From Natronosalvus vescus (GTDB lineage Archaea > Halobacteriota > Halobacteria > Halobacteriales > Natrialbaceae), in the NCBI RefSeq assembly GCF_023973145.1, contig NZ_CP099546.1, forward strand, positions 2,790,001 through 2,854,000: DNA of 64,000 nucleotides. The letters run 5' to 3'. Shown here piece by piece: positions 1-64,000 of the stretch (positions within the stretch are counted from its first letter, which is position 1; each line of letters opens with the position of its first letter). A program made the translations under genes and the position numbers. Under the pieces are notes generated by a model that was not told the DNA's origin, did no database searches, and worked only from the letters and a program-made list of their open reading frames with translations.

Positions 1-601
1 TTTCGCCGAGGTCATCGGTTCGGGAGTGACACACCGTGACCGTCGCGTTCCCGTCGTCGGCCTTCTGAATGAGCAGGTTCGCCAGCGGCTTGCCGACGAT
101 GTCGGATCGGCCGACGATGGTGATATCCGCCCCCTCGGTGTCCACGTCCGCGGCCTCGAGGAGTTTCTGGACGCCGTGAGGGGTACAGGGGCGGAACCTG
201 GCGTCGCCGGCGACGAGACGGCCGACGTTCTCGGGATGGAAGCCATCGACGTCTTTGAGTGGGTCGATTCGACGGATGACCTCCCGGTACTCGACGTGAT
301 CCGGAACCGGTGCCTGCACGAGGTAGCCGTGGACGTCGGGGTTCTCGTTGAGGTCGTCGATGGTCTCGTAGAGGGTTTCGGGCGCGGCGTCGCCGGGAAC
401 GTCGACGTGGTGGGGTTCGATGCCGACCTCCTCGCAGTCGCGCTGTTTCATCGAGACGTAGGTCTGACTCGCAGGGTCATCTCCCATCAACACGGTGGCC
501 AGACCGGGACGCGAGCCAGCGTCGGCAAGCGTTTCGATGGCGTCGCCGAGGTCGTCCCGTATCTCGCTCGCGACCGCGTTCCCGTCGATGATTCGTGTCA
601 T
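1..601 (-). CDS. folD: Bifunctional methylenetetrahydrofolate dehydrogenase / methenyltetrahydrofolate cyclohydrolase, 3' end missing
   Basis: FolD interconverts 5,10-methylene-, methenyl- and 10-formyl-tetrahydrofolate using NADP in the cytoplasm. Reading the minus strand from the ATG at 601 gives about 200 residues that run off the left edge. They begin MTRIIDGNAVASEI and contain family signatures: a VQAPVPDH segment (the LPLP-like motif), KDVDGFHPENVGRL, and GRSDIVGKPLANLL of the Rossmann dinucleotide site. A full FolD is near 290-300 residues, so roughly the last third is outside the window. A CATTAATG stretch about 30 bp upstream could be the TATA element. The family call is secure from the motifs. 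Confidence 0.93.
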   Translation of the reverse strand, partial: MTRIIDGNAVASEIRDDLGDAIETLADAGSRPGLATVLMGDDPASQTYVSMKQRDCEEVGIEPHHVDVPGDAAPETLYETIDDLNENPDVHGYLVQAPVPDHVEYREVIRRIDPLKDVDGFHPENVGRLVAGDARFRPCTPHGVQKLLEAADVDTEGADITIVGRSDIVGKPLANLLIQKADDGNATVTVCHSRTDDLGE

Positions 602-864
602 TACGTGAATTCGGGAGGGCGAGCGTCATTAATGCTCGGGTTCGTGCCTATCTCGTGGAAATGCGTTCTGATTATATCCATGTCTGTGCATTATTTTTCC
701 GGTCGCGTGGATTGCCACCAGCGTTCGACCGGCCAGCAGGCACTCAAGCAGGTCATTGTCGGTCGAGGCACCGTCACCAACGACGGTTCAACACCGTTAT
801 TTTCGACGAGAGCCTTCCGTTCTCCGTGGAGAACGTAACGGAACGACGGAGCAACCCCTTCGGC

Positions 865-1458
865 ATGCGACCGCCGTTTGCAAAGAACGACCCGGGTGCC
901 CACCCGGCGGTCTTCGGCTACGGTGACGCCAACGCGGATTTTCACCTGATCGGTGATCATCCGGGTGTTCACGGCGGGACGACTACGGGGGTACCGTTCA
1001 CCGAAGTCGATTCGTCGGAGACCCTCTTCGAGGTCTTTCGCCAGGCAGGGTTCAGTAGCGGCCCGCTCGCGGATCCCGACCTCTCGAATCTCTTCGTGAA
1101 CTACCTGCACATGTGTACACTCCCCGGCGACCGGGCACCGACGCGAGCGGAGTACGACGAACTCGAGCGATACTTCGACGCGGAACTGCGCGCGATCAAC
1201 GCCCACATCCTGTTACCGGTCGGCGCGAGGGCGACCGACCACGTCCTCCGGGAGTACACGACCCAGCGCCACCGGATTGACCTCGAGATGCCCGCCCTCC
1301 ACGCTCGTGAGTTCCGCGGCCGCGGATTCATGGTCGTGCCGATTCTCGATCCTGCGGAGTGGGAGTCCGGTGACCGCGCCCGGTTAGCCGCGAAGCTCGA
1401 GGCGATTCTGGCGTCCGATTACCGCCAGACGAAGGGCGTGGCGACGCGAGTGGGCTGA
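865..1458 (+). CDS. Uracil-DNA glycosylase superfamily protein
   Basis: This 197-residue protein resembles the family 4/5 branch of the uracil-DNA glycosylase superfamily, which excises uracil from DNA. Visible signs are an early FHLIGDHPGVHGG segment, equivalent to the GEAPG active-site loop, followed by GVPFTE. A central NLFVNYLHMC strand and a late VVPILDP segment correspond to the DNA-intercalation side. I see no four-cysteine iron-sulphur pattern, so it is not a standard family 4 enzyme. The frame stays open upstream to about 595, but that part overlaps the folD promoter and start. The ATG at 865 begins the recognisable protein. It is divergent from folD. Whether it is catalytic cannot be told from sequence alone. 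Confidence 0.75.
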   Translation: MRPPFAKNDPGAHPAVFGYGDANADFHLIGDHPGVHGGTTTGVPFTEVDSSETLFEVFRQAGFSSGPLADPDLSNLFVNYLHMCTLPGDRAPTRAEYDELERYFDAELRAINAHILLPVGARATDHVLREYTTQRHRIDLEMPALHAREFRGRGFMVVPILDPAEWESGDRARLAAKLEAILASDYRQTKGVATRVG

Positions 1459-1468
1459 GCCTCTCCTG

Positions 1469-2785
1469 CTAGCGACGGAAGTGCGTCCGGATGCTCACCC
1501 GCATCGGCAACCCGAGCGCGCCGACCAATGGGATGACGACGAACAATGCGAGATCAGCCGCAAGCGTGCCGTAACCCGCAGCGCTCAGCCCGAACCCAGC
1601 GAGGGGCGCCGAGACACAGACGACGTACAGATACGATGGCGACCAGCCCGGAAGCTGGTGGGTTCGGTGGACGATGACGCCGAAAAACAGCGGCATCAAC
1701 ACGGCACCGGCCAGGAACGGCCCGCCGAGCAACAGCGTCACTGCCGCGAGCGCGATGGCTACCACGATGGTCTCGTCGAGGGAGACGGGGCCCCACGTAT
1801 GTGTTCGCCACGCGATACGTGCAGCGAGCACGACGAGCAGGGCAGTGAGGACGATGCCGGCCAGCGCGCCGTACCACTGGACGGGCTCGATCGGTGGGGT
1901 GAAAAACTCGACCCCGGAGACGAAGCCGATGGCGGTGGCGATTCCGTGGCGGCTACTCGATAGCAGCGTCCAGACCGTAGCCAGATCCGTACCAGCGGCC
2001 TGGAGTTCTCGGCTGAGGTCGAGGAGGCTCGCTTCGTTCTCGAGGCCGAAGTGAACCAGTCCAGCGAGATACGTCACGATTGCCGTCCAGATGAGCGGCC
2101 AGGCGAAGTTTTGGTTGCGCCACCACCGGAAAAGGGGATTCCCTGCGAACCGATTATGGGTGTCACTCGTGGACGATCGTGTGCTACCTGCGGTTGCCCG
2201 TCCGCTCGCGGTGGTGTTCGAGCGCGTCCGGTGGCTAGTGGTGCTGGAGCTGGAACCGGTACTGGCACCGGTGGCGGTGCCGGCAGCGCGCCCACCACCC
2301 GTCCCCGTCGCGCTCGCCCCAGTTCCGGTCTGCGTCCGCGCGCTCGAGCCGGTGTGTCCGGTGGTCGTCCCCGATGTGCTGGTGCCGGTAGTGGTGCTGG
2401 AACCGGTGCTGTCGTCGGTACCGGTGCCAGCACTGGCACCCGTGGACGATCCCCCAATAGTCGTCTGCCCCGTCTTTTCTGTACCCTCACTTTCGCTCTC
2501 CCTCGAGTTGGTCGACCGCTTCCACACGTCCGGGGAGGGCAGCCCAGACGTTCGTTTCGCGACGTAGTCCTCGTGACCGAGGCGGTCGTAGGCCTGTCGT
2601 TCGACCGGATCCCCGAGAATGTCGTAGGCCTTCTTCAACGCCGTAAACTGCGCTTGCGCGCGGTCGTCGTCGTTCAGGTCGGGGTGATACACCCGCACCT
2701 GTTCGCGGAACGCCTGTTTGATGTCGTCCTGTGAGGCGTCAGCAGAAACGTCGAGAAGGTCGTAAAAGTCGATATCGTCGGTCAT
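1469..2785 (-). CDS. Membrane-anchored J-domain (DnaJ-like) protein
   Basis: 438 residues. An N-terminal J-domain (about residues 5-75, HPD motif at 34-36, YDILGDP further on) should stimulate the ATPase of an Hsp70. It is followed by a charged region and then a long Ser/Thr/Gly-rich low-complexity linker (about residues 105-220). The C-terminal half has five or six hydrophobic segments, so the protein is an integral membrane protein with a probably cytoplasmic J-domain. There is no Gly/Phe region, zinc finger or substrate-binding domain as in true DnaJ, so it is a J-domain cochaperone rather than DnaJ itself. An in-frame TTG lies five codons upstream, but the ATG at 2785 is the better start. 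It is convergent with the glycosylase-like gene. Confidence 0.85.
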   Translation of the reverse strand: MTDDIDFYDLLDVSADASQDDIKQAFREQVRVYHPDLNDDDRAQAQFTALKKAYDILGDPVERQAYDRLGHEDYVAKRTSGLPSPDVWKRSTNSRESESEGTEKTGQTTIGGSSTGASAGTGTDDSTGSSTTTGTSTSGTTTGHTGSSARTQTGTGASATGTGGGRAAGTATGASTGSSSSTTSHRTRSNTTASGRATAGSTRSSTSDTHNRFAGNPLFRWWRNQNFAWPLIWTAIVTYLAGLVHFGLENEASLLDLSRELQAAGTDLATVWTLLSSSRHGIATAIGFVSGVEFFTPPIEPVQWYGALAGIVLTALLVVLAARIAWRTHTWGPVSLDETIVVAIALAAVTLLLGGPFLAGAVLMPLFFGVIVHRTHQLPGWSPSYLYVVCVSAPLAGFGLSAAGYGTLAADLALFVVIPLVGALGLPMRVSIRTHFRR

Positions 2786-2941
2786 ATGGAGATCGGTCAA
2801 CTGTGGCCTGGAACAGTGATCTGTTACACCGTTTTCCTGCGGTGACTTATACTTTCAATATCACAGTCCGGCGGTCGTGAATATCGTGTCATCGTGACCC
2901 CACCGTGATGGCTATTTCGGCCGGTGTTGATGGGGCGTGGT

Positions 2942-4333
2942 TCACTCGAACTCTTCAAGGGATGCCTGACCGGAGTCACGCGACCGATCCGTACGCGAGT
3001 CGGACTGGGATGGCTCCTCGGTGTCCTCCTCGTTCGAGTGTGCCTCCAGTAGCGTCGTCAGTGCGGCCTGTTCCGGGTCGGACGGATCGGCCGTGGATCG
3101 TCTCCGTTCTCCCGACCTCGAGTCAGTGCCCGGATCGGACGACGTTCTCGAGTCGGTCGTCGTTCGAGCGTTCCAGTCCACGTCGTCCAGGCTCGCCTGG
3201 TCGACCTCGCTGAACTCGAGGTTGGCGACTTTCACCCCGAGTTTACGCACCGGGACGGTCTCGAATTCGGCGAACAGCTCGAGGGCGATCTCGCGGACGA
3301 GATCGGGGTTGTCTACCGGCCCCGGCAACGATCGCTCCCGGGTGTTGACGTCGTATGGCGGCGTGACGGCTTTGACGCCGACGGTTCGGTACAGTGCTCC
3401 CTCCCGCTGGGCGCGCTCGGCGACTGCCGCCGCGAGCGTTTCGACCAGCTCCCGCTTGGGGTCGGGTTCCTCGACCGCCTCGCTGAACGCCGACTCCCGC
3501 GAGAAGCTCTTCGGGAGCCCTTTCGGCTCGACCGGGCGGTCGTCGTCACCACGTGCGCGTTCGTACAGCTCCCGGCCTCGCTCGCCAAATCGCTCGATCA
3601 ACGGTTCCGGATCGGTCGCTGCCACGTCGGCCGCCGTCTCGAGCCCCATCGATCGAAGCTCGCGGGCCGTGACGGGGCCGACGCCGTGGAGTAGGTCGAC
3701 CTCGAGGGGGGCCAGGAACTCGCGCACCTCGCCTGGGCGAACGACGGTGAGTCCATCGGGTTTGTCGAAGTCGCTCGCGATCTTCGCGGCGCTCATCGAC
3801 GGCGCAACGCCAATGCTGACCGTGATCCCGACCTCCCGACGGATGCGATCTTTCACGTGGCGGGCGAAGCCGGCCGCAACGGCCCAGGCCGTCCGGTCGG
3901 TGACGTCGAGATAGGCTTCGTCGACGCTCACCTCGCGGACGACGTCGGCGCAGTCGTGGAGGATGGTCTTTACGTCCGCGGCGACCGACTGATAGTACTC
4001 CATGTCCACCGACCGGTAGTGGCCGGTTTCCTCGACGGTCAGCTCCGGATCCGCCTCCACGCCCGCTCGCCGGGGAAGATTCTCGAGCGCCGTCGAGATT
4101 GCCTGGGCGCTCTCGACGCCGAAGGCGCGGGCTTCGTAGCTGGCGGTGGCGACGGCACCGATGGTGTCGCCGGGTTCGTAGCCCATGCCGACGACGACGG
4201 GCTCGCCCTCGAGGTCGGGTTCCCGGAGGCGTTCACAGGCGGCGTAGAAACAGTCGGCGTCGACGTGGAGGACGATCCGATCCTCGTCGTCCGCAGTCGT
4301 CTCGACGCCGGGGAGGGATGGGTCGTCGGTCAT
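2942..4333 (-). CDS. dinB: Y-family DNA polymerase IV
   Basis: 463 residues. A translesion DNA polymerase of the DinB/Dpo4 type, acting at damaged template bases. The catalytic palm motif VDADCFYAA lies at about residues 24-32 (Asp25 and Asp27), and SVDEAYLD at about residues 136-143 carries the second acidic pair. The middle has the helix-hairpin-helix segment LHGVGPVTARELRSMGL, followed by the little-finger domain. A long acidic, Ser-rich disordered tail (about residues 375-455) ends in QASLEEFE, which fits the QxxLxxF PCNA-interaction (PIP) box and would tether it to the sliding clamp. The ATG at 4333 has the expected family N-terminus shortly after it. It is transcribed as a single gene. 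Confidence 0.95.
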   Translation of the reverse strand: MTDDPSLPGVETTADDEDRIVLHVDADCFYAACERLREPDLEGEPVVVGMGYEPGDTIGAVATASYEARAFGVESAQAISTALENLPRRAGVEADPELTVEETGHYRSVDMEYYQSVAADVKTILHDCADVVREVSVDEAYLDVTDRTAWAVAAGFARHVKDRIRREVGITVSIGVAPSMSAAKIASDFDKPDGLTVVRPGEVREFLAPLEVDLLHGVGPVTARELRSMGLETAADVAATDPEPLIERFGERGRELYERARGDDDRPVEPKGLPKSFSRESAFSEAVEEPDPKRELVETLAAAVAERAQREGALYRTVGVKAVTPPYDVNTRERSLPGPVDNPDLVREIALELFAEFETVPVRKLGVKVANLEFSEVDQASLDDVDWNARTTTDSRTSSDPGTDSRSGERRRSTADPSDPEQAALTTLLEAHSNEEDTEEPSQSDSRTDRSRDSGQASLEEFE

Positions 4334-4604
4334 GGGCCTGAAATTCGAGAGTTCGATGTCAATATTTGTGCTCGTGCTCGTGCTCGAGTTTTGGCCGGGA
4401 TACCGTCAACGTTGCGCCCCGGATCAGGGGCCGTGTTCAGATACCACCACGAGTAATCGAAACGCGGTTCGAATCGGTTGCAAGCCAGTCAGCGTGTACG
4501 TTGAACACCGCCGAGTCAGGGGACAGGAAGACGTGACGGAAGGGAACCGTACCCGGTCTGCCGGGAGGGACGCGTTTAGGTACCGCCGTGAGTGAGTGGC
4601 TGAC

Positions 4605-6266
4605 ATGGACTACGACCTCGACCGATTCGACTCGAGACGCTCCTCGGTACACGCGACCGGTGGGATGGTCGCGACGAGCCAACCGCTTGCTGCCCAGGCC
4701 GGCCTGTCGATCCTCCAGGACGGCGGGAACGCCTTCGACGCGGCGGTCGCCACTGCGGCCGCACTGAACGTCGTCGAACCGACCTCGACGGGGCTCGGGG
4801 GCGACGTCTTCGCCCTCTACCGGACGGCCGACGGCGACGTGGGGGCGATGCGCGCCTGCGGCGGCGCGCCTGCCGAGGCGACGATCGAAAACGTCTCCGC
4901 ATCGATCCGCGACCACGGGAACGCTGCGGACTGGTACCCCGAAGCCCGGGGCTACGCCGTCGACGACGCGTCCGACGAGGACGCACTCGAGATGCCCTTC
5001 CTCGGGCCGCACGCGGTCACGGTGCCGGGGACGGCCCGCGGCTGGGAGGCGACGGTCGAGGAACTCGGCCGTAAATCGCTGGCGGACGTCCTCGAGCCGG
5101 CGATCACCTATGCCACCGAGGGCTACCCCGTCTCGGAGGTCATTTCGTATTACTGGCAGGGCGGCCCCCGACTCTTCACTGACGACCACGCCCGTGAGGC
5201 GTACCTGTTCGACGACGAGGCACCTGATCCGGGACAGGTCGTCACGCTCGAGCGCCTCGGCGAGTCGATGCAACGAATCGCCGAGGAGGGCGCAGACGTG
5301 GTCTACGAGGGTGAGATCGCCGAGGCCATCGCCGAGGAGATCCAGTCCCAGGGCGGGTTCATGACGGTCGACGACCTCGCCGCCTTCGAACCGGAGTTCC
5401 TCGACCCGGTCAGCACCACGTACAACGGCACTGAGGTCTACGAACTGCCGCCGAACAACCAGGGGCTGATCGCCCTCGAGGCGCTCAATATCGCCGAGGA
5501 GATCGGTGCCGGCGAGCACGACTACGACTCCCCCGAGCGCATCCACGCCTTCGCGGAGGCGATGAAACTCGCGTTCGTCGACGGGCACCACTACATCACG
5601 GATCCGGAGTACGAGACGGTTCCACCGCTTGCCTCGAAGGCCTACGCTCGCGAGCGGGCGTCGGCAATCGGCGACAGTCCCATCCAGGATCCCGAGGTTG
5701 GCGTGCCAACGAAGGCGGCCGAGGACGCCGACACCGTCCTCCTGACGGTGGGCGACGCGGAGGGGAACCTCGTCTCCTACATCAACTCCCGCTTCGCTGG
5801 CTTCGGCAGCGGCCTCGTCGCCGGCGACACCGGTATTGCGCTCCAGAACCGTGGGGCGTCGTTCTCGCTCGATCCCGACCATCCGAACAGCCTCGAGCCA
5901 GGCAAGCGACCGTTCCACACCCTGGTTCCGGCGATCGCGAAATTCGACGAGGACGACTGGGCCGCCTTCGGCGTGATGGGCGGCTATATGCAGCCCCAGG
6001 GCCACGTCCAGCTCATTTCGAACCTCGTCGACTATGGGATGGGTGCCCAGGAGGCCCTCGACGCGCCTCGTTGGCGCTACCGGGAGGAGGGGACGCTCGG
6101 CGTCGAAGAACGGCTACCCAATCAAACGGGACTGGTTCGAAAAGGCCACGACGTGCGGATCCTCCCGCCGTCGTTGTTCGGCGGCGCACAACTCGTTCGC
6201 CGTACGGGGGACGTGCTCACCGGGGCGACCGAACCCCGGAAGGACGGGCAGGCGGTCGGATTCTGA
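4605..6266 (+). CDS. ggt: Gamma-glutamyltransferase
   Basis: 553 residues. GGT cleaves gamma-glutamyl bonds and transfers the glutamyl group to amino acids or water. The proenzyme splits itself at a conserved Thr, which becomes the N-terminal nucleophile of the small subunit. Here the segment DADTVLLTVGDAEG aligns with that site, placing the nucleophile at Thr377. The remaining 177 residues match a normal small subunit. The N-terminus (GGMVATSQPLAAQAG, GGNAFDAAVA, GLGGD) is typical. No signal peptide is visible, so a cytoplasmic location is possible. A GTTTAGG box lies 28 bp before the ATG at 4605 and favours it over the in-frame GTG at 4596. Haloarchaea use gamma-glutamylcysteine as a thiol, so a thiol-turnover role is possible but inferred. 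Confidence 0.92.
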   Translation: MDYDLDRFDSRRSSVHATGGMVATSQPLAAQAGLSILQDGGNAFDAAVATAAALNVVEPTSTGLGGDVFALYRTADGDVGAMRACGGAPAEATIENVSASIRDHGNAADWYPEARGYAVDDASDEDALEMPFLGPHAVTVPGTARGWEATVEELGRKSLADVLEPAITYATEGYPVSEVISYYWQGGPRLFTDDHAREAYLFDDEAPDPGQVVTLERLGESMQRIAEEGADVVYEGEIAEAIAEEIQSQGGFMTVDDLAAFEPEFLDPVSTTYNGTEVYELPPNNQGLIALEALNIAEEIGAGEHDYDSPERIHAFAEAMKLAFVDGHHYITDPEYETVPPLASKAYARERASAIGDSPIQDPEVGVPTKAAEDADTVLLTVGDAEGNLVSYINSRFAGFGSGLVAGDTGIALQNRGASFSLDPDHPNSLEPGKRPFHTLVPAIAKFDEDDWAAFGVMGGYMQPQGHVQLISNLVDYGMGAQEALDAPRWRYREEGTLGVEERLPNQTGLVRKGHDVRILPPSLFGGAQLVRRTGDVLTGATEPRKDGQAVGF

Positions 6267-6332
6267 GGAACGGCGCTCGAGCCCGTAATCTCGAGTGAAG
6301 CGGACTGCGAACTGAGCTCGAGTGGCCGTGAC

Positions 6333-6512
6333 TTACCCGCTCCAGGTACCGCCGAGGTCGTCGGCGACGTTCTCGCGCCAGCTATCGAACTCGGTCTGGC
6401 AGTCGGGGCTCGCCCCGATGTGATCGACGAACCCGGCACCGGGGTCGGCGAGCTCACTGCCACAGAACGGGCAGGTCGCGGTATCACTCCAGTGGGTTGC
6501 GTGCGTCGACAT
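6333..6512 (-). CDS. Small putative zinc-finger protein (DUF7501-like)
   Basis: 59 residues containing CPFCGSELADPGAG then a His and a Cys (DHIGASPDC), a likely Cys2-His-Cys zinc-binding pattern. It resembles a small haloarchaeal family that I recall as DUF7501, with a conserved WSG-type C-terminus. The function is unknown. Zinc micro-proteins of this class in haloarchaea are often regulators. The frame is open further upstream, but a perfect TATA box (minus-strand TTTATATA) lies 27-28 bp before the ATG at 6512, which indicates a leaderless mRNA starting there. Confidence 0.8.
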   Translation of the reverse strand: MSTHATHWSDTATCPFCGSELADPGAGFVDHIGASPDCQTEFDSWRENVADDLGGTWSG

Positions 6513-7057
6513 ACGGCGTGTGCACCACGGGTGATTATATAAAGTTACTCTATGTGTACATTTTATTGGAAAAGTGGATTTATATTGCATATTATTTTGG
6601 ACAGAAGTTTGGATATGGTTGGTTTACGAAGATGGAACGTCCGATTTTCGACGAGGACTATTGTCCCGATTCTCCGACACCTGCTATCGTGGAACGACAA
6701 TCTTCGGTGAGTGCCGACGCCAGACCCTATCGGTCTTGCAGTGTACTTCCTCGTTGCAATCATGAACGTCGACTAGCGTCTGTATATCAAAGATACAAAT
6801 AATGTGTTGTATAGATATTGATTATATACTATAATAATACAGGTACTGTAGTGTAGTGGATCGACGGACGCAGACGGCGTCACATTGAACGCCGTCCGCT
6901 CGAGTCGCCGTTCGGATCTCGTTCGCTGTGAGTTGGCCGGCGTTCGTTCGACGTTCGTCTCCGATCAGCGGGGGATCGCGTCGTTCGCGAGCACTCGATC
7001 GCCGTAGCTGTGACCGAGGCACCTATGGTAGCTCGCTGACAACCGTCTCGACGACAC
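6513..7057. other. Intergenic stretch, AT-rich in its first two thirds
   Basis: The 545-bp gap between divergent genes is clearly AT-rich from about 6530 to 6860. This includes a run of TATA-like sequence at about 6780-6845. It then returns to high GC. Open frames here are short and have no recognisable motifs. Apart from the TATA box of the zinc-finger gene I see no convincing gene. It may hold the promoter of the lipoprotein at 7058 or old decayed sequence. Confidence 0.5.
6536..6543 (-). promoter_or_regulatory. TATA box of the small zinc-finger gene
   Basis: Minus-strand TTTATATA centred about 27.5 bp from the A of the start codon at 6512. This is the usual TATA-to-start distance for leaderless haloarchaeal transcripts, and it decides the start. 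Confidence 0.7.
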
Positions 7058-8386
7058 ATGACCCGTCCCTCGAGTCCCCGCGTCTCGAGACGCCAGTTCC
7101 TCGCCAGTGGGAGCCTCGCGGTCGCCGGCCTGGCAGGCTGTGCGATGCCGGGATACGGCACGTACGACCGCGATCAGGAGTCGTTCGATCCCGAGATCCT
7201 GCCCTACGACGAGACCTATCCACTGCGGGACGACGCAACGATGTTCCGTGGTGGCCTTCGCCGGTTGGGCTACTATCCGGAGGAGACCGTTCCGGACGCG
7301 GTGTCGGTCAACTGGTCGCTCCCGGTCAACTACGTCGGGCACACGGCGGCGAAGTCGACGCCGCTGCCGACGCCCGACGGCGAAACGATCGTGATCCCCG
7401 CCGACACCGGCAGGCTCCACGCCGTCGATCCCGAGGGGCGACATCGATGGACGCGAATGACCGGCGCGTCACGCTCGCTCGGCTTTCACGGCACACCGAC
7501 GATTATCGGCGACGTCGCCTACCTGGGGGGTTACGACGGCGACATGTACGCCTTCGATCCCGACACTGGCGACGAGATCTGGCACACTTCCCGTGGTCGC
7601 CTCGACGGCGCAATTGCCATCGGCTCGAGTCCTGCTTACTGGGAGGGCGTCGTCTACGTCGTCACGGAGTACTCGAACCCGGACGCGGGGACGATGTGGG
7701 CGCTCGACGCCGGGACGGGTGAGCCCCTGTGGAAGGACGACCGCCTGTGGGGGATGCCCCACCCGTCGACGGCGATCGATCCCGCCACCCAGCGGATGAT
7801 CACGGGCTCGAACGACGGCGTCGTCTACTGCTGGGAGTTTCCCTCGCTCGAGTTCGAGTGGGAGTTCCAAACCGGCAGGGAAGTCAAGGGAACGATCCCG
7901 ACCTACGACGGGGGCGCGTTCGTCGGCTCCTGGGACGGGTACGTCTACCGCCTCGACCTCGAGGACGGTACCGAGGAGTGGTCGTTCGAAATCGGCCAGG
8001 TCGTCATGTCGAATCCGGGGATCGACCCCGAGGCCGGCGTGGTCTACGTCGGTGGCGACGACTGGACGGTCTACGCCCTCGACACCGACACGGGCGAAGA
8101 GCTGTGGTCGACGTACGTTCACGGCAATGTCATCGGCTCGCTGACCGTGACCGCCGACGCCGTCCTCGTGGGCTCGTACGACGGGAACCTGTACTGCCTC
8201 GAGAAGGACACTGGATCAGTGCGTTGGACGGTCGAAAACCGTGGCCACGTGACCAGCGAGCCGGTGCCTCGAGACGGTCGGATCTACTACGCCGAGCGAG
8301 CGTCGATCGCGAACTACTGGGACGACGAACTGGAGACGGTGTTCGAGGCTCCCGGGCACGCATACTGTCTGGTTCCGGAGGAGTGA
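7058..8386 (+). CDS. Tat-exported lipoprotein with PQQ-like (BamB-type) beta-propeller
   Basis: 442 residues. The N-terminus has SRRQFLASG (twin-arginine motif, residues 10-18) and a hydrophobic stretch ending LAGC, with Cys28 as the predicted lipid-attachment residue. It should therefore be folded in the cytoplasm, exported by Tat and anchored outside. The body is built of repeated blade units with Y(A/V)xD..TG(D/E)E.W motifs, for example YAFDPDTGDEIWH and YALDTDTGEELWS. This is the signature of PQQ-like/BamB propeller repeats. Such proteins may be scaffolds or quinoprotein enzymes. Without visible cofactor ligands I cannot choose. It stands alone, convergent with the response regulator gene. 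Confidence 0.88.
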   Translation: MTRPSSPRVSRRQFLASGSLAVAGLAGCAMPGYGTYDRDQESFDPEILPYDETYPLRDDATMFRGGLRRLGYYPEETVPDAVSVNWSLPVNYVGHTAAKSTPLPTPDGETIVIPADTGRLHAVDPEGRHRWTRMTGASRSLGFHGTPTIIGDVAYLGGYDGDMYAFDPDTGDEIWHTSRGRLDGAIAIGSSPAYWEGVVYVVTEYSNPDAGTMWALDAGTGEPLWKDDRLWGMPHPSTAIDPATQRMITGSNDGVVYCWEFPSLEFEWEFQTGREVKGTIPTYDGGAFVGSWDGYVYRLDLEDGTEEWSFEIGQVVMSNPGIDPEAGVVYVGGDDWTVYALDTDTGEELWSTYVHGNVIGSLTVTADAVLVGSYDGNLYCLEKDTGSVRWTVENRGHVTSEPVPRDGRIYYAERASIANYWDDELETVFEAPGHAYCLVPEE

Positions 8387-8448
8387 CCGAAGCTGGTTCC
8401 GGAGGGGCGATCCTACCTTTTATCGAGAAGGGCTTGATCGAGAGATGA

Positions 8449-8907
8449 TTACGCACAGGCCTCGACCGGCGCGTGCTGGGCGGTGTCGATCCAGAACGAC
8501 TCGATCGCCTGGGCCATCGAATCGAACTCGGTCGGCGACTGGGGTTTGGTGAGGTAGGCGTTCGCCGCCTTCTCGTAGCTCTTGATGATGTCCGCTTTGC
8601 TCTCGGAACTCGAGAGGATCAACACCGGTGGCGGCGGATACTCGATTTCCTCTGCGAGTATGTCGAGCACGTCAAACCCGTCCGAACGCGGCAGGTTGAG
8701 ATCCAGGAGGACGAGGTCTGGATGGTCGTCCGGATCGGATCCATCGAGTTCACTGAAATAGCGGCCCGCCTCCACGCCATTGGTGACGACCTGGAAGGTA
8801 ACGTCGCTCTCGACGCTGTTGAACGCCTCCTGAGTGAGTCGGACGTCGCCGGGATTGTCCTCGATCAGGACGATCTCGATTGGCTCTTCGGGGGTGTAGG
8901 AATTCAT
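8449..8907 (-). CDS. Single-domain response regulator (Rcp1-like receiver)
   Basis: 152 residues consisting of one receiver domain. The acidic pocket is Glu16-Asp17, the phospho-acceptor is Asp69 in LVLLDLNLPRSDGF, the Ser/Thr switch lies in LILSSSES, and the conserved Lys is in AYLTKPQSP. LNLPxxDG and TKP are typical of the Rcp1-like receivers common in haloarchaea, which work with hybrid or stand-alone histidine kinases. No output domain is present, so it acts by phosphotransfer or protein contact. No kinase lies next to it. The frame is open upstream, but the family starts at the ATG at 8907. Confidence 0.92.
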   Translation of the reverse strand: MNSYTPEEPIEIVLIEDNPGDVRLTQEAFNSVESDVTFQVVTNGVEAGRYFSELDGSDPDDHPDLVLLDLNLPRSDGFDVLDILAEEIEYPPPPVLILSSSESKADIIKSYEKAANAYLTKPQSPTEFDSMAQAIESFWIDTAQHAPVEACA

Positions 8908-9062
8908 GGGCGTACGTGAACGTTCTCGACCAACCGGTGTAAGGCCTCCACCTAAATGTGTGGGGCTGTGTTTATGCTGCTTCAAATGTACAGGTGACCC
9001 GCTCTCTCCCCGGGATTCGACGCCAGTTCCCTCTTTGTGACTCGAGGGTGAAACCAGCGGAT

Positions 9063-9227
9063 ATGTCCCAGACCACCTACCGATGCGTTTGCGGTGCCAC
9101 CCTCGAGTACCGTCAGGATCTCGAGAAGGAGGTCGGCGGCACGTACCCGACGTGGCTCTGTCGCGACTGTCGCACGCCGGTGCCGGGAACGATCGCCGAG
9201 CGGATTCGTCACCAGCATCCATCGTAA
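9063..9227 (+). CDS. Small zinc-ribbon protein
   Basis: 54 residues with CVCG near the N-terminus and CRDC about 20 residues later, a compact Cys4 zinc ribbon. The rest is charged and lacks membrane segments. It starts at the ATG at 9063, which is preceded by upstream sequence unlike protein. It lies just ahead of rqcH in the same direction with a 57-bp gap, so co-transcription is possible. The function is unknown. Confidence 0.7.
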   Translation: MSQTTYRCVCGATLEYRQDLEKEVGGTYPTWLCRDCRTPVPGTIAERIRHQHPS

Positions 9228-9284
9228 ACTACCCGCTCACACCGGAGCGACACGCCTTTCCCACCGGAGGCGGCACTGTGAGAT

Positions 9285-11471
9285 ATGACTATCGAGCCCA
9301 AACGGGAACTCACCAGCGTCGACCTGGCAGCCCTCGTCGGCGAACTCGGCACCTACGAGGGGGCGAAAGTCGACAAGGCTTACCTCTATGGCGACGATCT
9401 CGTTCGTCTCAAGATGCGCGACTTCGACCGCGGGCGGGTGGAACTACTGATCGAGGTCGGTGAGCAAAAACGAGTCCAGACCCTCTCGCCCGAACGGGTG
9501 CCCGATGCACCCGGGCGGCCACCGCAGTTCGCGATGATGCTTCGCAACCGACTTTCCGGCGCTGACTTCGTCGGCGTCGAGCAGTACGAGTTCGATCGCA
9601 TCCTCGAGTTCGTCTTCGACCGCGAAGACGGCGTTACCCGCATCATCGTCGAACTCTTCGGCCAGGGGAACGTCGCCGTCACCGACAGCGAGTACGAGGT
9701 GATCGACTGCCTCGAGACCGTTCGACTGAAATCCCGGACGGTCGTCCCGGGATCGCGCTATGAGTTCCCGGAATCGCGGGTCAACCCGCTCACGATCTCG
9801 CGCGAGGCGTTCGATCACTCCATGGACGACTCCGACACCGACGTCGTGCGAACGCTCGCGACCCAGCTCAACTTCGGCGGGCTCTACGCCGAAGAGCTCT
9901 GTACGCGTGCTGGCGTCGAGAAGACCCTCGATATCGAGGACGCCGGCGAGGACGAGTACGAACGGCTCTACGAGGCGATCGAACGGCTGGCGATCGATCT
10001 CCGAAACGGGCAGGTCGAGCCACGGGTGTACCTCGAGGATGGCGACGACGGCGAGAGCGAAGCCAACGAGACTAACGATGCGGGAACGAGCGCGGAACCA
10101 GCGGACGAAACCGCCGCAAACAACCACGTCGTCGACGTGACGCCGTTCCCGCTCGAGGAACGCAACGTGTTGCCCAGCGAGCCCTACGACACGTTTCTGG
10201 ACGCACTCGAGGAGTACTTCCTTCGGCTGGAACTCGAGGACGACGAACCCGATCCGCGGGCCCAGCGACCGGATTTCGAAGAACAGATCGCGAAACACCA
10301 GCGAATCATCGACCAGCAGGAGGGGGCCATCGCGGGCTTCGACGAGCAAGCAGAAGCCGAACGCGAGAAGGCCGAACTGCTGTACGCTCACTACGGCACG
10401 GTCGACGACCTCCTGTCGACGGTTCGGTCGGCGAGAGCCGACGGCGTTCCCTGGGGTGAGATCGCCGGCCGTCTCGACGAGGCTAAAGAGCAGGGGATGG
10501 ACGCCGCCCAACCGTTCGTCGACGTCAACGGCAAGGAGGGTACGGTGACGATCCGCCTCGAGGGCGACCCAATTACCCTCCTCGTCGAGGACGGCGTGGA
10601 GAAGAACGCAGACCGCCTCTACACCGAGGCCAAGCGTATCGCGGAGAAAAAAGAGGGTGCGCTCGCGGCCATCGAGGACACCCGCGAGGAGCTCGCGGAG
10701 ATCAAACGGCGCCGCGACGAGTGGGAGGCTGACGACGGGCCGGAGACCGACGATATCGACGAAGAGGCGGATCAACGCGACTGGCTCGCCGAACCCTCGG
10801 TGCCGGTTCGCGAAAACGAACAGTGGTACGAGCGGTTTCGCTGGTTCCACACGAGCGACGGGTTCCTCGTCATCGGCGGGCGAAACGCCGATCAGAACGA
10901 GGAACTGGTCAAGAAGTACCTCGAACGCGGCGATAAGGTGTTACACACGCAGGCCCACGGCGGGCCCGTGACGGTGTTGAAGGCGACCGACCCGAGCGAG
11001 GCGTCCTCGAAGGACATCGAGATTCCGGAGAGCAGCGTCGAGGAGGCTGCCCAGTTCGCCGTCTCCTACTCGTCAGTCTGGAAGGACGGCCGGTACGCGG
11101 GCGACGTCTACGTGGTCGACTCCGATCAGGTCTCGAAGACGCCCGAAAGCGGCGAGTACCTCGAGAAAGGCGGGTTCGCCATCCGTGGCGACCGCAGGTA
11201 CCTCGACGACACGCCGGTCGGCGTCGCCGTCGGCATCCAGTGTGAACCCTACACCCGCGTGATCGGCGGACCGCCGTCGGCCATCGAGGCGGTCGCGGTG
11301 ACGACGATTCGGGTCGAACCGGGTCGGTTCGCCCAGGCCGACGCGGCGAAACGGATTTACCGCGAACTCCGTGAGCGGTTCACCGACGAATCGTTCGTCA
11401 GAAAGATCGCCAGCCCGGATCAGATCGCCCACTTCCTGCCACCGGGTGGGAGCCGGCTGCTCGAAGAGTAA
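9285..11471 (+). CDS. rqcH: Ribosome rescue factor RqcH (NEMF/Tae2/FbpA-like, NFACT family)
   Basis: 728 residues, the usual archaeal length. The N-terminus (KRELTSVDLAALVGELG) is the NFACT-N domain. A coiled-coil middle (about residues 325-370 and 445-480) is rich in Glu/Lys. The C-terminal NFACT-R (DUF814) domain begins near WYERFRWFHTSDGFLVIGG, with HTQAHGGPVTVLK. The family binds the large ribosomal subunit carrying a stalled peptidyl-tRNA and directs C-terminal tailing of the nascent chain. An acidic Asn/Asp-rich insert (about residues 248-280) is a typical halophilic linker. Single gene or downstream of the zinc-ribbon gene. Confidence 0.93.
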   Translation: MTIEPKRELTSVDLAALVGELGTYEGAKVDKAYLYGDDLVRLKMRDFDRGRVELLIEVGEQKRVQTLSPERVPDAPGRPPQFAMMLRNRLSGADFVGVEQYEFDRILEFVFDREDGVTRIIVELFGQGNVAVTDSEYEVIDCLETVRLKSRTVVPGSRYEFPESRVNPLTISREAFDHSMDDSDTDVVRTLATQLNFGGLYAEELCTRAGVEKTLDIEDAGEDEYERLYEAIERLAIDLRNGQVEPRVYLEDGDDGESEANETNDAGTSAEPADETAANNHVVDVTPFPLEERNVLPSEPYDTFLDALEEYFLRLELEDDEPDPRAQRPDFEEQIAKHQRIIDQQEGAIAGFDEQAEAEREKAELLYAHYGTVDDLLSTVRSARADGVPWGEIAGRLDEAKEQGMDAAQPFVDVNGKEGTVTIRLEGDPITLLVEDGVEKNADRLYTEAKRIAEKKEGALAAIEDTREELAEIKRRRDEWEADDGPETDDIDEEADQRDWLAEPSVPVRENEQWYERFRWFHTSDGFLVIGGRNADQNEELVKKYLERGDKVLHTQAHGGPVTVLKATDPSEASSKDIEIPESSVEEAAQFAVSYSSVWKDGRYAGDVYVVDSDQVSKTPESGEYLEKGGFAIRGDRRYLDDTPVGVAVGIQCEPYTRVIGGPPSAIEAVAVTTIRVEPGRFAQADAAKRIYRELRERFTDESFVRKIASPDQIAHFLPPGGSRLLEE

Positions 11472-11521
11472 GACGGGTTCGCCTGACCTGTTTGCCTGGC
11501 ACGTGAGCCACCCGAGGCGAT

Positions 11522-11809
11522 TTACAAATTGGCTTCGAACGACTGATCCTGTGAGTGTGTCTCCTCGGCCGCGTCGCTCGCCAGCGGTGTCAGCCGAACC
11601 GTATCAGGCCCCTCGAGCGTGACGAGATAGCCCGCATATTCGAAGGAGATGGTGACGGTGGACTGGCCGGCCCGGGATCGAAAGAGCGCCTCGAGCGCGT
11701 CGACGTCGACCGATTCGTACAGGGGTGGCTCGACTTCGAGGGGGTCTATTCCCTTCCGTTCGGCAACCGTTTCGATGATCGCGAGCCCAGTCCGATGATC
11801 CTGCTCCAT
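11522..11809 (-). CDS. HalOD1 (halobacterial output domain 1) protein
   Basis: 95 residues made only of a HalOD1 domain. It has the pattern ETVAERKGIDPLEVEPPLYESVD split over two helices, then DALEALF and a C-terminal beta region (VTISFEYAGYLVTLEG). In haloarchaea this domain occurs alone or as the output of response regulators. Its molecular role is unknown. The open frame continues well upstream, but the homologous part begins at the ATG at 11809. It is divergent from ilvD, with 173 bp between the starts. Confidence 0.82.
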   Translation of the reverse strand: MEQDHRTGLAIIETVAERKGIDPLEVEPPLYESVDVDALEALFRSRAGQSTVTISFEYAGYLVTLEGPDTVRLTPLASDAAEETHSQDQSFEANL

Positions 11810-11953
11810 AACCAAGGTAGCCAACAGTAGATCGTAAAAATCCCGTTGATACTTGCGTGATAGGTGTCCGACGCCTGTCAGCCACCCGTCACCGGTGCCG
11901 TCGATGTTCGGGAATCGTTCGGGGACGGTGCAATGATTGACCGAGGGGGGTGA

Positions 11954-11959
11954 CTTATG
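11954..11959 (+). promoter_or_regulatory. TATA-like box of ilvD
   Basis: CTTATG centred about 27 bp before the ATG at 11983, consistent with a leaderless ilvD transcript and with that start over an upstream in-frame codon. Confidence 0.45.
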
Positions 11960-11982
11960 CACGCTCGACGCAAGAAGCGACC

Positions 11983-13725
11983 ATGAGCAGTGACGACGTG
12001 TTCGATCACGGAAAGGACGAGCGCCTCCAGAGTCGCGACGTGACGGAGGGGGCCGACCGAGCACCCCACCGGGCGATGTTTCGAGCGATGGGGTTCGACG
12101 ACGCCGACTTCGGATCACCGATGATCGGCGTGGCGAACCCGGCGGCGGACATCACGCCCTGTAACGTCCACCTCGACGACGTTGCCGCGTCGGCGCTCGA
12201 GGGCGTCGACGACGCTGGCGGGATGCCGATCGAGTTCGGTACGATCACGATTTCGGATGCCATCTCGATGGGCACCGAGGGGATGAAGGCCTCACTAATC
12301 TCGCGGGAACTCATCGCCGACAGCGTCGAACTCGTGGCCTTCGGCGAACGGATGGACGGCCTCGTCACCGTCGCCGGCTGTGACAAGAACCTCCCCGGAA
12401 TGATGCTGGCGGCGATCCGAACCGACCTCCCCAGCGTCTTCCTCTACGGCGGGTCGATCATGCCCGGCCAGCACGACGGACGCGACGTCACCATCGTCCA
12501 GGTGTTCGAGGGCGTCGGGGCCCACGCCACCGGCGAGATGGACGCCGACGAACTCGACGACCTCGAGCGCCACGCCTGCCCCGGTGCCGGTTCCTGTGGC
12601 GGAATGTTCACGGCGAACACCATGGCTTCGATTTCCGAAGCATTAGGGCTGGCCCCGCTCGGAAGTGCGTCGCCACCCGCGGAGGACGAGGAGCGCTATA
12701 CGGTCGCCGAGCGCGCCGGCGAACTCGCCGTCGAGGTCGTTGCGGAGAACCGTCGCCCCTCGGACATCCTCTCGCGGAAATCGTTTGAGAACGCCATTGC
12801 CCTCCAGACGGCCATCGGTGGCTCGACCAACGGCGTCCTCCACCTGCTCGCGCTCGCCCGCGAGGCGGACGTCGACCTCGAAATCGGGGACTTCGACGAC
12901 ATCTCGAAACGCACCCCCAAAATCGCCGACTTGCAGCCAGGCGGCGACAGTGTGATGAACGACCTCCACGAGATCGGCGGTGTCCCGGTCGTCATCCGTC
13001 GGTTGCTCGGGGCAGACCTCTTTCACGGCGACGCGATGACCGTAACGGGGCGGACGATCGAAGCGGAACTCGCTCACCTCGAGGAGACGGGCGCGCTAGC
13101 AGCGAGCGACGAGACGGTCGACGCGCCGTTCCTCTACACGGTTGACGAGCCCAAAGAGGCGGAGGGGGCGATCAAGATCCTCGAGGGGAATCTCGCTCCC
13201 GACGGTGCGGTGTTGAAAGTAACGGGGGACGACGCGTTCCACCACGAGGGGCCGGCACGCATCTTCGAAAACGAGGAGGACGCGATGGCGTACGTCCAGG
13301 AGGGCCACATCGAGAGCGGCGACGTGATCGTCATCCGGAACGAGGGGCCACGCGGCGGCCCGGGCATGCGCGAGATGCTCGGCGTCACCGCGGCCGTCGT
13401 CGGCGCTGGTCACGAGGACGACGTGGCGCTCATCACCGACGGCCGATTCTCCGGTGCCACACGGGGGCCGATGATCGGCCACGTGGCCCCGGAAGCGTTC
13501 GTTGGCGGCCCAATCGGCGTGCTCGAAGACGGGGACGTGATCACGGTCGACATCCCCGACCGGACGCTGGCCGTCGACCTCGATGACGACGAACTCGAGG
13601 CCCGCCGGGACGTGTGGGAACGCCCAGAACCGGCCTACGAGGGAGGCGTGCTGGCGAAGTACTGTCGTGACTTCGACTCGGCTGCCAACGGTGCCGTAAC
13701 GAACCCGCGGTTGACTCGAGATTGA
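11983..13725 (+). CDS. ilvD: Dihydroxy-acid dehydratase
   Basis: 580 residues. IlvD dehydrates 2,3-dihydroxy-3-methylbutanoate and its isoleucine counterpart to the 2-oxo acids, using an iron-sulphur cluster. Cluster motifs are visible: [12 protein letters not shown] (Cys near residue 129) and [16 protein letters not shown] further conserved segment, [15 protein letters not shown], and the C-terminal [10 protein letters not shown] region are also present. Length and motif order are normal. It is not next to other ilv genes here. The upstream in-frame start at 11950 is less likely, given the TATA-like box. Confidence 0.96.
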
Positions 13726-13843
13726 GTCCTGCATCGATTGGTACACCCACCCGTCTCCTTCCCGACGGCTACGACGTCTTGTTCATATGAAGGAGGTTTG
13801 GCTATGTGAAGGGTGCCCGTCGATTCGTGCCGCCACCCGTGAA

Positions 13844-13853
13844 TTTAAATATA
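13844..13853 (+). promoter_or_regulatory. TATA box of the 75-residue protein gene
   Basis: TTTAAATATA centred about 30 bp upstream of the ATG at 13879, in the middle of an AT-rich patch within GC-rich sequence. Confidence 0.65.
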
Positions 13854-13878
13854 ATGGTGGCCATTGATATCATTGGAC

Positions 13879-14106
13879 ATGGCAACGAGTGACAGCCAAC
13901 CCGTTCCGGGACCGATCACCCTCCGCCAGTTGTCGACCGTCGACGATCACCGCTCGGTTCGTCACCTCGACGAGTTGAGCGACGACGCCCTCGAGCGATT
14001 TCTCGAGCTAGCTGACGGCAACACCACGGTGACCATCGACGAGACCGACCTGGCTGTCGGCGAGGTGATCGTGTTCACCGACTACTATCTGATCTCGTCG
14101 GTCTGA
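13879..14106 (+). CDS. Small conserved haloarchaeal protein, function unknown
   Basis: 75 residues, acidic, with no cysteines and no membrane segment. A helical charged part (RHLDELSDDALERFLEL) is followed by strand-like sequence ending VIVFTDYYLISSV. I do not recognise the family. It has a clear TATA box at the leaderless distance from the ATG, and halophile-like acidic composition and codon use, so I regard it as a real gene. An alternative TTG start five codons upstream is not needed. Confidence 0.7.
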   Translation: MATSDSQPVPGPITLRQLSTVDDHRSVRHLDELSDDALERFLELADGNTTVTIDETDLAVGEVIVFTDYYLISSV

Positions 14107-14247
14107 GAACTCGTTTTGGTTGCACTGCGCTCACATCCACTTGTTTCTGGACGCCCCTGAGCGACAGCCACCGTCGACGACCCCGGTCGGATCCACCGTC
14201 CTCGGGCGTATCGAAGCCGTTTTCCGGGGTGCGCGACAACGCCGTGT

Positions 14248-14658
14248 ATGAACGGCGGAAGCGATATGACGCTCGCGTTCGAACTCGAGGCCCTGAAAGC
14301 GGTGGCCTCCCCGGAGGCCGTCTTCGACGACGCCCGGGGCTGGAGTTCCTACGTGGGGGTCGTCTCCGAGGAGCCGACGTACGTCGTCACGAACTTCACG
14401 CGAAAGAACAGGGTCAGACAGGACTTCTTCTCCGGCCCACGCGGGAAAGCCGAGAGCTTAGAGAGCGTCAAACGCCAGTTCGACACCGAGCGACACGTGT
14501 TCGTCGGTGTCGATGACGCGGACGAAGCACTGGCCGAGGAGGTCGGCTGGGAGTTCCTCCACGTCGAGGACGCCGCGGAGGCCGCCGAGTGGACGCTCGC
14601 CAGCGATCAGTCTGCCTCGATCGACGCCGAGGAGGACGTCCGCGACGACTGGCCATAG
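14248..14658 (+). CDS. Conserved haloarchaeal protein, function unknown (possibly DUF7124)
   Basis: 136 residues, soluble and acidic. Recognisable conserved blocks are GWSSYVGVVSE, YVVTNFTRKNRVRQDFFSGPRGKAESLE and VFVGVDDADEALAEEVGWEF. The basic NFTRKNRVRQDFF stretch in an otherwise acidic protein suggests contact with a nucleotide or nucleic acid, but that is only inference. I recall this as a haloarchaeal DUF (DUF7124). Its stop codon abuts the ATG of the next membrane protein with no gap, so the two are almost certainly co-transcribed. Confidence 0.75.
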   Translation: MNGGSDMTLAFELEALKAVASPEAVFDDARGWSSYVGVVSEEPTYVVTNFTRKNRVRQDFFSGPRGKAESLESVKRQFDTERHVFVGVDDADEALAEEVGWEFLHVEDAAEAAEWTLASDQSASIDAEEDVRDDWP

Positions 14659-15615
14659 ATGACGGGGCTGTCGGTTCTCGAGGCGATCGACGAGGCGTTC
14701 GCCCGCGTGAGCGACCGCCGGGCCGGCCTCGGGTTCGCCGCCGTGTTCCTCACCCAGCTACTGATGCTCGTCGGCATCCAGAGCCAGGTCGAAGCCCAGC
14801 GCGACGAACTCGCAGACGAGGAACTCCCCTTCGGTGCCGACCTCGAGATGCTCCCCGAGCAGTTGCCGCTGGCGCTCGAGATCCCCCTGGGCGTATCGAC
14901 ACTGCTCTGGCTCACCATGCTGGTCGGATTCGTCACTGCCTCTGTCGTCGCGTTTCGGTTGCTGGTTCGCCCGGATTCAGGCGCATCGGGAATCGATTCT
15001 GATGACCTCTCTCACGACGCGTCGGCGACGGATGCCCGTTCGTGGGACACCGAATCGGAAACCACGACCTCGAGCGAAGAGCCCCATTCCTCGGTCACGT
15101 CTACTACCGTCACGGAAGCCCCACCGGATACCGAAGAACGGAGTGCATCACGACCGGCGTGGAACGAGGCACTCGCACGAACGACGCTCTCGGCGTTCGC
15201 CGCAGCGGTGCTCGGATCGATGCTCGTAAGCCTCGGGCTGGCTCTGCTCGTGGTTCCGGGACTCGTCGTCGCGACAGCCTTCGCGTTCACTCATCCCTAC
15301 CTGGCAACCGAACGCGTGGGCGTCATCGAGGCGATGAAACGCAGCCTCGAGCTGGTTCGTGGCTCCTGGATCAAGGTGTTCGCGCTGCTCGTGGTCATCG
15401 TCATGAGCTTCATCACGATCAGTTCCCTCGGGGCGTTCGCCGTCGCCGCTCTCCAGGCGTACCCTCTCGCCGGCGAACTCGCGAACGTGGCGCTCACCGC
15501 GCTGGCCTGGCTGTTCGCGCTCGCAATCCTCGCGAGCGGGTTCGACCAGCTCGAGCACGCGCAGGCACAGGAAGACGCCAGGTGGGAGGGCATCGACGAC
15601 GAACTCTTGCCATAA
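14659..15615 (+). CDS. Multi-pass membrane protein, function unknown
   Basis: 318 residues. Hydrophobic segments lie near residues 20-38, 75-100, 175-215 (a long GSMLVSLGLALLVVPG-type stretch), 235-265 and 275-300. A polar Ser/Thr/Asp-rich loop separates the first pair from the rest (about residues 112-170). The segment VGVIEAMKRSLELVRGSW resembles the amphipathic repeats of small membrane proteins of the DUF7544/DUF7847 kind, which sit near transport or glycerophospholipid functions. I cannot assign it. It starts immediately after the stop of the upstream gene and is followed 43 bp later by the DUF5815 gene. Confidence 0.75.
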   Translation: MTGLSVLEAIDEAFARVSDRRAGLGFAAVFLTQLLMLVGIQSQVEAQRDELADEELPFGADLEMLPEQLPLALEIPLGVSTLLWLTMLVGFVTASVVAFRLLVRPDSGASGIDSDDLSHDASATDARSWDTESETTTSSEEPHSSVTSTTVTEAPPDTEERSASRPAWNEALARTTLSAFAAAVLGSMLVSLGLALLVVPGLVVATAFAFTHPYLATERVGVIEAMKRSLELVRGSWIKVFALLVVIVMSFITISSLGAFAVAALQAYPLAGELANVALTALAWLFALAILASGFDQLEHAQAQEDARWEGIDDELLP

Positions 15616-15658
15616 CGCAGTCGTCGGGCTTATCACCGTCCCCTTCCAAACGAACCCG

Positions 15659-16192
15659 ATGGCCGAACCTCGCGTCCCGGGTGACGACACGCGAACGCTC
15701 GAATTGCCCTGTGGACGGACGCTCGACCCACATGACATCGACCTCGGTATGCGAGAGTACAACTGTTCCTGTGGCGACCGCCACGCCGTCGTCACCGACG
15801 TCCATCCACCCTCGAGATTCGTTCCGGAGTCGCTCGTCGCCGTGTTACGGGAGACGGTCGACACCGCCGACGACTTCGACGAGTTCGGCACCCCTCACCT
15901 GCTCGGGATCGTCATGGAGGAGTTCCCAGAGAAGGTGGTCGTCCACGACGCGGCCGAAGACGGTGCCGTCGGCTACACGCTGTTGTGGGTCACCGACTTC
16001 GACTCACGCCGTCTCCACGTGATCGTCGTCGAGTTGATCGTCGAACTGATGGAACACGCGATCAGCCACGCCGAGGACGGCGACGCGATTACCGAGTTCG
16101 AGAGCCAGATGCTCGAGTTCGACGTCGAATCGTTCGTCGACGAGTACCGACAGCTTCGGGACTTCGAGAGCGAACACGACGCGCCGGTTTGA
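15659..16192 (+). CDS. DUF5815 family protein
   Basis: 177 residues. The N-terminus carries CGRTLDP and YNCSCGDRHAVV, a probable zinc-binding Cys cluster (C..CxC). A soluble helical region follows (LLGIVMEEFPEKVVVHD, VIVVELIVELMEHAI). It resembles haloarchaeal DUF5815 proteins, whose role is unknown. A TTATC element lies about 27 bp before the ATG, so it may have its own promoter as well as being read from the upstream genes. Confidence 0.75.
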   Translation: MAEPRVPGDDTRTLELPCGRTLDPHDIDLGMREYNCSCGDRHAVVTDVHPPSRFVPESLVAVLRETVDTADDFDEFGTPHLLGIVMEEFPEKVVVHDAAEDGAVGYTLLWVTDFDSRRLHVIVVELIVELMEHAISHAEDGDAITEFESQMLEFDVESFVDEYRQLRDFESEHDAPV

Positions 16193-16290
16193 TCAAAGGG
16201 CAGCGTTGCTGACACGTTCTCACGCACACCCACATCTCCGCCCCTATCCGGTGGGGGAACGTTTTTCTCGTCGCGGTTCAACCTCCGCAC

Positions 16291-16581
16291 ATGAGCGATT
16301 TCGACCTCGACCTCCGAACCGTCGAGGAACACATCGACGACGAACTCGAGCTCGAAGGGAGCATCCTCCTCGACGTGCTCGACGGATCGAAACCCCCGGA
16401 GGAGTGGCTCGAGGCCATCGGGGCAGGAAACGTACTGGTGTTGAACGTCAAGGGCGACGTCAACGAATTGGCGGCGGGCTTCGCGCGCGACATCAAGGAA
16501 TCGGGCGGCAGTCTGGTGCACTTCCGCGGGTTTTTGATCGTTGCGCCGCCGGGTGTCGACGTGGATACGAGCCGGTTGTGA
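16291..16581 (+). CDS. DUF5779 family protein
   Basis: 96 residues, with the pattern GSILLDVLDGSKPPEEWLEAIG and VLVLNVKGDVNELAAGFARDIK followed by HFRGFLIVAPPGVDVD. It has no cysteines or membrane segments. It matches what I recall of the haloarchaeal DUF5779 family. The compact alpha/beta pattern with a glycine-rich VKGDVN turn is suggestive of a binding domain, but the role is not known. Confidence 0.75.
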   Translation: MSDFDLDLRTVEEHIDDELELEGSILLDVLDGSKPPEEWLEAIGAGNVLVLNVKGDVNELAAGFARDIKESGGSLVHFRGFLIVAPPGVDVDTSRL

Positions 16582-16663
16582 GCCGGTTGAGCGGTGGTCT
16601 CGAGCGCCCTCGAGCGTTTTTCGTGCGCTCGGTCGCTCTGCTTCCCTGGATGCCGAGTGCCGG

Positions 16664-17440
16664 CTATCCCTCTCCAGACTCCACCAGAAACGTCAGGTGG
16701 TGTCCGTCCGGATCGCGAGCGACGAGTCGCGAGTCGGTTCGCTCGAGCGAACACACGTTCCTCCCGAGTGCTTTTTCCACCGCTTCGAGATCGTCCGTCT
16801 CGAATCCCAGATCGACATGGAGGCCGCCTCTGGCATCGGCCAGCCCGAGCTGTGGCTCCCAGAGCTCGAGCGCCATCGGGCCGTTCATCCTGACCCGTTG
16901 GCGGTCGTCGCCCCGGTCGACCGTTTCGAATCCCAGTTCGGCATAGCGGGCTTCGGCAGCCTCGAGATCGGCGACCTCGAGGACGATCTCGAAGATGCCG
17001 TCGATCCCCGGCCCGGCCACCTCGGTCTGTCCCAGCTCGACGCAGTTCCCGTCGGGATCGTACAGGTACAACGAGCGAGCGTCGCCAAAGGTGTGTTCGT
17101 CGAGGTCGTAGGCACCATCGAGGCGCTCCCACCAGTCGTCGTACTCAGCGGCCGGAATCGAACACGCGAAGTGGGTGTGGACGCCCCCACGAGGGAGCGA
17201 CGTGGGTCGCCGGAGGACGATATCGCTCTCACCAGCCCGAAAGACGACGGCGTCGCCCTCGCCATCATTCGTATCGGTACTGATCCCGTCGTCGGTATCG
17301 GTGGCGCCTGAAGCAGCTACCAGTGCGGGATGGGAACGCCCATCCAGTCGAACTGACAGCTCGAGCGTCTCCTCGTAAAATCGACGGGCGGGCTCGAGGT
17401 ACTTGACCTCGAGTCCGAGCCAGGCCAGCCCAGTCAGCAT
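16664..17440 (-). CDS. VOC-family (glyoxalase / extradiol dioxygenase-like) protein
   Basis: 258 residues made of two vicinal-oxygen-chelate modules. The first covers about residues 1-130 (ARRFYEETLELSV, then HTHFACSIPAAEYDDW and YLYDPDGNCVELGQ). The second covers about residues 140-258 (FEIVLEVADLEAAEARYAEL, then DPDGHHLTF). DPDGN.VEL with nearby His and Glu is the metal-ligand pattern of the fold. The enzyme would act on a small metabolite through a divalent metal. The substrate cannot be predicted. It is convergent with the DUF5779 gene. Confidence 0.85.
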   Translation of the reverse strand: MLTGLAWLGLEVKYLEPARRFYEETLELSVRLDGRSHPALVAASGATDTDDGISTDTNDGEGDAVVFRAGESDIVLRRPTSLPRGGVHTHFACSIPAAEYDDWWERLDGAYDLDEHTFGDARSLYLYDPDGNCVELGQTEVAGPGIDGIFEIVLEVADLEAAEARYAELGFETVDRGDDRQRVRMNGPMALELWEPQLGLADARGGLHVDLGFETDDLEAVEKALGRNVCSLERTDSRLVARDPDGHHLTFLVESGEG

Positions 17441-17535
17441 ACGTGGGGATACTCAGGGGGGCCACAAAGTCCCATCGACGGGTGCTGTCACCGATGCGAG
17501 GGAGCACCCACCCACATCGAAGCGAGGTATCGTCC

Positions 17536-17613
17536 CAACTGAACCGATTCAGACGCCGATCGCAGACTCGTCTTGCGATCTGGTGTACATTGACTTTTGG
17601 AGGCTACTATAGC
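17536..17613 (+). repeat. 78-bp hairpin-bearing element, copy 1
   Basis: This intergenic segment, read on the plus strand, matches 20432-20509 read on the minus strand at 61 of 78 positions without a gap (hand count). It contains a 7-bp stem, GATCGCA / TGCGATC (17558-17564 and 17574-17580), with a 9-base loop. A conserved ACATTGACT block follows, and the element ends in GGCTACTATAGC. The flanks are not related, so the edges are sharp. It ends about 63 bp before the ATG of the gene at 17677, upstream of that gene's own TATA-like box. Confidence 0.75.
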
Positions 17614-17646
17614 AAACAAACACATTGTGTTGCATTCGAGGCGACG

Positions 17647-17653
17647 TTTATTA
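17647..17653 (+). promoter_or_regulatory. TATA-like box of the MBL-like gene
   Basis: TTTATTA centred 27 bp before the ATG at 17677. It supports a leaderless transcript and that start codon. Confidence 0.55.
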
Positions 17654-17676
17654 GCGTGGCGCTCTAACCATCGCCT

Positions 17677-18360
17677 ATGAGCTTTCGTGTCGACGGACGA
17701 GCGACTGACCTACAGGAAATCGACCGGTTCGACGGCGGTGTCGGCTGGATCGCTCACCCCGAAGAAACGATGCAGCGGGCCAGTCACGCCCTCGAGTTCG
17801 ACGGCAAGGTCTGGGTGTTCGACCCCGTGGACGCCGACGGTCTCGACGAGTTGCTCAGCTCCCTCGGCGAGGTCGCTGGCGTTGTCGTCACGGTGGATCG
17901 TCACAAACGCGATGCGGGAGCAATCGCCAAACGCCACGAGGTTCCGGTCTACCTACCGACCTGGTTCGACGGCGTAAGCGAAACGCTCGGCGCGCCCGTA
18001 ACCCGTTACGAGGACGAACTCGCCGACACCGGCCTCGAGGCAATCGTCCTCAAGGACAGTCGAACCTGGCAGGAAGTCGGCTTCTACGATCCCATCCGTG
18101 GGACGTTGCTCGTCCACGAATCGCTCGGGACGGCCCCGTACTTCCGCGCCGGGGACGAACCCCTCGGCGTCCATCCGATGCGCCGACTGACGCCACCCAG
18201 GGCGACCCTGAGTGGCTATCACCCCGAACGGATTCTCGTCGGCCACGGCGAGGGAATCATGACGGACGCCTCACGCGTGCTGAACGAGACCCTCGACGAA
18301 TCGCGAAAGCGGACGCCGCGCGCCTATGCGGGGGCGGTTCGCCAGTTCTTGCCGTTCTGA
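17677..18360 (+). CDS. Degenerate MBL-fold-like protein, function unknown
   Basis: 227 residues. The layout resembles a metallo-beta-lactamase-fold protein: a hydrophobic strand KVWVFDPVDADGLDELL, a following VVVTVDRHKRDAGAIAKRH where the HxHxDH motif is expected, and a late RILVGHGEGI strand with His-Gly. The classical metal motif is reduced to D-R-H-K-R-D-A, so metal binding is doubtful. Acidic, soluble, with no signal peptide. It sits between the first 78-bp element and phoU, in the same direction as the next two genes. Confidence 0.65.
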   Translation: MSFRVDGRATDLQEIDRFDGGVGWIAHPEETMQRASHALEFDGKVWVFDPVDADGLDELLSSLGEVAGVVVTVDRHKRDAGAIAKRHEVPVYLPTWFDGVSETLGAPVTRYEDELADTGLEAIVLKDSRTWQEVGFYDPIRGTLLVHESLGTAPYFRAGDEPLGVHPMRRLTPPRATLSGYHPERILVGHGEGIMTDASRVLNETLDESRKRTPRAYAGAVRQFLPF

Positions 18361-18468
18361 GATCGCCAGTTTTTCACTCCCGTCCCTGTTTCCACTCCGC
18401 TACATCGAGGGTGGAACCCAACCCATGCCGGGAACAAGTCTTTGTACACGACTCGAGAAGTATCACCC

Positions 18469-18894
18469 GTGGTTTACATCACCCGTGGGCTGGTCGAGGT
18501 ATTGCTCGAACTCGCAGCCGACGCCGACCCAGGTCACGTGACGACTGGCCTCTCAGTGACACAGGCGTCGGCACTCGAGGGAGCTGCGGCCGATGCGCTC
18601 GACCCGGAGACACCGGTGTTCACGGACTTTTTTCTGCCCGACCCGGGTAATTCGGTCAACGCGGTGTTCGGCGTGACGCTCTCGACACCGGCGACGGAAA
18701 CCCAGGGGCGGTTCGTCTCCCACCCCGTAGAGGAACTCGCCGTCACCCGGAAGGACGACCTCGCCCAGGTGATCTTCGTGGCGGTGCCGCCGTGGGACAA
18801 GAGCGAGACGGCCTTCGGTGCGTTCGACCGCTCGGGGGATCGCCTCCCACTCGAGATCCTGGATGCCGAGCCGCCGGTGGATCACCTCGAGTAG
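18469..18894 (+). CDS. Conserved hypothetical protein
   Basis: 141 residues if read from the GTG at 18469 (VVYITRGLVEVLLELA). A TTG 27 bp upstream gives a less convincing N-terminus. It has no cysteines or transmembrane segments. Conserved-looking pieces are TDFFLPDPGNSVNAVFGV, GRFVSHP and VIFVAVPPWD. Proteins with this outline occur in haloarchaea, but I cannot name the family. It lies in line with the MBL-like gene and phoU, and the gap to phoU contains phoU's own TATA box. Confidence 0.65.
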   Translation: MVYITRGLVEVLLELAADADPGHVTTGLSVTQASALEGAAADALDPETPVFTDFFLPDPGNSVNAVFGVTLSTPATETQGRFVSHPVEELAVTRKDDLAQVIFVAVPPWDKSETAFGAFDRSGDRLPLEILDAEPPVDHLE

Positions 18895-18948
18895 CCGTCT
18901 GGGTGTGCATTCCGTTTCCTGAATCGATCGATGCTAACGTACGTAAGG

Positions 18949-18953
18949 TATAT
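18949..18953 (+). promoter_or_regulatory. TATA box of phoU
   Basis: A TATAT core 28 bp before the ATG at 18979 (context GGTATATCAC). It selects this ATG over the in-frame one at 18931. Confidence 0.6.
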
Positions 18954-18978
18954 CACTGCCGCCCGGAGTGGCTTGATT

Positions 18979-19650
18979 ATGGCCAGAACCTCCTATCAGG
19001 AACAGCTCCGGGAGCTTCGTTCGGAGATCTGTTACATGGGCGAGGTCGTGATGGAACGACTTCGGATGGGGCTCGACGCCCTCGAGCAAAAGGACGAAGC
19101 GCTCGCCAACGACGTGATCACTGGCGATAGCGAGGTCAACCGCATGTACCTCGACCTCGAGCAACAGTGTATCAACCTTCTTGCACTCCAGCAACCCGTC
19201 GCCAGCGACCTGCGATTTATCGCCTCCTCGTTCAAGATCATCACCGACCTCGAGCGCATCGGCGACCTCGCGGTCAATCTTGGGGAGTACACGATCGACG
19301 CCGAACGCGACCTGTTTCCGGACGTCGACGTACAGGCGATGGGAGAACTCACCCTCGAGATGGTTGACGATGCGATGCAGGCCTACGACGGGGAGGATAC
19401 CGACGCCTGTCACGAACTTGCCTCCCGGGACGACGACCTCGATCACTTTGCCGAACGAGCGAGCGAAATCGTCGTCAGGGATCTGATCGAGCGCGAACTC
19501 GACGCTCCAGACGAAGTCGAGTACCTCTTACAGGACGTCTCCCGGCTCTTGTTGACGATCCGTGACCTCGAGCGCGTCGGCGATCACGCCGTCAACATCG
19601 CCGCACGGACGCTGTACATGGTCGAAAACGACGACGAACTCATTTACTAA
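18979..19650 (+). CDS. phoU: PhoU-family phosphate signalling protein
   Basis: 223 residues, two PhoU three-helix bundles. The first holds MARTSYQEQLRELRSE, with QQPVASDLRFIAS and ITDLERIGDLAVNLGE. The second repeats the signature as TIRDLERVGDHAVNIAARTLY. The E(R)xGDxAVN repeats bind metal clusters in the family. PhoU links phosphate transport (Pst) to phosphate-dependent signalling. No pst genes are near, so this may be one of the several stand-alone PhoU paralogues of haloarchaea. Its stop overlaps the stop of the convergent DUF7344 gene by 4 bp. Confidence 0.92.
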   Translation: MARTSYQEQLRELRSEICYMGEVVMERLRMGLDALEQKDEALANDVITGDSEVNRMYLDLEQQCINLLALQQPVASDLRFIASSFKIITDLERIGDLAVNLGEYTIDAERDLFPDVDVQAMGELTLEMVDDAMQAYDGEDTDACHELASRDDDLDHFAERASEIVVRDLIERELDAPDEVEYLLQDVSRLLLTIRDLERVGDHAVNIAARTLYMVENDDELIY

Positions 19651-20288
19651 TCGTCCCCACGACGCCCTCGGCTGGGTACGAACGATTGCCACTCGGGCCA
19701 CGTGGGTCGACGCTCGCCATCGAGCACCGACTCGGCAAGCACGTGGAAACTCGTCACCAGCACCAGAAGGACGACGATCAGCCCGGAGAGGACGGTTGGA
19801 GTAATCCGAAGTAGGCCCACAGTCGACAGTGAAACCAGGATCGTACTGATGCCGGTCACCAGTACGTACAGTCGCCACCACTCTCGATCCGGCTCCTCGG
19901 ATAGCGGCTCGAGGTACTCGACGAACTCCTCGATCCGTTCGGTCGGTTCGACGGTTCCCCGGTCTTTGTCGTAGCGAACGATACGATACTCGTCAAGTTT
20001 CGGGAGGTGGGTCTGATACAGCGAGATGTACACCCGTTGGCGCTGAGACGAGTTGAGTTGTTCAGGCGTCGTCTCGTGCTCACGTGCGGCGACCCAGTCG
20101 GTGAGATCACGAATATCGACGGCGCCACCTGACTGGTGGAGATAGCGGAGTACGTCACGGCGGCGACTCGTCTGAAGGACGTGAAACCGGTCATCCGGTG
20201 TGAGTGCTGGCTGACTACTCGATTCGCCATCCGTGTGCACTGCCCCGGTACCCAACTGCCGTGAGGTTACACCCGAGTTGGGGCCCAT
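19647..20288 (-). CDS. DUF7344-type winged-helix membrane protein
   Basis: 213 residues. The N-terminal part (about residues 28-120) is a winged-helix domain: RFHVLQTSRRRDVLRYLHQSGG, DLTDWVAAREH, VYISLYQTHLPKLDEYRIVRYD, then TVEPTERI. This is the arrangement of the haloarchaeal DUF7344 regulators. Two closely spaced transmembrane helices follow (about residues 140-185), putting the DNA-binding-like domain at the membrane. The function is probably transcriptional control, but ligand and targets are unknown. A TTTATAT box lies about 30 bp before the ATG at 20288. The second 78-bp element lies 140-220 bp upstream in the same orientation as this gene. Confidence 0.8.
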   Translation of the reverse strand: MGPNSGVTSRQLGTGAVHTDGESSSQPALTPDDRFHVLQTSRRRDVLRYLHQSGGAVDIRDLTDWVAAREHETTPEQLNSSQRQRVYISLYQTHLPKLDEYRIVRYDKDRGTVEPTERIEEFVEYLEPLSEEPDREWWRLYVLVTGISTILVSLSTVGLLRITPTVLSGLIVVLLVLVTSFHVLAESVLDGERRPTWPEWQSFVPSRGRRGDD

Positions 20289-20431
20289 ATGTGTGTCGCT
20301 GACAAGTCACGTATTCCATATAAATCCATACTATCGCACAGCGAGGGTAATCTGCACGTGAATCGTCTCAAAAGTGAAATCATCGGTTCCACGCGCGTCA
20401 ACTCACAAGCCTACGACTGAAACCGTGAGGA

Positions 20432-20509
20432 GCTATAGTAGCCACTGCAAGTCAATGTCCACCTGATCGCCAGACGTATCGGCGATCAGTGTGTAATTCG
20501 TTGCAGTTG
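20432..20509 (-). repeat. 78-bp hairpin-bearing element, copy 2
   Basis: The minus-strand counterpart of 17536-17613 (61 of 78 identical, ungapped). Its stem is longer: 9 perfect base pairs, CTGATCGCC / GGCGATCAG (20463-20471 with 20481-20489), with a 9-base loop. The innermost pair is C-G where copy 1 has A-T, a compensatory change. The element lies between the divergent DUF7344 and MBL-fold genes. Confidence 0.75.
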
Positions 20510-20557
20510 TCACTATCACTCCAAATCCTTTTCATCGATCCGGGTTCATCCCTGAGT

Positions 20558-21292
20558 ATGCGCGTCACGTTTCTCGGTACCGGGAGTGCGATTCCGACCG
20601 GCGAGCGTTTTCAAACGGGGCTGGTCGTGCAAGAGTCGGGACGAACCCTCCTCGTCGATTGTGGCAGTGGCGTCATCCACCGACTCCAGCAATCCGGTAT
20701 CGGCTTTGAGGCGGTCTCGAGCGTCCTGTTGACCCACCATCACCTGGATCACGTCGCCGACTTGCTCCCGCTGATGAAAGCTCGGTGGCTCGCGGGCGAG
20801 GAACACCTCGAGATTGTCGGCCCGCAGGGAACGAAAGCACTCGTCGACGGCCACCTCTCGGTGCACGAGTACATGCAGGAGAAACTCGAGCTTCGAGTCC
20901 GCGAAGTCGTCCCCGGCTCGTTTTCGGTAGCTAACTTCGATGTCGATGCCTACGAGACCCGACACTCACTGCCGTGTCTCGCCTACCGATTTGGCGATTA
21001 CGTGACCTTTAGCGGGGACTCAGAGGCGTTCCCTGGTCTCGCGAACTTCGCCGACGGTTCGGGGATCTTGATCCACGACTGCTCGTTTCCAGATGATGTA
21101 GATGTCTCGAACCACCCGACGCCGAGCGAACTCGGACAGGCGCTCGCCGGCACCGATATCGGTCGGGTGTACCTGACACACCTGTATCCCCATACAGACG
21201 GGCGACACACCGAGATGCAGGATTCCATCGCCAACCACTACGACGGTGACGTCCGCTTTGCAGAGGATCTTCAGACGATCTCGATCGAGTAA
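20558..21292 (+). CDS. MBL-fold metallohydrolase (ribonuclease Z-like)
   Basis: 244 residues. The start MRVTFLGTGSAIPTGERFQTG and the metal motif THHHLDHVAD (HxHxDH) are typical of the RNase Z/ElaC-like branch. Later ligands appear in SGDSEAF (Asp) and VYLTHLYPH (His). It should bind two zinc ions and hydrolyse a phosphodiester or another ester. The ATG at 20558 begins the conserved strand. The upstream in-frame codons are not protein-like. It may not be the housekeeping tRNase Z, since it lacks an obvious exosite arm. Confidence 0.88.
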   Translation: MRVTFLGTGSAIPTGERFQTGLVVQESGRTLLVDCGSGVIHRLQQSGIGFEAVSSVLLTHHHLDHVADLLPLMKARWLAGEEHLEIVGPQGTKALVDGHLSVHEYMQEKLELRVREVVPGSFSVANFDVDAYETRHSLPCLAYRFGDYVTFSGDSEAFPGLANFADGSGILIHDCSFPDDVDVSNHPTPSELGQALAGTDIGRVYLTHLYPHTDGRHTEMQDSIANHYDGDVRFAEDLQTISIE

Positions 21293-22688
21293 AGGCCGTT
21301 TTACCGCCCATCCCTCATAATCCCGTAGAAAATCCGCAAATAGCTCTGTGACGTTGTGTTTCGTTAGAACTAGGTGGTTTATTTGGTGCGAAAAAACGAG
21401 CTCGAGAGATGTGTTCGAGCGGTTTCACTCGTAGTGTAGTGCGGGTATTCGGATTCTGGGTGACTCGAGTTCGTCTCAGTGGACGTGGAAAATCACCTAT
21501 TCGAGCGATTCATAATCGGTTTCGGTCAGGCGTTTTTAGGTAGTTGTCGATGGCGTTGTTGAGCGAACGTGAAATCGGGTTTCAGGTGGGTGGCTGAAGT
21601 TGAAAATGGCCGGTATGAGGCTTCTAAGTGGTGTATAGAATTATTGGTTCTGTAACACGAACGAATAGTCAATCGAATAGAGTGAATTTCATAATCGGTT
21701 GTAGTCTATCGGTTTTAGACTTTGAAATGGGTCTTATTTCTCAAGGAACGGCTTGATATTTTCTTTCGAACGTATTTCGGTGGAGATGATTTACAAACTC
21801 GAGCGTATTTTGATGGGGTTCGGGATGTCGAAATTCGAGGGTCATTGCTCGACTCGAGTGAACCCAGTGGAAATTGCTGAGTGAAGGAGTTCATACAGAG
21901 TGGGACAGATGCGCAACCAGAGACCGTTATTTCCTCTTTCACTTCTCATATGACTCGAGGCAGGTTGTTGTGACGGCTTTCAACTATGTGAGTAGAGATA
22001 TGCAATCGTGACCCGAATATGGCTGATAGCAAGTGCACTGTGAGATAATTGGAGACTGGTAGAGATGGATCTTGAGTGTCACAGTAAATCACATCGGAAT
22101 GTCGAACCAATCTTTTCGACTGTCTCCTCTCGTTTCATCTCACCCATATGTTCGTTCCCAGCGCTGGAGTTCGAACGTCGTGAGCCGACAGACATCTGAA
22201 TTCACTCGTGCGTCCTCCAAACTGCAAATCACTCGAGGTTGTGAATCCTACTCGTCTGTACCTCCACTCGAGTTGTACTACACCACATGTGCCTTCCTAG
22301 TTCGTCTATCTGTTATCCACGAGACCATTATTGCGGCCTCTGTAGCCAATTATGAGGAATTGGAACCTCATTACCTTCCGTTGACACCGCTCTCGAGCGA
22401 CCATATGGGGTAATCGCAGCTATGGTGAGTACGATCGCTTTTGACACTCTCCCGCACTGAAGTACGAGTTTTTCTCTTTGACTTCCTGTAAGAGTTCACA
22501 GCTGGACATCGACCCAGTAGGTGAACGGGTCAACTTATTAATGGTTGGGAGCCGGTGATTGAATGGATATTACTCTCCGTTGATAGGACTCGATAGGGAT
22601 TCTCGAAATATTCACATATACAACGAGGCTTCGAACGCTACCACACCCCGCCTATTATGCAGAATGAAAGCGTGAAAACGACTATAAT
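21293..22688. other. Long gene-poor, AT-richer stretch
   Basis: About 1.4 kb without a convincing gene. Open frames here are short and lack motifs, and base composition is lower in GC than the left flank. A 13-bp word (TTCATAATCGGTT) occurs at 21509-21521 and again at 21688-21700. It reads like decayed sequence or a breakpoint between core genome and the low-GC phosphatase gene. I found no transposase motif. Confidence 0.5.
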
Positions 22689-24245
22689 ATGTGGCAGCCT
22701 GTTACAGCAGCTCTACTCCCTTTTCATATCGATAAATTAAACATGGTTATATCCAATTCACCGATAATATTGTTCATTCTCTCAATAGTTGTAGTCACTA
22801 TAATTACATCGTCAATTATTGCAGTTTTTGCGTTCCTGAAATACGAGAGAGAAAGTGACTCCACAAACGATAGCCCACAAAAAAGACGAAGATTTATTTT
22901 GCGCTACACTGGGATTGCTGCCTTCTCCGGAATTGTCGGGGCTATTGGTGGCGGGTTATCAACACTTAAAATCCTTGAAAAGGATTTTGTTAGCTACGTT
23001 ATTAATTTGAGCATATCGGAGAGATATAAAGGGCGTCCACCACGACCAGAAGGGTTAGTAGGTATATTTCTGACATGGCAACACAATCCTACAACAACTA
23101 TGACAATAGATTGGCATACAGTTCGCGGTCGACCCTCTATCTCTCTACTTCGATATCGACGTGAGGATAATGGTAGTTGGCAAGAGATTGGTGCAGATTC
23201 ACGCCCATTTCCCTCCACTACTGACCGAAGTTCGATTGACCCACGAACTATCCATAGGGCTGAATTAACGGGTTTAGAACCTGGGACGGTATACCAATTT
23301 CAGGTTTCGGGTTATAATCGTGAATACAAATTCCGCACGATGCCTGCGGAAATATCATCGGAAAAACCGCTCAGATTCGCGACCGGTGGTGATACAATGA
23401 CAGACTGGGTTGCTTTAAAGCGAGTTAATGAAGTGGCAATGAAACACAATTTAGATTTTATTCATTGGGGAGGTGACCTGGCTTACGCAGATGCCGACCC
23501 GAATCAGGTCACTGACTGGTTTGATTGGTTTTCAGTCAATAAGGACACACTAGTGACTGACGAAGGAAGAGTAATTCCAATACTTGTAGCTATTGGTGAT
23601 CACGAACTAATCGGAGAGCTAGAAACTCACGACCATGTTGATTACGAGCAAACTGATGAGTATCGAAAATTCATGGCTCCATTCTTCTATGAACTGTTCG
23701 CCTTTCCCGGTCAGCCAGGATACAATTCACTTGACTTTGGCAACTATCTCAGTTTCATCATCCTCGATTCTAATTGTTCAAACCCTGTCAAAGGCCAGCA
23801 GACTATGTGGCTGGAGGAACAACTCGCAAATATGACTGAGCGATCTTACGTCTTTACCTCATATCATAGTGCCGCTTTTCCTTCACATAAGGACTGGAAC
23901 AAGGAAGAAAAAGTAAAGATTCGCGACCATTGGGTTCCGTTGTTTGAGGAATACGATATTACTTTTGCTCTCGAACACGGTGATCATACATACAAGCGGT
24001 CGAAACCCATACGAGAACTGGAAGTCTCCGAAGATGGAATTCAATATCTCGGTGACGGAGCTTGGGGTGTTGTTCCTCGTGGTGGGAATAATAAAAATGA
24101 ATGGTATATTGATCAGTTCGAAAGCGATAGACACGTTATTATTGTTGAGCTTGACGGGTCGATGGTGGATGTTAAAGTGATAAACGAAGACGAGAATATC
24201 ATAGATCAATTTGCTGTTGAAGGTAGAGGTAGCTCTACCAATTAG
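22689..24245 (+). CDS. Membrane-anchored purple-acid-phosphatase-like metallophosphoesterase
   Basis: 518 residues. A first transmembrane helix (about 24-50) is followed by a basic segment KRRRF and a second hydrophobic stretch (about 75-97). A fibronectin-like N-terminal domain follows (TWQHNPTTTMTIDW, LTGLEPGTVYQFQVSG). The catalytic domain has FATGGDTM, GGDLAYADAD, IGDHEL and SYHSAAF. The last motif, usually GHxHxYxR, reads EHGDHTYKR. It would hydrolyse phosphate esters outside the cell. Base composition is clearly lower in GC than the flanking genes, and it lies between two gene-poor stretches, so recent acquisition is likely. A second in-frame ATG at 22743 is a possible start and keeps the first helix. 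Confidence 0.82.
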   Translation: MWQPVTAALLPFHIDKLNMVISNSPIILFILSIVVVTIITSSIIAVFAFLKYERESDSTNDSPQKRRRFILRYTGIAAFSGIVGAIGGGLSTLKILEKDFVSYVINLSISERYKGRPPRPEGLVGIFLTWQHNPTTTMTIDWHTVRGRPSISLLRYRREDNGSWQEIGADSRPFPSTTDRSSIDPRTIHRAELTGLEPGTVYQFQVSGYNREYKFRTMPAEISSEKPLRFATGGDTMTDWVALKRVNEVAMKHNLDFIHWGGDLAYADADPNQVTDWFDWFSVNKDTLVTDEGRVIPILVAIGDHELIGELETHDHVDYEQTDEYRKFMAPFFYELFAFPGQPGYNSLDFGNYLSFIILDSNCSNPVKGQQTMWLEEQLANMTERSYVFTSYHSAAFPSHKDWNKEEKVKIRDHWVPLFEEYDITFALEHGDHTYKRSKPIRELEVSEDGIQYLGDGAWGVVPRGGNNKNEWYIDQFESDRHVIIVELDGSMVDVKVINEDENIIDQFAVEGRGSSTN

Positions 24246-24709
24246 TCTAATTTAGCTCTATTAAACATTAGCACTCACTAAAATATGATTCAATTTTCTA
24301 TTGGAATAAAAATCACTACAGGTGTGCAGACCCAGAACCGACGACGTTCATGACACACTATACGCGGTGTGGTTGGTGCCCAACCAGAAGAAAATACGGA
24401 CACGTCCGAGGAGTAATAGGCACTGCTTCCCAGTGCAATTATGAAAGGATGTCTTTTCATTCAGTGGATTATAACATTTAAAATATCCAAATTTATATAG
24501 ATTATCTTGCAGTGACTGGACTTTGAAGCATTAGACTAGCTAAAACTCTTGGCGGGTCAGATGGCGATTAGGTGACTAAAACCAACATTTCCGCTCTGGG
24601 AGACTCGAGCAAATACTCAAATGCTTACGAAGAATTACTAATCGAACGAATAACTGAAAAGCACAGAACCAATGTCGGGTATACTATTTCCCTCATGAAA
24701 CACGTATAT
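24246..24709. other. Intergenic stretch after the phosphatase gene
   Basis: 464 bp, AT-rich. It contains the hairpin cluster listed separately. Near its right end a frame from a GTG at 24572 reads into the 3' end of the convergent dehydrogenase gene. Its first 50 codons look protein-like (YSNAYEELLIERITEKH), but the tail is just the complement of that gene. It may be the 5' remnant of a truncated gene. Confidence 0.4.
24370..24436. other. Cluster of three consecutive hairpins in intergenic DNA
   Basis: Within 67 bp there are three inverted repeats. TGGTTGG / CCAACCA (24370-24386) has a 3-base loop. CGGA / TCCG (24397-24408) has a 4-base loop. GCACTG / CAGTGC (24420-24436) has a 5-base loop. 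The surroundings are AT-rich. It could be a structured RNA, the end of a mobile element, or a bidirectional terminator region. The plus strand has no T-run straight after the stems. Confidence 0.45.
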
Positions 24710-25924
24710 TCAATCAGGAATGACTCGAACGAGCGGGCCATTGTCATCGTCGACCAACACGTACAGATATCCAGTATCGGGAGCGACGGCGACGTCACGA
24801 ATTCGCCATCCCTCTCCTCCGAGGAGTGAACCAACTTCGTCGACATCGGTTCCGTCGACCGTGAACCGCCCGAGGTACTGACCCGCCAGGTTCCCAACGA
24901 ACAGGTCGCCGCCCCACTCGGGGAACGCCTCACCGTCGTAAAACGTCATCCCGGCCGGCGGGAACCCACCGGAGGTACACTCCCAGTAGTAGACGGGGTC
25001 AATAACGTCGTCGCGTTCGTGTGGATCCTCTCCAACTGGCTCGTCGGTGCCATACTCACAGCCGGTGTGAGCGATCGGCCAGCCAAAGTTGCCCCCTTCC
25101 TCGAGCACGTTCAGTTCGTCGCCGTCTTCTTCACCGTGTTCACTCTGCCAGATTTCGTCCGTCTCGGGGTGGACGGTCATCCCCTGGACGTTTCGATGGC
25201 CGTATGTGAAGATGGCGTCTGTAAATTCATCGTCGTCTACGAACGGGTTGTCGTCGGGAATCGAGCCGTCCGGTTCCAAGCGGAGCGTCGCGCCCAGTTC
25301 GTTCGTCGTATCCTGCGAGACGTGCTCCGGGCCGAAGTCCTTTGACTGGCGGTCGCCCGTCGTCACGTAGATCATCTCGTCTGGCCCGAAGACGACCCGC
25401 GAACCGAAGTGACCGGTGCTGTCGACGAACGGTTCTGCGACGTGGATTTCCTCGAAAGACTCGAGTGACAGCGTGTCGGCGTCGGGATCGAATTGCCCGC
25501 GACCAACTGCAGTGGCTGACTCGCCCTCGTCGTTGGCGACCGAGTATGTCAGGTACATCCAGGACTCCTCTGGATACTCGGGATGGAGAGTTACGTCGAG
25601 GAGGCCACCCTGCCCCGAGGCGTACACGTCGGGTATTCCCTCGATTTGCTCAGTCGAGCCACCCTCCCGGTCAGCGAGCAGGAGTTCCCCGCCACGAATC
25701 GTGATGAGGGCGTACTCCGTATCGGGAACGAACTCGAGGCCCCAGGGATGGCTGAGGTCGTCGACGACTGTTTCCACCTCATAGTCCCCTGTATCGGGCG
25801 GCCTCCGGTCTAACAGCCGGGACAGGTCGCTGAGGCAACCGGCGAGGGAAAGGAAACCGATCGATGTGCCGGTCGCAAGGACGGTACGTCGCCGAACCGG
25901 GTGAGGCGGGATTGAGGAGGGCAT
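24710..25924 (-). CDS. Tat-exported PQQ-dependent sugar dehydrogenase-like lipoprotein
   Basis: 404 residues. RRRTVLATG (residues 11-19) and LAGC with Cys30 mark a Tat lipoprotein. The mature part is a soluble glucose/sorbosone dehydrogenase-like six-bladed propeller: LSHPWGLEFVPD, GGLLDVTLHPEYPE, YVTTGDRQ, YGHRNVQGMTVHPETDEIWQSEHGEEDGDELN and YYWECTSGGFPPAGMTFY, in that order. The family oxidises aldoses with PQQ bound near the conserved His and Arg residues. Whether this organism has PQQ is not shown by the window. GC-rich and core-like, unlike the phosphatase gene next to it. Confidence 0.9.
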   Translation of the reverse strand: MPSSIPPHPVRRRTVLATGTSIGFLSLAGCLSDLSRLLDRRPPDTGDYEVETVVDDLSHPWGLEFVPDTEYALITIRGGELLLADREGGSTEQIEGIPDVYASGQGGLLDVTLHPEYPEESWMYLTYSVANDEGESATAVGRGQFDPDADTLSLESFEEIHVAEPFVDSTGHFGSRVVFGPDEMIYVTTGDRQSKDFGPEHVSQDTTNELGATLRLEPDGSIPDDNPFVDDDEFTDAIFTYGHRNVQGMTVHPETDEIWQSEHGEEDGDELNVLEEGGNFGWPIAHTGCEYGTDEPVGEDPHERDDVIDPVYYWECTSGGFPPAGMTFYDGEAFPEWGGDLFVGNLAGQYLGRFTVDGTDVDEVGSLLGGEGWRIRDVAVAPDTGYLYVLVDDDNGPLVRVIPD

Positions 25925-26007
25925 GTGGAAAACACTGGGTAGTGTATGTTCTCAACGATAGGGGCAATGATGCTTTGGGGGAAATAGTCAATTATTCCCG
26001 GCTACTT

Positions 26008-26952
26008 CTAATTTAAGTTGGGTGTCAACTCCTCTTCCTCGAGGAGTTCACGTGTTGCGACTCGGATAGCCTCATCACTTTCGTACTTAGGGATCCAGTC
26101 GAGCATCGAGAGTTTCTCAATCGATAATTGCATCTTCGGTACATCACCTTTCCAGCCTCGGTCGCCACCACGATACTCGTATGTTGGATCTACGTCCATC
26201 TCCTCGGTGACAATCTCTGCAATCCTGCGCACCGAAGTCGTCGTCCGAGTACCGATATTAAACGAGTTCAGGGGCCCTGTAACACTGTCGACGACCGTCA
26301 GTAGCGCGTCGATGCAATCAGTTACGTGGAGATAAGATTTCTCTTGGCGACCGTTTCCAAGTATTTCAAGTCGGTCGGGATTCTGGCTGAGCTTCCCGAT
26401 AAAATCTGGGACGACGGCCCCTCGAAGGCGTGATCCGACCACATTTGCGAACCGAAAATTCCATATTTGGAAATCATGCGAATAGCCGTAGGTAGAAAGA
26501 AGTCCTTCATCGGCGAGTTTGCTTGCCCCATAGACGCTGATTGGCTCGAGCGGGCCAAAGTCCTCAGGAGTCGGACGGGGGGCTTCACCGTAAACCGTCG
26601 ACGATGACGTATATGCCAGGTTTCCGACGCCTACTGATTCCATTGCCTGGAGTACGTTCGACGTCATTGTAGTGTTGGCCCGGAATTGATCGTGAGGCTG
26701 TTCGGTGTTGACCGTTTTCAAGGCTGCGAGGTGATAGACGATATCGGTATCTGGGGTCAATACACCCTCGAGAGCATCCGAGTTTGTAAGATCTCGTTGA
26801 AATAACGTTGCCTCATCAGTTACCCACTCCTCACGGCTGTTCGATAAGTCGTCGACGACTACGACATCGTCTCCTTGAGCTATCAACCGCTCCACGAGGT
26901 GAGAACCGACGAACCCCGCACCACCGGTCACGAGTACCCGTTCGCTCGACAT
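26008..26952 (-). CDS. NAD-dependent sugar-nucleotide epimerase/dehydratase
   Basis: 314 residues of the extended short-chain dehydrogenase family. TGGAGFVGSHLVERL (about residues 9-23) is the NAD site, YTSSSTVYGEAPRP holds the catalytic Ser, and VYGASK supplies the Tyr-x-x-x-Lys pair. A GTRTTTSVRRIAEIV segment follows, typical of GalE/WbpP-like enzymes. It probably converts one UDP-sugar to another, such as C4 epimerisation of UDP-Glc/GlcNAc, and fits the glycan genes to its right. Substrate choice cannot be fixed by sequence reading. Single gene, moderate GC. Confidence 0.88.
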   Translation of the reverse strand: MSSERVLVTGGAGFVGSHLVERLIAQGDDVVVVDDLSNSREEWVTDEATLFQRDLTNSDALEGVLTPDTDIVYHLAALKTVNTEQPHDQFRANTTMTSNVLQAMESVGVGNLAYTSSSTVYGEAPRPTPEDFGPLEPISVYGASKLADEGLLSTYGYSHDFQIWNFRFANVVGSRLRGAVVPDFIGKLSQNPDRLEILGNGRQEKSYLHVTDCIDALLTVVDSVTGPLNSFNIGTRTTTSVRRIAEIVTEEMDVDPTYEYRGGDRGWKGDVPKMQLSIEKLSMLDWIPKYESDEAIRVATRELLEEEELTPNLN

Positions 26953-27220
26953 AGGGGTTGTACCAGAAACCGACTCATAGAGGTGTGTTGGGGATTTATC
27001 TGAACGTCTGGATTTTTATAATTGGCTCTATTGAAAGGCGCTCATGAGAAATTCGACGCAGCGTTACACGATCACAGCCGACAATCGCTGGGGTTGACAC
27101 ACGCCCCGATTAGAACGCAATGGAACTGGTTTCTGACTAATAGTCGAATTCTATCTATCACCGAGCTATTTGGTAGGTGAGCCTTCTGTTTACTACCAGT
27201 TTTATATTATGATGCTTTCC

Positions 27221-27430
27221 TCACCGACCTTCTTCTCGTTCAGTGAACACCCAGTAGCCGGAGCCGTCGCCCTCACGATGGAGCGTGATCCTTTCGGGGT
27301 CGTTCTCGTCAAACCTCGTCGTTATGACCTCAAGGAATCCTCCCTTGAGGTCGTACAGTTTGATCACGTTCTCAACTTCGTTTGCGATCATACGTAGATC
27401 GTATGGTGGGTTCGCATAGATCCTGTGCAC
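27221..27430 (-). CDS. Small hypothetical protein coupled to the secreted acidic protein
   Basis: 69 residues from a GTG that overlaps the TAG stop of the upstream gene by one base (TAGTG), a typical translational coupling. An ATG 13 codons in is an alternative start. The sequence (NEVENVIKLYDLKGGFLEVITTRFD, then RITLHREGDGSGYWVFTEREE) has alternating helix and strand character and a halophilic charge pattern, so it looks like a real soluble domain. I recognise no family. Confidence 0.5.
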   Translation of the reverse strand: MHRIYANPPYDLRMIANEVENVIKLYDLKGGFLEVITTRFDENDPERITLHREGDGSGYWVFTEREEGR

Positions 27431-28161
27431 TATCCCTCCGCTTCATTATTAGTCTTTGAATGTCGGTGAACGCGCTCGAGTGCATAGAGTGCACCCCCGA
27501 TTCCGACCGTTGTTGCGGCTGGGCCGAATCCGGGTGACGGATCGGTAATTTTAGTTTCAGATTCACGACTCTCGCCCTCGGAGCGATCGTCCGATGACCG
27601 GTCGTCGTCTCGTGTCGCGCTGTCTTCCCATTGTGTTTCGTCAGTATTGTCTCCACCCCTTGTGGATTCATCGTCGGTTTCCTCGGAGGGTTCATCATCG
27701 TCTGAGCGATCTTCGGACTGGGATTGCTCATCATCTGGTTCGTCGTTGGATTGGTCGTTCTCCTCATCGCCTACTCCGTCGTCGATCGTGTTCTCATCGA
27801 CCCCACCCGTCTCGTCGTCGATCGAGCCATCGTCATCCGCTCCCAGACCATCGTCGGACGTGTCTTCATCGCCTGGAGGGACGGGTGACCGATCGGTGCC
27901 ACCACTGCCGTCACTGCCTTCATTATCGTCGATATTCTGATACCCGTCGTCACCACTGATGGTATCTTCGTCCTCGTCATTATCCTCACCAGCAGAGACA
28001 GTGGAACCGCCGTAGGCGTCGAATCCGTATCCTCCCTCGCCATATCGCTGGTCTGCTGAATCCTCTAGTCCAGTAGATTCCTGTTCACTGATAACTGCGT
28101 GGCTGCCAACCACGCCGATTCCCACACCGGAGGCCAACAACTCACGACGGTTGAGTCGCAT
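27430..28161 (-). CDS. Tat-exported acidic low-complexity surface protein with PGF-CTERM-like tail
   Basis: 243 residues. NRRELLASG at the N-terminus is a Tat motif with a hydrophobic segment after it. There follows a GYG/YGG-containing stretch (YGEGGYGFDAYGG), then about 130 residues of almost pure Asp/Glu/Ser/Gly. Near the C-terminus SPGFGPAATTVGIGG, a short hydrophobic run and basic residues (RVHRHSK) resemble the PGF-CTERM sorting signal of archaeosortase A substrates, although the hydrophobic part is short. It would be a cell-surface linker or coat protein. A GTTTAAG box 27 bp upstream of the ATG at 28161 favours that start over the GTG two codons earlier. Confidence 0.75.
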   Translation of the reverse strand: MRLNRRELLASGVGIGVVGSHAVISEQESTGLEDSADQRYGEGGYGFDAYGGSTVSAGEDNDEDEDTISGDDGYQNIDDNEGSDGSGGTDRSPVPPGDEDTSDDGLGADDDGSIDDETGGVDENTIDDGVGDEENDQSNDEPDDEQSQSEDRSDDDEPSEETDDESTRGGDNTDETQWEDSATRDDDRSSDDRSEGESRESETKITDPSPGFGPAATTVGIGGALYALERVHRHSKTNNEAEG

Positions 28162-28184
28162 AGCCACTAACCTTCTTGACTTTT

Positions 28185-28191
28185 CTTAAAC
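28185..28191 (-). promoter_or_regulatory. TATA-like box of the acidic surface protein gene
   Basis: Minus-strand GTTTAAG centred 27 bp before the ATG at 28161, which matches a leaderless start. Confidence 0.5.
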
Positions 28192-28372
28192 TCACGGATG
28201 ATTATATTTCTGTATTTTATGTCATTCCCGATCGCGTGAGAAACTCACCTTGCGTGTGACTGCTCAAATATATCATCTGTATGGTGTGGTTCGGTGCCCT
28301 GACACGGGCACGTCTTTAAACTGGTAATAGTCCATCCGATTCGCTTTAATCGACGATTACTGTGGGTAGTAC

Positions 28373-28939
28373 GTGATTGACGGTACGTCAGAACCCGCGA
28401 AAATTCGCCAAGAGAACCGCACGAGAGAGATCAGTTCACAGGGATCCAGCAGTGAGGGTACCACGCTCATTGGTCGTCGGACAGCACTCAAAGCGATTGG
28501 CGTCGCAGCGATCCCGCTGGCAGCCCAGAGCGTGCAGGCGGACTCCTCGAGTGGCTACGGAGACAGTGGCTATGGTGCTGGATACTACAGTGGTGATTCA
28601 GCGGGCGAGGACGAGGATGACTATGCGGGAGTACCAGAGCTCGTCTCTTTCGAGGTCGGCGAGGAGAGTCCACCAAACCCACACGCAGACCTTCACGTGG
28701 AGTGGGCAGTCTCAGAACCAGTGAGTGAACTCGAGGAAATTTCGATTGACGTGTACGACATCGGTGGTTCAATTGAGCACGTCGACTCCGAATCGATCGC
28801 AGTTGATGGATCTGCTGATACGGGTGAAGAGACTATCAGGATCAGTCACGGTTCAGGGAGCACGTATAGAGTAGCGTTTACGGTGAGCAACTCAACGGGA
28901 GGCGAGGCAGACGTCGAGAGTGACGTTCAGGCGGAGTGA
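28373..28939 (+). CDS. Tat-exported secreted protein with GYG-rich segment, function unknown
   Basis: 188 residues. A rather long N-terminal region precedes GRRTALKAIGVAAIPLAA, a Tat signal. The mature part begins with a Gly/Tyr/Ser-rich stretch (SGYGDSGYGAGYYSGD), then an acidic run and a beta-rich domain ending STYRVAFTVSNSTGGEA, which looks immunoglobulin-like. No lipobox or C-terminal anchor is visible, so it may be released or held by the S-layer. The start is a GTG at 28373 with a TTTAAT box 25 bp upstream. It is divergent from the acidic surface protein, which shares the GYG feature. Confidence 0.65.
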   Translation: MIDGTSEPAKIRQENRTREISSQGSSSEGTTLIGRRTALKAIGVAAIPLAAQSVQADSSSGYGDSGYGAGYYSGDSAGEDEDDYAGVPELVSFEVGEESPPNPHADLHVEWAVSEPVSELEEISIDVYDIGGSIEHVDSESIAVDGSADTGEETIRISHGSGSTYRVAFTVSNSTGGEADVESDVQAE

Positions 28940-28951
28940 CTGACCATCAGT

Positions 28952-29455
28952 CTACTCGATTATCTCGAACCACAGGTGGACGTGATAGGCTGCGTTCGCC
29001 GTTGACGGCTCGCTCGGAACCTCGTCATCGAGGTAGAGTAACCACACTATCCGAACATCCTCTCCTGCAATCGTCGGCGAGATAGCATGCGTGTACGTCC
29101 AGGTTTCCTCGTGGGCTAGTTCCCCTTCAAACTGATCCAATTCGCGTTGCTCGGTGAGTACGCGTTCACCGTCGACGAAATCGAATACCTGTTCGACGAC
29201 GACGACGGTGTACGCTGTTGGTTGCTGTTCGTGATTTTCGACGTTGACAACGAACTGTTGGCTCTCGCCGAGCGCAAGTTGCGTTGGATAGTCGTTTCCA
29301 ACCCATTCTCCATCTTCGCCTTCCGTCAACACAGAGACCGTTGAATGTCCCTCATTCTCCTGTACTGTCGCCCCGACAACCCCAACGCTCGCAACTACTA
29401 ACATGACTGCTACCACAAGCACTCCTCGTCCACGTTCGGATGCAAGATTTTCCAT
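28952..29455 (-). CDS. DUF1616-like protein, soluble part with one membrane helix
   Basis: 167 residues. One transmembrane helix or signal anchor (about residues 11-30, RGVLVVAVMLVVASVGVVG) is followed by an extracellular beta domain with FVVNVENHEQQPTAYTVVV and a C-terminal WLLYLDDEVPSEPSTANAAYHVHLWFEI. This resembles the C-terminal half of haloarchaeal DUF1616 membrane proteins. The usual protein has about four transmembrane helices in front of this domain. Here only the last helix is present, so the gene is either a natural short form or a truncated copy. It is convergent with the secreted Tat protein gene, 12 bp apart. Confidence 0.65.
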   Translation of the reverse strand: MENLASERGRGVLVVAVMLVVASVGVVGATVQENEGHSTVSVLTEGEDGEWVGNDYPTQLALGESQQFVVNVENHEQQPTAYTVVVVEQVFDFVDGERVLTEQRELDQFEGELAHEETWTYTHAISPTIAGEDVRIVWLLYLDDEVPSEPSTANAAYHVHLWFEIIE

Positions 29456-29640
29456 GGATGGGCTCTCCGTTTCGTAGGATCGAAACCGCTCGATTACGAT
29501 TCCACCTCTTAAATGGTTTATCGAGTAGAAAAGTTGGTTAGATAGTCCAATATAAAATCAGCACTTTCTGAACATCCTCGAGTTTGTATTCAGTGTCCTC
29601 TCGATAATCGTGTGTGGGATATATATGTCGTGTAATTTTC

Positions 29641-31764
29641 CTATGTGAATCCGGATTCGCCAGCGCCCTCACAAAGTTGGATTGCGTCCTCGAGAAGGGA
29701 TTCAGCAACACCTCGAGGGAGGGTTTCGTCATCAAAGACGGCACGTTCGTATCCAGTCGTAACCTCTCGCAACAGCGTTTCCTCCCGGTCTCCGAGCCCC
29801 TTTGGTTGTTGTCGAGTAATCCTATCGACGAACTCACGGTGAGTCAGCCGGTCGCCTTCGAAGTCGGATTCGAACGCCCGACGAACGGCTGCGTATCCGT
29901 ACTGAACGGCCCTGTCCGGATCGTTCCCGTCGAGGGTTTTGCGAGCCTGAGCCAGATACTCGGTTGTATTTCCAGCTGATTCGGCTGCGGCTGGCGACAA
30001 CTCTCGGCCATTAGTGGGGGTGTTCGCCGGCAACGGTCTCGGTGGTGATCCAGACCGTCGGTACCACCAACTTCCGGCCACGATGCCGAACGCACCGAGT
30101 ATGCCGAGGCCGATCCAGACCCACGTTGGGACACCAACAGCTGTTCCAGCAGAATCGCCACCGTCGGGCACCAGTATCGTCGTTTCGGCTTCGGAACTGG
30201 CGAGGCTCGTTTCCGCATTCTCGTACACAACGCTGAGAACGGTCTCACCTTCAGCACCGGCCGGCGGGTCGACGGTCGCGTTAAACTCGCCCTCGCTCCC
30301 CGTTGTCACCGAACCGATGGGTGTGTCCTCGAGGTGAATCTGGAGTGTTTCGTTTTCGACTCCGTCTCCATCTGCATCGACGAGCTGACCTGCGAGTCGA
30401 ATCTCCCCGTTGGATTCTGTCCCATTGGCCGTGATCTCGGTCTCGGTCTCGAGAACGGTGAGCGAGGTATTTCCAGTCGTTTGGGCGAGGGCCTGCTCCT
30501 CGAAGTCGAGTGTGATCTCGAGTTCGTGGTCACCGGCGGGTACCGTGCGTGGGAGCTCGATCGCCCCCTCGAACGATCCATTCGACGCTTCGACCGTCCC
30601 GAGTGACTGTCCAGCAAGCGAAACCGAGAGTGGGACACCATCGACCGACTCACCCACTGCGGCCACGTTCCCCTGGAGCGTGATCTCGTCGCCGTATGCG
30701 CCTTCCGCAGTTGCTCTGATGTCAGTGATCGTCGGTTCGACCTGCGCTACCGAGACGTTGACGGTGGTTTCACTGCCGAGGTACGACGATTGGTTTTCTG
30801 GGACGAACTCGACCGTTATGTCATCTGACTCGAGCGGGACGTCACGCGGTCGATGCGTGAGATCGAACGAACCGGTCTCGTCCGTCTCGGCGTACTCGGT
30901 ATGCCCGCCCACATCGAGTCTAATCTCCTCGTTGGTCACTGCTCTTCCGTCTGCAGTCCGCAACTCGCCCGTCGCGTTCAGTGGGTTCAGATACGAAATG
31001 TTCTCGTCTTCGGTCGTAAGCGTCAGTTCAGTCTCGGAGAACTGTTGTGCGGTGATCGCTTCCTGTTCGTCTTGCACTGACTGATTGATCTCTCGCACCT
31101 GTTCTCGGCTCTCGGAGACGTCTTGGCCGGTGCTCGCTTCGATCTCGTCGTAGTGCTCGTCGACGCGTTCGCTACGCTCCTCGATTTCCTTGGCGAGCTC
31201 CTGCAGTTCTCGAGCGTGCTGTCGTGCCTCGAGATCGTTGCCCGCTTCCCTGGCGTCGTCGTATGCCTCTCGAACCTCCTGATACTCGGTCATCGTCTCG
31301 ATTAACTCCTCTTGGTCCTCACCTGCTTCATTGAACACCTCGCCTTGTTCGGCATCCCCCGTCTCTGATGAGACTTCTGCGTACTGGCTGGCAATGTCGC
31401 GGTACTCCTCGTCGACGTACTCTCGAGCCAGCTCAGTTTGTCCTTCACTCAGTGCCACCGTACTGTCCTGTAATCTGGTCGCGAGTAGGTCACCCAGCCA
31501 GCCACGAAGTCCGTCCGGGTCACTTCCCCCATCATACTCCTCCGGATTTTGATGACGGACGGTTTCGTTTTCCGCATCTTCGTGGTCTTCCTGTAGTACG
31601 GCGAGGTCGACTGGCGTGCCCAGTTCCGTCTCAGTGTCCTCCGATTGAGCCACGTCAGTATCTGTCGTGGCGACAGGGACAGTCCCGACAGCCAGGACGC
31701 TCAACGCTGTCGCTACCCCAACGATTACGGCTAGTAGCTGCAACCGGCCTCGAGGGACGCCCAC
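29641..31764 (-). CDS. Large exported membrane protein of the MoxR/DUF58 cluster
   Basis: 707 residues from a GTG. An N-terminal signal sequence (about residues 8-32) leads to an extracellular helical, strongly charged region with coiled-coil character (about 85-245). At least two beta-sandwich repeats follow (about 250-530; segments such as GHTEYAETDETGSFDLTHR and GEFNATVDPPAGAEG). A single transmembrane helix lies near residue 560 (WVWIGLGILGAFGIVAGSWW). The cytoplasmic tail (about 610-707) has ARKTLDGNDPDRAVQYGYAAVRRAFE and a DUF4129-like helical pattern. Such proteins accompany MoxR and DUF58 genes in haloarchaea. It is divergent from DUF58 with 168 bp between starts. Confidence 0.75.
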   Translation of the reverse strand: MGVPRGRLQLLAVIVGVATALSVLAVGTVPVATTDTDVAQSEDTETELGTPVDLAVLQEDHEDAENETVRHQNPEEYDGGSDPDGLRGWLGDLLATRLQDSTVALSEGQTELAREYVDEEYRDIASQYAEVSSETGDAEQGEVFNEAGEDQEELIETMTEYQEVREAYDDAREAGNDLEARQHARELQELAKEIEERSERVDEHYDEIEASTGQDVSESREQVREINQSVQDEQEAITAQQFSETELTLTTEDENISYLNPLNATGELRTADGRAVTNEEIRLDVGGHTEYAETDETGSFDLTHRPRDVPLESDDITVEFVPENQSSYLGSETTVNVSVAQVEPTITDIRATAEGAYGDEITLQGNVAAVGESVDGVPLSVSLAGQSLGTVEASNGSFEGAIELPRTVPAGDHELEITLDFEEQALAQTTGNTSLTVLETETEITANGTESNGEIRLAGQLVDADGDGVENETLQIHLEDTPIGSVTTGSEGEFNATVDPPAGAEGETVLSVVYENAETSLASSEAETTILVPDGGDSAGTAVGVPTWVWIGLGILGAFGIVAGSWWYRRSGSPPRPLPANTPTNGRELSPAAAESAGNTTEYLAQARKTLDGNDPDRAVQYGYAAVRRAFESDFEGDRLTHREFVDRITRQQPKGLGDREETLLREVTTGYERAVFDDETLPRGVAESLLEDAIQLCEGAGESGFT

Positions 31765-31932
31765 TCGAGTCGGTTCATCCGAGACGTGTAAAAAGCCGGT
31801 CGCACGTACAGCGTGGCAATATTCTGTTGCAAATGAGACTCCTCCACGTCGAAAAGAACCGAATGCAATGTCTCAAAATAATAGGCGATTGATCCCTCCC
31901 TTTCATGAACGAGAACGGTGTAGCGGCCGGAG

Positions 31933-33459
31933 ATGCAGCTCACGCATCGATGCCAGGGGTTCGTCGCACTTGCCCTCGTCGTGGCGATCCTTGGGGCGAC
32001 GTTCGCCAGGCCGATCCTGTTTGCCGGGAGCATACTGATCGGTGCGTGGGTGCTGGCAAACCAGGTTCAATTTTTCCATACACTCACCCAGATGGCCGAT
32101 GACGTGACGATTCACCAGTGGCCCGAGCGCTCGAGCCTTCGAAAGGGCGAGGACGTCCAGGTGACGATTAGGGCGAGGCTGACCGAGCCGATGCCGTTGT
32201 CGCTTGCTATCGAAGCTGGCATGCCGACGGGCGCAGTGGCAAACGAACCCCTAACGGTCACCCTCGATCCACACGAACAGGATGCCACGCAAACGGCGTC
32301 GGTATCCTGGCCGGTTAGCGGCCGTCATCAGTTCGAGAGCGCGAGCGTGACCGCAACTGATGGGCTATTCGTCGAAACGCTTCCGATTGGACAGCAGCCG
32401 ACCATCACCGTCGAACCGCTCGGATCACGCCACGTGCACGTCGGCGAAGGTGGTGACCGCTTCGCAGTCGCCTCGGGCGAACACCGAACGGGGCGTCTCG
32501 GGTCGGGCCTCGAGCCCGCCGAACTTCGAGAGTACGTTCCCGGCGAGACGGTCTCTCGAATCGATTGGAAGGCGACAGCACGGCTCGGAAAACCCTACGT
32601 TCGGAAGTACGAGGCCGAAACCCATCGACGGACGTTGATCGTCGTCGATCACCGATCAGGGCTGTCAATGGGGCCACCGGGGGAAACGAAACTCGATTAT
32701 CTCCGTGAGGTCGCACTCGGTGTGGCATCTAGCGCCTACCAGCTCAGCGATCCAATGGGAGTGATCGCCGTCGGCGATGGGGGGATTACGGCACGAAACG
32801 AGATTTCCTCGAACGCCGAACAGTATTCCCTGATTCGACGGACGCTCCTGGAGCTCGAACCGACGGCTGCCCGTGATGGAGCGGACAATCAGCACGTAGA
32901 GCCAATTCGAACCTCGCCAGTTCTTGGTCGCCCCTCCAGCGAGTCGACTGCAAGCGATTCGAGGGGGGCACACGATGCCCCTCAATCCTGGTCGCGACGA
33001 CCCACGGCGCCTGCCGAGAGGCGACGGGCACTGACCGACCTCAGCGGGGATGGCAGCGCGTTTGCTGCCGTACTCGAACCGTTCTACACTGCCCAGCGAA
33101 CCTACCAGAAACAGATCGAGTCCAGGCCTCTATACAGCGCTCTCCGGGGTGAACTCACGACTGAGCCTGGTCGTCTCTGGACTGTTATTCTCACGGACGA
33201 TTCGAACCTCGAGGAACTCTACGAGGCAGTCACGTTGGCGCGGTCTCGTGGAAACGACGTCCTGCTCGTCCTTGCGCCAACGGTTCTATTCGAACCGATG
33301 GAACTCGGTCGGATCGAACGAACCTACGACCGATATCACGCCTTCGAGGGGCATCGGCGCTCGTTTGCCCACATGGATGGCGTCACCGCACTCGAGGTGG
33401 CACCGGGAGACCGCCTTTCGGCCGTTCTCGGTAATGGGCGAACCAAACAACACCAATGA
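31933..33459 (+). CDS. DUF58 domain protein
   Basis: 508 residues. Two N-terminal hydrophobic segments (about 8-45) are followed by a beta domain and then the DUF58 signature ELREYVPGETVSRIDWKATARLGKPYVRKYEAE (about residues 195-228, quoted here only as a landmark in two parts: ELREYVPGE and RIDWKATARLG). A von Willebrand A-like fold follows (LIVVDHRSGLSMG, a degenerate MIDAS site). DUF58 proteins are partners of MoxR ATPases. A large Ser/Arg/Asp-rich insert near residues 310-365 is not typical. It overlaps the next gene by 4 bp (ATGA). Confidence 0.88.
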   Translation: MQLTHRCQGFVALALVVAILGATFARPILFAGSILIGAWVLANQVQFFHTLTQMADDVTIHQWPERSSLRKGEDVQVTIRARLTEPMPLSLAIEAGMPTGAVANEPLTVTLDPHEQDATQTASVSWPVSGRHQFESASVTATDGLFVETLPIGQQPTITVEPLGSRHVHVGEGGDRFAVASGEHRTGRLGSGLEPAELREYVPGETVSRIDWKATARLGKPYVRKYEAETHRRTLIVVDHRSGLSMGPPGETKLDYLREVALGVASSAYQLSDPMGVIAVGDGGITARNEISSNAEQYSLIRRTLLELEPTAARDGADNQHVEPIRTSPVLGRPSSESTASDSRGAHDAPQSWSRRPTAPAERRRALTDLSGDGSAFAAVLEPFYTAQRTYQKQIESRPLYSALRGELTTEPGRLWTVILTDDSNLEELYEAVTLARSRGNDVLLVLAPTVLFEPMELGRIERTYDRYHAFEGHRRSFAHMDGVTALEVAPGDRLSAVLGNGRTKQHQ

Positions 33460-34040
33460 GTACTGACACCTTCCTCGAAGAACTCACTCGCCACGGATAC
33501 GACGATTCACTGGTTGGCGTCGTGTATCTCGTTCTCACCGTGATTTTAGTCGCTCTTTCGGGCCCGTTCGGCCTGGTTGCTGGGCTCGTGACCGCTGCTA
33601 CCTGGTACGCCCTTGGAACGCCCTTTGCCATCGCCGTTGGTCACATTGCTCTCATCGGTCTGTTTCCCGATGGTATTGGATTCGTCTCGTTCGTCCTCGT
33701 CGAAACGGCGTTTCTGGCCATTTTCCTCACAGAGGCACGATTGGTTCCGTCTCCCGTCCGATTTGGTGGTGTTGCATTCGCGAGTCTGCTCCTGCTGGGT
33801 GGTGGGGTCTGGCTCGGAATTAGTGTCCACTCACTCTGGATCGGTGCCGGACTCTTCATCGTGTTGTTCGTGAGTGGCCTCTACGTCGTCGCCCGATACG
33901 GACGTATTTCACTCGGACTCGTACCCGATAGTCTCGAGTCCGGTATCGAACACCGATCACGAAGCGGCCTACAATCGGATTCGAGTACAGACACAGAACC
34001 AGGTGGTGCGAATCGGACGGGGGCGGATTCTGAATCATGA
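33456..34040 (+). CDS. Small multi-pass membrane protein of the DUF58 operon
   Basis: 194 residues with five or six transmembrane segments between about residues 18 and 150 and a polar, Ser/Thr-rich C-terminal tail. The ATG overlaps the TGA of the DUF58 gene, and its own stop overlaps the next ATG, so the three form one operon. Short membrane proteins in this position are regular members of haloarchaeal MoxR clusters, although their role is unknown. No catalytic motif is visible. Confidence 0.75.
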   Translation: MSTDTFLEELTRHGYDDSLVGVVYLVLTVILVALSGPFGLVAGLVTAATWYALGTPFAIAVGHIALIGLFPDGIGFVSFVLVETAFLAIFLTEARLVPSPVRFGGVAFASLLLLGGGVWLGISVHSLWIGAGLFIVLFVSGLYVVARYGRISLGLVPDSLESGIEHRSRSGLQSDSSTDTEPGGANRTGADSES

Positions 34041-34945
34041 GTCAACGCGACCTCCAGGACGACTCGGCACTGTCGAACGATTCGACCCCGGAACACGACG
34101 GGGAAGCTGACGATCGCCTCGAGCTCGTGGCCCAACTCGAGATGCTTACCGAAGAAAATCGTCGCCTGCAGGAAGCCTATGCTCGAAGCCGTCGATCCCA
34201 GTACCGACACACTGCGTTCGGACTGGCGATCCTCGGCATCGTCGCTGTTATCGGTGGCCTCCTGTTCCCCGATGGACGCGACGTATTGTTCGCTCTCGGG
34301 GGAACGGGGTTGTTCGGCGGGCTACTCACGTACTATCTGATGCCGAATCAGTTCGTCGCCGCTGATCTCAGCGAGCGGATGTACGCGACGATGGCCACGA
34401 ACTACGCCGACATCGTCGACGAACTCGGGTTACGAGATGAGCGTATATACGTCCCGACGGGTGACTCCACGCTGGCCCGACTCTTCGTCCCACAGCGAGT
34501 CGAGTACGACCTTCCCGAGGATTTCTCCCGACCGATCGAGACGGCTGAGAGCCAGCGTGGACTGGTTCTAGTGGCAACCGGAACGGGACTGTTTCGCGAG
34601 TTCGAGCGGACGCTCGACGCTGAACTCGCCGCTGCACCGGTCGTTCTGGGGGAACAACTCAGCGACGGCCTCGTCGAAAGCCTCGAACTCGCACGGAGTG
34701 CCAACGCAGACGTCGATGTCGATGTCGAAGCGGCGGAAGGCCGAGCGACGGTCGCGGTGTCTGAGAGCGCGCTCGGCCCTGTGGATCGGTTCGATCATCC
34801 GATCGCGTCGTTCGTCGCCACGGGGTTTGCCATTGGACTCGACCACCCGATCACGCTCGAAGTTGCTGCAGGATCCACTCAGGAGGAGTGGTTGGTCACC
34901 TGTCGATGGGAGCTCGAAGCGGGCGCGACCGACGAAAACGACTGA
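34037..34945 (+). CDS. Membrane protein with C-terminal soluble domain, DUF58 operon
   Basis: 302 residues. A charged N-terminal coiled-coil-like region (about 20-55) comes first. Two closely spaced transmembrane helices follow (FGLAILGIVAVIGGLLF and VLFALGGTGLFGGLLTYYL, about 60-108). A soluble alpha/beta domain of about 190 residues completes the protein (RIYVPTGDSTLARLFVPQ, GLVLVATGTGLFREFERTLD). The domain pattern recurs in the conserved haloarchaeal MoxR cluster, and I cannot name it confidently. Its start is coupled to the stop of the previous gene. It is convergent with moxR, with 74 bp between. Confidence 0.75.
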   Translation: MSQRDLQDDSALSNDSTPEHDGEADDRLELVAQLEMLTEENRRLQEAYARSRRSQYRHTAFGLAILGIVAVIGGLLFPDGRDVLFALGGTGLFGGLLTYYLMPNQFVAADLSERMYATMATNYADIVDELGLRDERIYVPTGDSTLARLFVPQRVEYDLPEDFSRPIETAESQRGLVLVATGTGLFREFERTLDAELAAAPVVLGEQLSDGLVESLELARSANADVDVDVEAAEGRATVAVSESALGPVDRFDHPIASFVATGFAIGLDHPITLEVAAGSTQEEWLVTCRWELEAGATDEND

Positions 34946-35019
34946 GAGGCGTTGCTTCTCGAGTTTGGAATTGGGGTTCTGACTCCCTCGCTCATTTCCG
35001 CTCACCAGCCGGGGCTCAT

Positions 35020-36048
35020 CTACCCGTCACCATATTGGCTCTGTGGATCGGCCACCGCTGAAACGTCGCTCACGTCCGCACCCGGTGGTTCGATCGTCTG
35101 AAGGATCTCACGAATGACGCTCGAGGGCTCGATGTCGCCAAGTTCGGCATCGGTGCCCAGGACGAGTCGGTGGACGAGAATGGGCACACCGAGCGCTTTC
35201 ACGTCGTCGGGAATGACGTACTCTCGCCCGTGGATGGCCGCACGAGCCTTTGCTCCATTGAGAAATGCCAGTGTCGCCCGTGGCGACCCGCCGTGAGCTA
35301 CGTCGGGGTGGGTACGACTGGCGTTGACAATATCGAGAATGTACTCCTTCACTGCAGAGGCGACGTGAACCTCTGTCGCAACCTTGCGTGCACTGAGGAT
35401 ACCCGTGGTCTCGACGGCCTGCTCGATGACCTCTGGCTCGAGATCTGGATCGTCGTCGAATCGATCGAGGAGTTCCCGTTCGTTCTCCCGGCTTGGGAGA
35501 TCGACGGTGAGTTTGAACTGGAATCGATCCCGCTGTGCTTCCGGAAGTTCGAACACGCCTTCCATCTCGATCGGGTTTTGCGTCGCGATCACGAGAAACG
35601 GGGTTGGGAGCGACAGTGTATCACCTTCGATCGTTACGTGACGTTCTTGCATCGCCTCGAGGAGCGCACTCTGTGTCTTTGGCGTCGCTCGATTAATCTC
35701 GTCAGCGACGAGGACGTTAGTGAAGATGGGGCCCTGATGGAGTTCGAACTCGCCACTGTGTTGTCGGTACACCTGTGTCCCCGTGATGTCGGCCGGAAGG
35801 ATGTCCGGCGTCATCTGGATCCGTCCGTATCCCAGGCCGGTGGCTCGAGCGAAGAGATTGGCGATGGTGGTTTTGGCGACGCCGGGGACGCCCTCGAGCA
35901 GAACGTGGCCTCTGGTCAACAGCGCAATCGTCAGGTGTTCGATGACTTCGTCGTTCCCCACGAGTACACCGTCTACTTCCCGTTGAATCGCTTCGTAGAG
36001 TGCCTGGGGGTCGGTCGCTTCGTCACCAGGTGTCGTGATCTCGCTCAT
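35020..36048 (-). CDS. MoxR-family AAA+ ATPase
   Basis: 342 residues. Walker A is GVPGVAKTT (about 57-65), followed by GRIQMTPDILPADITG. Walker B is VADEINRATPKTQSALLEAMQE (about 112-133). The sensor segment is VIATQNPIEMEG and the arginine-finger region is PEAQRDRFQFKL. MoxR ATPases work as chaperones that assemble or mature membrane or metal-containing complexes together with vWA/DUF58 proteins. It is the last gene of a three-gene minus-strand operon with DUF4350 and a small membrane protein, facing the DUF58 operon. Confidence 0.93.
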   Translation of the reverse strand: MSEITTPGDEATDPQALYEAIQREVDGVLVGNDEVIEHLTIALLTRGHVLLEGVPGVAKTTIANLFARATGLGYGRIQMTPDILPADITGTQVYRQHSGEFELHQGPIFTNVLVADEINRATPKTQSALLEAMQERHVTIEGDTLSLPTPFLVIATQNPIEMEGVFELPEAQRDRFQFKLTVDLPSRENERELLDRFDDDPDLEPEVIEQAVETTGILSARKVATEVHVASAVKEYILDIVNASRTHPDVAHGGSPRATLAFLNGAKARAAIHGREYVIPDDVKALGVPILVHRLVLGTDAELGDIEPSSVIREILQTIEPPGADVSDVSAVADPQSQYGDG

Positions 36049-36057
36049 CGATTTTAC

Positions 36058-37155
36058 TCATCTTCCACGTGTGTGGTCACGTACTGTTGCCACGCGTTCG
36101 ATACGTTCGTCGTCCCAGTCGGGGTATTTTAGGCGTAAGAATTCAAGACGTTCAGTATGGGTAAGCGTGGACGTTGCATCTGCGCGCTCGCGCTGAGATG
36201 ACGGTCTTGGGAGTCTCTTCTGTGTTCGCTTCATCACGGAACGACCAGGTTTCCTCCAAATGGTGGCTACGGCTGCGACGCCGAGGCCGCCGAGCAGTAA
36301 TTGGAGTGAGACGGATCCTCGGACGGTGAGTAACGCGCCAATAAGTGGCGGAACGTCATCTGATTTTGAGACGTCGATCAGGGCGTGGTCGTTCCCGGTG
36401 TAGAGTCCACGAACGAACGCGTCGTTATCCGGTTGGCCGATCATAGCGTTAATCACGAGACTCGGATCGCTGACGACGACCACCTGGCCGTCACCGACAG
36501 ATTCGACCGTGGCGACTGGGTACGACTCGAGCGTTTCCACGTCCTCGAGATCGGTCGTCTCGTTTCCGAGATACGCGTATTCACTCGTCGCGACGAGTAC
36601 CGTTGCGTTGCCGGGGTTGACCGCACTCGCGTAGTTGAGTGAGAGTTGATCTACTCCGTCGGTAAGCGGGTGGGTGGTGACGTCCGTTGCAATCGGCATC
36701 GTCGGCCCGTTCTGGTGGTTTCGTTCATCACGAAGCAGTTGGCCGTCTACCTGCGCTTCCGTCCCGAGACCGAAGAGGAGTTGGTCACCGCTCGTGCCGA
36801 AATTCTCGAGAACGACGAGGGTTCCGCCGCGATCGACAAACTGGCTAATTCGCTGGACGTCCGTTTCAGCGTAGGGTTCGTCTGGAGCGATAACGAAAGA
36901 GACCGTTTCATTTGGCTCGACCCTGTTGTAATCGGTAGTTCGGGTGGTGAGTTCGGTCTCGACGGTGGGGTCTGCCTCAAGTTGTGTACGGAAGTCGCTC
37001 GTCCCATCCCACGAGGGGTTGTAAGGGGCGAACGCTGCGGTGGAGGTTGCGGCGTAAAAGCCCACTGACGTCACTATTACGAACGCAAGAACTATGAGGA
37101 ATATCGGTAGCCACGGGAGATCTCCTCGTCGAACGAGGAGTGATTGCCAATTCAC
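36058..37155 (-). CDS. DUF4350 membrane protein
   Basis: 365 residues. An N-terminal transmembrane helix (about 17-37) is followed by a Rossmann-like extracellular domain (SFVIAPDEPYAETDVQRIS, GGTLVVLENFG, VVVVSDPSLVINAMIG, about 85-240). A second helix lies near 275-292, with a short basic cytoplasmic tail ending in an LKYPDWDDERIERV segment. This is the DUF4350 architecture found beside MoxR in many prokaryotes. The GTG start overlaps the TGA of the upstream small membrane protein by 4 bp, so translation is coupled. Confidence 0.85.
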   Translation of the reverse strand: MNWQSLLVRRGDLPWLPIFLIVLAFVIVTSVGFYAATSTAAFAPYNPSWDGTSDFRTQLEADPTVETELTTRTTDYNRVEPNETVSFVIAPDEPYAETDVQRISQFVDRGGTLVVLENFGTSGDQLLFGLGTEAQVDGQLLRDERNHQNGPTMPIATDVTTHPLTDGVDQLSLNYASAVNPGNATVLVATSEYAYLGNETTDLEDVETLESYPVATVESVGDGQVVVVSDPSLVINAMIGQPDNDAFVRGLYTGNDHALIDVSKSDDVPPLIGALLTVRGSVSLQLLLGGLGVAAVATIWRKPGRSVMKRTQKRLPRPSSQRERADATSTLTHTERLEFLRLKYPDWDDERIERVATVRDHTRGR

Positions 37156-37430
37156 GGCAATACCTCAGGTGGAATCATCATGTAGATACGTCGAATAACA
37201 ATGAAAAGGAAGCCGGCAATTCCCACTAGAATAATCCACCTGAGACGCCCCTTCCACTTCGGGGTGACATTTATTGGCGAAGTCAGTTCCGTTACAACAA
37301 GGAGTCCTAAGAGTGATAGACTGAAGAAACCGGTATATGAAAATGAGCCCAACACAGAAAGGACGAATATCGTGCCTATCATCCACGCTAGTTGACCGTG
37401 GATGAGAGTCATACGTCGAGGGCTTTGCAT
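37152..37430 (-). CDS. Small membrane protein, first gene of the moxR operon
   Basis: 92 residues with three hydrophobic segments (about 11-30, 33-50 and 64-82) and basic ends. It overlaps the DUF4350 start by 4 bp and precedes moxR, so it belongs to that operon. Its codon use and GC are lower than in the next two genes. The family is unknown to me. Confidence 0.65.
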   Translation of the reverse strand: MQSPRRMTLIHGQLAWMIGTIFVLSVLGSFSYTGFFSLSLLGLLVVTELTSPINVTPKWKGRLRWIILVGIAGFLFIVIRRIYMMIPPEVLP

Positions 37431-37728
37431 CGCTCCAAATGAAAATCGGGTACCCTTGTAAAACTATAACAACACTGCTAGGGGAAAGCCACACTTTCCT
37501 TATGGGAGGTGGACGATCTCTCGAATTAAAATATGTATACCCATTGTCACTGGTGGCGGATGTGGTAATAGTAACCCTCCCTTATGATTTAACCCGGCGT
37601 TTTATTCGCAGAGAACCGTGTTGTGGAATAGTTACGGGCAGTTAATACCCTCTATAACTCCTGGACAGAAGCGAACAAACCACCTCAACTATGCATAGAG
37701 CAGGCTGCTAGCCACGTAGAATCCATAC

Positions 37729-38487
37729 ATGGCAGACAGAGAAGCTGATGAGATGAATTCCCCTCGATTACAACAGACACTTGGCCAAGAACCTTACAAA
37801 AAGGCGTCCGTTGCTGAACACTACGCGACCCTCGCCACAAACGGCGCATTACGAGCTCGAGAGGTGAAGGTGGTCAATAGGCATTTCGAAAACCGGGATG
37901 CACAGGTACTTGACCTCGGATGTGGAGCGGGAAGAACGACACAAGCGCTTGATCGCCGTGGATTTGATGTGATCGGGATCGACGTTAGCGAACCCATGGT
38001 AGAACTAGCGAACGAACTATTCGACCATCTAGATATCAGGGTTGGTGATGCAACCAACCTTGATTTTGGGGACGCTACGTTCGATTACATCCTGTTCTCC
38101 TGGGTGGGGATTGATTCGATTCGACCGCCTGATAAGCGGAAGCAAGCGCTACAGGAGATTTTCCGAGTATTAAAGCCAGGTGGCGTGTTCGCCGTCAGCA
38201 CACATAATAATCTTTACGCACTCCCTGCGCTTTTCATCGATTGGAAGTATATCAGGAACTATTATTTCAAGAACGGTAATATTCGGAACTGGTGGTCAAG
38301 GTATAAAATAGATGACACGGATTTCGGTGTCCACAAATATATGGCCAACCCAGTTCACCACGTACGCCAACTCAGACAAACGGGCTTCGAACTCATCGAA
38401 CTCATTGGACGGAGGGAGTCAATTGGGCGATACTTCGAAGGTCAACCGTACTATGTGGTTCGGAAACCCGCTAATATAAACGGATAG
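37729..38487 (+). CDS. Class I SAM-dependent methyltransferase
   Basis: 252 residues. Motif I is VLDLGCGAGRTTQALDRRG (about 61-79), followed by VIGIDVSEPMVELAN (motif II). VGDATNLDFGDATFDYILF is motif III/IV, and LKPGGVFAVSTHN is the post-motif strand. It would transfer a methyl group to a small molecule or sugar. Position at the left edge of the glycan island suggests modification of a saccharide, which is an inference. It reads into the second methyltransferase with a 165-bp gap, so they are perhaps not one operon. Confidence 0.88.
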   Translation: MADREADEMNSPRLQQTLGQEPYKKASVAEHYATLATNGALRAREVKVVNRHFENRDAQVLDLGCGAGRTTQALDRRGFDVIGIDVSEPMVELANELFDHLDIRVGDATNLDFGDATFDYILFSWVGIDSIRPPDKRKQALQEIFRVLKPGGVFAVSTHNNLYALPALFIDWKYIRNYYFKNGNIRNWWSRYKIDDTDFGVHKYMANPVHHVRQLRQTGFELIELIGRRESIGRYFEGQPYYVVRKPANING

Positions 38488-38652
38488 TTGAACTGTTGCT
38501 GAAGCCCAGTCTTTGATTTTTACGCTGTTTGCTCTCATTTACTAAGCCGCTGACACCAGATACACCTTTGTGACGTTAACGGTATGGCGTCTACGAAAAC
38601 ACGGAGAACGTAGAGTCTGACTTCCGATCAACACATCATAGAATATTGAGTT

Positions 38653-39630
38653 ATGGATTCCGTAAAAGAAGAACTGAGACGTCGATTACCAGAGAGTACA
38701 GAACCAGCGATCGAGAAGATGGGATCAGCAAAAGACGATATGGGCTCAATACCTGGACAAGTGTTCCGTCGAATGCCTGATGGAACGAAACCACTCGTCC
38801 AGCACGGATATCATATACTCAATCCTGGTGCCTCGTGGGAAAACATGAGACGCCGTGAGCGTACACGCAAGCATTTCAAAAAGCTCATCGGAAATGAGGA
38901 ATACGACAGGCTCTCAACAGAGTTCTTCGATGAAAGTGGTATTACAGATATTGTCATCTCAGCGATCAAAGAGGTTGGTGATGAGAAAGTCGTATTCGAT
39001 ACACATCGTGGAGTTGCTTCGCACGTCTATGCGCTCATTAGAACTCAAAAACCTGATCGGATTGTATCCACTGGCGTTTATAGTGGCGTCGGAACAGCCT
39101 CAATACTCCTCGCCCTGGACAAAAATAATCACGGAATGTTACATACCGTGGATGCCTCACTAACCCGCGGTACCGTAAACCGAACTCGGGGAGGCAGTGA
39201 CTCTATCCGGGAACTTGATTTCGTGGAACGTGGTCGCCCATCTTGTTCGGAACACCGGAGCCACGAACTCCCGCCTGGGAAAGAGCCAGGCTGGATTATA
39301 CCAGACAGACTTCGAGAGCGGTGGGAATCCAGACACGGATTTCCGCAGGACGTTTTACCAGAGCTATATACTGAGTTGCCAAAAATTGACATGTTCTACC
39401 ACGATTCTGGACACTCGAAAAGTGGTATGCTATTTGAGTTTGAACTAGCGTGGAACTGGCTGAAACCTGGTGGGATGTTGATCTCGCCTCATATCGATCA
39501 GAATGATGCGTTTGGTGTGTTTGTGAATGAACACGATTGTCATCACGGATTGATTGAACACGATTATCTTGCATCTAGTGAGTATGACGAACCATGTAGT
39601 TGTGGCTATGCTGTTAAACTGAAGAATTGA
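38653..39630 (+). CDS. SAM-dependent methyltransferase (methyltransferase 24-like)
   Basis: 325 residues. After a helical, charged N-terminal region (about 1-115) comes the SAM-binding start IVSTGVYSGVGTASILLAL, followed by MLHTVDASL. The stretch KIDMFYHDSGHSKSGMLFEFELAW is typical of methyltransferase 24-type domains that act on capsular polysaccharide or cephalosporin-like substrates, and LKPGGMLISPHID is the closing strand. A Cys-x-Cys near the C-terminus (PCSCGY) is unusual and could bind metal. AT-richer than core genes. Confidence 0.8.
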   Translation: MDSVKEELRRRLPESTEPAIEKMGSAKDDMGSIPGQVFRRMPDGTKPLVQHGYHILNPGASWENMRRRERTRKHFKKLIGNEEYDRLSTEFFDESGITDIVISAIKEVGDEKVVFDTHRGVASHVYALIRTQKPDRIVSTGVYSGVGTASILLALDKNNHGMLHTVDASLTRGTVNRTRGGSDSIRELDFVERGRPSCSEHRSHELPPGKEPGWIIPDRLRERWESRHGFPQDVLPELYTELPKIDMFYHDSGHSKSGMLFEFELAWNWLKPGGMLISPHIDQNDAFGVFVNEHDCHHGLIEHDYLASSEYDEPCSCGYAVKLKN

Positions 39631-39698
39631 TGAATACTGGTGGCTAGTTCGTGTTGAATATTGACTATTTGTGAGCCAATTGTTCACCTACTACTATT

Positions 39699-40700
39699 TT
39701 AAAACATCACTTTTTTATATCCCTCAGAGATGATGTTCATAAACCGAGTCCCCTTCTCTATACCGTAGTATTGCTCCAGTTCAGGATTGAATTTTGATTT
39801 GTATTTACAAAGCCGAGGGGTATTCGCCCCGTGAAGATCATATGCTTTTACACCTCGCTTTTTAGCTTCTTTAATTATGTGCCAGTGCAGTATATCGTTT
39901 ATGGGGAAATCAACATCAGGTATTGCACCCCCCTCCTGGAAATATATTGTCTCGCCGTCATCAAAGATTAAAATTCCAGCCACCCGTTCATCGTTGACGA
40001 TACCAACGTACGGGCGAACCCACCCATCAGGAAAAATATTATATAAATCTAATAAAAAATCCTCTTTAACTGCATAGGTTTTATCCTGTGCCTCGTAACG
40101 GTCTCTCGTTTGTTGGTATATGAACCTGATCCCATCTTCTCCTTGTTCTTCGATCCGATACTGATCCTCATCCGGATCGAGATAGCGACGCAGTGATTTG
40201 GAAAACGACATTTTAATCTCATCGATATCACGAGTGACGTCGATACAGTAGGTGTATCGCGGGGTCAACGTAAACCCGTTCCAGGCGAACGGACGGGGAT
40301 CGTCGTATGCCGGATGCGTTCGCATATAGACGTAGCTCGGACCGATCTCGTTGTCAAGCCAGGTAAGGCTATTTTCGATAAATCGTTTGTGTTGTTTTTC
40401 CTGTTTTCGTCGTTTAGGCGACGGGTTCCCGAGAAGGATCGGACCTTGGTACGGTAATCCCATCCTCGGAGCCGGTGAAAATGCCGTACTGATGCCGAAC
40501 TTCTTAATCTCGACGAACGGTATTACGCCGATCGGTTCCTGGCCATTGTATCCGATCAGTCGTATCACAGTGCCATTAACGTGTTTGTCGACCGTTTCCA
40601 GAAAATCATGTAGATGAAAAATTGTCCCGGTTGGTGATCGGTCGATGTATCTATCCCACTCATCCGCTTCGCCAGTAAATTTCTCAACTTCAATCGTCAT
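39699..40700 (-). CDS. FemAB/GNAT-fold acyl- or aminoacyltransferase-like protein
   Basis: 333 residues. Two GNAT-like halves can be seen. The first carries TGTIFHLHDFLETVDKH, GQEPIGVIPFVE and PYQGPILLG (about 25-115). The second has SLRRYLDPDEDQYRIEE, then GIVNDERVAGILIFDDGETIYFQEGG and DILHWHIIKEAKKRGVKAYDLHG. This is the FemX/FemAB-like layout, also found in proteins that attach amino acids or acyl groups to glycans. Archaea lack peptidoglycan, so the acceptor is probably a surface saccharide (inference). Transcribed against its neighbours. Confidence 0.8.
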   Translation of the reverse strand: MTIEVEKFTGEADEWDRYIDRSPTGTIFHLHDFLETVDKHVNGTVIRLIGYNGQEPIGVIPFVEIKKFGISTAFSPAPRMGLPYQGPILLGNPSPKRRKQEKQHKRFIENSLTWLDNEIGPSYVYMRTHPAYDDPRPFAWNGFTLTPRYTYCIDVTRDIDEIKMSFSKSLRRYLDPDEDQYRIEEQGEDGIRFIYQQTRDRYEAQDKTYAVKEDFLLDLYNIFPDGWVRPYVGIVNDERVAGILIFDDGETIYFQEGGAIPDVDFPINDILHWHIIKEAKKRGVKAYDLHGANTPRLCKYKSKFNPELEQYYGIEKGTRFMNIISEGYKKVMF

Positions 40701-41246
40701 TTTCCAAGAGGCTGATTATTACGGTCAACTGACACGGTGCGCTGGGGACATGGGACAATATCGTAGGTCTTTGTCATTCGACACACCATATGCGAACAAC
40801 ACTGGAAAAAGTATAGCTTCGATTTGCACGTATAACGTGCCAATTAGAAGTGGAAAAGAGATATTGACGATAAAGTGTGAGATGAGGCCGGCTGATCCTT
40901 AAATCCGTCATCACCGAAATTTGAGGTGGTACTCGACCGGGAATAGGAAGCGAGGGTAAAGTGATTGAGGCCTACACGTACTTTCCATTAATGACCTCGA
41001 GACCCTGTTGTCGATAATCATTACCAGTTAACTCATCATGATGCTTCCCCTAATTGTTCTTGTGCAAGTTTTCTATGGAGCAGCGCCCCCCTTTCATTAC
41101 CACTGAAAAGTCCATGCTCGCTCGAATTCCATGGTCAGGACGGTTCGTCCGGTAGATCCGTTAGCGTCCGATAATCTGTTATTTGTACCGATATTAGCTG
41201 GAACTGTCCACAGCATCTACAACCCTGCTCGCCATCTAAGCCTTCG
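40701..41246. other. Intergenic stretch with a gene relic
   Basis: 546 bp between divergent genes. The first 270 bp (40701-40970) show nothing I can name. The part from 40972 to about 41182 is a decayed minus-strand coding fragment, listed separately. The promoter of the ABC transporter gene should lie at the right end. Confidence 0.5.
40972..41182 (-). pseudogene. Decayed C-terminal fragment of an unknown protein
   Basis: The minus strand reads ITDYRTLTDLPDEPS, one stop codon, then SSEHGLFSGNERGALLHRK and LAQEQLGEA in the same frame. After a one-base shift it continues HDELTGNDYRQQGLEVI and NGKYV to a stop at 40972. The peptide quality over both frames is that of a real protein end broken by one stop and one frameshift. 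The family is not recognised. It was probably a gene of the glycan island lost before or during rearrangement. Confidence 0.45.
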
Positions 41247-43058
41247 ATGGCAAACGGATTGGATGCACCCCAAAACCTGTCATGGCGGGAAAAGTTCACA
41301 GCGCTCTATCGTGTTGCGACCTTTCGCCCGCTCTATACTGCTGGTATTGTTGTGCTAAGCGCGTTCACCGCATTACTCGAAGGAATTGGATTGAGTTTCA
41401 TCCTTCCGATCATTGAGTTGGCAGAGGGTGAGACGGATCCAAACGAGGCTGAAGGGCTATTACACGCGTTTGTCGTTGTCTATGAATCGATCGGCGTTCC
41501 GTTTACCCTAGGATATCTGATTGTTGGGGTAACTATTGTTATGACAGTTCGATACACCTCGACATTCTTAGTGTCGTGGTTACAAGGGGCCATCGAAACG
41601 TATTATATACGGCATCTGCAGTCAACAGCCTTCAATAACGCACTTGATGCGGAGATTTCGTACTTCGATCAAGAGGGATCAGACGATATTCTTAATGCAA
41701 TTGTCACTCAAGCAGAATACGCTGGAAAAGTTATCCGGTATTCAATACGAACGTTTGAAGCGGTATTGCTATCGATTGTCTACGTGAGTATTGCGCTCTA
41801 TCTGGCACCCATGTTAACCATCTTTGCAGCGGCTTTCCTTGGCTTCGTCACGTTTTTCTTTCGGTACGTCCTTGAAGCAGGGTACTCTATCGGTGATCGG
41901 GTAGCCGATGCGAATGAACGAGTTCAACAGGCCGCACAAGCCGGAACACAGGGCATTCGTGAGGTCAAACTTTTCGGTATCACTCGTGAACTCCAATCGC
42001 AATTCTCACGAGGTATCGATCAATTCACTCAATCGCGGATTAGGTTATTACGAAACGAGGCGGCGATCGGTAGTTACTACCAGTTAGCAACAGCAGTGGC
42101 TGTGTTCGTGTTAATTTACCTCGCACTCACCTGGACGACGCTGTCGATCGGTGCGCTGGGTGTTTTTCTCTTTGCGATGTTTCAACTCGGGCCGCAAATT
42201 AGCCAGTTGAACAGATATGCTTACAAAACCGAGGGGGAGTTACCACATCTAGTGCGAACGCAGGAGTTCGTGGATCGATTGCAAGCCAGTTCCGAAACGG
42301 ACGAGGGAACGAGATCACTCTCCGAACAGATTAAAGAGATCAGGTTTGAAGACGTAACGTTCAGCTATGAGGAAACTGGCGAACAAGTCCTCAACTCCGT
42401 TTCGTTTGACGTAACTTGCGATCAGTTCGTCGCTTTCGTGGGTCAATCAGGCGCGGGCAAGTCGACAATTGCCTCGTTACTTACCAGAATGTACGATCCA
42501 GACTCTGGACGAATCACGGCCAATGGGATCCCGATCCAGGAGTTTGAGCTCTCGGCTTGGCGATCACGAGTCTCGATAGTTCAACAGGATCCGCATATTT
42601 TTAACGATACACTTAGGAGAAACATAACGCTAGGAAACCGCGAGGCATCACACGAAGAAATCGAACGGGTTAGTGAGATTGCTCAGGTGACTGAATTTTT
42701 AGATGGTCTGCCCAAAGGGTATGAGACGAAGCTCGGAGACGATGGGGTCAGATTGTCAGGTGGTCAACGCCAGCGCGTCGCACTTGCTCGAGCTCTGTTG
42801 AAAGACGCTGATCTGTTAATTCTTGATGAGGCGACGAGCGACCTCGATTCGACGATCGAACAGCGAGTACATGAAGGGATCGATGAGATGGATCGCGATT
42901 ATGCAACGCTCGTCATAGCCCATCGCCTATCCACAGTTGTCAATGCTAATCAGATCTATACTATGGATGATGGACAGATAATCGAGTCCGGCGACCATAA
43001 TCAACTCCTCGAGGAGGACGGACAATACGCGACGCTCTATGCAACGCAATCATCGTGA
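41247..43058 (+). CDS. ABC exporter, fused permease and ATP-binding domains (MsbA-like)
   Basis: 603 residues, one half-transporter. Six transmembrane helices occupy about residues 28-310. The ATP-binding domain follows: Walker A GQSGAGKST (about 398-406), Q-loop SIVQQDPHIFND, signature LSGGQRQR (about 503), Walker B LLILDEATSDLD and H-loop VIAHRLS. It would act as a homodimer and flip a lipid-linked sugar or other amphiphile across the membrane. Its place in the island makes a lipid-linked glycan the likely substrate (inference). Its last 22 bp overlap the end of the convergent ParB-like gene. Confidence 0.9.
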   Translation: MANGLDAPQNLSWREKFTALYRVATFRPLYTAGIVVLSAFTALLEGIGLSFILPIIELAEGETDPNEAEGLLHAFVVVYESIGVPFTLGYLIVGVTIVMTVRYTSTFLVSWLQGAIETYYIRHLQSTAFNNALDAEISYFDQEGSDDILNAIVTQAEYAGKVIRYSIRTFEAVLLSIVYVSIALYLAPMLTIFAAAFLGFVTFFFRYVLEAGYSIGDRVADANERVQQAAQAGTQGIREVKLFGITRELQSQFSRGIDQFTQSRIRLLRNEAAIGSYYQLATAVAVFVLIYLALTWTTLSIGALGVFLFAMFQLGPQISQLNRYAYKTEGELPHLVRTQEFVDRLQASSETDEGTRSLSEQIKEIRFEDVTFSYEETGEQVLNSVSFDVTCDQFVAFVGQSGAGKSTIASLLTRMYDPDSGRITANGIPIQEFELSAWRSRVSIVQQDPHIFNDTLRRNITLGNREASHEEIERVSEIAQVTEFLDGLPKGYETKLGDDGVRLSGGQRQRVALARALLKDADLLILDEATSDLDSTIEQRVHEGIDEMDRDYATLVIAHRLSTVVNANQIYTMDDGQIIESGDHNQLLEEDGQYATLYATQSS

Positions 43059-43909
43059 TAGAGGTCTTCCGAAACGACCGCTCGGATGTCTGGATGAGAG
43101 AGGTGCCGTCGCTGGCGCGCAGTAAGCTGATTTACATCATCGAAACGAGTGATATCTGACCGGAGGTTATGCCAGTCTTTGTGCCTAATCATCACGATTA
43201 CAGGAATTTGTGGAACACCCAGGATCTGTGCTATCGAGAGTCTGTGACGCCCACCACCACATCGGATCAACTCACCATTTCGCCCAATTGCGATCCGAAG
43301 CTCGTCTGGAAATCTCCGGTCGCCAATCCGTTTAGTTTTGGGTTCGCTGACGGCGACCTCGTCTCGGTAACGTTCACGAAGTTTCTGTTGAGGAACGTAT
43401 CCAGACTTTCTCATATTCTCGTATAATTCGTCCAACTCACAACACCGACGTTCGACATCTTTGATACTCTGACAACCGTTCCAAGCCTGCTGACCTTGTT
43501 CAAGTTGGTTGACGGCTTGCCTATAGAGAGATGTCTCCTTCCAATCAGCATTATGATTGAACCGGGCAGTGAGTGACCGATATACTGGTGTTGCGGTAAA
43601 ATCCGATCGGTACTTGTCCCACGGCCCGCCACAGACACCTATTAATGCGTTTTTTCCGACTGTCTGCAATATACTCCGAGGAATATCGAGACCGTATTGT
43701 ACATCACGTGGGTTGACGTGAATCATCGTTGGTAGCGACGATGAGCCAACCAGTTGGGTCTCAATCCGCATACCCTTCGTGAGCACCCAAGACCATATAA
43801 AAAAGCCCACCTTCTCAGCAGTAGCTATAACTCCTTGCTCCTTTGCATGTTCATATACCCGTACCAAACGTTGTAGTATAACTTCGTCAATCTGGTTGGT
43901 GATGACCAT
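43037..43909 (-). CDS. ParB/sulfiredoxin-fold-like protein in the glycan island
   Basis: 290 residues from the ATG at 43909. The frame is open a further 28 codons to a TTG but with poor sequence. The C-terminal third has ELRIAIGRNGELIRCGGGRHRL followed by SIAQILGVPQIPVIVMIRH (landmarks near residues 205-245). This is the G-R-H-R-L..A..LG..IPV pattern of ParB N-terminal-like domains. No helix-turn-helix or C-terminal ParB dimer domain is visible, so it is not a partition protein. The N-terminal part contains GGPWDKYR and helical charged stretches. Such domains bind nucleotides in some proteins. The role here is unknown. Confidence 0.65.
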   Translation of the reverse strand: MVITNQIDEVILQRLVRVYEHAKEQGVIATAEKVGFFIWSWVLTKGMRIETQLVGSSSLPTMIHVNPRDVQYGLDIPRSILQTVGKNALIGVCGGPWDKYRSDFTATPVYRSLTARFNHNADWKETSLYRQAVNQLEQGQQAWNGCQSIKDVERRCCELDELYENMRKSGYVPQQKLRERYRDEVAVSEPKTKRIGDRRFPDELRIAIGRNGELIRCGGGRHRLSIAQILGVPQIPVIVMIRHKDWHNLRSDITRFDDVNQLTARQRRHLSHPDIRAVVSEDLYHDDCVA

Positions 43910-44008
43910 TGGAATTGGTACCTCTTTGAGGGGAACAATGATGTGAGAATTTTCGCAGTGGTGAATATGGGTGTGAATCGGTAACCTCCCCAAACACAGT
44001 GAGTACGA

Positions 44009-44944
44009 TCATTGTTCCACCTGGCGTTTGAATATCACTTCCGCCGAACCCCGGTGCGTTTCATCCGCGCAGTGGTTAAATAGTTCAGTGTAGGTTGTCA
44101 TCATTGGATTTGAGACGTCCGTCGCCAGAACTAGTTCGAACTCACGATCTCGAAGGTCGTTCAATAGTTCTATGATCGGTTTGGTACCCACGCGGTGAGG
44201 ATGAACCTCGAGAAAAATTATGAGATCTTTAGCGGTATCAAGTACGTTGGTTGCCCCCTTCATTACAGGCACTTCGAATCCCTCAAGGTCGAACCGAAGG
44301 ACGTTAACGTCGCTTGGATTTAGATTTATCCCGTCGATGAAGCCATCAAGCGAACGTACTGGCACGTCGACCGTACGTCCATTATAGAGGTGTGCCATCT
44401 CATCTGGCGGCTCTAAGAGTGTGTGCCTGTTGGCGTGAGAGGATAAATGAAGTCGTTGATAGCCTTGCGTCTTTCCGATTGCTTGTTCGTGAATAACTAC
44501 GTTCTCAAAACGATTTCGTATAACTCCCCGTCGTAGTGCCATCACGTTTTGGGGATCCGGTTCGATGGCATGAACCGTGGCATTCGGAAGCAGTGACGCC
44601 CCTTGAAATGCAAAATAGCCTTTATTGGCGCCGATGTCAAGTATCACTGGATCGGTGACTCGATCACCGAGGATCCGAAGTTCAGCTCGATAGGCGGCAG
44701 TCGCTGCTGCTTCGCGTTCACCCCAGTGTAACAGCTCGTGTGACAGACCGTCGTCAAGGGGGTCAAGGAATAACTCAAAGTCAGAAAACTCCTGGACGAT
44801 TAATCCATCCTCGGCGCGGACATTCGAGAGGTACCATGTATAGAGGTTCGAACCTAACAGCTCCTCAGTGACCAATCCCACGAGGCCCTTGAACCGGCGC
44901 TTTCGAACAAGTTCACTTGCTGTACGAACCTTCCCGATCGCCAT
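44009..44944 (-). CDS. FkbM-family methyltransferase
   Basis: 311 residues. PVILDIGANKGYFAFQGA (about 105-122) is motif I, VHAIEPDPQNVMALRRGV is motif II, and NVLRFDLEGFEVPVMKGA (about 223-240) is the FkbM signature around the catalytic-site Asp/Glu. The family O-methylates sugars or other hydroxyl groups. A TATA-like CATAAA complement lies 26 bp before the ATG at 44944, giving a leaderless transcript. It reads toward the ParB-like gene with 99 bp between it and that gene's likely start. Confidence 0.88.
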   Translation of the reverse strand: MAIGKVRTASELVRKRRFKGLVGLVTEELLGSNLYTWYLSNVRAEDGLIVQEFSDFELFLDPLDDGLSHELLHWGEREAAATAAYRAELRILGDRVTDPVILDIGANKGYFAFQGASLLPNATVHAIEPDPQNVMALRRGVIRNRFENVVIHEQAIGKTQGYQRLHLSSHANRHTLLEPPDEMAHLYNGRTVDVPVRSLDGFIDGINLNPSDVNVLRFDLEGFEVPVMKGATNVLDTAKDLIIFLEVHPHRVGTKPIIELLNDLRDREFELVLATDVSNPMMTTYTELFNHCADETHRGSAEVIFKRQVEQ

Positions 44945-44966
44945 ACGGCAACCTCACCGTCAATCG

Positions 44967-44972
44967 CATAAA
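44967..44972 (-). promoter_or_regulatory. TATA-like box of the FkbM methyltransferase gene
   Basis: Minus-strand TTTATG centred about 26 bp before the ATG at 44944. Confidence 0.5.
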
Positions 44973-45108
44973 GGCTTATTCAACCGAAAATGAACCTCTT
45001 CGCACACACTCTGTCAACTGATTACTGTAAACACCTACCGCCGAACTCCTGAAGCTTTTATGGGACTAAAAAAGATAAATCACGTTCGTTCTAAACCTTG
45101 TGCAATGA

Positions 45109-47328
45109 TCAATACTCGAGTGGAATACCCCACTTGTCTCCGAGATGATATGCGAGTGCGTTTCGTTCGCTGAGTGCGAGTTCTCGGTCGTAGACACGCA
45201 GTTCGCTGATCCAGCCACGCATCGGTTTACCTCCGTCGTGACGGGCTCCGATCGTCAATCCCACCTGATCGTTTGAGCCGGCAGCCCCTTCGACAACAGC
45301 CCCATCGACGTGTAACGCGCTCTCGCTGCCATTGAACACGCATGTGAACACGTGAGCATTGTCATCGTTTGATTGGCCGATACCACCAGAGGCGCCCGAC
45401 CACATCGTAAATGCGTTGTCATAATCCATGTCGAGGAACGCTCGCTCTTCAGAATCGCGCCCGCCGAAAGCGAAATTTCCACCATCGGGCTCGTCTGCTT
45501 GGGCTACCACAATGTAGGTGAACGGCTGAGTAAGATCGTCGCCAAACTCGTCAGTCTGTAGCCACTCGTCCCCGTCAAAGCGAAGCGCAGGGCTGGAATT
45601 CAAGCCTGAAGAGTCGTAGGCAGGTCTGTTTTCGCTGGACAATTGGACAGCATCCGAGGAACCTGCGCTGTCAGTCCAGGAACCGACCCGTTCCCCATCA
45701 TCAGTCCCAGTTAATGACTGTGCATCGTACTGCGAAACTAAGCCTTCGACCAGCGGTGACGACGACCCCTTCGTCCCATCAGCCGGCCAAAAGGTACGTA
45801 CTTCACCATCGACACGTGCCTCTGCTCGGCTAACCTCCTGAAGTCCACCGTCAGAGCGGATGCCGATCCGTTGTACGTGACGGAGTTCACCATCATATCG
45901 AACCTGCGGGACAGAATTCGACGATGGCGGTTCATCGGGATAATCCTCGATGGATATTTCCTCACCTGAAACGAACAAGCCGTCTGGTTCGCGATCTGCC
46001 CGTATTGCTACGATCTCACCATCGAAGAAGAACCCATCAATGTCCTCACCTTCGAAGGTTCCGCGGGCATGCCAGTGGCTGCCATCAAAGTGAATGCCGA
46101 CCGTTTCGTTATATGTTGCTTGACTCCAATCTGACTGGACGATAATGTCGTTCGTGATTATCTCGTACTCGAGGATTTCATCGTCTGAATGAATCGTCAA
46201 ATTATCGCCATAATCGCTTTCGTTATCGGGATCCTCGAAATATGGATCTTCGTCGTAGTTTGGAGAGTTTGTGGAGTCATCTGATTGGTCGCCCCACCAG
46301 CGACGTTCACTCGTTGCTATGTCACAGCCTGCTCCCGAACATTCCGTCCCACCGAGTTCGTTCTCTTTCGTCCCGTTCCCGGTAATGTGGATTCCTTCAC
46401 CTGTCCAATTGTTTGTCCGATCTTCATTAAATCGGACAGCTAAATCTGTGGTACCACTTTCATCAATGTGGAGTCGACAGTTCCCTACGTAGCCATCGTT
46501 AGCGACGATACTGGCATCTCGAGGCGTTATCTGCAGTGGTCGACGTCCATATTCGTCAAAAAGAGCGATATCAACGTCTTCGATGTGGATATTGTCGCCT
46601 GGTTCACGCACCCAGAGCGAGCGATGACCCGATCCATATGGATTATCAGAATCTTGTACGATGGTACAGCCAATTACGGAGTCATTTGGACCGCCAGGGC
46701 GGATTTGAGAGATGGCATTGTTGCGAAAGAGTCCACCTCTGATGTGGGTGGATCCACCATTCCCGTAACTCTCGTACGTGCGACCAGGACTAGAAAAGTA
46801 CGCACCGTTATCGGCAAAGTTCTGGACGACGTTATCGATGATCCAGAGTTCACCAGTGTGTCGACCGTGGACATAGTAGCCTGAAGCGCTCGAGGATCCG
46901 TAATGAGTTGGGTGGACGCCATCAGGACGCTCTATCCGATCAAAAACAAGCGTCCCGCTCGAACTGTCGGAATATGGTGTGAGTGTACCACTGTCTGCAA
47001 CCCCGCCCTCAAAGCGGAAGTTCCGAAACTCAAAGGTGACATTCGAGGATGAACTCGAGATCCCCCACTGTGGATCAAAATCAATAGGTGGGTCTTCAAG
47101 TTGGATCGTAACGAGACCGTCACCTTCAAGGATTGTATCACTCGAAATACCAGTCAAGTTCCACGATCTGTAATTTGCAGTGGTATAGGTACCTTGTGGG
47201 ACGATGATATGGACGCCATCGGTGAGGTACTCATCAAGGTACGGGTCAATGCGGTCTCCCTCAGAGAGCCCTACATTACCGAGGTTTATCGTACTGCCGG
47301 GTGGATCTGCAGGATTATAGTTTGCCAT
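45109..47328 (-). CDS. Right-handed beta-helix and LamG-domain protein, tail-spike-like
   Basis: 739 residues from the ATG at 47328. The frame opens 24 codons earlier, but without a better start. Residues about 20-400 are a parallel beta-helix with short turns and many Asn/Gly/Ser (GLFRNNAISQIRPGG, GYVGNCRLHID). A small linker module follows near 470-505 (VRYDGELRHVQRIGIRSDGG, then ARVDGEVRTFWP), a pattern also seen in viral tail proteins. A LamG/concanavalin-like domain occupies about 525-739 (GLVSQYDAQ to LAYHLGDKWGIPLEY). I see no signal peptide, lipobox or membrane anchor. It probably binds or cleaves polysaccharide. Confidence 0.75.
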   Translation of the reverse strand: MANYNPADPPGSTINLGNVGLSEGDRIDPYLDEYLTDGVHIIVPQGTYTTANYRSWNLTGISSDTILEGDGLVTIQLEDPPIDFDPQWGISSSSSNVTFEFRNFRFEGGVADSGTLTPYSDSSSGTLVFDRIERPDGVHPTHYGSSSASGYYVHGRHTGELWIIDNVVQNFADNGAYFSSPGRTYESYGNGGSTHIRGGLFRNNAISQIRPGGPNDSVIGCTIVQDSDNPYGSGHRSLWVREPGDNIHIEDVDIALFDEYGRRPLQITPRDASIVANDGYVGNCRLHIDESGTTDLAVRFNEDRTNNWTGEGIHITGNGTKENELGGTECSGAGCDIATSERRWWGDQSDDSTNSPNYDEDPYFEDPDNESDYGDNLTIHSDDEILEYEIITNDIIVQSDWSQATYNETVGIHFDGSHWHARGTFEGEDIDGFFFDGEIVAIRADREPDGLFVSGEEISIEDYPDEPPSSNSVPQVRYDGELRHVQRIGIRSDGGLQEVSRAEARVDGEVRTFWPADGTKGSSSPLVEGLVSQYDAQSLTGTDDGERVGSWTDSAGSSDAVQLSSENRPAYDSSGLNSSPALRFDGDEWLQTDEFGDDLTQPFTYIVVAQADEPDGGNFAFGGRDSEERAFLDMDYDNAFTMWSGASGGIGQSNDDNAHVFTCVFNGSESALHVDGAVVEGAAGSNDQVGLTIGARHDGGKPMRGWISELRVYDRELALSERNALAYHLGDKWGIPLEY

Positions 47329-47435
47329 TGGTTTGTATTTTGATTGAAAGCTGCAATCGTATTCAGAGGTTATCAGGTTCGTGTACGTTAGAGTGGGCAA
47401 TATTGGCTTTTATTAGCAAGGGTACGTGACCCACC

Positions 47436-47726
47436 TCACACATAAAAGACAATATCGCCGTCGTGTTGAGTTGGGTCGTCGCTTCCGTCTTCAACGACGT
47501 AGATATCTCCGGAGAGTGAGCTGATCGGTTCGGTGCGGTCAACTACGTCACCGTCGAGTTTCGCTGGTGCAATCGTTTCACCAGCGTGGTCGTGATCCGA
47601 ATCAGATTTCTTCTCGAGTTCTTCTTTGATCCCTTCTATATCTCTGCCAATGTGGTTGAAGTTTTCGTTGAGTGGTTCATGCCAATTTTCGGTACCAGCA
47701 CTTGGAGTGTTATATCGGTCAGACAT
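47436..47726 (-). CDS. Small tail-fibre-like protein preceding the beta-helix protein
   Basis: 96 residues. It begins with MSDRYNTPSAGTENWHEPLN and continues with a short coiled coil (IGRDIEGIKEELEKKSDSD). Next comes DHDHAGETIAPAKLDG, a His/Asp/Gly motif familiar from phage tail-fibre proteins. It ends in a beta segment (GDIYVVEDGSDDPTQHDGD). It lies 107 bp ahead of the beta-helix gene in the same direction, and the two probably work together. No signal peptide. Confidence 0.65.
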   Translation of the reverse strand: MSDRYNTPSAGTENWHEPLNENFNHIGRDIEGIKEELEKKSDSDHDHAGETIAPAKLDGDVVDRTEPISSLSGDIYVVEDGSDDPTQHDGDIVFYV

Positions 47727-48001
47727 CTATCTGTTAGTCAGTGTTGATTGGTAAGACCCTGTTTATTAATTCGTTCTTGTTATAAGATGGGGTGGGTATT
47801 GTTCTGGCAAACAATCAGTGTAAGCACGCTGCAAGAAAGAAAGCAGTTGTTGACACATGAAACAAATGACTAGGATGATATCCACATACCAACGTGACTA
47901 TCCATGACCAAGTGGTCTATCTTGATCGGTTCAAGTGATAGAATAGTGACGGCAGCTTATTGGAGACTCCGATCATTTAACACCATGTTCTCCACCAGAA
48001 C

Positions 48002-49291
48002 GTGGCGGACAAGGGAACAACGAAGCTAGTATTCCTTATGGAAATAGGATTTGTTCATCCAGGATCACCAACCGCAGAGGGAGTCGGTTCGAACAACAGT
48101 GCAACAAAGATCGTACAAGAACTCGTAGATCGGGGCCACGATATCACAGTCTTTGCGCTGTATCCAGGAGATGCTTCGTCAAACAGTCGTGAATATGATC
48201 TCGAAGTCCTCGACCTTGGAAGCGATTACACTTCTAAACTACAACGAGGTCAAGTATTAGAGAAGAAGCTGAAACGTCGGGTTCGACAATTCGAGACATT
48301 TGACGTAGCCCACGCGTACGCGCCATTAGCGGTGCCAGGGATGGCCCATATTGCGAAGTATACCTCCACTCCCACCGTGATTGGACTCAACGCCTACGAT
48401 GCCATCTGTCCGAAAAAAGATCTCCTCCACATGAACGAAACGCGATGTTCGGGAAATGGCGTCGCTAAGTGTACAAAATGTATCACTCACTCCGCCGTTA
48501 CGTCCCCACTATACGAGACATGTTCTCCGTTGATGTACGCGCCGACGTTTGGATATTTAACACTCCGTCGATTCAACACCCTTCGCCATGTCCTCCGTTC
48601 AGAAAAGGTTGCAAATGAGATCGATGCATATCATACATTGTCACCTCACCTCAAAGAAAAGTACGTCAACTTTGGCTTCCCTGAATCGAAATTCCACATC
48701 ATTCCAAATCTCCTCGATGAGCGGTTTTTAGTCGATCAACCGACCGATTCCGCCAGCCCACCGTATCAGTTACTTTATGTTGGATCACTTCTCGAGAAGA
48801 AAGGCGTCCGAAAACTGCTCCCAATGTTTGAACGGTTACACGCGCGGTCGCCAAATGAGTACACACTCACGATTGCTGGTGACGGACCGTGGCAATCATC
48901 ACTTGAGGCCGAAGTCAAAAAGCGAGGCCTTACTAGCCATGTGGCGGTTCTCGGGAGGGTTCCATATAGCAACGTTCCATCCTTATACGGCGCTCACGAT
49001 CTCTTTGTGTATCCCGGCAGATGGGATGAACCGTTTGCACGGGTCTTCTTAGAGGCGCTTGCATCGGGGACGCCAATCGTTGGCAGTGATGTCGGCGACC
49101 TTAAACAGATTGTGGGGGATGCCGGAGTCGTGACCGATGGTACGCCGGAATCGCTTGCCGATGAAATTACCCGCTTAATTGCAGCGGACGCGTTGCCAGC
49201 GATGTCTTCGGCGGCAGTGAATCGCGCAAAGATTTACCAGCCAACAGATGTGATTGATAGGTACGAAGAACTGTACGAGATACTGACTTAA
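48002..49291 (+). CDS. Glycosyltransferase family 4
   Basis: 429 residues from a GTG with ATTTAA about 25 bp upstream. A GT-B fold protein with EIGFVHPGSPTAEGVGSNNSA at the N-terminus (donor-acceptor loop). The C-terminal donor domain has LLYVGSLLEKKGVRKLLPM, TIAGDGPWQSSLEAEVKKRG and the E-x7-E pair in WDEPFARVFLEALASGTPIVG. It transfers a sugar from an activated donor to a growing glycan at the cytoplasmic face. An unusual cysteine-rich stretch (CSGNGVAKCTKCITHS, about residues 150-165) could bind zinc, as in some GT4 enzymes. Confidence 0.9.
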   Translation: MADKGTTKLVFLMEIGFVHPGSPTAEGVGSNNSATKIVQELVDRGHDITVFALYPGDASSNSREYDLEVLDLGSDYTSKLQRGQVLEKKLKRRVRQFETFDVAHAYAPLAVPGMAHIAKYTSTPTVIGLNAYDAICPKKDLLHMNETRCSGNGVAKCTKCITHSAVTSPLYETCSPLMYAPTFGYLTLRRFNTLRHVLRSEKVANEIDAYHTLSPHLKEKYVNFGFPESKFHIIPNLLDERFLVDQPTDSASPPYQLLYVGSLLEKKGVRKLLPMFERLHARSPNEYTLTIAGDGPWQSSLEAEVKKRGLTSHVAVLGRVPYSNVPSLYGAHDLFVYPGRWDEPFARVFLEALASGTPIVGSDVGDLKQIVGDAGVVTDGTPESLADEITRLIAADALPAMSSAAVNRAKIYQPTDVIDRYEELYEILT

Positions 49292-49303
49292 TTCTGACAC
49301 GTC

Positions 49304-51088
49304 TTAATCCAATCTCGGTGCGTTATCGCTTTCATCTGCAGCATGAACATAGTACAAGACGTAATCGTGGTTGGAATACACTCGATTTATTTCACTCTCC
49401 CTTTCTATATATTCGAAATCATTATATGAGAATCTAAAACCGTTGTATAACCCAGCATCTCGATCCCTGTCAATGGAGGGAACAGGCAGATATTTATCAT
49501 CGGTCAATGCCCCAGGGAGGTTTTGGTTGGCAAAGTGATCCGGGGAGTAGTTACTCGAAAACCTTGCTGAGTGTCCATATATTGCCTGGCTGTATCGACT
49601 TGGTGAGACTCGGACGCGGGTGTACTCCATGTCATCATCAGCATGCGTGAAGGTTCGGTCAAATCCCTGCATATGCCCCTGGGACACGTGAGGATTCGCC
49701 TGAAAAATAAACGGAGAGAGATGTACCACAGGGATGGACAAGAACAAGAACCCGAGAAGGACAATCACAAGCGCAGTCTTCGCATGGCCCACGGATAATC
49801 GATTGCGAGAGAGCGTGTACAAATGGTACAAGCCAATACTACCAATGAACGTTGCGATAGCCATCATAAATCCAAGGTGACGAAAATACTGAGTTGAAAA
49901 CGTCATATAGAAGAAAAAGAGTAACCCGATAGGGAGGAGACCGATACCTAAGTAGACTACTACGGTGTTGTAGATGAGGTTCTCGCGCGGTGATACCCGG
50001 ATTTCAATCGTTCTCGCGAGTTGGAGTGTGACTATAGTGGCAACTATTATACAATAGATAAGGGTGACGAAAAATAACCTGAGAAACAGTTCCGAGATAT
50101 CTGCTCCGATAGCGACCAGAGAACCGGAGATCCTGTCGACGTCGCCAGTGGTCCCGGTATCAACAAATAGCGAAAGAAGAAGGCCAGAAATACTTCGTTC
50201 GAAACGACTTCGCATGGCCACCCAAAGCCAAAAAACGATCGCAAACGCCGTTGTCAAACTCACTAATGAGAAATCGACGTTTTGTTGGGTTGACCGGAAA
50301 TAATGGGTCGCAAGGTGAAACATTACCACACCCCCAAATAGAATCAAGACATTCGCCGCTTGTTGAGGGTGAATCGTCATCAACGAAAGGAAACAGAGCG
50401 TAACAAGCAGAAAACCCCGTGGACGATGACTCTCCATCAAATAGACGTACATGTACAAAAATAGGGGTAAGAAAAATAATGCTGCAGTTGTCGGATATGG
50501 TCGCATGAAGACGCCTGCCTGTGTTATCTGGTTTACTGGCAGAATCATTAAGGCACTCATTGACCCTATCATCACAAGAACCCAAGCATTATGTAAACGG
50601 CGCAGGGTCAACGGAACAAAGAGAAAGAAAACAAGTGCGTAAAACGCTGGTAGAAGCATGAATGAATTTTCAAGGCCGTAGCCGAGAAGGTAATCGAACT
50701 GTAGTGAATGGAGCATAATTGCAGGATACATCGTATCCATCGGCATGAACAGCCCTTCTCTCATTTCCTTCGCAATGCCTAGATACGTCATCGGGTCACC
50801 GGAGCCGTAGTACTCGTATCCCCGGATTGACGGCAAGGCCACGATGACGAACATCGTAATCGGTCCAAGTAAAAATCCCACCCATCGGTTGAGCCGATTT
50901 GATGAGAAGACGGCGACTACAGTGCCACACGTAAGCGCGATTGTAGCACAGATCCAGAACCAAATCGGAGTAGCACTATATATCGAAAGCTCGTACTGCG
51001 TGGCGGGATTCCATCTCACGTGGAGAGTCCCAATAGTCAAAGCAAGAAAACTCCCGATCAAAGCAACTTTATAAATATAGTTGTTCAT
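49304..51088 (-). CDS. Multi-pass membrane protein, possible glycan polymerase or glycosyltransferase
   Basis: 594 residues with about 12 hydrophobic segments up to residue 470, then a hydrophilic C-terminal domain of about 120 residues. After the second or third helix lies YEYYGSGDPMTYLGIAKEMREG. Acidic residues in such an extracytoplasmic loop are typical of GT-C enzymes and polysaccharide polymerases. Genes of this type accompany haloarchaeal glycan clusters. It is convergent with the GT4 gene, 12 bp apart. Exact family not recognised. Confidence 0.7.
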   Translation of the reverse strand: MNNYIYKVALIGSFLALTIGTLHVRWNPATQYELSIYSATPIWFWICATIALTCGTVVAVFSSNRLNRWVGFLLGPITMFVIVALPSIRGYEYYGSGDPMTYLGIAKEMREGLFMPMDTMYPAIMLHSLQFDYLLGYGLENSFMLLPAFYALVFFLFVPLTLRRLHNAWVLVMIGSMSALMILPVNQITQAGVFMRPYPTTAALFFLPLFLYMYVYLMESHRPRGFLLVTLCFLSLMTIHPQQAANVLILFGGVVMFHLATHYFRSTQQNVDFSLVSLTTAFAIVFWLWVAMRSRFERSISGLLLSLFVDTGTTGDVDRISGSLVAIGADISELFLRLFFVTLIYCIIVATIVTLQLARTIEIRVSPRENLIYNTVVVYLGIGLLPIGLLFFFYMTFSTQYFRHLGFMMAIATFIGSIGLYHLYTLSRNRLSVGHAKTALVIVLLGFLFLSIPVVHLSPFIFQANPHVSQGHMQGFDRTFTHADDDMEYTRVRVSPSRYSQAIYGHSARFSSNYSPDHFANQNLPGALTDDKYLPVPSIDRDRDAGLYNGFRFSYNDFEYIERESEINRVYSNHDYVLYYVHAADESDNAPRLD

Positions 51089-51222
51089 ACTGGCTCTCTA
51101 CCGTGTATCTTTTTCGTCAATTTGACGAAAACAGCGATGAAACTCAGCCTCCGTAGCGCCACGATTCACATTCCCATTCTGTTTTGGAGGCTCCCGTGAG
51201 CGGAGCATGGAAGTTTCGCTAC

Positions 51223-52137
51223 TCATGGGACGTCTCTCCAGGTTTGAACGATGTCGGTTGAATCACGCTCGAGGTCGAGTTGCTCATAGCATCCTCGACA
51301 GGATCCGACCCAAGCACCCATCGATTGGGCGGTTTTCACGATCCGTTCGTAGATCTCTCTGTATCCGGGGAACTCCTGGTTGTTAATGAACTTGAGATGC
51401 CACAGGACAGTCATAATCGCGCCCTGTTCCTGGGCTTCTTGGAGCAACGCTTCACACTCTTCCCAGGCCTCATCAAATGATTCTGTCGCGTTCATAAGTG
51501 CGTTTTCCATGATGGTCACTGGAAAAACGACGAATTCGTCCTCAAAGGGACGAAGAACGCCGTACTGACCATTGAATCCGTACTCACTGCTCGACCCCAT
51601 ACTTGAGTCGTATTTCAGTCCGATTTTCCGGTGGTATTCCCACGTCTCCGGCTGGTTTAAATTGAGATAGTGCTGTCGTCCTCCTATGATCTTCCCTTCT
51701 AGCAACTGTTCTAGCGTTTTTTTCTCGTATTGAAGTCTGTCAAATTCAGCATAGGAGTCATATGAGCCGTGTAGGCCAACTTCCCACCCTCCACGCTCGA
51801 GTTTTTGGATTACGTTGATGATTCTCTCGTCAGAAAGTGCGTATCGGCCAGTATAAAGAACCCAATTTATTGGTTTTATCCACTCGAACGGCTTCTTATC
51901 GTGTAATAGTCTCTTTTCATTCAAAAAATAAAATGAAGAGCGTACACCGAGGTCTTCTTCAAGACGCATAAGCTCGTCAAATTGCCAGTACGGCTGTTCG
52001 CCACGCACTGCCGACCAAATGTGTGTAAGATCCCGTTCAGTGATTGCATAGTACGGTGCGTGAAATGACTTGTATGGGCGGTCTACGTCGTGAGTGAGGC
52101 ACAATGCGAACTCATACTCATCGAGTAGTCCACTCAT
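51223..52137 (-). CDS. Polysaccharide deacetylase-family protein
   Basis: 304 residues. THDVDRPYKSFHAPYY near the N-terminus has the catalytic Asp-x-Asp-like pair. GWEVGLHGSYDSYAEFDRL carries the second motif with His and Ser-Tyr, and GGRQHYLNLNQPETWEYH supplies the third conserved His. The family removes N-acetyl groups from saccharides using a metal. Its ATG overlaps the TGA of the upstream DUF354 gene by 4 bp (ATGA), so the two are an operon. It lacks a signal peptide, so it probably acts on a lipid- or nucleotide-linked intermediate in the cytoplasm. Confidence 0.8.
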   Translation of the reverse strand: MSGLLDEYEFALCLTHDVDRPYKSFHAPYYAITERDLTHIWSAVRGEQPYWQFDELMRLEEDLGVRSSFYFLNEKRLLHDKKPFEWIKPINWVLYTGRYALSDERIINVIQKLERGGWEVGLHGSYDSYAEFDRLQYEKKTLEQLLEGKIIGGRQHYLNLNQPETWEYHRKIGLKYDSSMGSSSEYGFNGQYGVLRPFEDEFVVFPVTIMENALMNATESFDEAWEECEALLQEAQEQGAIMTVLWHLKFINNQEFPGYREIYERIVKTAQSMGAWVGSCRGCYEQLDLERDSTDIVQTWRDVP

Positions 52138-53183
52138 GAAGATGCCACCCCTTTAACTGTGTTGACAATAAATGAAGCTGTGTCAATCTTCTCATCAAGG
52201 AGCTTCTTCCGCCGTTTTTCCCATACTGAAGGCGATTTGTTAATTATTGCTTTAGCTCTCGTAGCTACCTCTTTGGGTGTTGCACCTTCGGGTAATCTAT
52301 AAAGAAGTCCATATCTCGCTTCAAGTTCCTCAAGAACCCCTGCATGTAGCGATGAAATATACAACGCTGGAGTCCCGAGAATTGCACTCTCTATAGCCAT
52401 TGTTGCACTTTCACCGATAATGAGATCTGCCTGATGAAGGAAGTCATGTATCGCGTGGGGAGGAATGTCGAGTCTATGGTTCGCTAACGAAGGTGGGAGA
52501 GGTGACTCAGCAGAAATAACGACGGTTGCACCCATTGCTTCTAATTCGTGTATTAATGAGGCCACCTGTGCTATTCCGGTCTGTCCAACGTCGTGGGCTG
52601 CCGCCCACGAAACAAGTCGCAGAAGGACAAGTGGGTGTCCACCAGTGTCTGGAAGCAAGTCTGCAACTGATTCGTCAGGAATGAATCGATGAGGATGAAG
52701 GTAGGCTAACTCGTGAAATCCGGGGTACCGCACCTGTTTTGCACCAAGCTCATCCCAATAAGAACTAGGTGTGCAAATAATATCGGCGAACGGAAATGTA
52801 ATACCATTTTGGAGTTTTGCATGTTCAGTATCAGTAAGGACGATACTCCGACAATCAAGTAGTGAGGACGCATGGGCAACAGATGGCTCTCCGATAGCGA
52901 TCGCCACTACTGGTTGCAGGGCCCGTATCTCTCTAAGCAGACGAAATTCGTACGCACACTGAGTCGCAGCGAGCTGGGGAAGAGAGGAGGTTTGCCTTGC
53001 AATAATTTGATAGTCAATATCGATATTGTCCAGAAGGTGTGATATAAGCGGCCGTTCGCGAGCAAATACATGGACTTCATACCCCTGAGATTCGAGCATT
53101 GCAATCGGGTGTTTGAAAACGTGAACGTGTGCGGGATGTTGAATAGTGACGACAATCCGTTTCTCTCTCGCGAGTCCTGTCAT
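52134..53183 (-). CDS. DUF354 glycosyltransferase-like protein
   Basis: 349 residues. A GT-B-like fold is suggested by the N-terminal VVTIQHPAHVHVFKHPIAML (HPAHVH is the DUF354 mark). FADIICTPSSYWDELGAKQVRYPGFHELAYLHP and LIIGESATMAIESAILGTPALYISS (the donor-binding Gly-Glu/Ser pattern) lie in the C-terminal half. DUF354 proteins are common in archaeal surface-sugar clusters and are thought to work like UDP-GlcNAc epimerases or glycosyltransferases. Translation is coupled to the deacetylase gene. Confidence 0.8.
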   Translation of the reverse strand: MTGLAREKRIVVTIQHPAHVHVFKHPIAMLESQGYEVHVFARERPLISHLLDNIDIDYQIIARQTSSLPQLAATQCAYEFRLLREIRALQPVVAIAIGEPSVAHASSLLDCRSIVLTDTEHAKLQNGITFPFADIICTPSSYWDELGAKQVRYPGFHELAYLHPHRFIPDESVADLLPDTGGHPLVLLRLVSWAAAHDVGQTGIAQVASLIHELEAMGATVVISAESPLPPSLANHRLDIPPHAIHDFLHQADLIIGESATMAIESAILGTPALYISSLHAGVLEELEARYGLLYRLPEGATPKEVATRAKAIINKSPSVWEKRRKKLLDEKIDTASFIVNTVKGVASS

Positions 53184-53946
53184 AGTGGATTCCCCATTGG
53201 CACAACTTGGAAAGCGTTTGCCTTTGTAAACTCATCACCTTGACACACATGTCTTCCCCTCCCCACCACCATCCTAATCATCTGAATGAGCAAACCCAAA
53301 GCCATTGTTCTGTTCGGTAGACCCTTTAATTTGTTAAATGAGAAACACTGTTTCAGGGGGTCAATATCACTCTACTCTGTAAATATTGGAACTCTAACAA
53401 AATCTACTGCTATTCAACTGCTACTTTCCGACTGTTAAACAAAGACAATTTTTCGTGGAAGGTATCTTTGAATATCAAGAAATTACTAACCCTTGAAGAA
53501 CGACATTTGGGTGGCACAGCTGGAGGGGATCCCCCGAAGTCACTCCTTACTTGTTTGATCCGTCTCAGATTCTTTCGCGTCGTGTCAGGAGGCGGTTGGG
53601 AGTGGGGTGTACCTAATCAACGAGTTTTGAAATCTTCGGTCTTCATCATCAAGAACGGCGTAGTCTTTTGAACGACCTGGGGTGATTGTACTGTCTGTGG
53701 ATACGTTCGTATCTGCAAAGCACGTCGTAAAAACAGGAGACTCAAGCGCGGGTGCGTCAGCCCGAGTGATAGGATGGGGAGTTCACTGACGCCTGTGAAG
53801 CAATTGACCAACCCAATTTGGCTATGTGGGCACCGCTCAACGCATTGGCTAGTGCGATTTGCAATCGACAATACGGACAGCATCTGATGATTTGGATTCT
53901 GAGGTATTATAAAGCACTCAAATTATCGAAAGCAAGAATCTATACC
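53184..53946. other. Gene-poor stretch with possible decayed mobile-element sequence
   Basis: 763 bp between two minus-strand genes. The first 450 bp are AT-rich and show no protein-like frames. From about 53660 to 53890 there are broken frames on both strands. The plus strand carries a short piece reading VDTFVSAKHVVKTGDSS. This resembles the C-terminal tail of haloarchaeal IS1341-type TnpB as I remember it, but I could not verify this. No complete element is present. Confidence 0.4.
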
Positions 53947-55161
53947 TCAGCTCCAGACCTCTTCATACACTGAATATATCTCGTCTGCGATGTTATTCCA
54001 GGCAAACCGATCAGCATACTTGAGAATTTCTTCACGATTCCAATCTCGAGAGAGCCCCTGTTCAAGTATCTCTTTGAGTGCATACCTATCGTTTATTTGG
54101 CAGTATAGGCCATGTTTTTCACTAGTGATGATCTCATCAACTCCACCCGAATTAGTTCCGATATACGGTTTTCCACACCCCAACGCCTCAAACATTACGG
54201 TGGGGTTCCCTTCGGCCTCACTTGCCAATGCAAATATATCACAGGCATTCATCCATTGTACCAGGTCTTCTTCAGACAGATATCCTGGGATTTTGATATC
54301 AACAGTGTTGGAACTGTGCTTATTTGCGAGTCGATTCAGGGTTTCGTACTCCTCTCCCTGTCCTCCGATGACGAGCATGAGTTTGCCGTCGATATTGATC
54401 TGTGACACCGCTTGGATGAGAAGATCGAATCGCTTCCGCGGTATCAAATATCCGAGGGAGAAGATAAGATTCGTATCTTGATCAATACCCAAATTGGATC
54501 TTGCTACATTGGTTTCGATCGTTGGCAACCGGTCTCGGTCGAAACCGTTGGGAATTGAATACACCGCGTCGTTGAAACGGGAGAGTTGTTGACAGTCTTT
54601 TTCATTCACTCGAATGATCGCATTAGCAGAACTCCATGCTTGATAGAGATCACTATTACCGGAACTCATCTCTCGCGACAGTCTACCTTCATTTTCATGA
54701 ACCGTAACGACAGATGGGATGTCATACTCCTTTTGAATTCGCGCAGCGACGTAACCTGAAGTCCAACTGAAGTGGGCATGTACCAGATCATAATTATGCA
54801 AATGACCATTTAATTGTCGTTTGAGGCCATAGTAATGGTGGCGGCCGAGTAGTCGGTACCAAGGTGATAAGGGTGCATATGTTAATGGTACAGGAACGAC
54901 CTCCACGTTCTCAGGCCGGTCTTCATCGATTTTTGAGTCACGGCCATATTTTTTAACAATCCTATCATCTACAATCCAATTAAGATCTGTTAAACGGTTG
55001 TATCGTACTGTCACAGTGACATTGTCAAAACGTTCGGCCAAAGCATCTACCTGCCCTTTGGTGAAGTTATTGTAGTGATGGGCAATAACCAGTAAATTTG
55101 ATTCCACTGTGGTTCTTGATTGGTTTTTTGACTTGACGTGGGGTTTACTTATGCCTTGCAT
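53947..55161 (-). CDS. Glycosyltransferase family 4
   Basis: 404 residues. GT-B fold: VIAHHYNNFTKGQVDALAERF at the N-terminus, DLVHAHFSWTSGYVAARIQ, PSVVTVHENEGRL, YSIPNGFDRDRL, and then the donor domain IFSLGYLIPRKRFDLLIQAV, LMLVIGGQGEEYETLNRLA and EAEGNPTVMFEALGCGKPYIG (the E-x7-E pair). It adds a sugar to the surface glycan. It is the right-most low-GC gene of the island. The GT2 gene upstream of it on the minus strand is clearly GC-richer, so the island border lies near 55.2 kb. Confidence 0.9.
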   Translation of the reverse strand: MQGISKPHVKSKNQSRTTVESNLLVIAHHYNNFTKGQVDALAERFDNVTVTVRYNRLTDLNWIVDDRIVKKYGRDSKIDEDRPENVEVVPVPLTYAPLSPWYRLLGRHHYYGLKRQLNGHLHNYDLVHAHFSWTSGYVAARIQKEYDIPSVVTVHENEGRLSREMSSGNSDLYQAWSSANAIIRVNEKDCQQLSRFNDAVYSIPNGFDRDRLPTIETNVARSNLGIDQDTNLIFSLGYLIPRKRFDLLIQAVSQINIDGKLMLVIGGQGEEYETLNRLANKHSSNTVDIKIPGYLSEEDLVQWMNACDIFALASEAEGNPTVMFEALGCGKPYIGTNSGGVDEIITSEKHGLYCQINDRYALKEILEQGLSRDWNREEILKYADRFAWNNIADEIYSVYEEVWS

Positions 55162-55194
55162 GCTTCTATAACCTGTTTCGCAATCAAACCGACA

Positions 55195-56235
55195 TTACTC
55201 ATGGAACTGCACCTCTCGATTCTCGTTCGCCTGCATATCGAACAACATCGCGAACATCAGGAACATACTCCCAGTCGTGAACAACAGCCCGCTGAGCGCA
55301 ATCCGCACGAACAACGGGTTCTCGAGCCGTTTCCACGAATATAACGACCATCCCACCCCGAGCGTCCCAAGCGACGCCGCAACCGCTCCGAACAGGTAAA
55401 ACAGGGCGAGCGGATGGAAATCCAGAACCAGATACCTGGTTTTCAGCCGCCACAGGAAGTTTCGCAGTAACATCCCCGAGACCTTCCGAATATAGGTTGG
55501 GTACTCGATATTCGACTCCTCGTCTCCGTAGTTGGCGGGCATTGCGACATCTGCCACGCGCATCCCTTTGGCGTTCAACTTCACGAGCAGATCGTTGCAG
55601 TAGCCGTAGTACTCGTACAGGCCATCGATGCCGACGTTCTCGAGGGCGTGATTCGAAATCGCCGTATAGCCGTTCTGTGGATCCATCATCTTCCAGTAGC
55701 CGGAGGCGATTTTGGTGAGGAACGTGAGGATCGAATTTCCGAAAAATCGCCAGGGAGACATCCCACGACGGTACTCCCTGTAGAGCAGTCGATTCCCCTT
55801 CGCGTAATCTGCCTCACCCTCCACGATCGGATCGAGAAACCGTGGGAGGAGCTCCGGATCCATCTGCCCGTCGCCGCCCATCACTGCTGTGATGTCTATG
55901 TCGTCAGCAAGCGCTCGAGTGTACCCCGTCTTGATCGCGCCGCCAACGCCTCGGTTCGTCTCGTGCTGGATGGGGACGACCCGTTGATCGAACGCGACAC
56001 CTCCATCCGTGGACGTGGCGGCAAATTCCTGTGAGCGTATCATCTGTCGAGTGCTGTTAGCCTGTCGTGCAAAGTGCTGAATCTCGTTCCAGGTTCCATC
56101 AGTCGAAGCGTCGTCGATGACGTAGACGCGGTCGACGTACTCCGGCATCGTCCTGATAACGTCCCCAACAAATCCTTCCTCGTTGTAGGCGGGGACGACG
56201 ACGCCGATGGTGTGATCTCTATACACCTGCTTCAC
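55195..56235 (-). CDS. Membrane-bound glycosyltransferase family 2
   Basis: 346 residues from a GTG at 56235. The open frame continues upstream, but only as the complement of another reading. The GT-A domain has IGVVVPAYNEEGFVGDVIRT, YVIDDASTDGTW (the Asp-Asp metal region), MGGDGQMDPELLPRFLDP (DxD) and NRLLYREYRRGMSPWRFFGN. Two C-terminal transmembrane helices (about residues 275-300 and 310-335) follow. This is the architecture of polyprenyl- or dolichyl-phosphate sugar synthases such as haloarchaeal Agl enzymes. The start overlaps the end of the dehydrogenase gene by 17 bp, so it belongs to that operon as its last gene. Confidence 0.88.
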   Translation of the reverse strand: MKQVYRDHTIGVVVPAYNEEGFVGDVIRTMPEYVDRVYVIDDASTDGTWNEIQHFARQANSTRQMIRSQEFAATSTDGGVAFDQRVVPIQHETNRGVGGAIKTGYTRALADDIDITAVMGGDGQMDPELLPRFLDPIVEGEADYAKGNRLLYREYRRGMSPWRFFGNSILTFLTKIASGYWKMMDPQNGYTAISNHALENVGIDGLYEYYGYCNDLLVKLNAKGMRVADVAMPANYGDEESNIEYPTYIRKVSGMLLRNFLWRLKTRYLVLDFHPLALFYLFGAVAASLGTLGVGWSLYSWKRLENPLFVRIALSGLLFTTGSMFLMFAMLFDMQANENREVQFHE

Positions 56236-57622
56236 CCCCAATCGTGTATACTCGGTGGTTACTGTACTCGAGCGTCTGCTGCTCGAGCGCGTCTCGACCA
56301 TCGATGATGCAGAGACCACTCTCGGCATCTCGAGCGTCGACGTCCTCCCATCGGATCTCCTCGAACTCCTCGTGGGGCGTGACGAGGACAACTCCGTCGA
56401 ACGACCGCTCGTACACCTCCTCGAGCGCGAGCGGTTCGAGATCGAACGCCTCAAACGACTCGAGCATTGGATCGACGCCGTACACGGAGGCTCCCTCGGC
56501 AGTCAACCGCTCGGCGATGGCGAGCGAGGGGGAGGCACGGATCTCCTCGACGCCGGGTCGATAGGTCAACCCAAGAACCAGTACCGATGCGTCTGATAGC
56601 TCCGTCCCCGTCGCAGCGAGTCCGTCGCGAAGTTTCTCGACGGTGTAGCCTGGCATCGAGTCGTTCACGGCTCGAGCCGTCTCCAGAAGCGGTGCGTCCG
56701 TCTCGAACGGATCGATCAAGAAGTACGGATAGAACGGGATACAGTGGCCACCAACACCTGGGCCGGGGTCGTGAATGTCACAGTACGGCTGGGTATTGGC
56801 GACGTCGATCGCCTCTCGGACGTCGATGTCGAGTTCGTCGGTGAACGTCGCCAGCTCGTTGGCCAGCGCGATGTTCACGTCGCGGTAAACTCCTTCGAAG
56901 ACTTTCACCGCCTCGGCCGTCGTCGCGTCAGCGACGGGAATAACTCCTCGGTCGTTGATCTCCCCGTAAATAGCAGCGGCGAGACGGGTGCTTTCCTCGT
57001 CTACTCCGCCGACGACTTTGGGATACGCACCGCGGATGTCTTCGAGCGCTCGACCGCTCGAGGTTCGTTCCGGACAGAACGCGACGCCGAATTCCTCGGG
57101 TGATAGCCCCGACGTCGCCTCGAGTTTTGGGAGGACGCGATCGATCGTCGTCCGGGGCGGAACCGTACACTCCACGACGACGAAATCGCCCGGTTCGAGG
57201 CCACGACCGATGTCGTCGACGACCGCATCGAGGATCGCCAGGTCGGGCTCGTTGCGATCGGTGATCGGCGTCGGAACGATAATAACGTGAACCTCGCCTG
57301 CGGTTGCCGCGTCTCGAGGGTCAGTCGTCGCAGCCAACGCGCCCTCGGAGACGGTTTCATCGACGAGACTGGCAAGACCTGGTTCTCGCTTCACGTGGCA
57401 CGTGCCATCGTTGACGGCGTCGACGACGCCATCGTCGATGTCGGCACCGAGGACGTTGCCGGTCACGTCAGCAAAGATGGCCGCGAGGGGCAGTCCCATC
57501 TTTCCGAGCCCATAGACCGAGACGGGAATGTCGCCGTTCACGAAGGCGGCTTGCACTTCCGCGTCCGACAGAGCGGTGTCGTAAACCCCGCCGGCAACCT
57601 GTGCGGAGCCGGATTCAGTCAT
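56219..57622 (-). CDS. Nucleotide-sugar dehydrogenase (WbpA/UDP-HexNAc dehydrogenase-like)
   Basis: 467 residues. The NAD-binding site VSVYGLGKMGLPLAAIFAD (about 34-52) comes first, followed by VHVIIVPTPITDR, VVVECTVPPRTT and AFCPERTSSGRALEDI. The catalytic Cys is in GPGVGGHCIPFYPY (about residue 292), and VLVLGLTYRPGVEEIRASP marks the C-terminal domain. It oxidises C6 of a UDP-sugar to the uronic acid with two NAD. With the three biosynthetic genes before it, the substrate is probably UDP-GlcNAc. Its ATG overlaps the end of the oxidoreductase gene by 8 bp. Confidence 0.9.
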   Translation of the reverse strand: MTESGSAQVAGGVYDTALSDAEVQAAFVNGDIPVSVYGLGKMGLPLAAIFADVTGNVLGADIDDGVVDAVNDGTCHVKREPGLASLVDETVSEGALAATTDPRDAATAGEVHVIIVPTPITDRNEPDLAILDAVVDDIGRGLEPGDFVVVECTVPPRTTIDRVLPKLEATSGLSPEEFGVAFCPERTSSGRALEDIRGAYPKVVGGVDEESTRLAAAIYGEINDRGVIPVADATTAEAVKVFEGVYRDVNIALANELATFTDELDIDVREAIDVANTQPYCDIHDPGPGVGGHCIPFYPYFLIDPFETDAPLLETARAVNDSMPGYTVEKLRDGLAATGTELSDASVLVLGLTYRPGVEEIRASPSLAIAERLTAEGASVYGVDPMLESFEAFDLEPLALEEVYERSFDGVVLVTPHEEFEEIRWEDVDARDAESGLCIIDGRDALEQQTLEYSNHRVYTIGGEAGV

Positions 57623-58625
57623 GGTACACCTCCAACGACTGCGTCTGATATCGTCCTTGCCTGTCGATCTGGGTAGCGATCTTCAGCGCTGTCAGTCCGT
57701 CATCGAGCGTCACGTCTGGAGTGGTTCCCGTCGCGACCGTCTCGAGGAACGATTCGAGTTCGTTCCGGAGTGGCTCTTCGTTGGGGACTCGTGGGTGTTC
57801 GACGATGCTCTCGTGTGTGTACCGAACGTCGCCGTTTTGATGCACGTACTCCGGCACCGACTGACGGTGGATCTGAATCGATTGATCGAGGTAATCGAGT
57901 TCGATGAGACAGCTTTCTGCGGTGATCTGAAGTCGTCGAACTTTTCGCTGGGTCAACCGACTTGCCGTCAACGAGGCGATCGCTCCGGAGTCGAATTTCA
58001 AGAGCGCGCTCGCGTGCTTGTTGTCCGCGACACCGGCGCTTCCGACAGTAGTTGGTGACTCCCCGAGTAACGAGCAGACGACGTCGATGTCGTGGATCAT
58101 CAGATCGAGGACGGCGTTATCAGCAATCTCCCGTTTGGGTGGGGGGCCGAGCCGTTCGGCTTTCACGCCGATAATGGAAAGATCCGGGACAATCTCTGAG
58201 AGTGCTTGCACAGCGGGATTGAACCGTTCGATGTGCCCAACCTGCACCGGCACGCCCGACCTGCGTACCGCCGATTTGAGCCGTTTTCCATCCTCGAGGT
58301 TGTCAACGACTGGCTTCTCGACGAGGACTGCCACGTTGGCGTCGAGACAGGTCGTCACCGTGTTGTAGTGGAACGGCGTGGGGACGGCTACGGAGACCGC
58401 ATCGACCTGCTCGAGCAACGATCTGAGATCGGTGGCGGCCACATCGTATCTGTCCGCGACCTCTCGTGCATGCTCGACGTCGACGTCGTAGACGCCCACG
58501 AGGTTGGCCGTCGGCAGGTTGTCGTACACGCGTGCGTGGTGTTCCCCCATCGTGCCGACACCGACGACGCCGACGTCAACGGGGTACTGAGCAGCGTTTT
58601 CGTCGGTTCTCGTATCATCTTGCAT
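57615..58625 (-). CDS. Gfo/Idh/MocA-family oxidoreductase (WbpB-like)
   Basis: 336 residues. Rossmann motif GVVGVGTMGEHHARVY (about 20-35). VSVAVPTPFHYNTVTTCL and VLVEKPVVDN (the conserved Glu-Lys-Pro, about residue 95) precede QVGHIERFNPAVQAL and LMIHDIDVVCSLLG (conserved Asp/His). In the Wbp pathway this enzyme oxidises the 3-OH of UDP-GlcNAcA to a keto group for the aminotransferase. Overlaps with both neighbours (8 bp and 11 bp) make it part of one operon. Confidence 0.88.
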   Translation of the reverse strand: MQDDTRTDENAAQYPVDVGVVGVGTMGEHHARVYDNLPTANLVGVYDVDVEHAREVADRYDVAATDLRSLLEQVDAVSVAVPTPFHYNTVTTCLDANVAVLVEKPVVDNLEDGKRLKSAVRRSGVPVQVGHIERFNPAVQALSEIVPDLSIIGVKAERLGPPPKREIADNAVLDLMIHDIDVVCSLLGESPTTVGSAGVADNKHASALLKFDSGAIASLTASRLTQRKVRRLQITAESCLIELDYLDQSIQIHRQSVPEYVHQNGDVRYTHESIVEHPRVPNEEPLRNELESFLETVATGTTPDVTLDDGLTALKIATQIDRQGRYQTQSLEVYHD

Positions 58626-59697
58626 AGTTGGTCGTCACCTCCGTGATGTGGTCGATATCAGCCGCAGAAACGCCAGGGTGAACGGGAAGGGAGAGTACTT
58701 CACTGGCTGCTCGGTCGGCGACGGGAACGGTCGCATCGACACCGTCGTACGCCGGTTGGTTCGGGATACACGCTGGATAGTACACCGCTGAGTCGATCCC
58801 CTGTTCTGCAAGTTGATCCTGGAACGCGTCTCGGTCTCGAGTGCGAACGGTGTACTGGTGATAGGCGTGACGAACGTGGTCTGGTTCGACCGGCACCTCG
58901 AGTTCGCTGTCGTCAATCGATGCCGTCAACTGAGCGGCGTTTTCCCGGCGACGGTCGACGAAGTCCGGGAGTCGCTCGAGTTGCGAGCGACCGATAGCCG
59001 CCGCGAGGCTCGTCATTCGGAAGTTGTGCCCGACTGCGTCGTGTGCGTACGTACTCGCCCCTTCGGCACGGCCGTGATTGATGAACTGTCGAACTCCAGT
59101 GGCGACGTCGTCTCGATCGGTCACCACCATTCCACCTTCTCCCGTGGTCATGTTCTTCGTTGGGTAGAACGAGAAACAGGCGGCATCTCCGAACGAGCCG
59201 ACGGGTTTCCCCCTGTAGCTTGCCCCGTGGGCTTGCGCAGCGTCCTCGATGAGCGGGACGTCGAGTTCCGATGCGAGGTCGAGAAACGCGTCCATCTCCG
59301 CGGGCAACCCATACAGGTGAACGACGAGAATCGCGTCGATTGGATCGTCTGCTACTCGCCGTCGTGTCGCCTCCGGATCCAGATTGTAGGTGATCGGATC
59401 GATATCGGCAAACACGGGGTCGGCTCCGGCGAGCCTGACCGCGTTTGCCGTCGCCACGAACGAAAACGGCGTGGTGAGAACGCGATCACCGTCCCCGAGA
59501 TCGAGTGCTTCGATCGTTGCGTGAAGGGCGGTCGTCCCGTTCGAGGTTGCAACAGCATAGTCGGTCTCACAGTAGTGGGCGAACTCGCGTTCGAATTCGC
59601 GAACCTCCGGCCCATCTGCAAGCATTCCGCTTTCGATAACGGTCGAGACGCGATCGAGTTCCGTCTCGTCCAGTTGTGGTTTAGCAATAGGTATCAT
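58615..59697 (-). CDS. DegT/DnrJ/EryC1/StrS aminotransferase (WbpE-like)
   Basis: 360 residues. PLP-dependent sugar aminotransferase. SNGTTALHATIEALDLGDGD at residues about 53-72 is the cofactor phosphate loop, DAAQAHGASYRGKPVGSFGD the central region, and FSFYPTKNMTTGEGG carries the PLP Lys (about residue 180). GHNFRMTSLAAAIGRSQLERL follows, typical of the family. It would aminate the 3-keto UDP-sugar made by the oxidoreductase, with glutamate as donor. The ATG overlaps the TGA region of the acetyltransferase gene by 4 bp. Confidence 0.92.
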   Translation of the reverse strand: MIPIAKPQLDETELDRVSTVIESGMLADGPEVREFEREFAHYCETDYAVATSNGTTALHATIEALDLGDGDRVLTTPFSFVATANAVRLAGADPVFADIDPITYNLDPEATRRRVADDPIDAILVVHLYGLPAEMDAFLDLASELDVPLIEDAAQAHGASYRGKPVGSFGDAACFSFYPTKNMTTGEGGMVVTDRDDVATGVRQFINHGRAEGASTYAHDAVGHNFRMTSLAAAIGRSQLERLPDFVDRRRENAAQLTASIDDSELEVPVEPDHVRHAYHQYTVRTRDRDAFQDQLAEQGIDSAVYYPACIPNQPAYDGVDATVPVADRAASEVLSLPVHPGVSAADIDHITEVTTNYAR

Positions 59698-60245
59698 TCA
59701 AATCGGTTCCCTCCATCGAGCGCGACGGGAAGTGGTTCGTGTCTCGCCGGAACGCCAACTGCGAGCGTTTGCTCTGGGACATCCTCGGTAACGACGGCCC
59801 CAGCAGCGACAAATGACTGCTCGCCGATTGACACGCCGGGGAGGACGGTCGCGTTTGCCCCGACCGAGACGTGATCGTTCAGCCGTGGGCCTTCGAGGTC
59901 GACCTCCTGTCGAAGCGGGACTGGATCGTTCGTCATGACCGCGTGGGGGCCGATAAAAACGTTATTCCCGATGGTGGTTCTCGAGGGGACGTACGTTCCG
60001 GTTTGCAGGCTAACGTTCGAGCCGATGGTCGTGTGCCCATCGACGACGCTGTTCGTCCCGATCAGTACGTCGTCGCCGATCTCCGTGTGTTCGCGTACGA
60101 GTGCGAAGTGTCCCGTGGTGAATCGGTCGCCGATGGTGACGTCGTCGTAAATGATTGTCCCCTGTCTAATCGTTGCATTATCACCAACTACTGGTGGCTG
60201 TGCCCCATCATCGTAGCTATATCCAAGTGTTACCCCCGCGCTCAT
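59694..60245 (-). CDS. Left-handed beta-helix acetyltransferase (WbpD-like)
   Basis: 183 residues from the ATG at 60245. Fourteen further codons are open upstream but lack protein character. It is made of hexapeptide repeats, for example VVGDNATIRQGTIIYDDVTIG and VSVGANATVLPGVSIGEQSFV. It has the loop HAVMTNDPVP and the tail GVPARHEP typical of WbpD-type N-acetyltransferases. It would acetylate the 3-amino group of the UDP-sugar using acetyl-CoA. First gene of a five-gene operon with overlapping ends. Confidence 0.88.
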   Translation of the reverse strand: MSAGVTLGYSYDDGAQPPVVGDNATIRQGTIIYDDVTIGDRFTTGHFALVREHTEIGDDVLIGTNSVVDGHTTIGSNVSLQTGTYVPSRTTIGNNVFIGPHAVMTNDPVPLRQEVDLEGPRLNDHVSVGANATVLPGVSIGEQSFVAAGAVVTEDVPEQTLAVGVPARHEPLPVALDGGNRFE

Positions 60246-60430
60246 CTTTTGGCATGAAAGATACATCCCGGTATAAGCGAAAACCATAGTTACAGCACCT
60301 TTCGTTGGTTAATCGGCAACGGTTAGCTCGTCGGACGCCACGCTCAGGGACAATAGTGCTTTACTACCCGACCCCGCTGACGTCTTTCTACCATATCCAC
60401 GACACGCCGAGCACTGATTCTGGAACCGGC

Positions 60431-61039
60431 CTACGAAAACATACGCTCGATCGATTTCTCGATCACAGACCCGAGTTGACGGAGTCCACGGTAGAGCTCT
60501 CGACCGATCGGCATTCCATCGTAGATCCACAGGAGAAATCCGGCGATAAACAACCCGACGACACCCTGCATGTACAGCGATTGATCCAGCTCGATCAGTG
60601 CCTGGAGGTATTCTTCGTTTGCAGTGATGAACCCACCTGTAAACCCCTGTCCACTGCCGCCCTCAACCGGACGCACTGGCCATAATACTCGATTGATGGG
60701 GAACCGACCATCCCGGATGTATATCGGGAGAATATCCGCGGGGAGATGCAACAGATACCCGATTCCGAACGCCCATCCGACGCGCGTTCGGTCGCGTCGC
60801 CGTGCATACCAGCTAACAGCGCTGGTCAACGGAACGGCGAAGAATATCGAGTGACCCAGCGCATACCCACTGGGGAAGATTCCGTACTCCCACGCAAGTG
60901 GCTTGTCGATCAGATCCGGTAACACGGAGGCAAACACGACGACGACAGCCTCGCCAGTAGTCGGAGACTCCCGATAGACTACGTGAGTAAATACTGAATA
61001 CCCGATGTATCCGACCACAGCATGCTCCCAGGGCATCAT
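60431..61039 (-). CDS. YdjM/DUF457-like membrane-bound hydrolase
   Basis: 202 residues. The N-terminus MMPWEHAVVGYIGYSVFTHVVY with HA and the following FASVLPDLIDKPLAW (Pro-Asp-Leu-x-Asp) and GHSIFFAVPL (Gly-His-Ser) make the metal-ligand pattern of the LexA-binding, membrane-bound metal-dependent hydrolase family. A later His-x-x-x-Asp occurs in LLHLPADILPIYI. About four transmembrane segments are present. Substrate unknown. Located between the sugar operon and the aldo/keto reductase, on the same strand as the operon. Confidence 0.82.
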   Translation of the reverse strand: MMPWEHAVVGYIGYSVFTHVVYRESPTTGEAVVVVFASVLPDLIDKPLAWEYGIFPSGYALGHSIFFAVPLTSAVSWYARRRDRTRVGWAFGIGYLLHLPADILPIYIRDGRFPINRVLWPVRPVEGGSGQGFTGGFITANEEYLQALIELDQSLYMQGVVGLFIAGFLLWIYDGMPIGRELYRGLRQLGSVIEKSIERMFS

Positions 61040-61166
61040 GTGAGTGAGGTACTCATCGTGACGACTGTCGCGCTCAAATAGCCCGTACCAATCTATACGA
61101 GATCCTGACGTTCACCCTGGGTTGCCAGGGCCCCTGCTTGATTTGGATGGTTCTCGTACAGCCAGT

Positions 61167-61979
61167 ATGGAGTACGTCACCGTTCGTGACGAAGCAGTAC
61201 CCGCTATCGGGCTTGGCACATACCGACTCGACGGAGACGAGTGCTTCGAGACGGTTCAGACCGCCCTCGAGATAGGCTATCGCCATATCGATACCGCAGA
61301 GATGTACGACAATCAGTCCGAAATCGGTGACGCAATCGCCACAACGCCGATCCCGAGAGACGACCTCTTCGTGACGACGAAAGTGTGGAAGACGAATCTG
61401 GAACACGATGCGGTTCACCGCTCGGTGGCAGCGTCACTCGAGGCACTCGGTTTCGAGTACCTGGATCTCCTGTTAATCCACTGGCCGACCGACGACGTCC
61501 CCGTCGAAGAAACGCTGGGTGCGATGAATCAGTTGCAAGCGGACGGTCGAGTTCGCCACATCGGCGTGAGCAACTTTTCACAGTCTCAGCTCGAGGAGGC
61601 GATAGCGGCTTCCGAAACGCCGATCGTCACGAATCAGGTGAAGTACCACCCGTACGTTGATCGGGACGACCTCCTCACATTCTGTCGTGAACACGGTGTG
61701 ATGCTGACAGCCTACAGCCCGCTTGCCGAAGGGCGGGTAGCCTCCGACGGTACTCTCCGCACAATTGGGGATCGGTATGGGAAATCGCCGACACAGGTCG
61801 CGTTACGATGGCTCACCCAGCAGGAGGATGTGATAGCTATTCCGAAAGCCTCGGGTATCGAGCATCTACAGTCCAACATCCAGGTGTTCGATTTCGAACT
61901 GACCCCTGAGGAAATGGATCGGATTTTCGCCCATCGTGGGGGTTTGCTCTATCAGGTGCGGAACACGCTTGGACTATAG
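61167..61979 (+). CDS. Aldo/keto reductase
   Basis: 270 residues. The family signatures are GYRHIDTAEMYDNQSEIGDAI (Asp and the catalytic Tyr), FVTTKVWK (Lys), YLDLLLIHWP (His) and HIGVSNFSQSQLEEAI. The NADPH-phosphate site IAIPKASGIEHLQSNIQVFDF is at the C-terminus. It reduces aldehydes or ketones of unknown identity. The ATG at 61167 begins the conserved strand. An in-frame start 15 codons earlier is weak. It precedes the nucleotidylyltransferase gene in the same direction, with 229 bp between. Confidence 0.9.
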   Translation: MEYVTVRDEAVPAIGLGTYRLDGDECFETVQTALEIGYRHIDTAEMYDNQSEIGDAIATTPIPRDDLFVTTKVWKTNLEHDAVHRSVAASLEALGFEYLDLLLIHWPTDDVPVEETLGAMNQLQADGRVRHIGVSNFSQSQLEEAIAASETPIVTNQVKYHPYVDRDDLLTFCREHGVMLTAYSPLAEGRVASDGTLRTIGDRYGKSPTQVALRWLTQQEDVIAIPKASGIEHLQSNIQVFDFELTPEEMDRIFAHRGGLLYQVRNTLGL

Positions 61980-62208
61980 CTGTATAGGGACAGGCTACTC
62001 CATTCCACGATGGTGCCATTGGAGCGAACAGCCTCGGAATACTAACCGGAATGGGAGTGGCTAATTCGCCTGTGGATGCGTTCAGGCGGAACTCAACCGT
62101 TTTGTCGGGGTTAATACGACCCGATGTAAACGATCGACTCAGTAGAGCATAGTTAACCGAAGAGACGGTACGCGGGTTCAAAAGCGGTCGTGGGTGAGTA
62201 TTGGAGCC

Positions 62209-63393
62209 ATGCAGCCGCCTACAGCAATCGTTCTCGCAGCGGGTGAAGGGAGACGGCTTCGCCCACTGACGAAATATCGACCGAAGCCGATGCTTCCGGT
62301 CGCGACCAAGCCAATCCTGGAGCGCGTGTTCGATCAGTTGATCGGCGTCGGGATCACCGACATCGTCGTCGTCGTTGGATACAGACGTAACCGCGTCCAA
62401 TCGTACTTCGGATCCACGTACGGAGAGGCGTCGTTGACCTACGTCACACAGGAAAAGCAACTCGGGACGGGACACGCACTCGCTGTCGCCGAATCGGAAG
62501 TAGATGGAACGGTTCTCGTATTGAACGGTGATCAGATTGCCGACGAGACGTTGCTCCATGACGTCATTTCGGCACACGACGCATCGGCGACCGCGACGCT
62601 CGGGCTCTTGCGAAAATCGTCGATCGACGAGTACGGTGGTGTGATCCTCGAGGATGGTGTCGTCAGCGATATCGTCGAAGACCCACAAGACGATCGTGAG
62701 TATCTGTTGAACGCGGGCGTGTACGCGTTTGAACCGGACGTGTTCGACATGTTGTACAACGGCGCGCCACGAATTGGAGAACGGTTGCTGATCGACGCGA
62801 TCATGGAACTGTCCGGCGCCGGGCACGAAATTCGAGGCGTCGTTTCCGACGGGTTCTGGGTCGACGCGACGTATCCGTGGGATCTCCTCGAGGTCTCGTT
62901 CGAACTCTTCGACGGAGGACTCGTCGACGGCGGGCACGCTATCGATGCGAGTACCGAACCGAATATTCACGAGACGGCTGTGTTGCGAGAGCCGGTAATT
63001 GTCGACGGCGATTGTGAGATTGGCCCTGGCGCAGTCGTCGGGCCGTACGCCTGTATAGGGGAGAACACGATCATCGAATCGAACGCGGTCGTAAAGCGAA
63101 GCGTTCTCGATTCGGATACCAGAGTGAACGCCAACGCGACCGTAATCGATTGTGTCACTGGCGTCGGTGTACAAATCGGTGCTGGGTCATCCATTCCTGG
63201 TGGGCCTGGAGACGTTCGAGTCGGGAACCGAGTCTTTGAGGACGAACCGCTCGGAGCACTCCTCGCGGATCGCGTCTGTGATCGCGGTGGTGTTCACTAT
63301 CTCTCTGGATCGATCGTTGGGCCTGAGTCCGTCATCTATACTGGTTCAGTCGTTCGCGGAACGATTGCGGAAGGAACGGAGGTACAATACTGA
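62209..63393 (+). CDS. glmU: Bifunctional sugar-1-phosphate nucleotidylyltransferase/acetyltransferase (GlmU-like)
   Basis: 394 residues from the ATG at 62209. The N-terminal nucleotidyltransferase has the signature LAAGEGRRLRPLTKYRPKPM and continues with TQEKQLGTGHALAVAE, VLNGDQIAD (metal Asp) and LNAGVYAFEPDVFD. The C-terminal left-handed beta-helix has hexapeptides (GPGAVVGPYACIGENTIIES). It probably makes UDP-GlcNAc or a dTDP/UDP-sugar from the sugar 1-phosphate. Archaeal members of this family often have both activities. Its TGA overlaps the next ATG by one base (TGATG), so it is co-translated with glmS. Confidence 0.85.
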   Translation: MQPPTAIVLAAGEGRRLRPLTKYRPKPMLPVATKPILERVFDQLIGVGITDIVVVVGYRRNRVQSYFGSTYGEASLTYVTQEKQLGTGHALAVAESEVDGTVLVLNGDQIADETLLHDVISAHDASATATLGLLRKSSIDEYGGVILEDGVVSDIVEDPQDDREYLLNAGVYAFEPDVFDMLYNGAPRIGERLLIDAIMELSGAGHEIRGVVSDGFWVDATYPWDLLEVSFELFDGGLVDGGHAIDASTEPNIHETAVLREPVIVDGDCEIGPGAVVGPYACIGENTIIESNAVVKRSVLDSDTRVNANATVIDCVTGVGVQIGAGSSIPGGPGDVRVGNRVFEDEPLGALLADRVCDRGGVHYLSGSIVGPESVIYTGSVVRGTIAEGTEVQY

Positions 63394-64000
63394 TGTGCGG
63401 GATAATCGGTTATGCCGGGAAGCGAGAGGATGACAGCCTCGAGGTTCTGATGAACGGCCTCTCGGGCCTCGAGTACCGGGGATATGACTCTTCCGGGGTT
63501 GCAATCGCCAACTCAACGATAGAAGTATTCAAACGAGAAGGGCACCTGTCCGCCCTCGAGGAGACGCTTCCAGCGAGAACCGTCCCGGGAACGGTTGGTA
63601 TTGGCCACACGCGATGGAGTACACACGGCGAGCCCTCGGACAGGAACGCCCACCCGCACACTGATTGCCAGGACACCGTGGCCGTCGTTCACAACGGGAT
63701 CATCGAGAACTTTCAGTCGCTGCGCGACGATCTCGCGGCTGCGGGCCATACGTTCGACAGCGATACCGATACCGAGGTGGTTCCCCACCTGATCGAACAC
63801 GAACTCGGAAACGGTGCAAGTCACACGGAAGCGTTTCGGCGCGCGGTCGACCAACTCGAAGGGAGTTACGCGTTGGCAGCCGTCTTCGAGGGCGACCACA
63901 CGCTGTATGCTACGCGTCAGGAATCACCGCTCGTCGTGGGTCTCGGTGAGGACGGATGCTATCTCGCCAGCGACGTGCCGGCGTTCATCGAGTACACGGA
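63393..64000 (+). CDS. glmS: Glucosamine-fructose-6-phosphate aminotransferase, 5' part
   Basis: GlmS makes glucosamine 6-phosphate from fructose 6-phosphate and glutamine, the first step toward UDP-GlcNAc. The window holds the first ~202 residues, the glutaminase domain. The nucleophile is Cys2 in MCGIIGYAG. Then come LSGLEYRGYDSSGVA, IGHTRWSTHGEPSDRNAHPH, VAVVHNGIIEN and SDTDTEVVPHLIEH, with LEGSYALAAVF near the right edge. The isomerase domain lies outside the window. Coupled to the nucleotidylyltransferase gene. Confidence 0.97.
   Translation, partial: MCGIIGYAGKREDDSLEVLMNGLSGLEYRGYDSSGVAIANSTIEVFKREGHLSALEETLPARTVPGTVGIGHTRWSTHGEPSDRNAHPHTDCQDTVAVVHNGIIENFQSLRDDLAAAGHTFDSDTDTEVVPHLIEHELGNGASHTEAFRRAVDQLEGSYALAAVFEGDHTLYATRQESPLVVGLGEDGCYLASDVPAFIEYT

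Follow-up and report, generated by a model that had tools for sequence, protein, structure and literature searches.

RUP and Correia/NEMIS elements are bacterial MITEs of the IS630/Tc1-mariner type: short, non-coding, hairpin-forming intergenic sequences present in many copies, which carry terminal inverted repeats flanked by a TA duplication, and whose ends in the case of Correia start with TATAG. DDE transposition of the IS630/Tc1-mariner kind duplicates a TA, a preference for CTAG has been reported for IS630, and TA-duplicating relatives of IS5 exist. In Haloquadratum walsbyi, the small mobile repeats SMR-A and SMR-B measure about 80-110 bp, have inverted terminal repeats and reach up to dozens of copies; they have no known parent transposon and are reported to make no target duplication, and SMR-A is reported to target PATE and IS605 palindromes (PMC3119063). 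Finally, GTAG-tagged REPs are palindromic, intergenic repeats of 20-40 bp that are moved by RAYTs (PMC3733652).

Here, we describe a pair of elements in a 64,000-nucleotide stretch of the Natronosalvus vescus genome (NZ_CP099546.1, positions 2,790,001 to 2,854,000; referred to below as the window), which very probably belong to a family of MITEs, non-autonomous DNA transposons present in many copies, that a TA-targeting transposase mobilises in trans. The initial annotation had correctly placed two copies that match across a 78-bp block (78% identity, well beyond chance). Alignment of many copies defined the unit as an 80-bp core, TAGTARCcAsTG...CAsTGGCTACTA, with a TA on each side, of which the 78-bp block is the larger part. 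The edges are as sharp as had been claimed, as judged from the many aligned copies, but they coincide with the core boundaries in Table 1: the left edge had been misplaced at CAACTG, when the family in fact starts some 8-10 bp further to the left, with the right end in inverted form, so that the left 10 bp mirroring GGCTACTATAGC had been overlooked. Since the left end, GCTATAGTAAcAACTG, is the inverted form of the right end, CAGTGGCTACTATAGC, in the aligned copies, the element is a single long imperfect palindrome, of 86 bp when its outermost C and G, which are only partly conserved, are included. The arms of this short, non-coding element constitute terminal inverted repeats that pair across 17+15 positions. 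The decayed TA of copy 2 reads TC on the + strand.

Table 1. Positions, within the window, of the two element copies and of the intergenic gaps that hold them.
Feature	Position	Strand	Parts	Basis
Copy 1	17528..17611	+	TA 17528-17529; 80-bp near-palindromic core 17530-17609; TA 17610-17611	alignment with other copies and exact indexing
Copy 2	20434..20517	-	TA 20434-20435; 80-bp core 20436-20515; decayed second TA 20516-20517	alignment with other copies
Divergent intergenic gap with copy 1	17441..17676
Divergent intergenic gap with copy 2	20289..20557

The family is widespread in haloarchaea. When copy 1 was used as a query, 20 places in its own genome were matched at E<1e-4; 43 matches were obtained with a consensus, for a total of about 43-46 copies. 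The search for further haloarchaeal copies that the initial annotation had proposed thus returned many of them, rather than a lone pair. Sister Natronosalvus species range from no copies (G003, G005) through one (G002) to more than 40, and the family is present in 67 of the 194 genomes sampled from the class, representing 23 of 65 genera, and in named Natrialbaceae genomes as well; plasmid copies were found in Natrinema, Haloarcula, Halomicrobium, Halostella and others. The phage records searched held no match to the element, and two matches to viral contigs, which have one sequence in common and lack the palindrome, were dismissed as chance. The end sequence of the element was not found in the literature searched, and a term search of a Natrialba magadii genome paper found neither MITEs nor intergenic repeats mentioned.

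The copies vary in several ways. Longer variants (L261:7402-7527, L276:4399-4524, L270:3619-3740, L034 and L133) retain both arms, with an additional hairpin of ~40 bp inserted in the apical loop, the inserts being of two unrelated kinds (CGCGGTTCTCGCTC... and GGCTCAGAACCGGTT...), while one copy has shrunk to about 28 bp (L463:1500-1530; TATAGTAGCCACTGAAACGGCTACTATC), the interior of the hairpin apparently having been deleted. In the sub-families represented by L319:4065-4150, L297:333-418 and L463:2300-2385, both ends are altered jointly (CTCTTG/CAAGAG, CGACTG/CAGTCG), as if they had co-evolved with different enzymes. Tandem or overlapping copies (L395:422-587, L003:1414-1575 and L458:1500-1665) have a terminal CTATAG or CTA in common; a simple insertion at a TA within an older end does not recreate the L395 junction exactly. 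Copies that are linked by just one N in draft assemblies (L291, L313, L272, L223, L231, L267 and L290) are probably assembly breaks at palindromes, not true tandems. At L387:502-587, a young copy lies just upstream of a transposase pseudogene that, from a reading of its translation, appears to be IS5-like, and this IS occurs without the element several times in relatives.

Comparisons between relatives reveal that the element is mobile and that the family has recently been active. Natrinema mahii contains seven identical copies with unrelated flanks. One N. mahii copy is absent from N. thermotolerans in a 20-kb stretch, where the flanking BLAST pieces overlap in the empty genome by exactly 2 bp (TA), and the filled and empty sequences at this site differ by the core plus the TA duplication. 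We also fused the two flanks of each of ten N. mahii copies around one TA and looked for the resulting empty sites in three relatives. The joined flanks of L391 aligned without a gap to an empty relative that has CA where TA is expected; those of L387, whose host site is a multi-copy IS, were gapless at the joint in several relatives, with the TA kept in one; and those of L392 retained CCCTA and G on the two sides of the joint, with 1-bp gaps elsewhere. At L385, a 13-base gap lies near the joint and the junction is not exact. Overall, these sites favour a unit made up of the 80-bp core and a duplicated TA. Two other comparisons, of the Natronosalvus genomes G001 and G004 and of Natrialba species, showed no junction because the intergenic regions have diverged too far. 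The reconstructed target is CTAG in 74 of 127 distinct copies (58%), as compared with 1.4% of background NTAN sites, and among the aligned ends target-site duplications of 3 bp or more were not above chance, the duplication being TA only. These many copies, with their sharp palindromic ends, TA target duplication and empty sites, vindicate the mobile, MITE-like repeat that the initial annotation had listed among its candidates.

The same junctions bear on two other kinds of mobile repeat. It is rather unlikely that the elements are small mobile repeats of the Haloquadratum type, with terminal repeats, unknown machinery and no target duplication: the size is similar and no parent transposon is recognisable, but a TA duplication is seen here whereas SMRs are described without one, and the copies examined are intergenic, while the insertions described for SMR-A are into PATE and IS605-type palindromes. 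A repeat of the REP/RAYT kind, which a Y1 transposase mobilises in the form of a single-stranded hairpin, would be in keeping with the GTAG near the foot of the element and with an imperfect hairpin that has a conserved internal loop. This explanation is disfavoured by the empty sites and is very improbable overall, as a TA target duplication with insertion at CTAG is unlike single-strand transposition, and many copies have GTAA in place of GTAG.

In the mechanism that we favour for the MITE family, a transposase supplied in trans would cut at the ends (TAGTARC...), with the arms of the 80-bp near-palindromic core serving as long terminal inverted repeats; the core would then insert at TA, by preference inside CTAG, duplicating the TA, and any effects on flanking genes would be incidental. 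Because the insertions combine a TA duplication with a CTAG preference, the enzyme is most likely a DDE transposase of the IS630/Tc1-mariner kind, a TA-duplicating IS5-type enzyme being less likely. An autonomous transposon with these ends was not found in the three genomes scanned (G001, G004 and N. mahii): in G001 and G004 no exact end was seen paired with another over a transposase-sized stretch, and in N. mahii the solitary ends examined (1-mismatch ends) belonged to short elements. Furthermore, no paired ends 300-4000 bp apart in the extracted loci were seen flanking a transposase, and among the terminal repeats listed for the IS630-like loci extracted, none matched. IS630-type transposases (PF13358, DDE_3) are absent from the element's own genome (G000) and from G006 and G007, all of which are copy-rich, and the copies in the N. 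vescus genome may therefore be fossils or have been moved by another enzyme.

At both sites in the window, three sister species lack the element. The site of copy 1 corresponds to 81-85 bp between conserved anchors in these species, free of the element, as against 199 bp here, and around copy 2 the distance between the anchors is reduced by about 93-97 bp in them and the palindrome is missing. The window copies were most likely inserted after the separation of these lineages, the alternative of a loss in each of the three being less simple. None of the 46 own-genome copies examined falls within a predicted gene. The 43 classifiable copies are divided between tandem genes (24), divergent gaps (13) and convergent gaps (6), classes that are approximate, since genes were predicted with a simple codon-usage script whose calls cover 61% of the window. 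Between same-strand gene pairs, 9 copies share the orientation of the genes and 15 oppose it, a roughly even split, and across own-genome copies and sister species neither position nor orientation is conserved beside orthologous genes. As the copies are intergenic and have no constant orientation, the pair does not form a unit and there is no support for a regulatory role; the two copies, which had been taken to bracket 2.8 kb, each lie in a divergent intergenic gap of their own. A regulatory site that binds a protein and flanks this phoU-containing block would accord with the placement of both window copies in divergent promoter gaps, upstream of the genes on either side, but we consider it extremely unlikely given that most classifiable copies lie between tandem genes and that relatives retain the genes without the elements. 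The regulatory element put forward in the initial annotation thus has no support, as there is no fixed gene neighbour and no constant orientation and both sites are empty in the sisters.

We also examined how the element folds. The 9-base apical loop described for each copy is confirmed, but the stem is not a local one, as the fold takes in the entire element and includes a 4+4-base internal loop and a one-base bulge. The RNA folding z-scores of the two window copies are -2.1 and -5.5, the fold being weaker in copy 1. In a covariation test on 63 diverse copies, with 500 shuffles and slid-partner controls, paired cells of the named structure amounted to 82.5%, as compared with 77.7% in the shuffles, and double-change cells to 108 versus 42, counts that are inflated by shared ancestry among the copies; none of the 500 shuffles reached 108, and the slid-partner controls fell far below the real structure. 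Double changes occurred at the ends (13-74, 16-71) as well as in the inner stem (31-55, 32-54, 38-48), while the 4+4 internal loop remained unpaired, with strong conservation on its 3' side (TGAC). Thus, a claim of covariation that had initially been based on one pair is borne out on 63 copies, inner stem included: the pairing is maintained, although this does not imply an RNA, since a transposon with inverted ends would also show it.

A small-RNA family or cis-regulatory RNA, in which the hairpin is transcribed and the fold is the function, would account for the pairs that covary along the full stem, inner stem included, for the conserved internal loop and for the folding z-scores. However, the pairing is explained at the DNA level by the inverted ends, orthologous sites in sister species lack the element, several species of the genus have one copy or none, and orientation to neighbouring genes is about even. 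Moreover, no Rfam covariance model gave a match overlapping copy 1 or copy 2, even with the E-value limit relaxed to 10. We therefore regard an RNA as highly unlikely, and the small-RNA candidate of the initial annotation, with no Rfam match, no fixed neighbour or orientation and empty sister sites, has no support. It is possible, if doubtful, that the hairpin itself is selected beyond its ends, with the enzyme or its transcript recognising a cruciform or hairpin with an unpaired internal loop. Homogenisation of the arms by copying would lose the internal loop, and its retention argues for such recognition; were this the case, the inner stem would be kept through compensatory change.

Taken together, these analyses turn an unexplained pair of hairpins into a defined mobile haloarchaeal repeat with exact ends, target and duplication, which offers a means of dating insertions, a guide in the hunt for the missing transposase, and a safeguard against annotating such hairpins as RNAs or regulatory sites. 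Like the REPs moved by RAYTs, the element is a palindromic intergenic repeat with GTAG near one foot, but its TA duplication points to a different chemistry from that of these 20-40 bp repeats. With SMR-A and SMR-B, compared here by their description and not by sequence, it shares its haloarchaeal hosts, size, prominent inverted ends, copy numbers of up to dozens and lack of a known parent transposon (its ends having been found on no transposon in the three genomes scanned), but differs in its TA duplication, as SMRs are reported to make none (PMC3119063). Although it differs from RUP and Correia/NEMIS in its sequence, its archaeal hosts, an inverted repeat that extends across nearly the entire element and the absence of any IS630 relative found with the same ends, the element has in common with them that it is short, non-coding and intergenic, has inverted ends and a TA duplication, forms a hairpin and is present in high copy.
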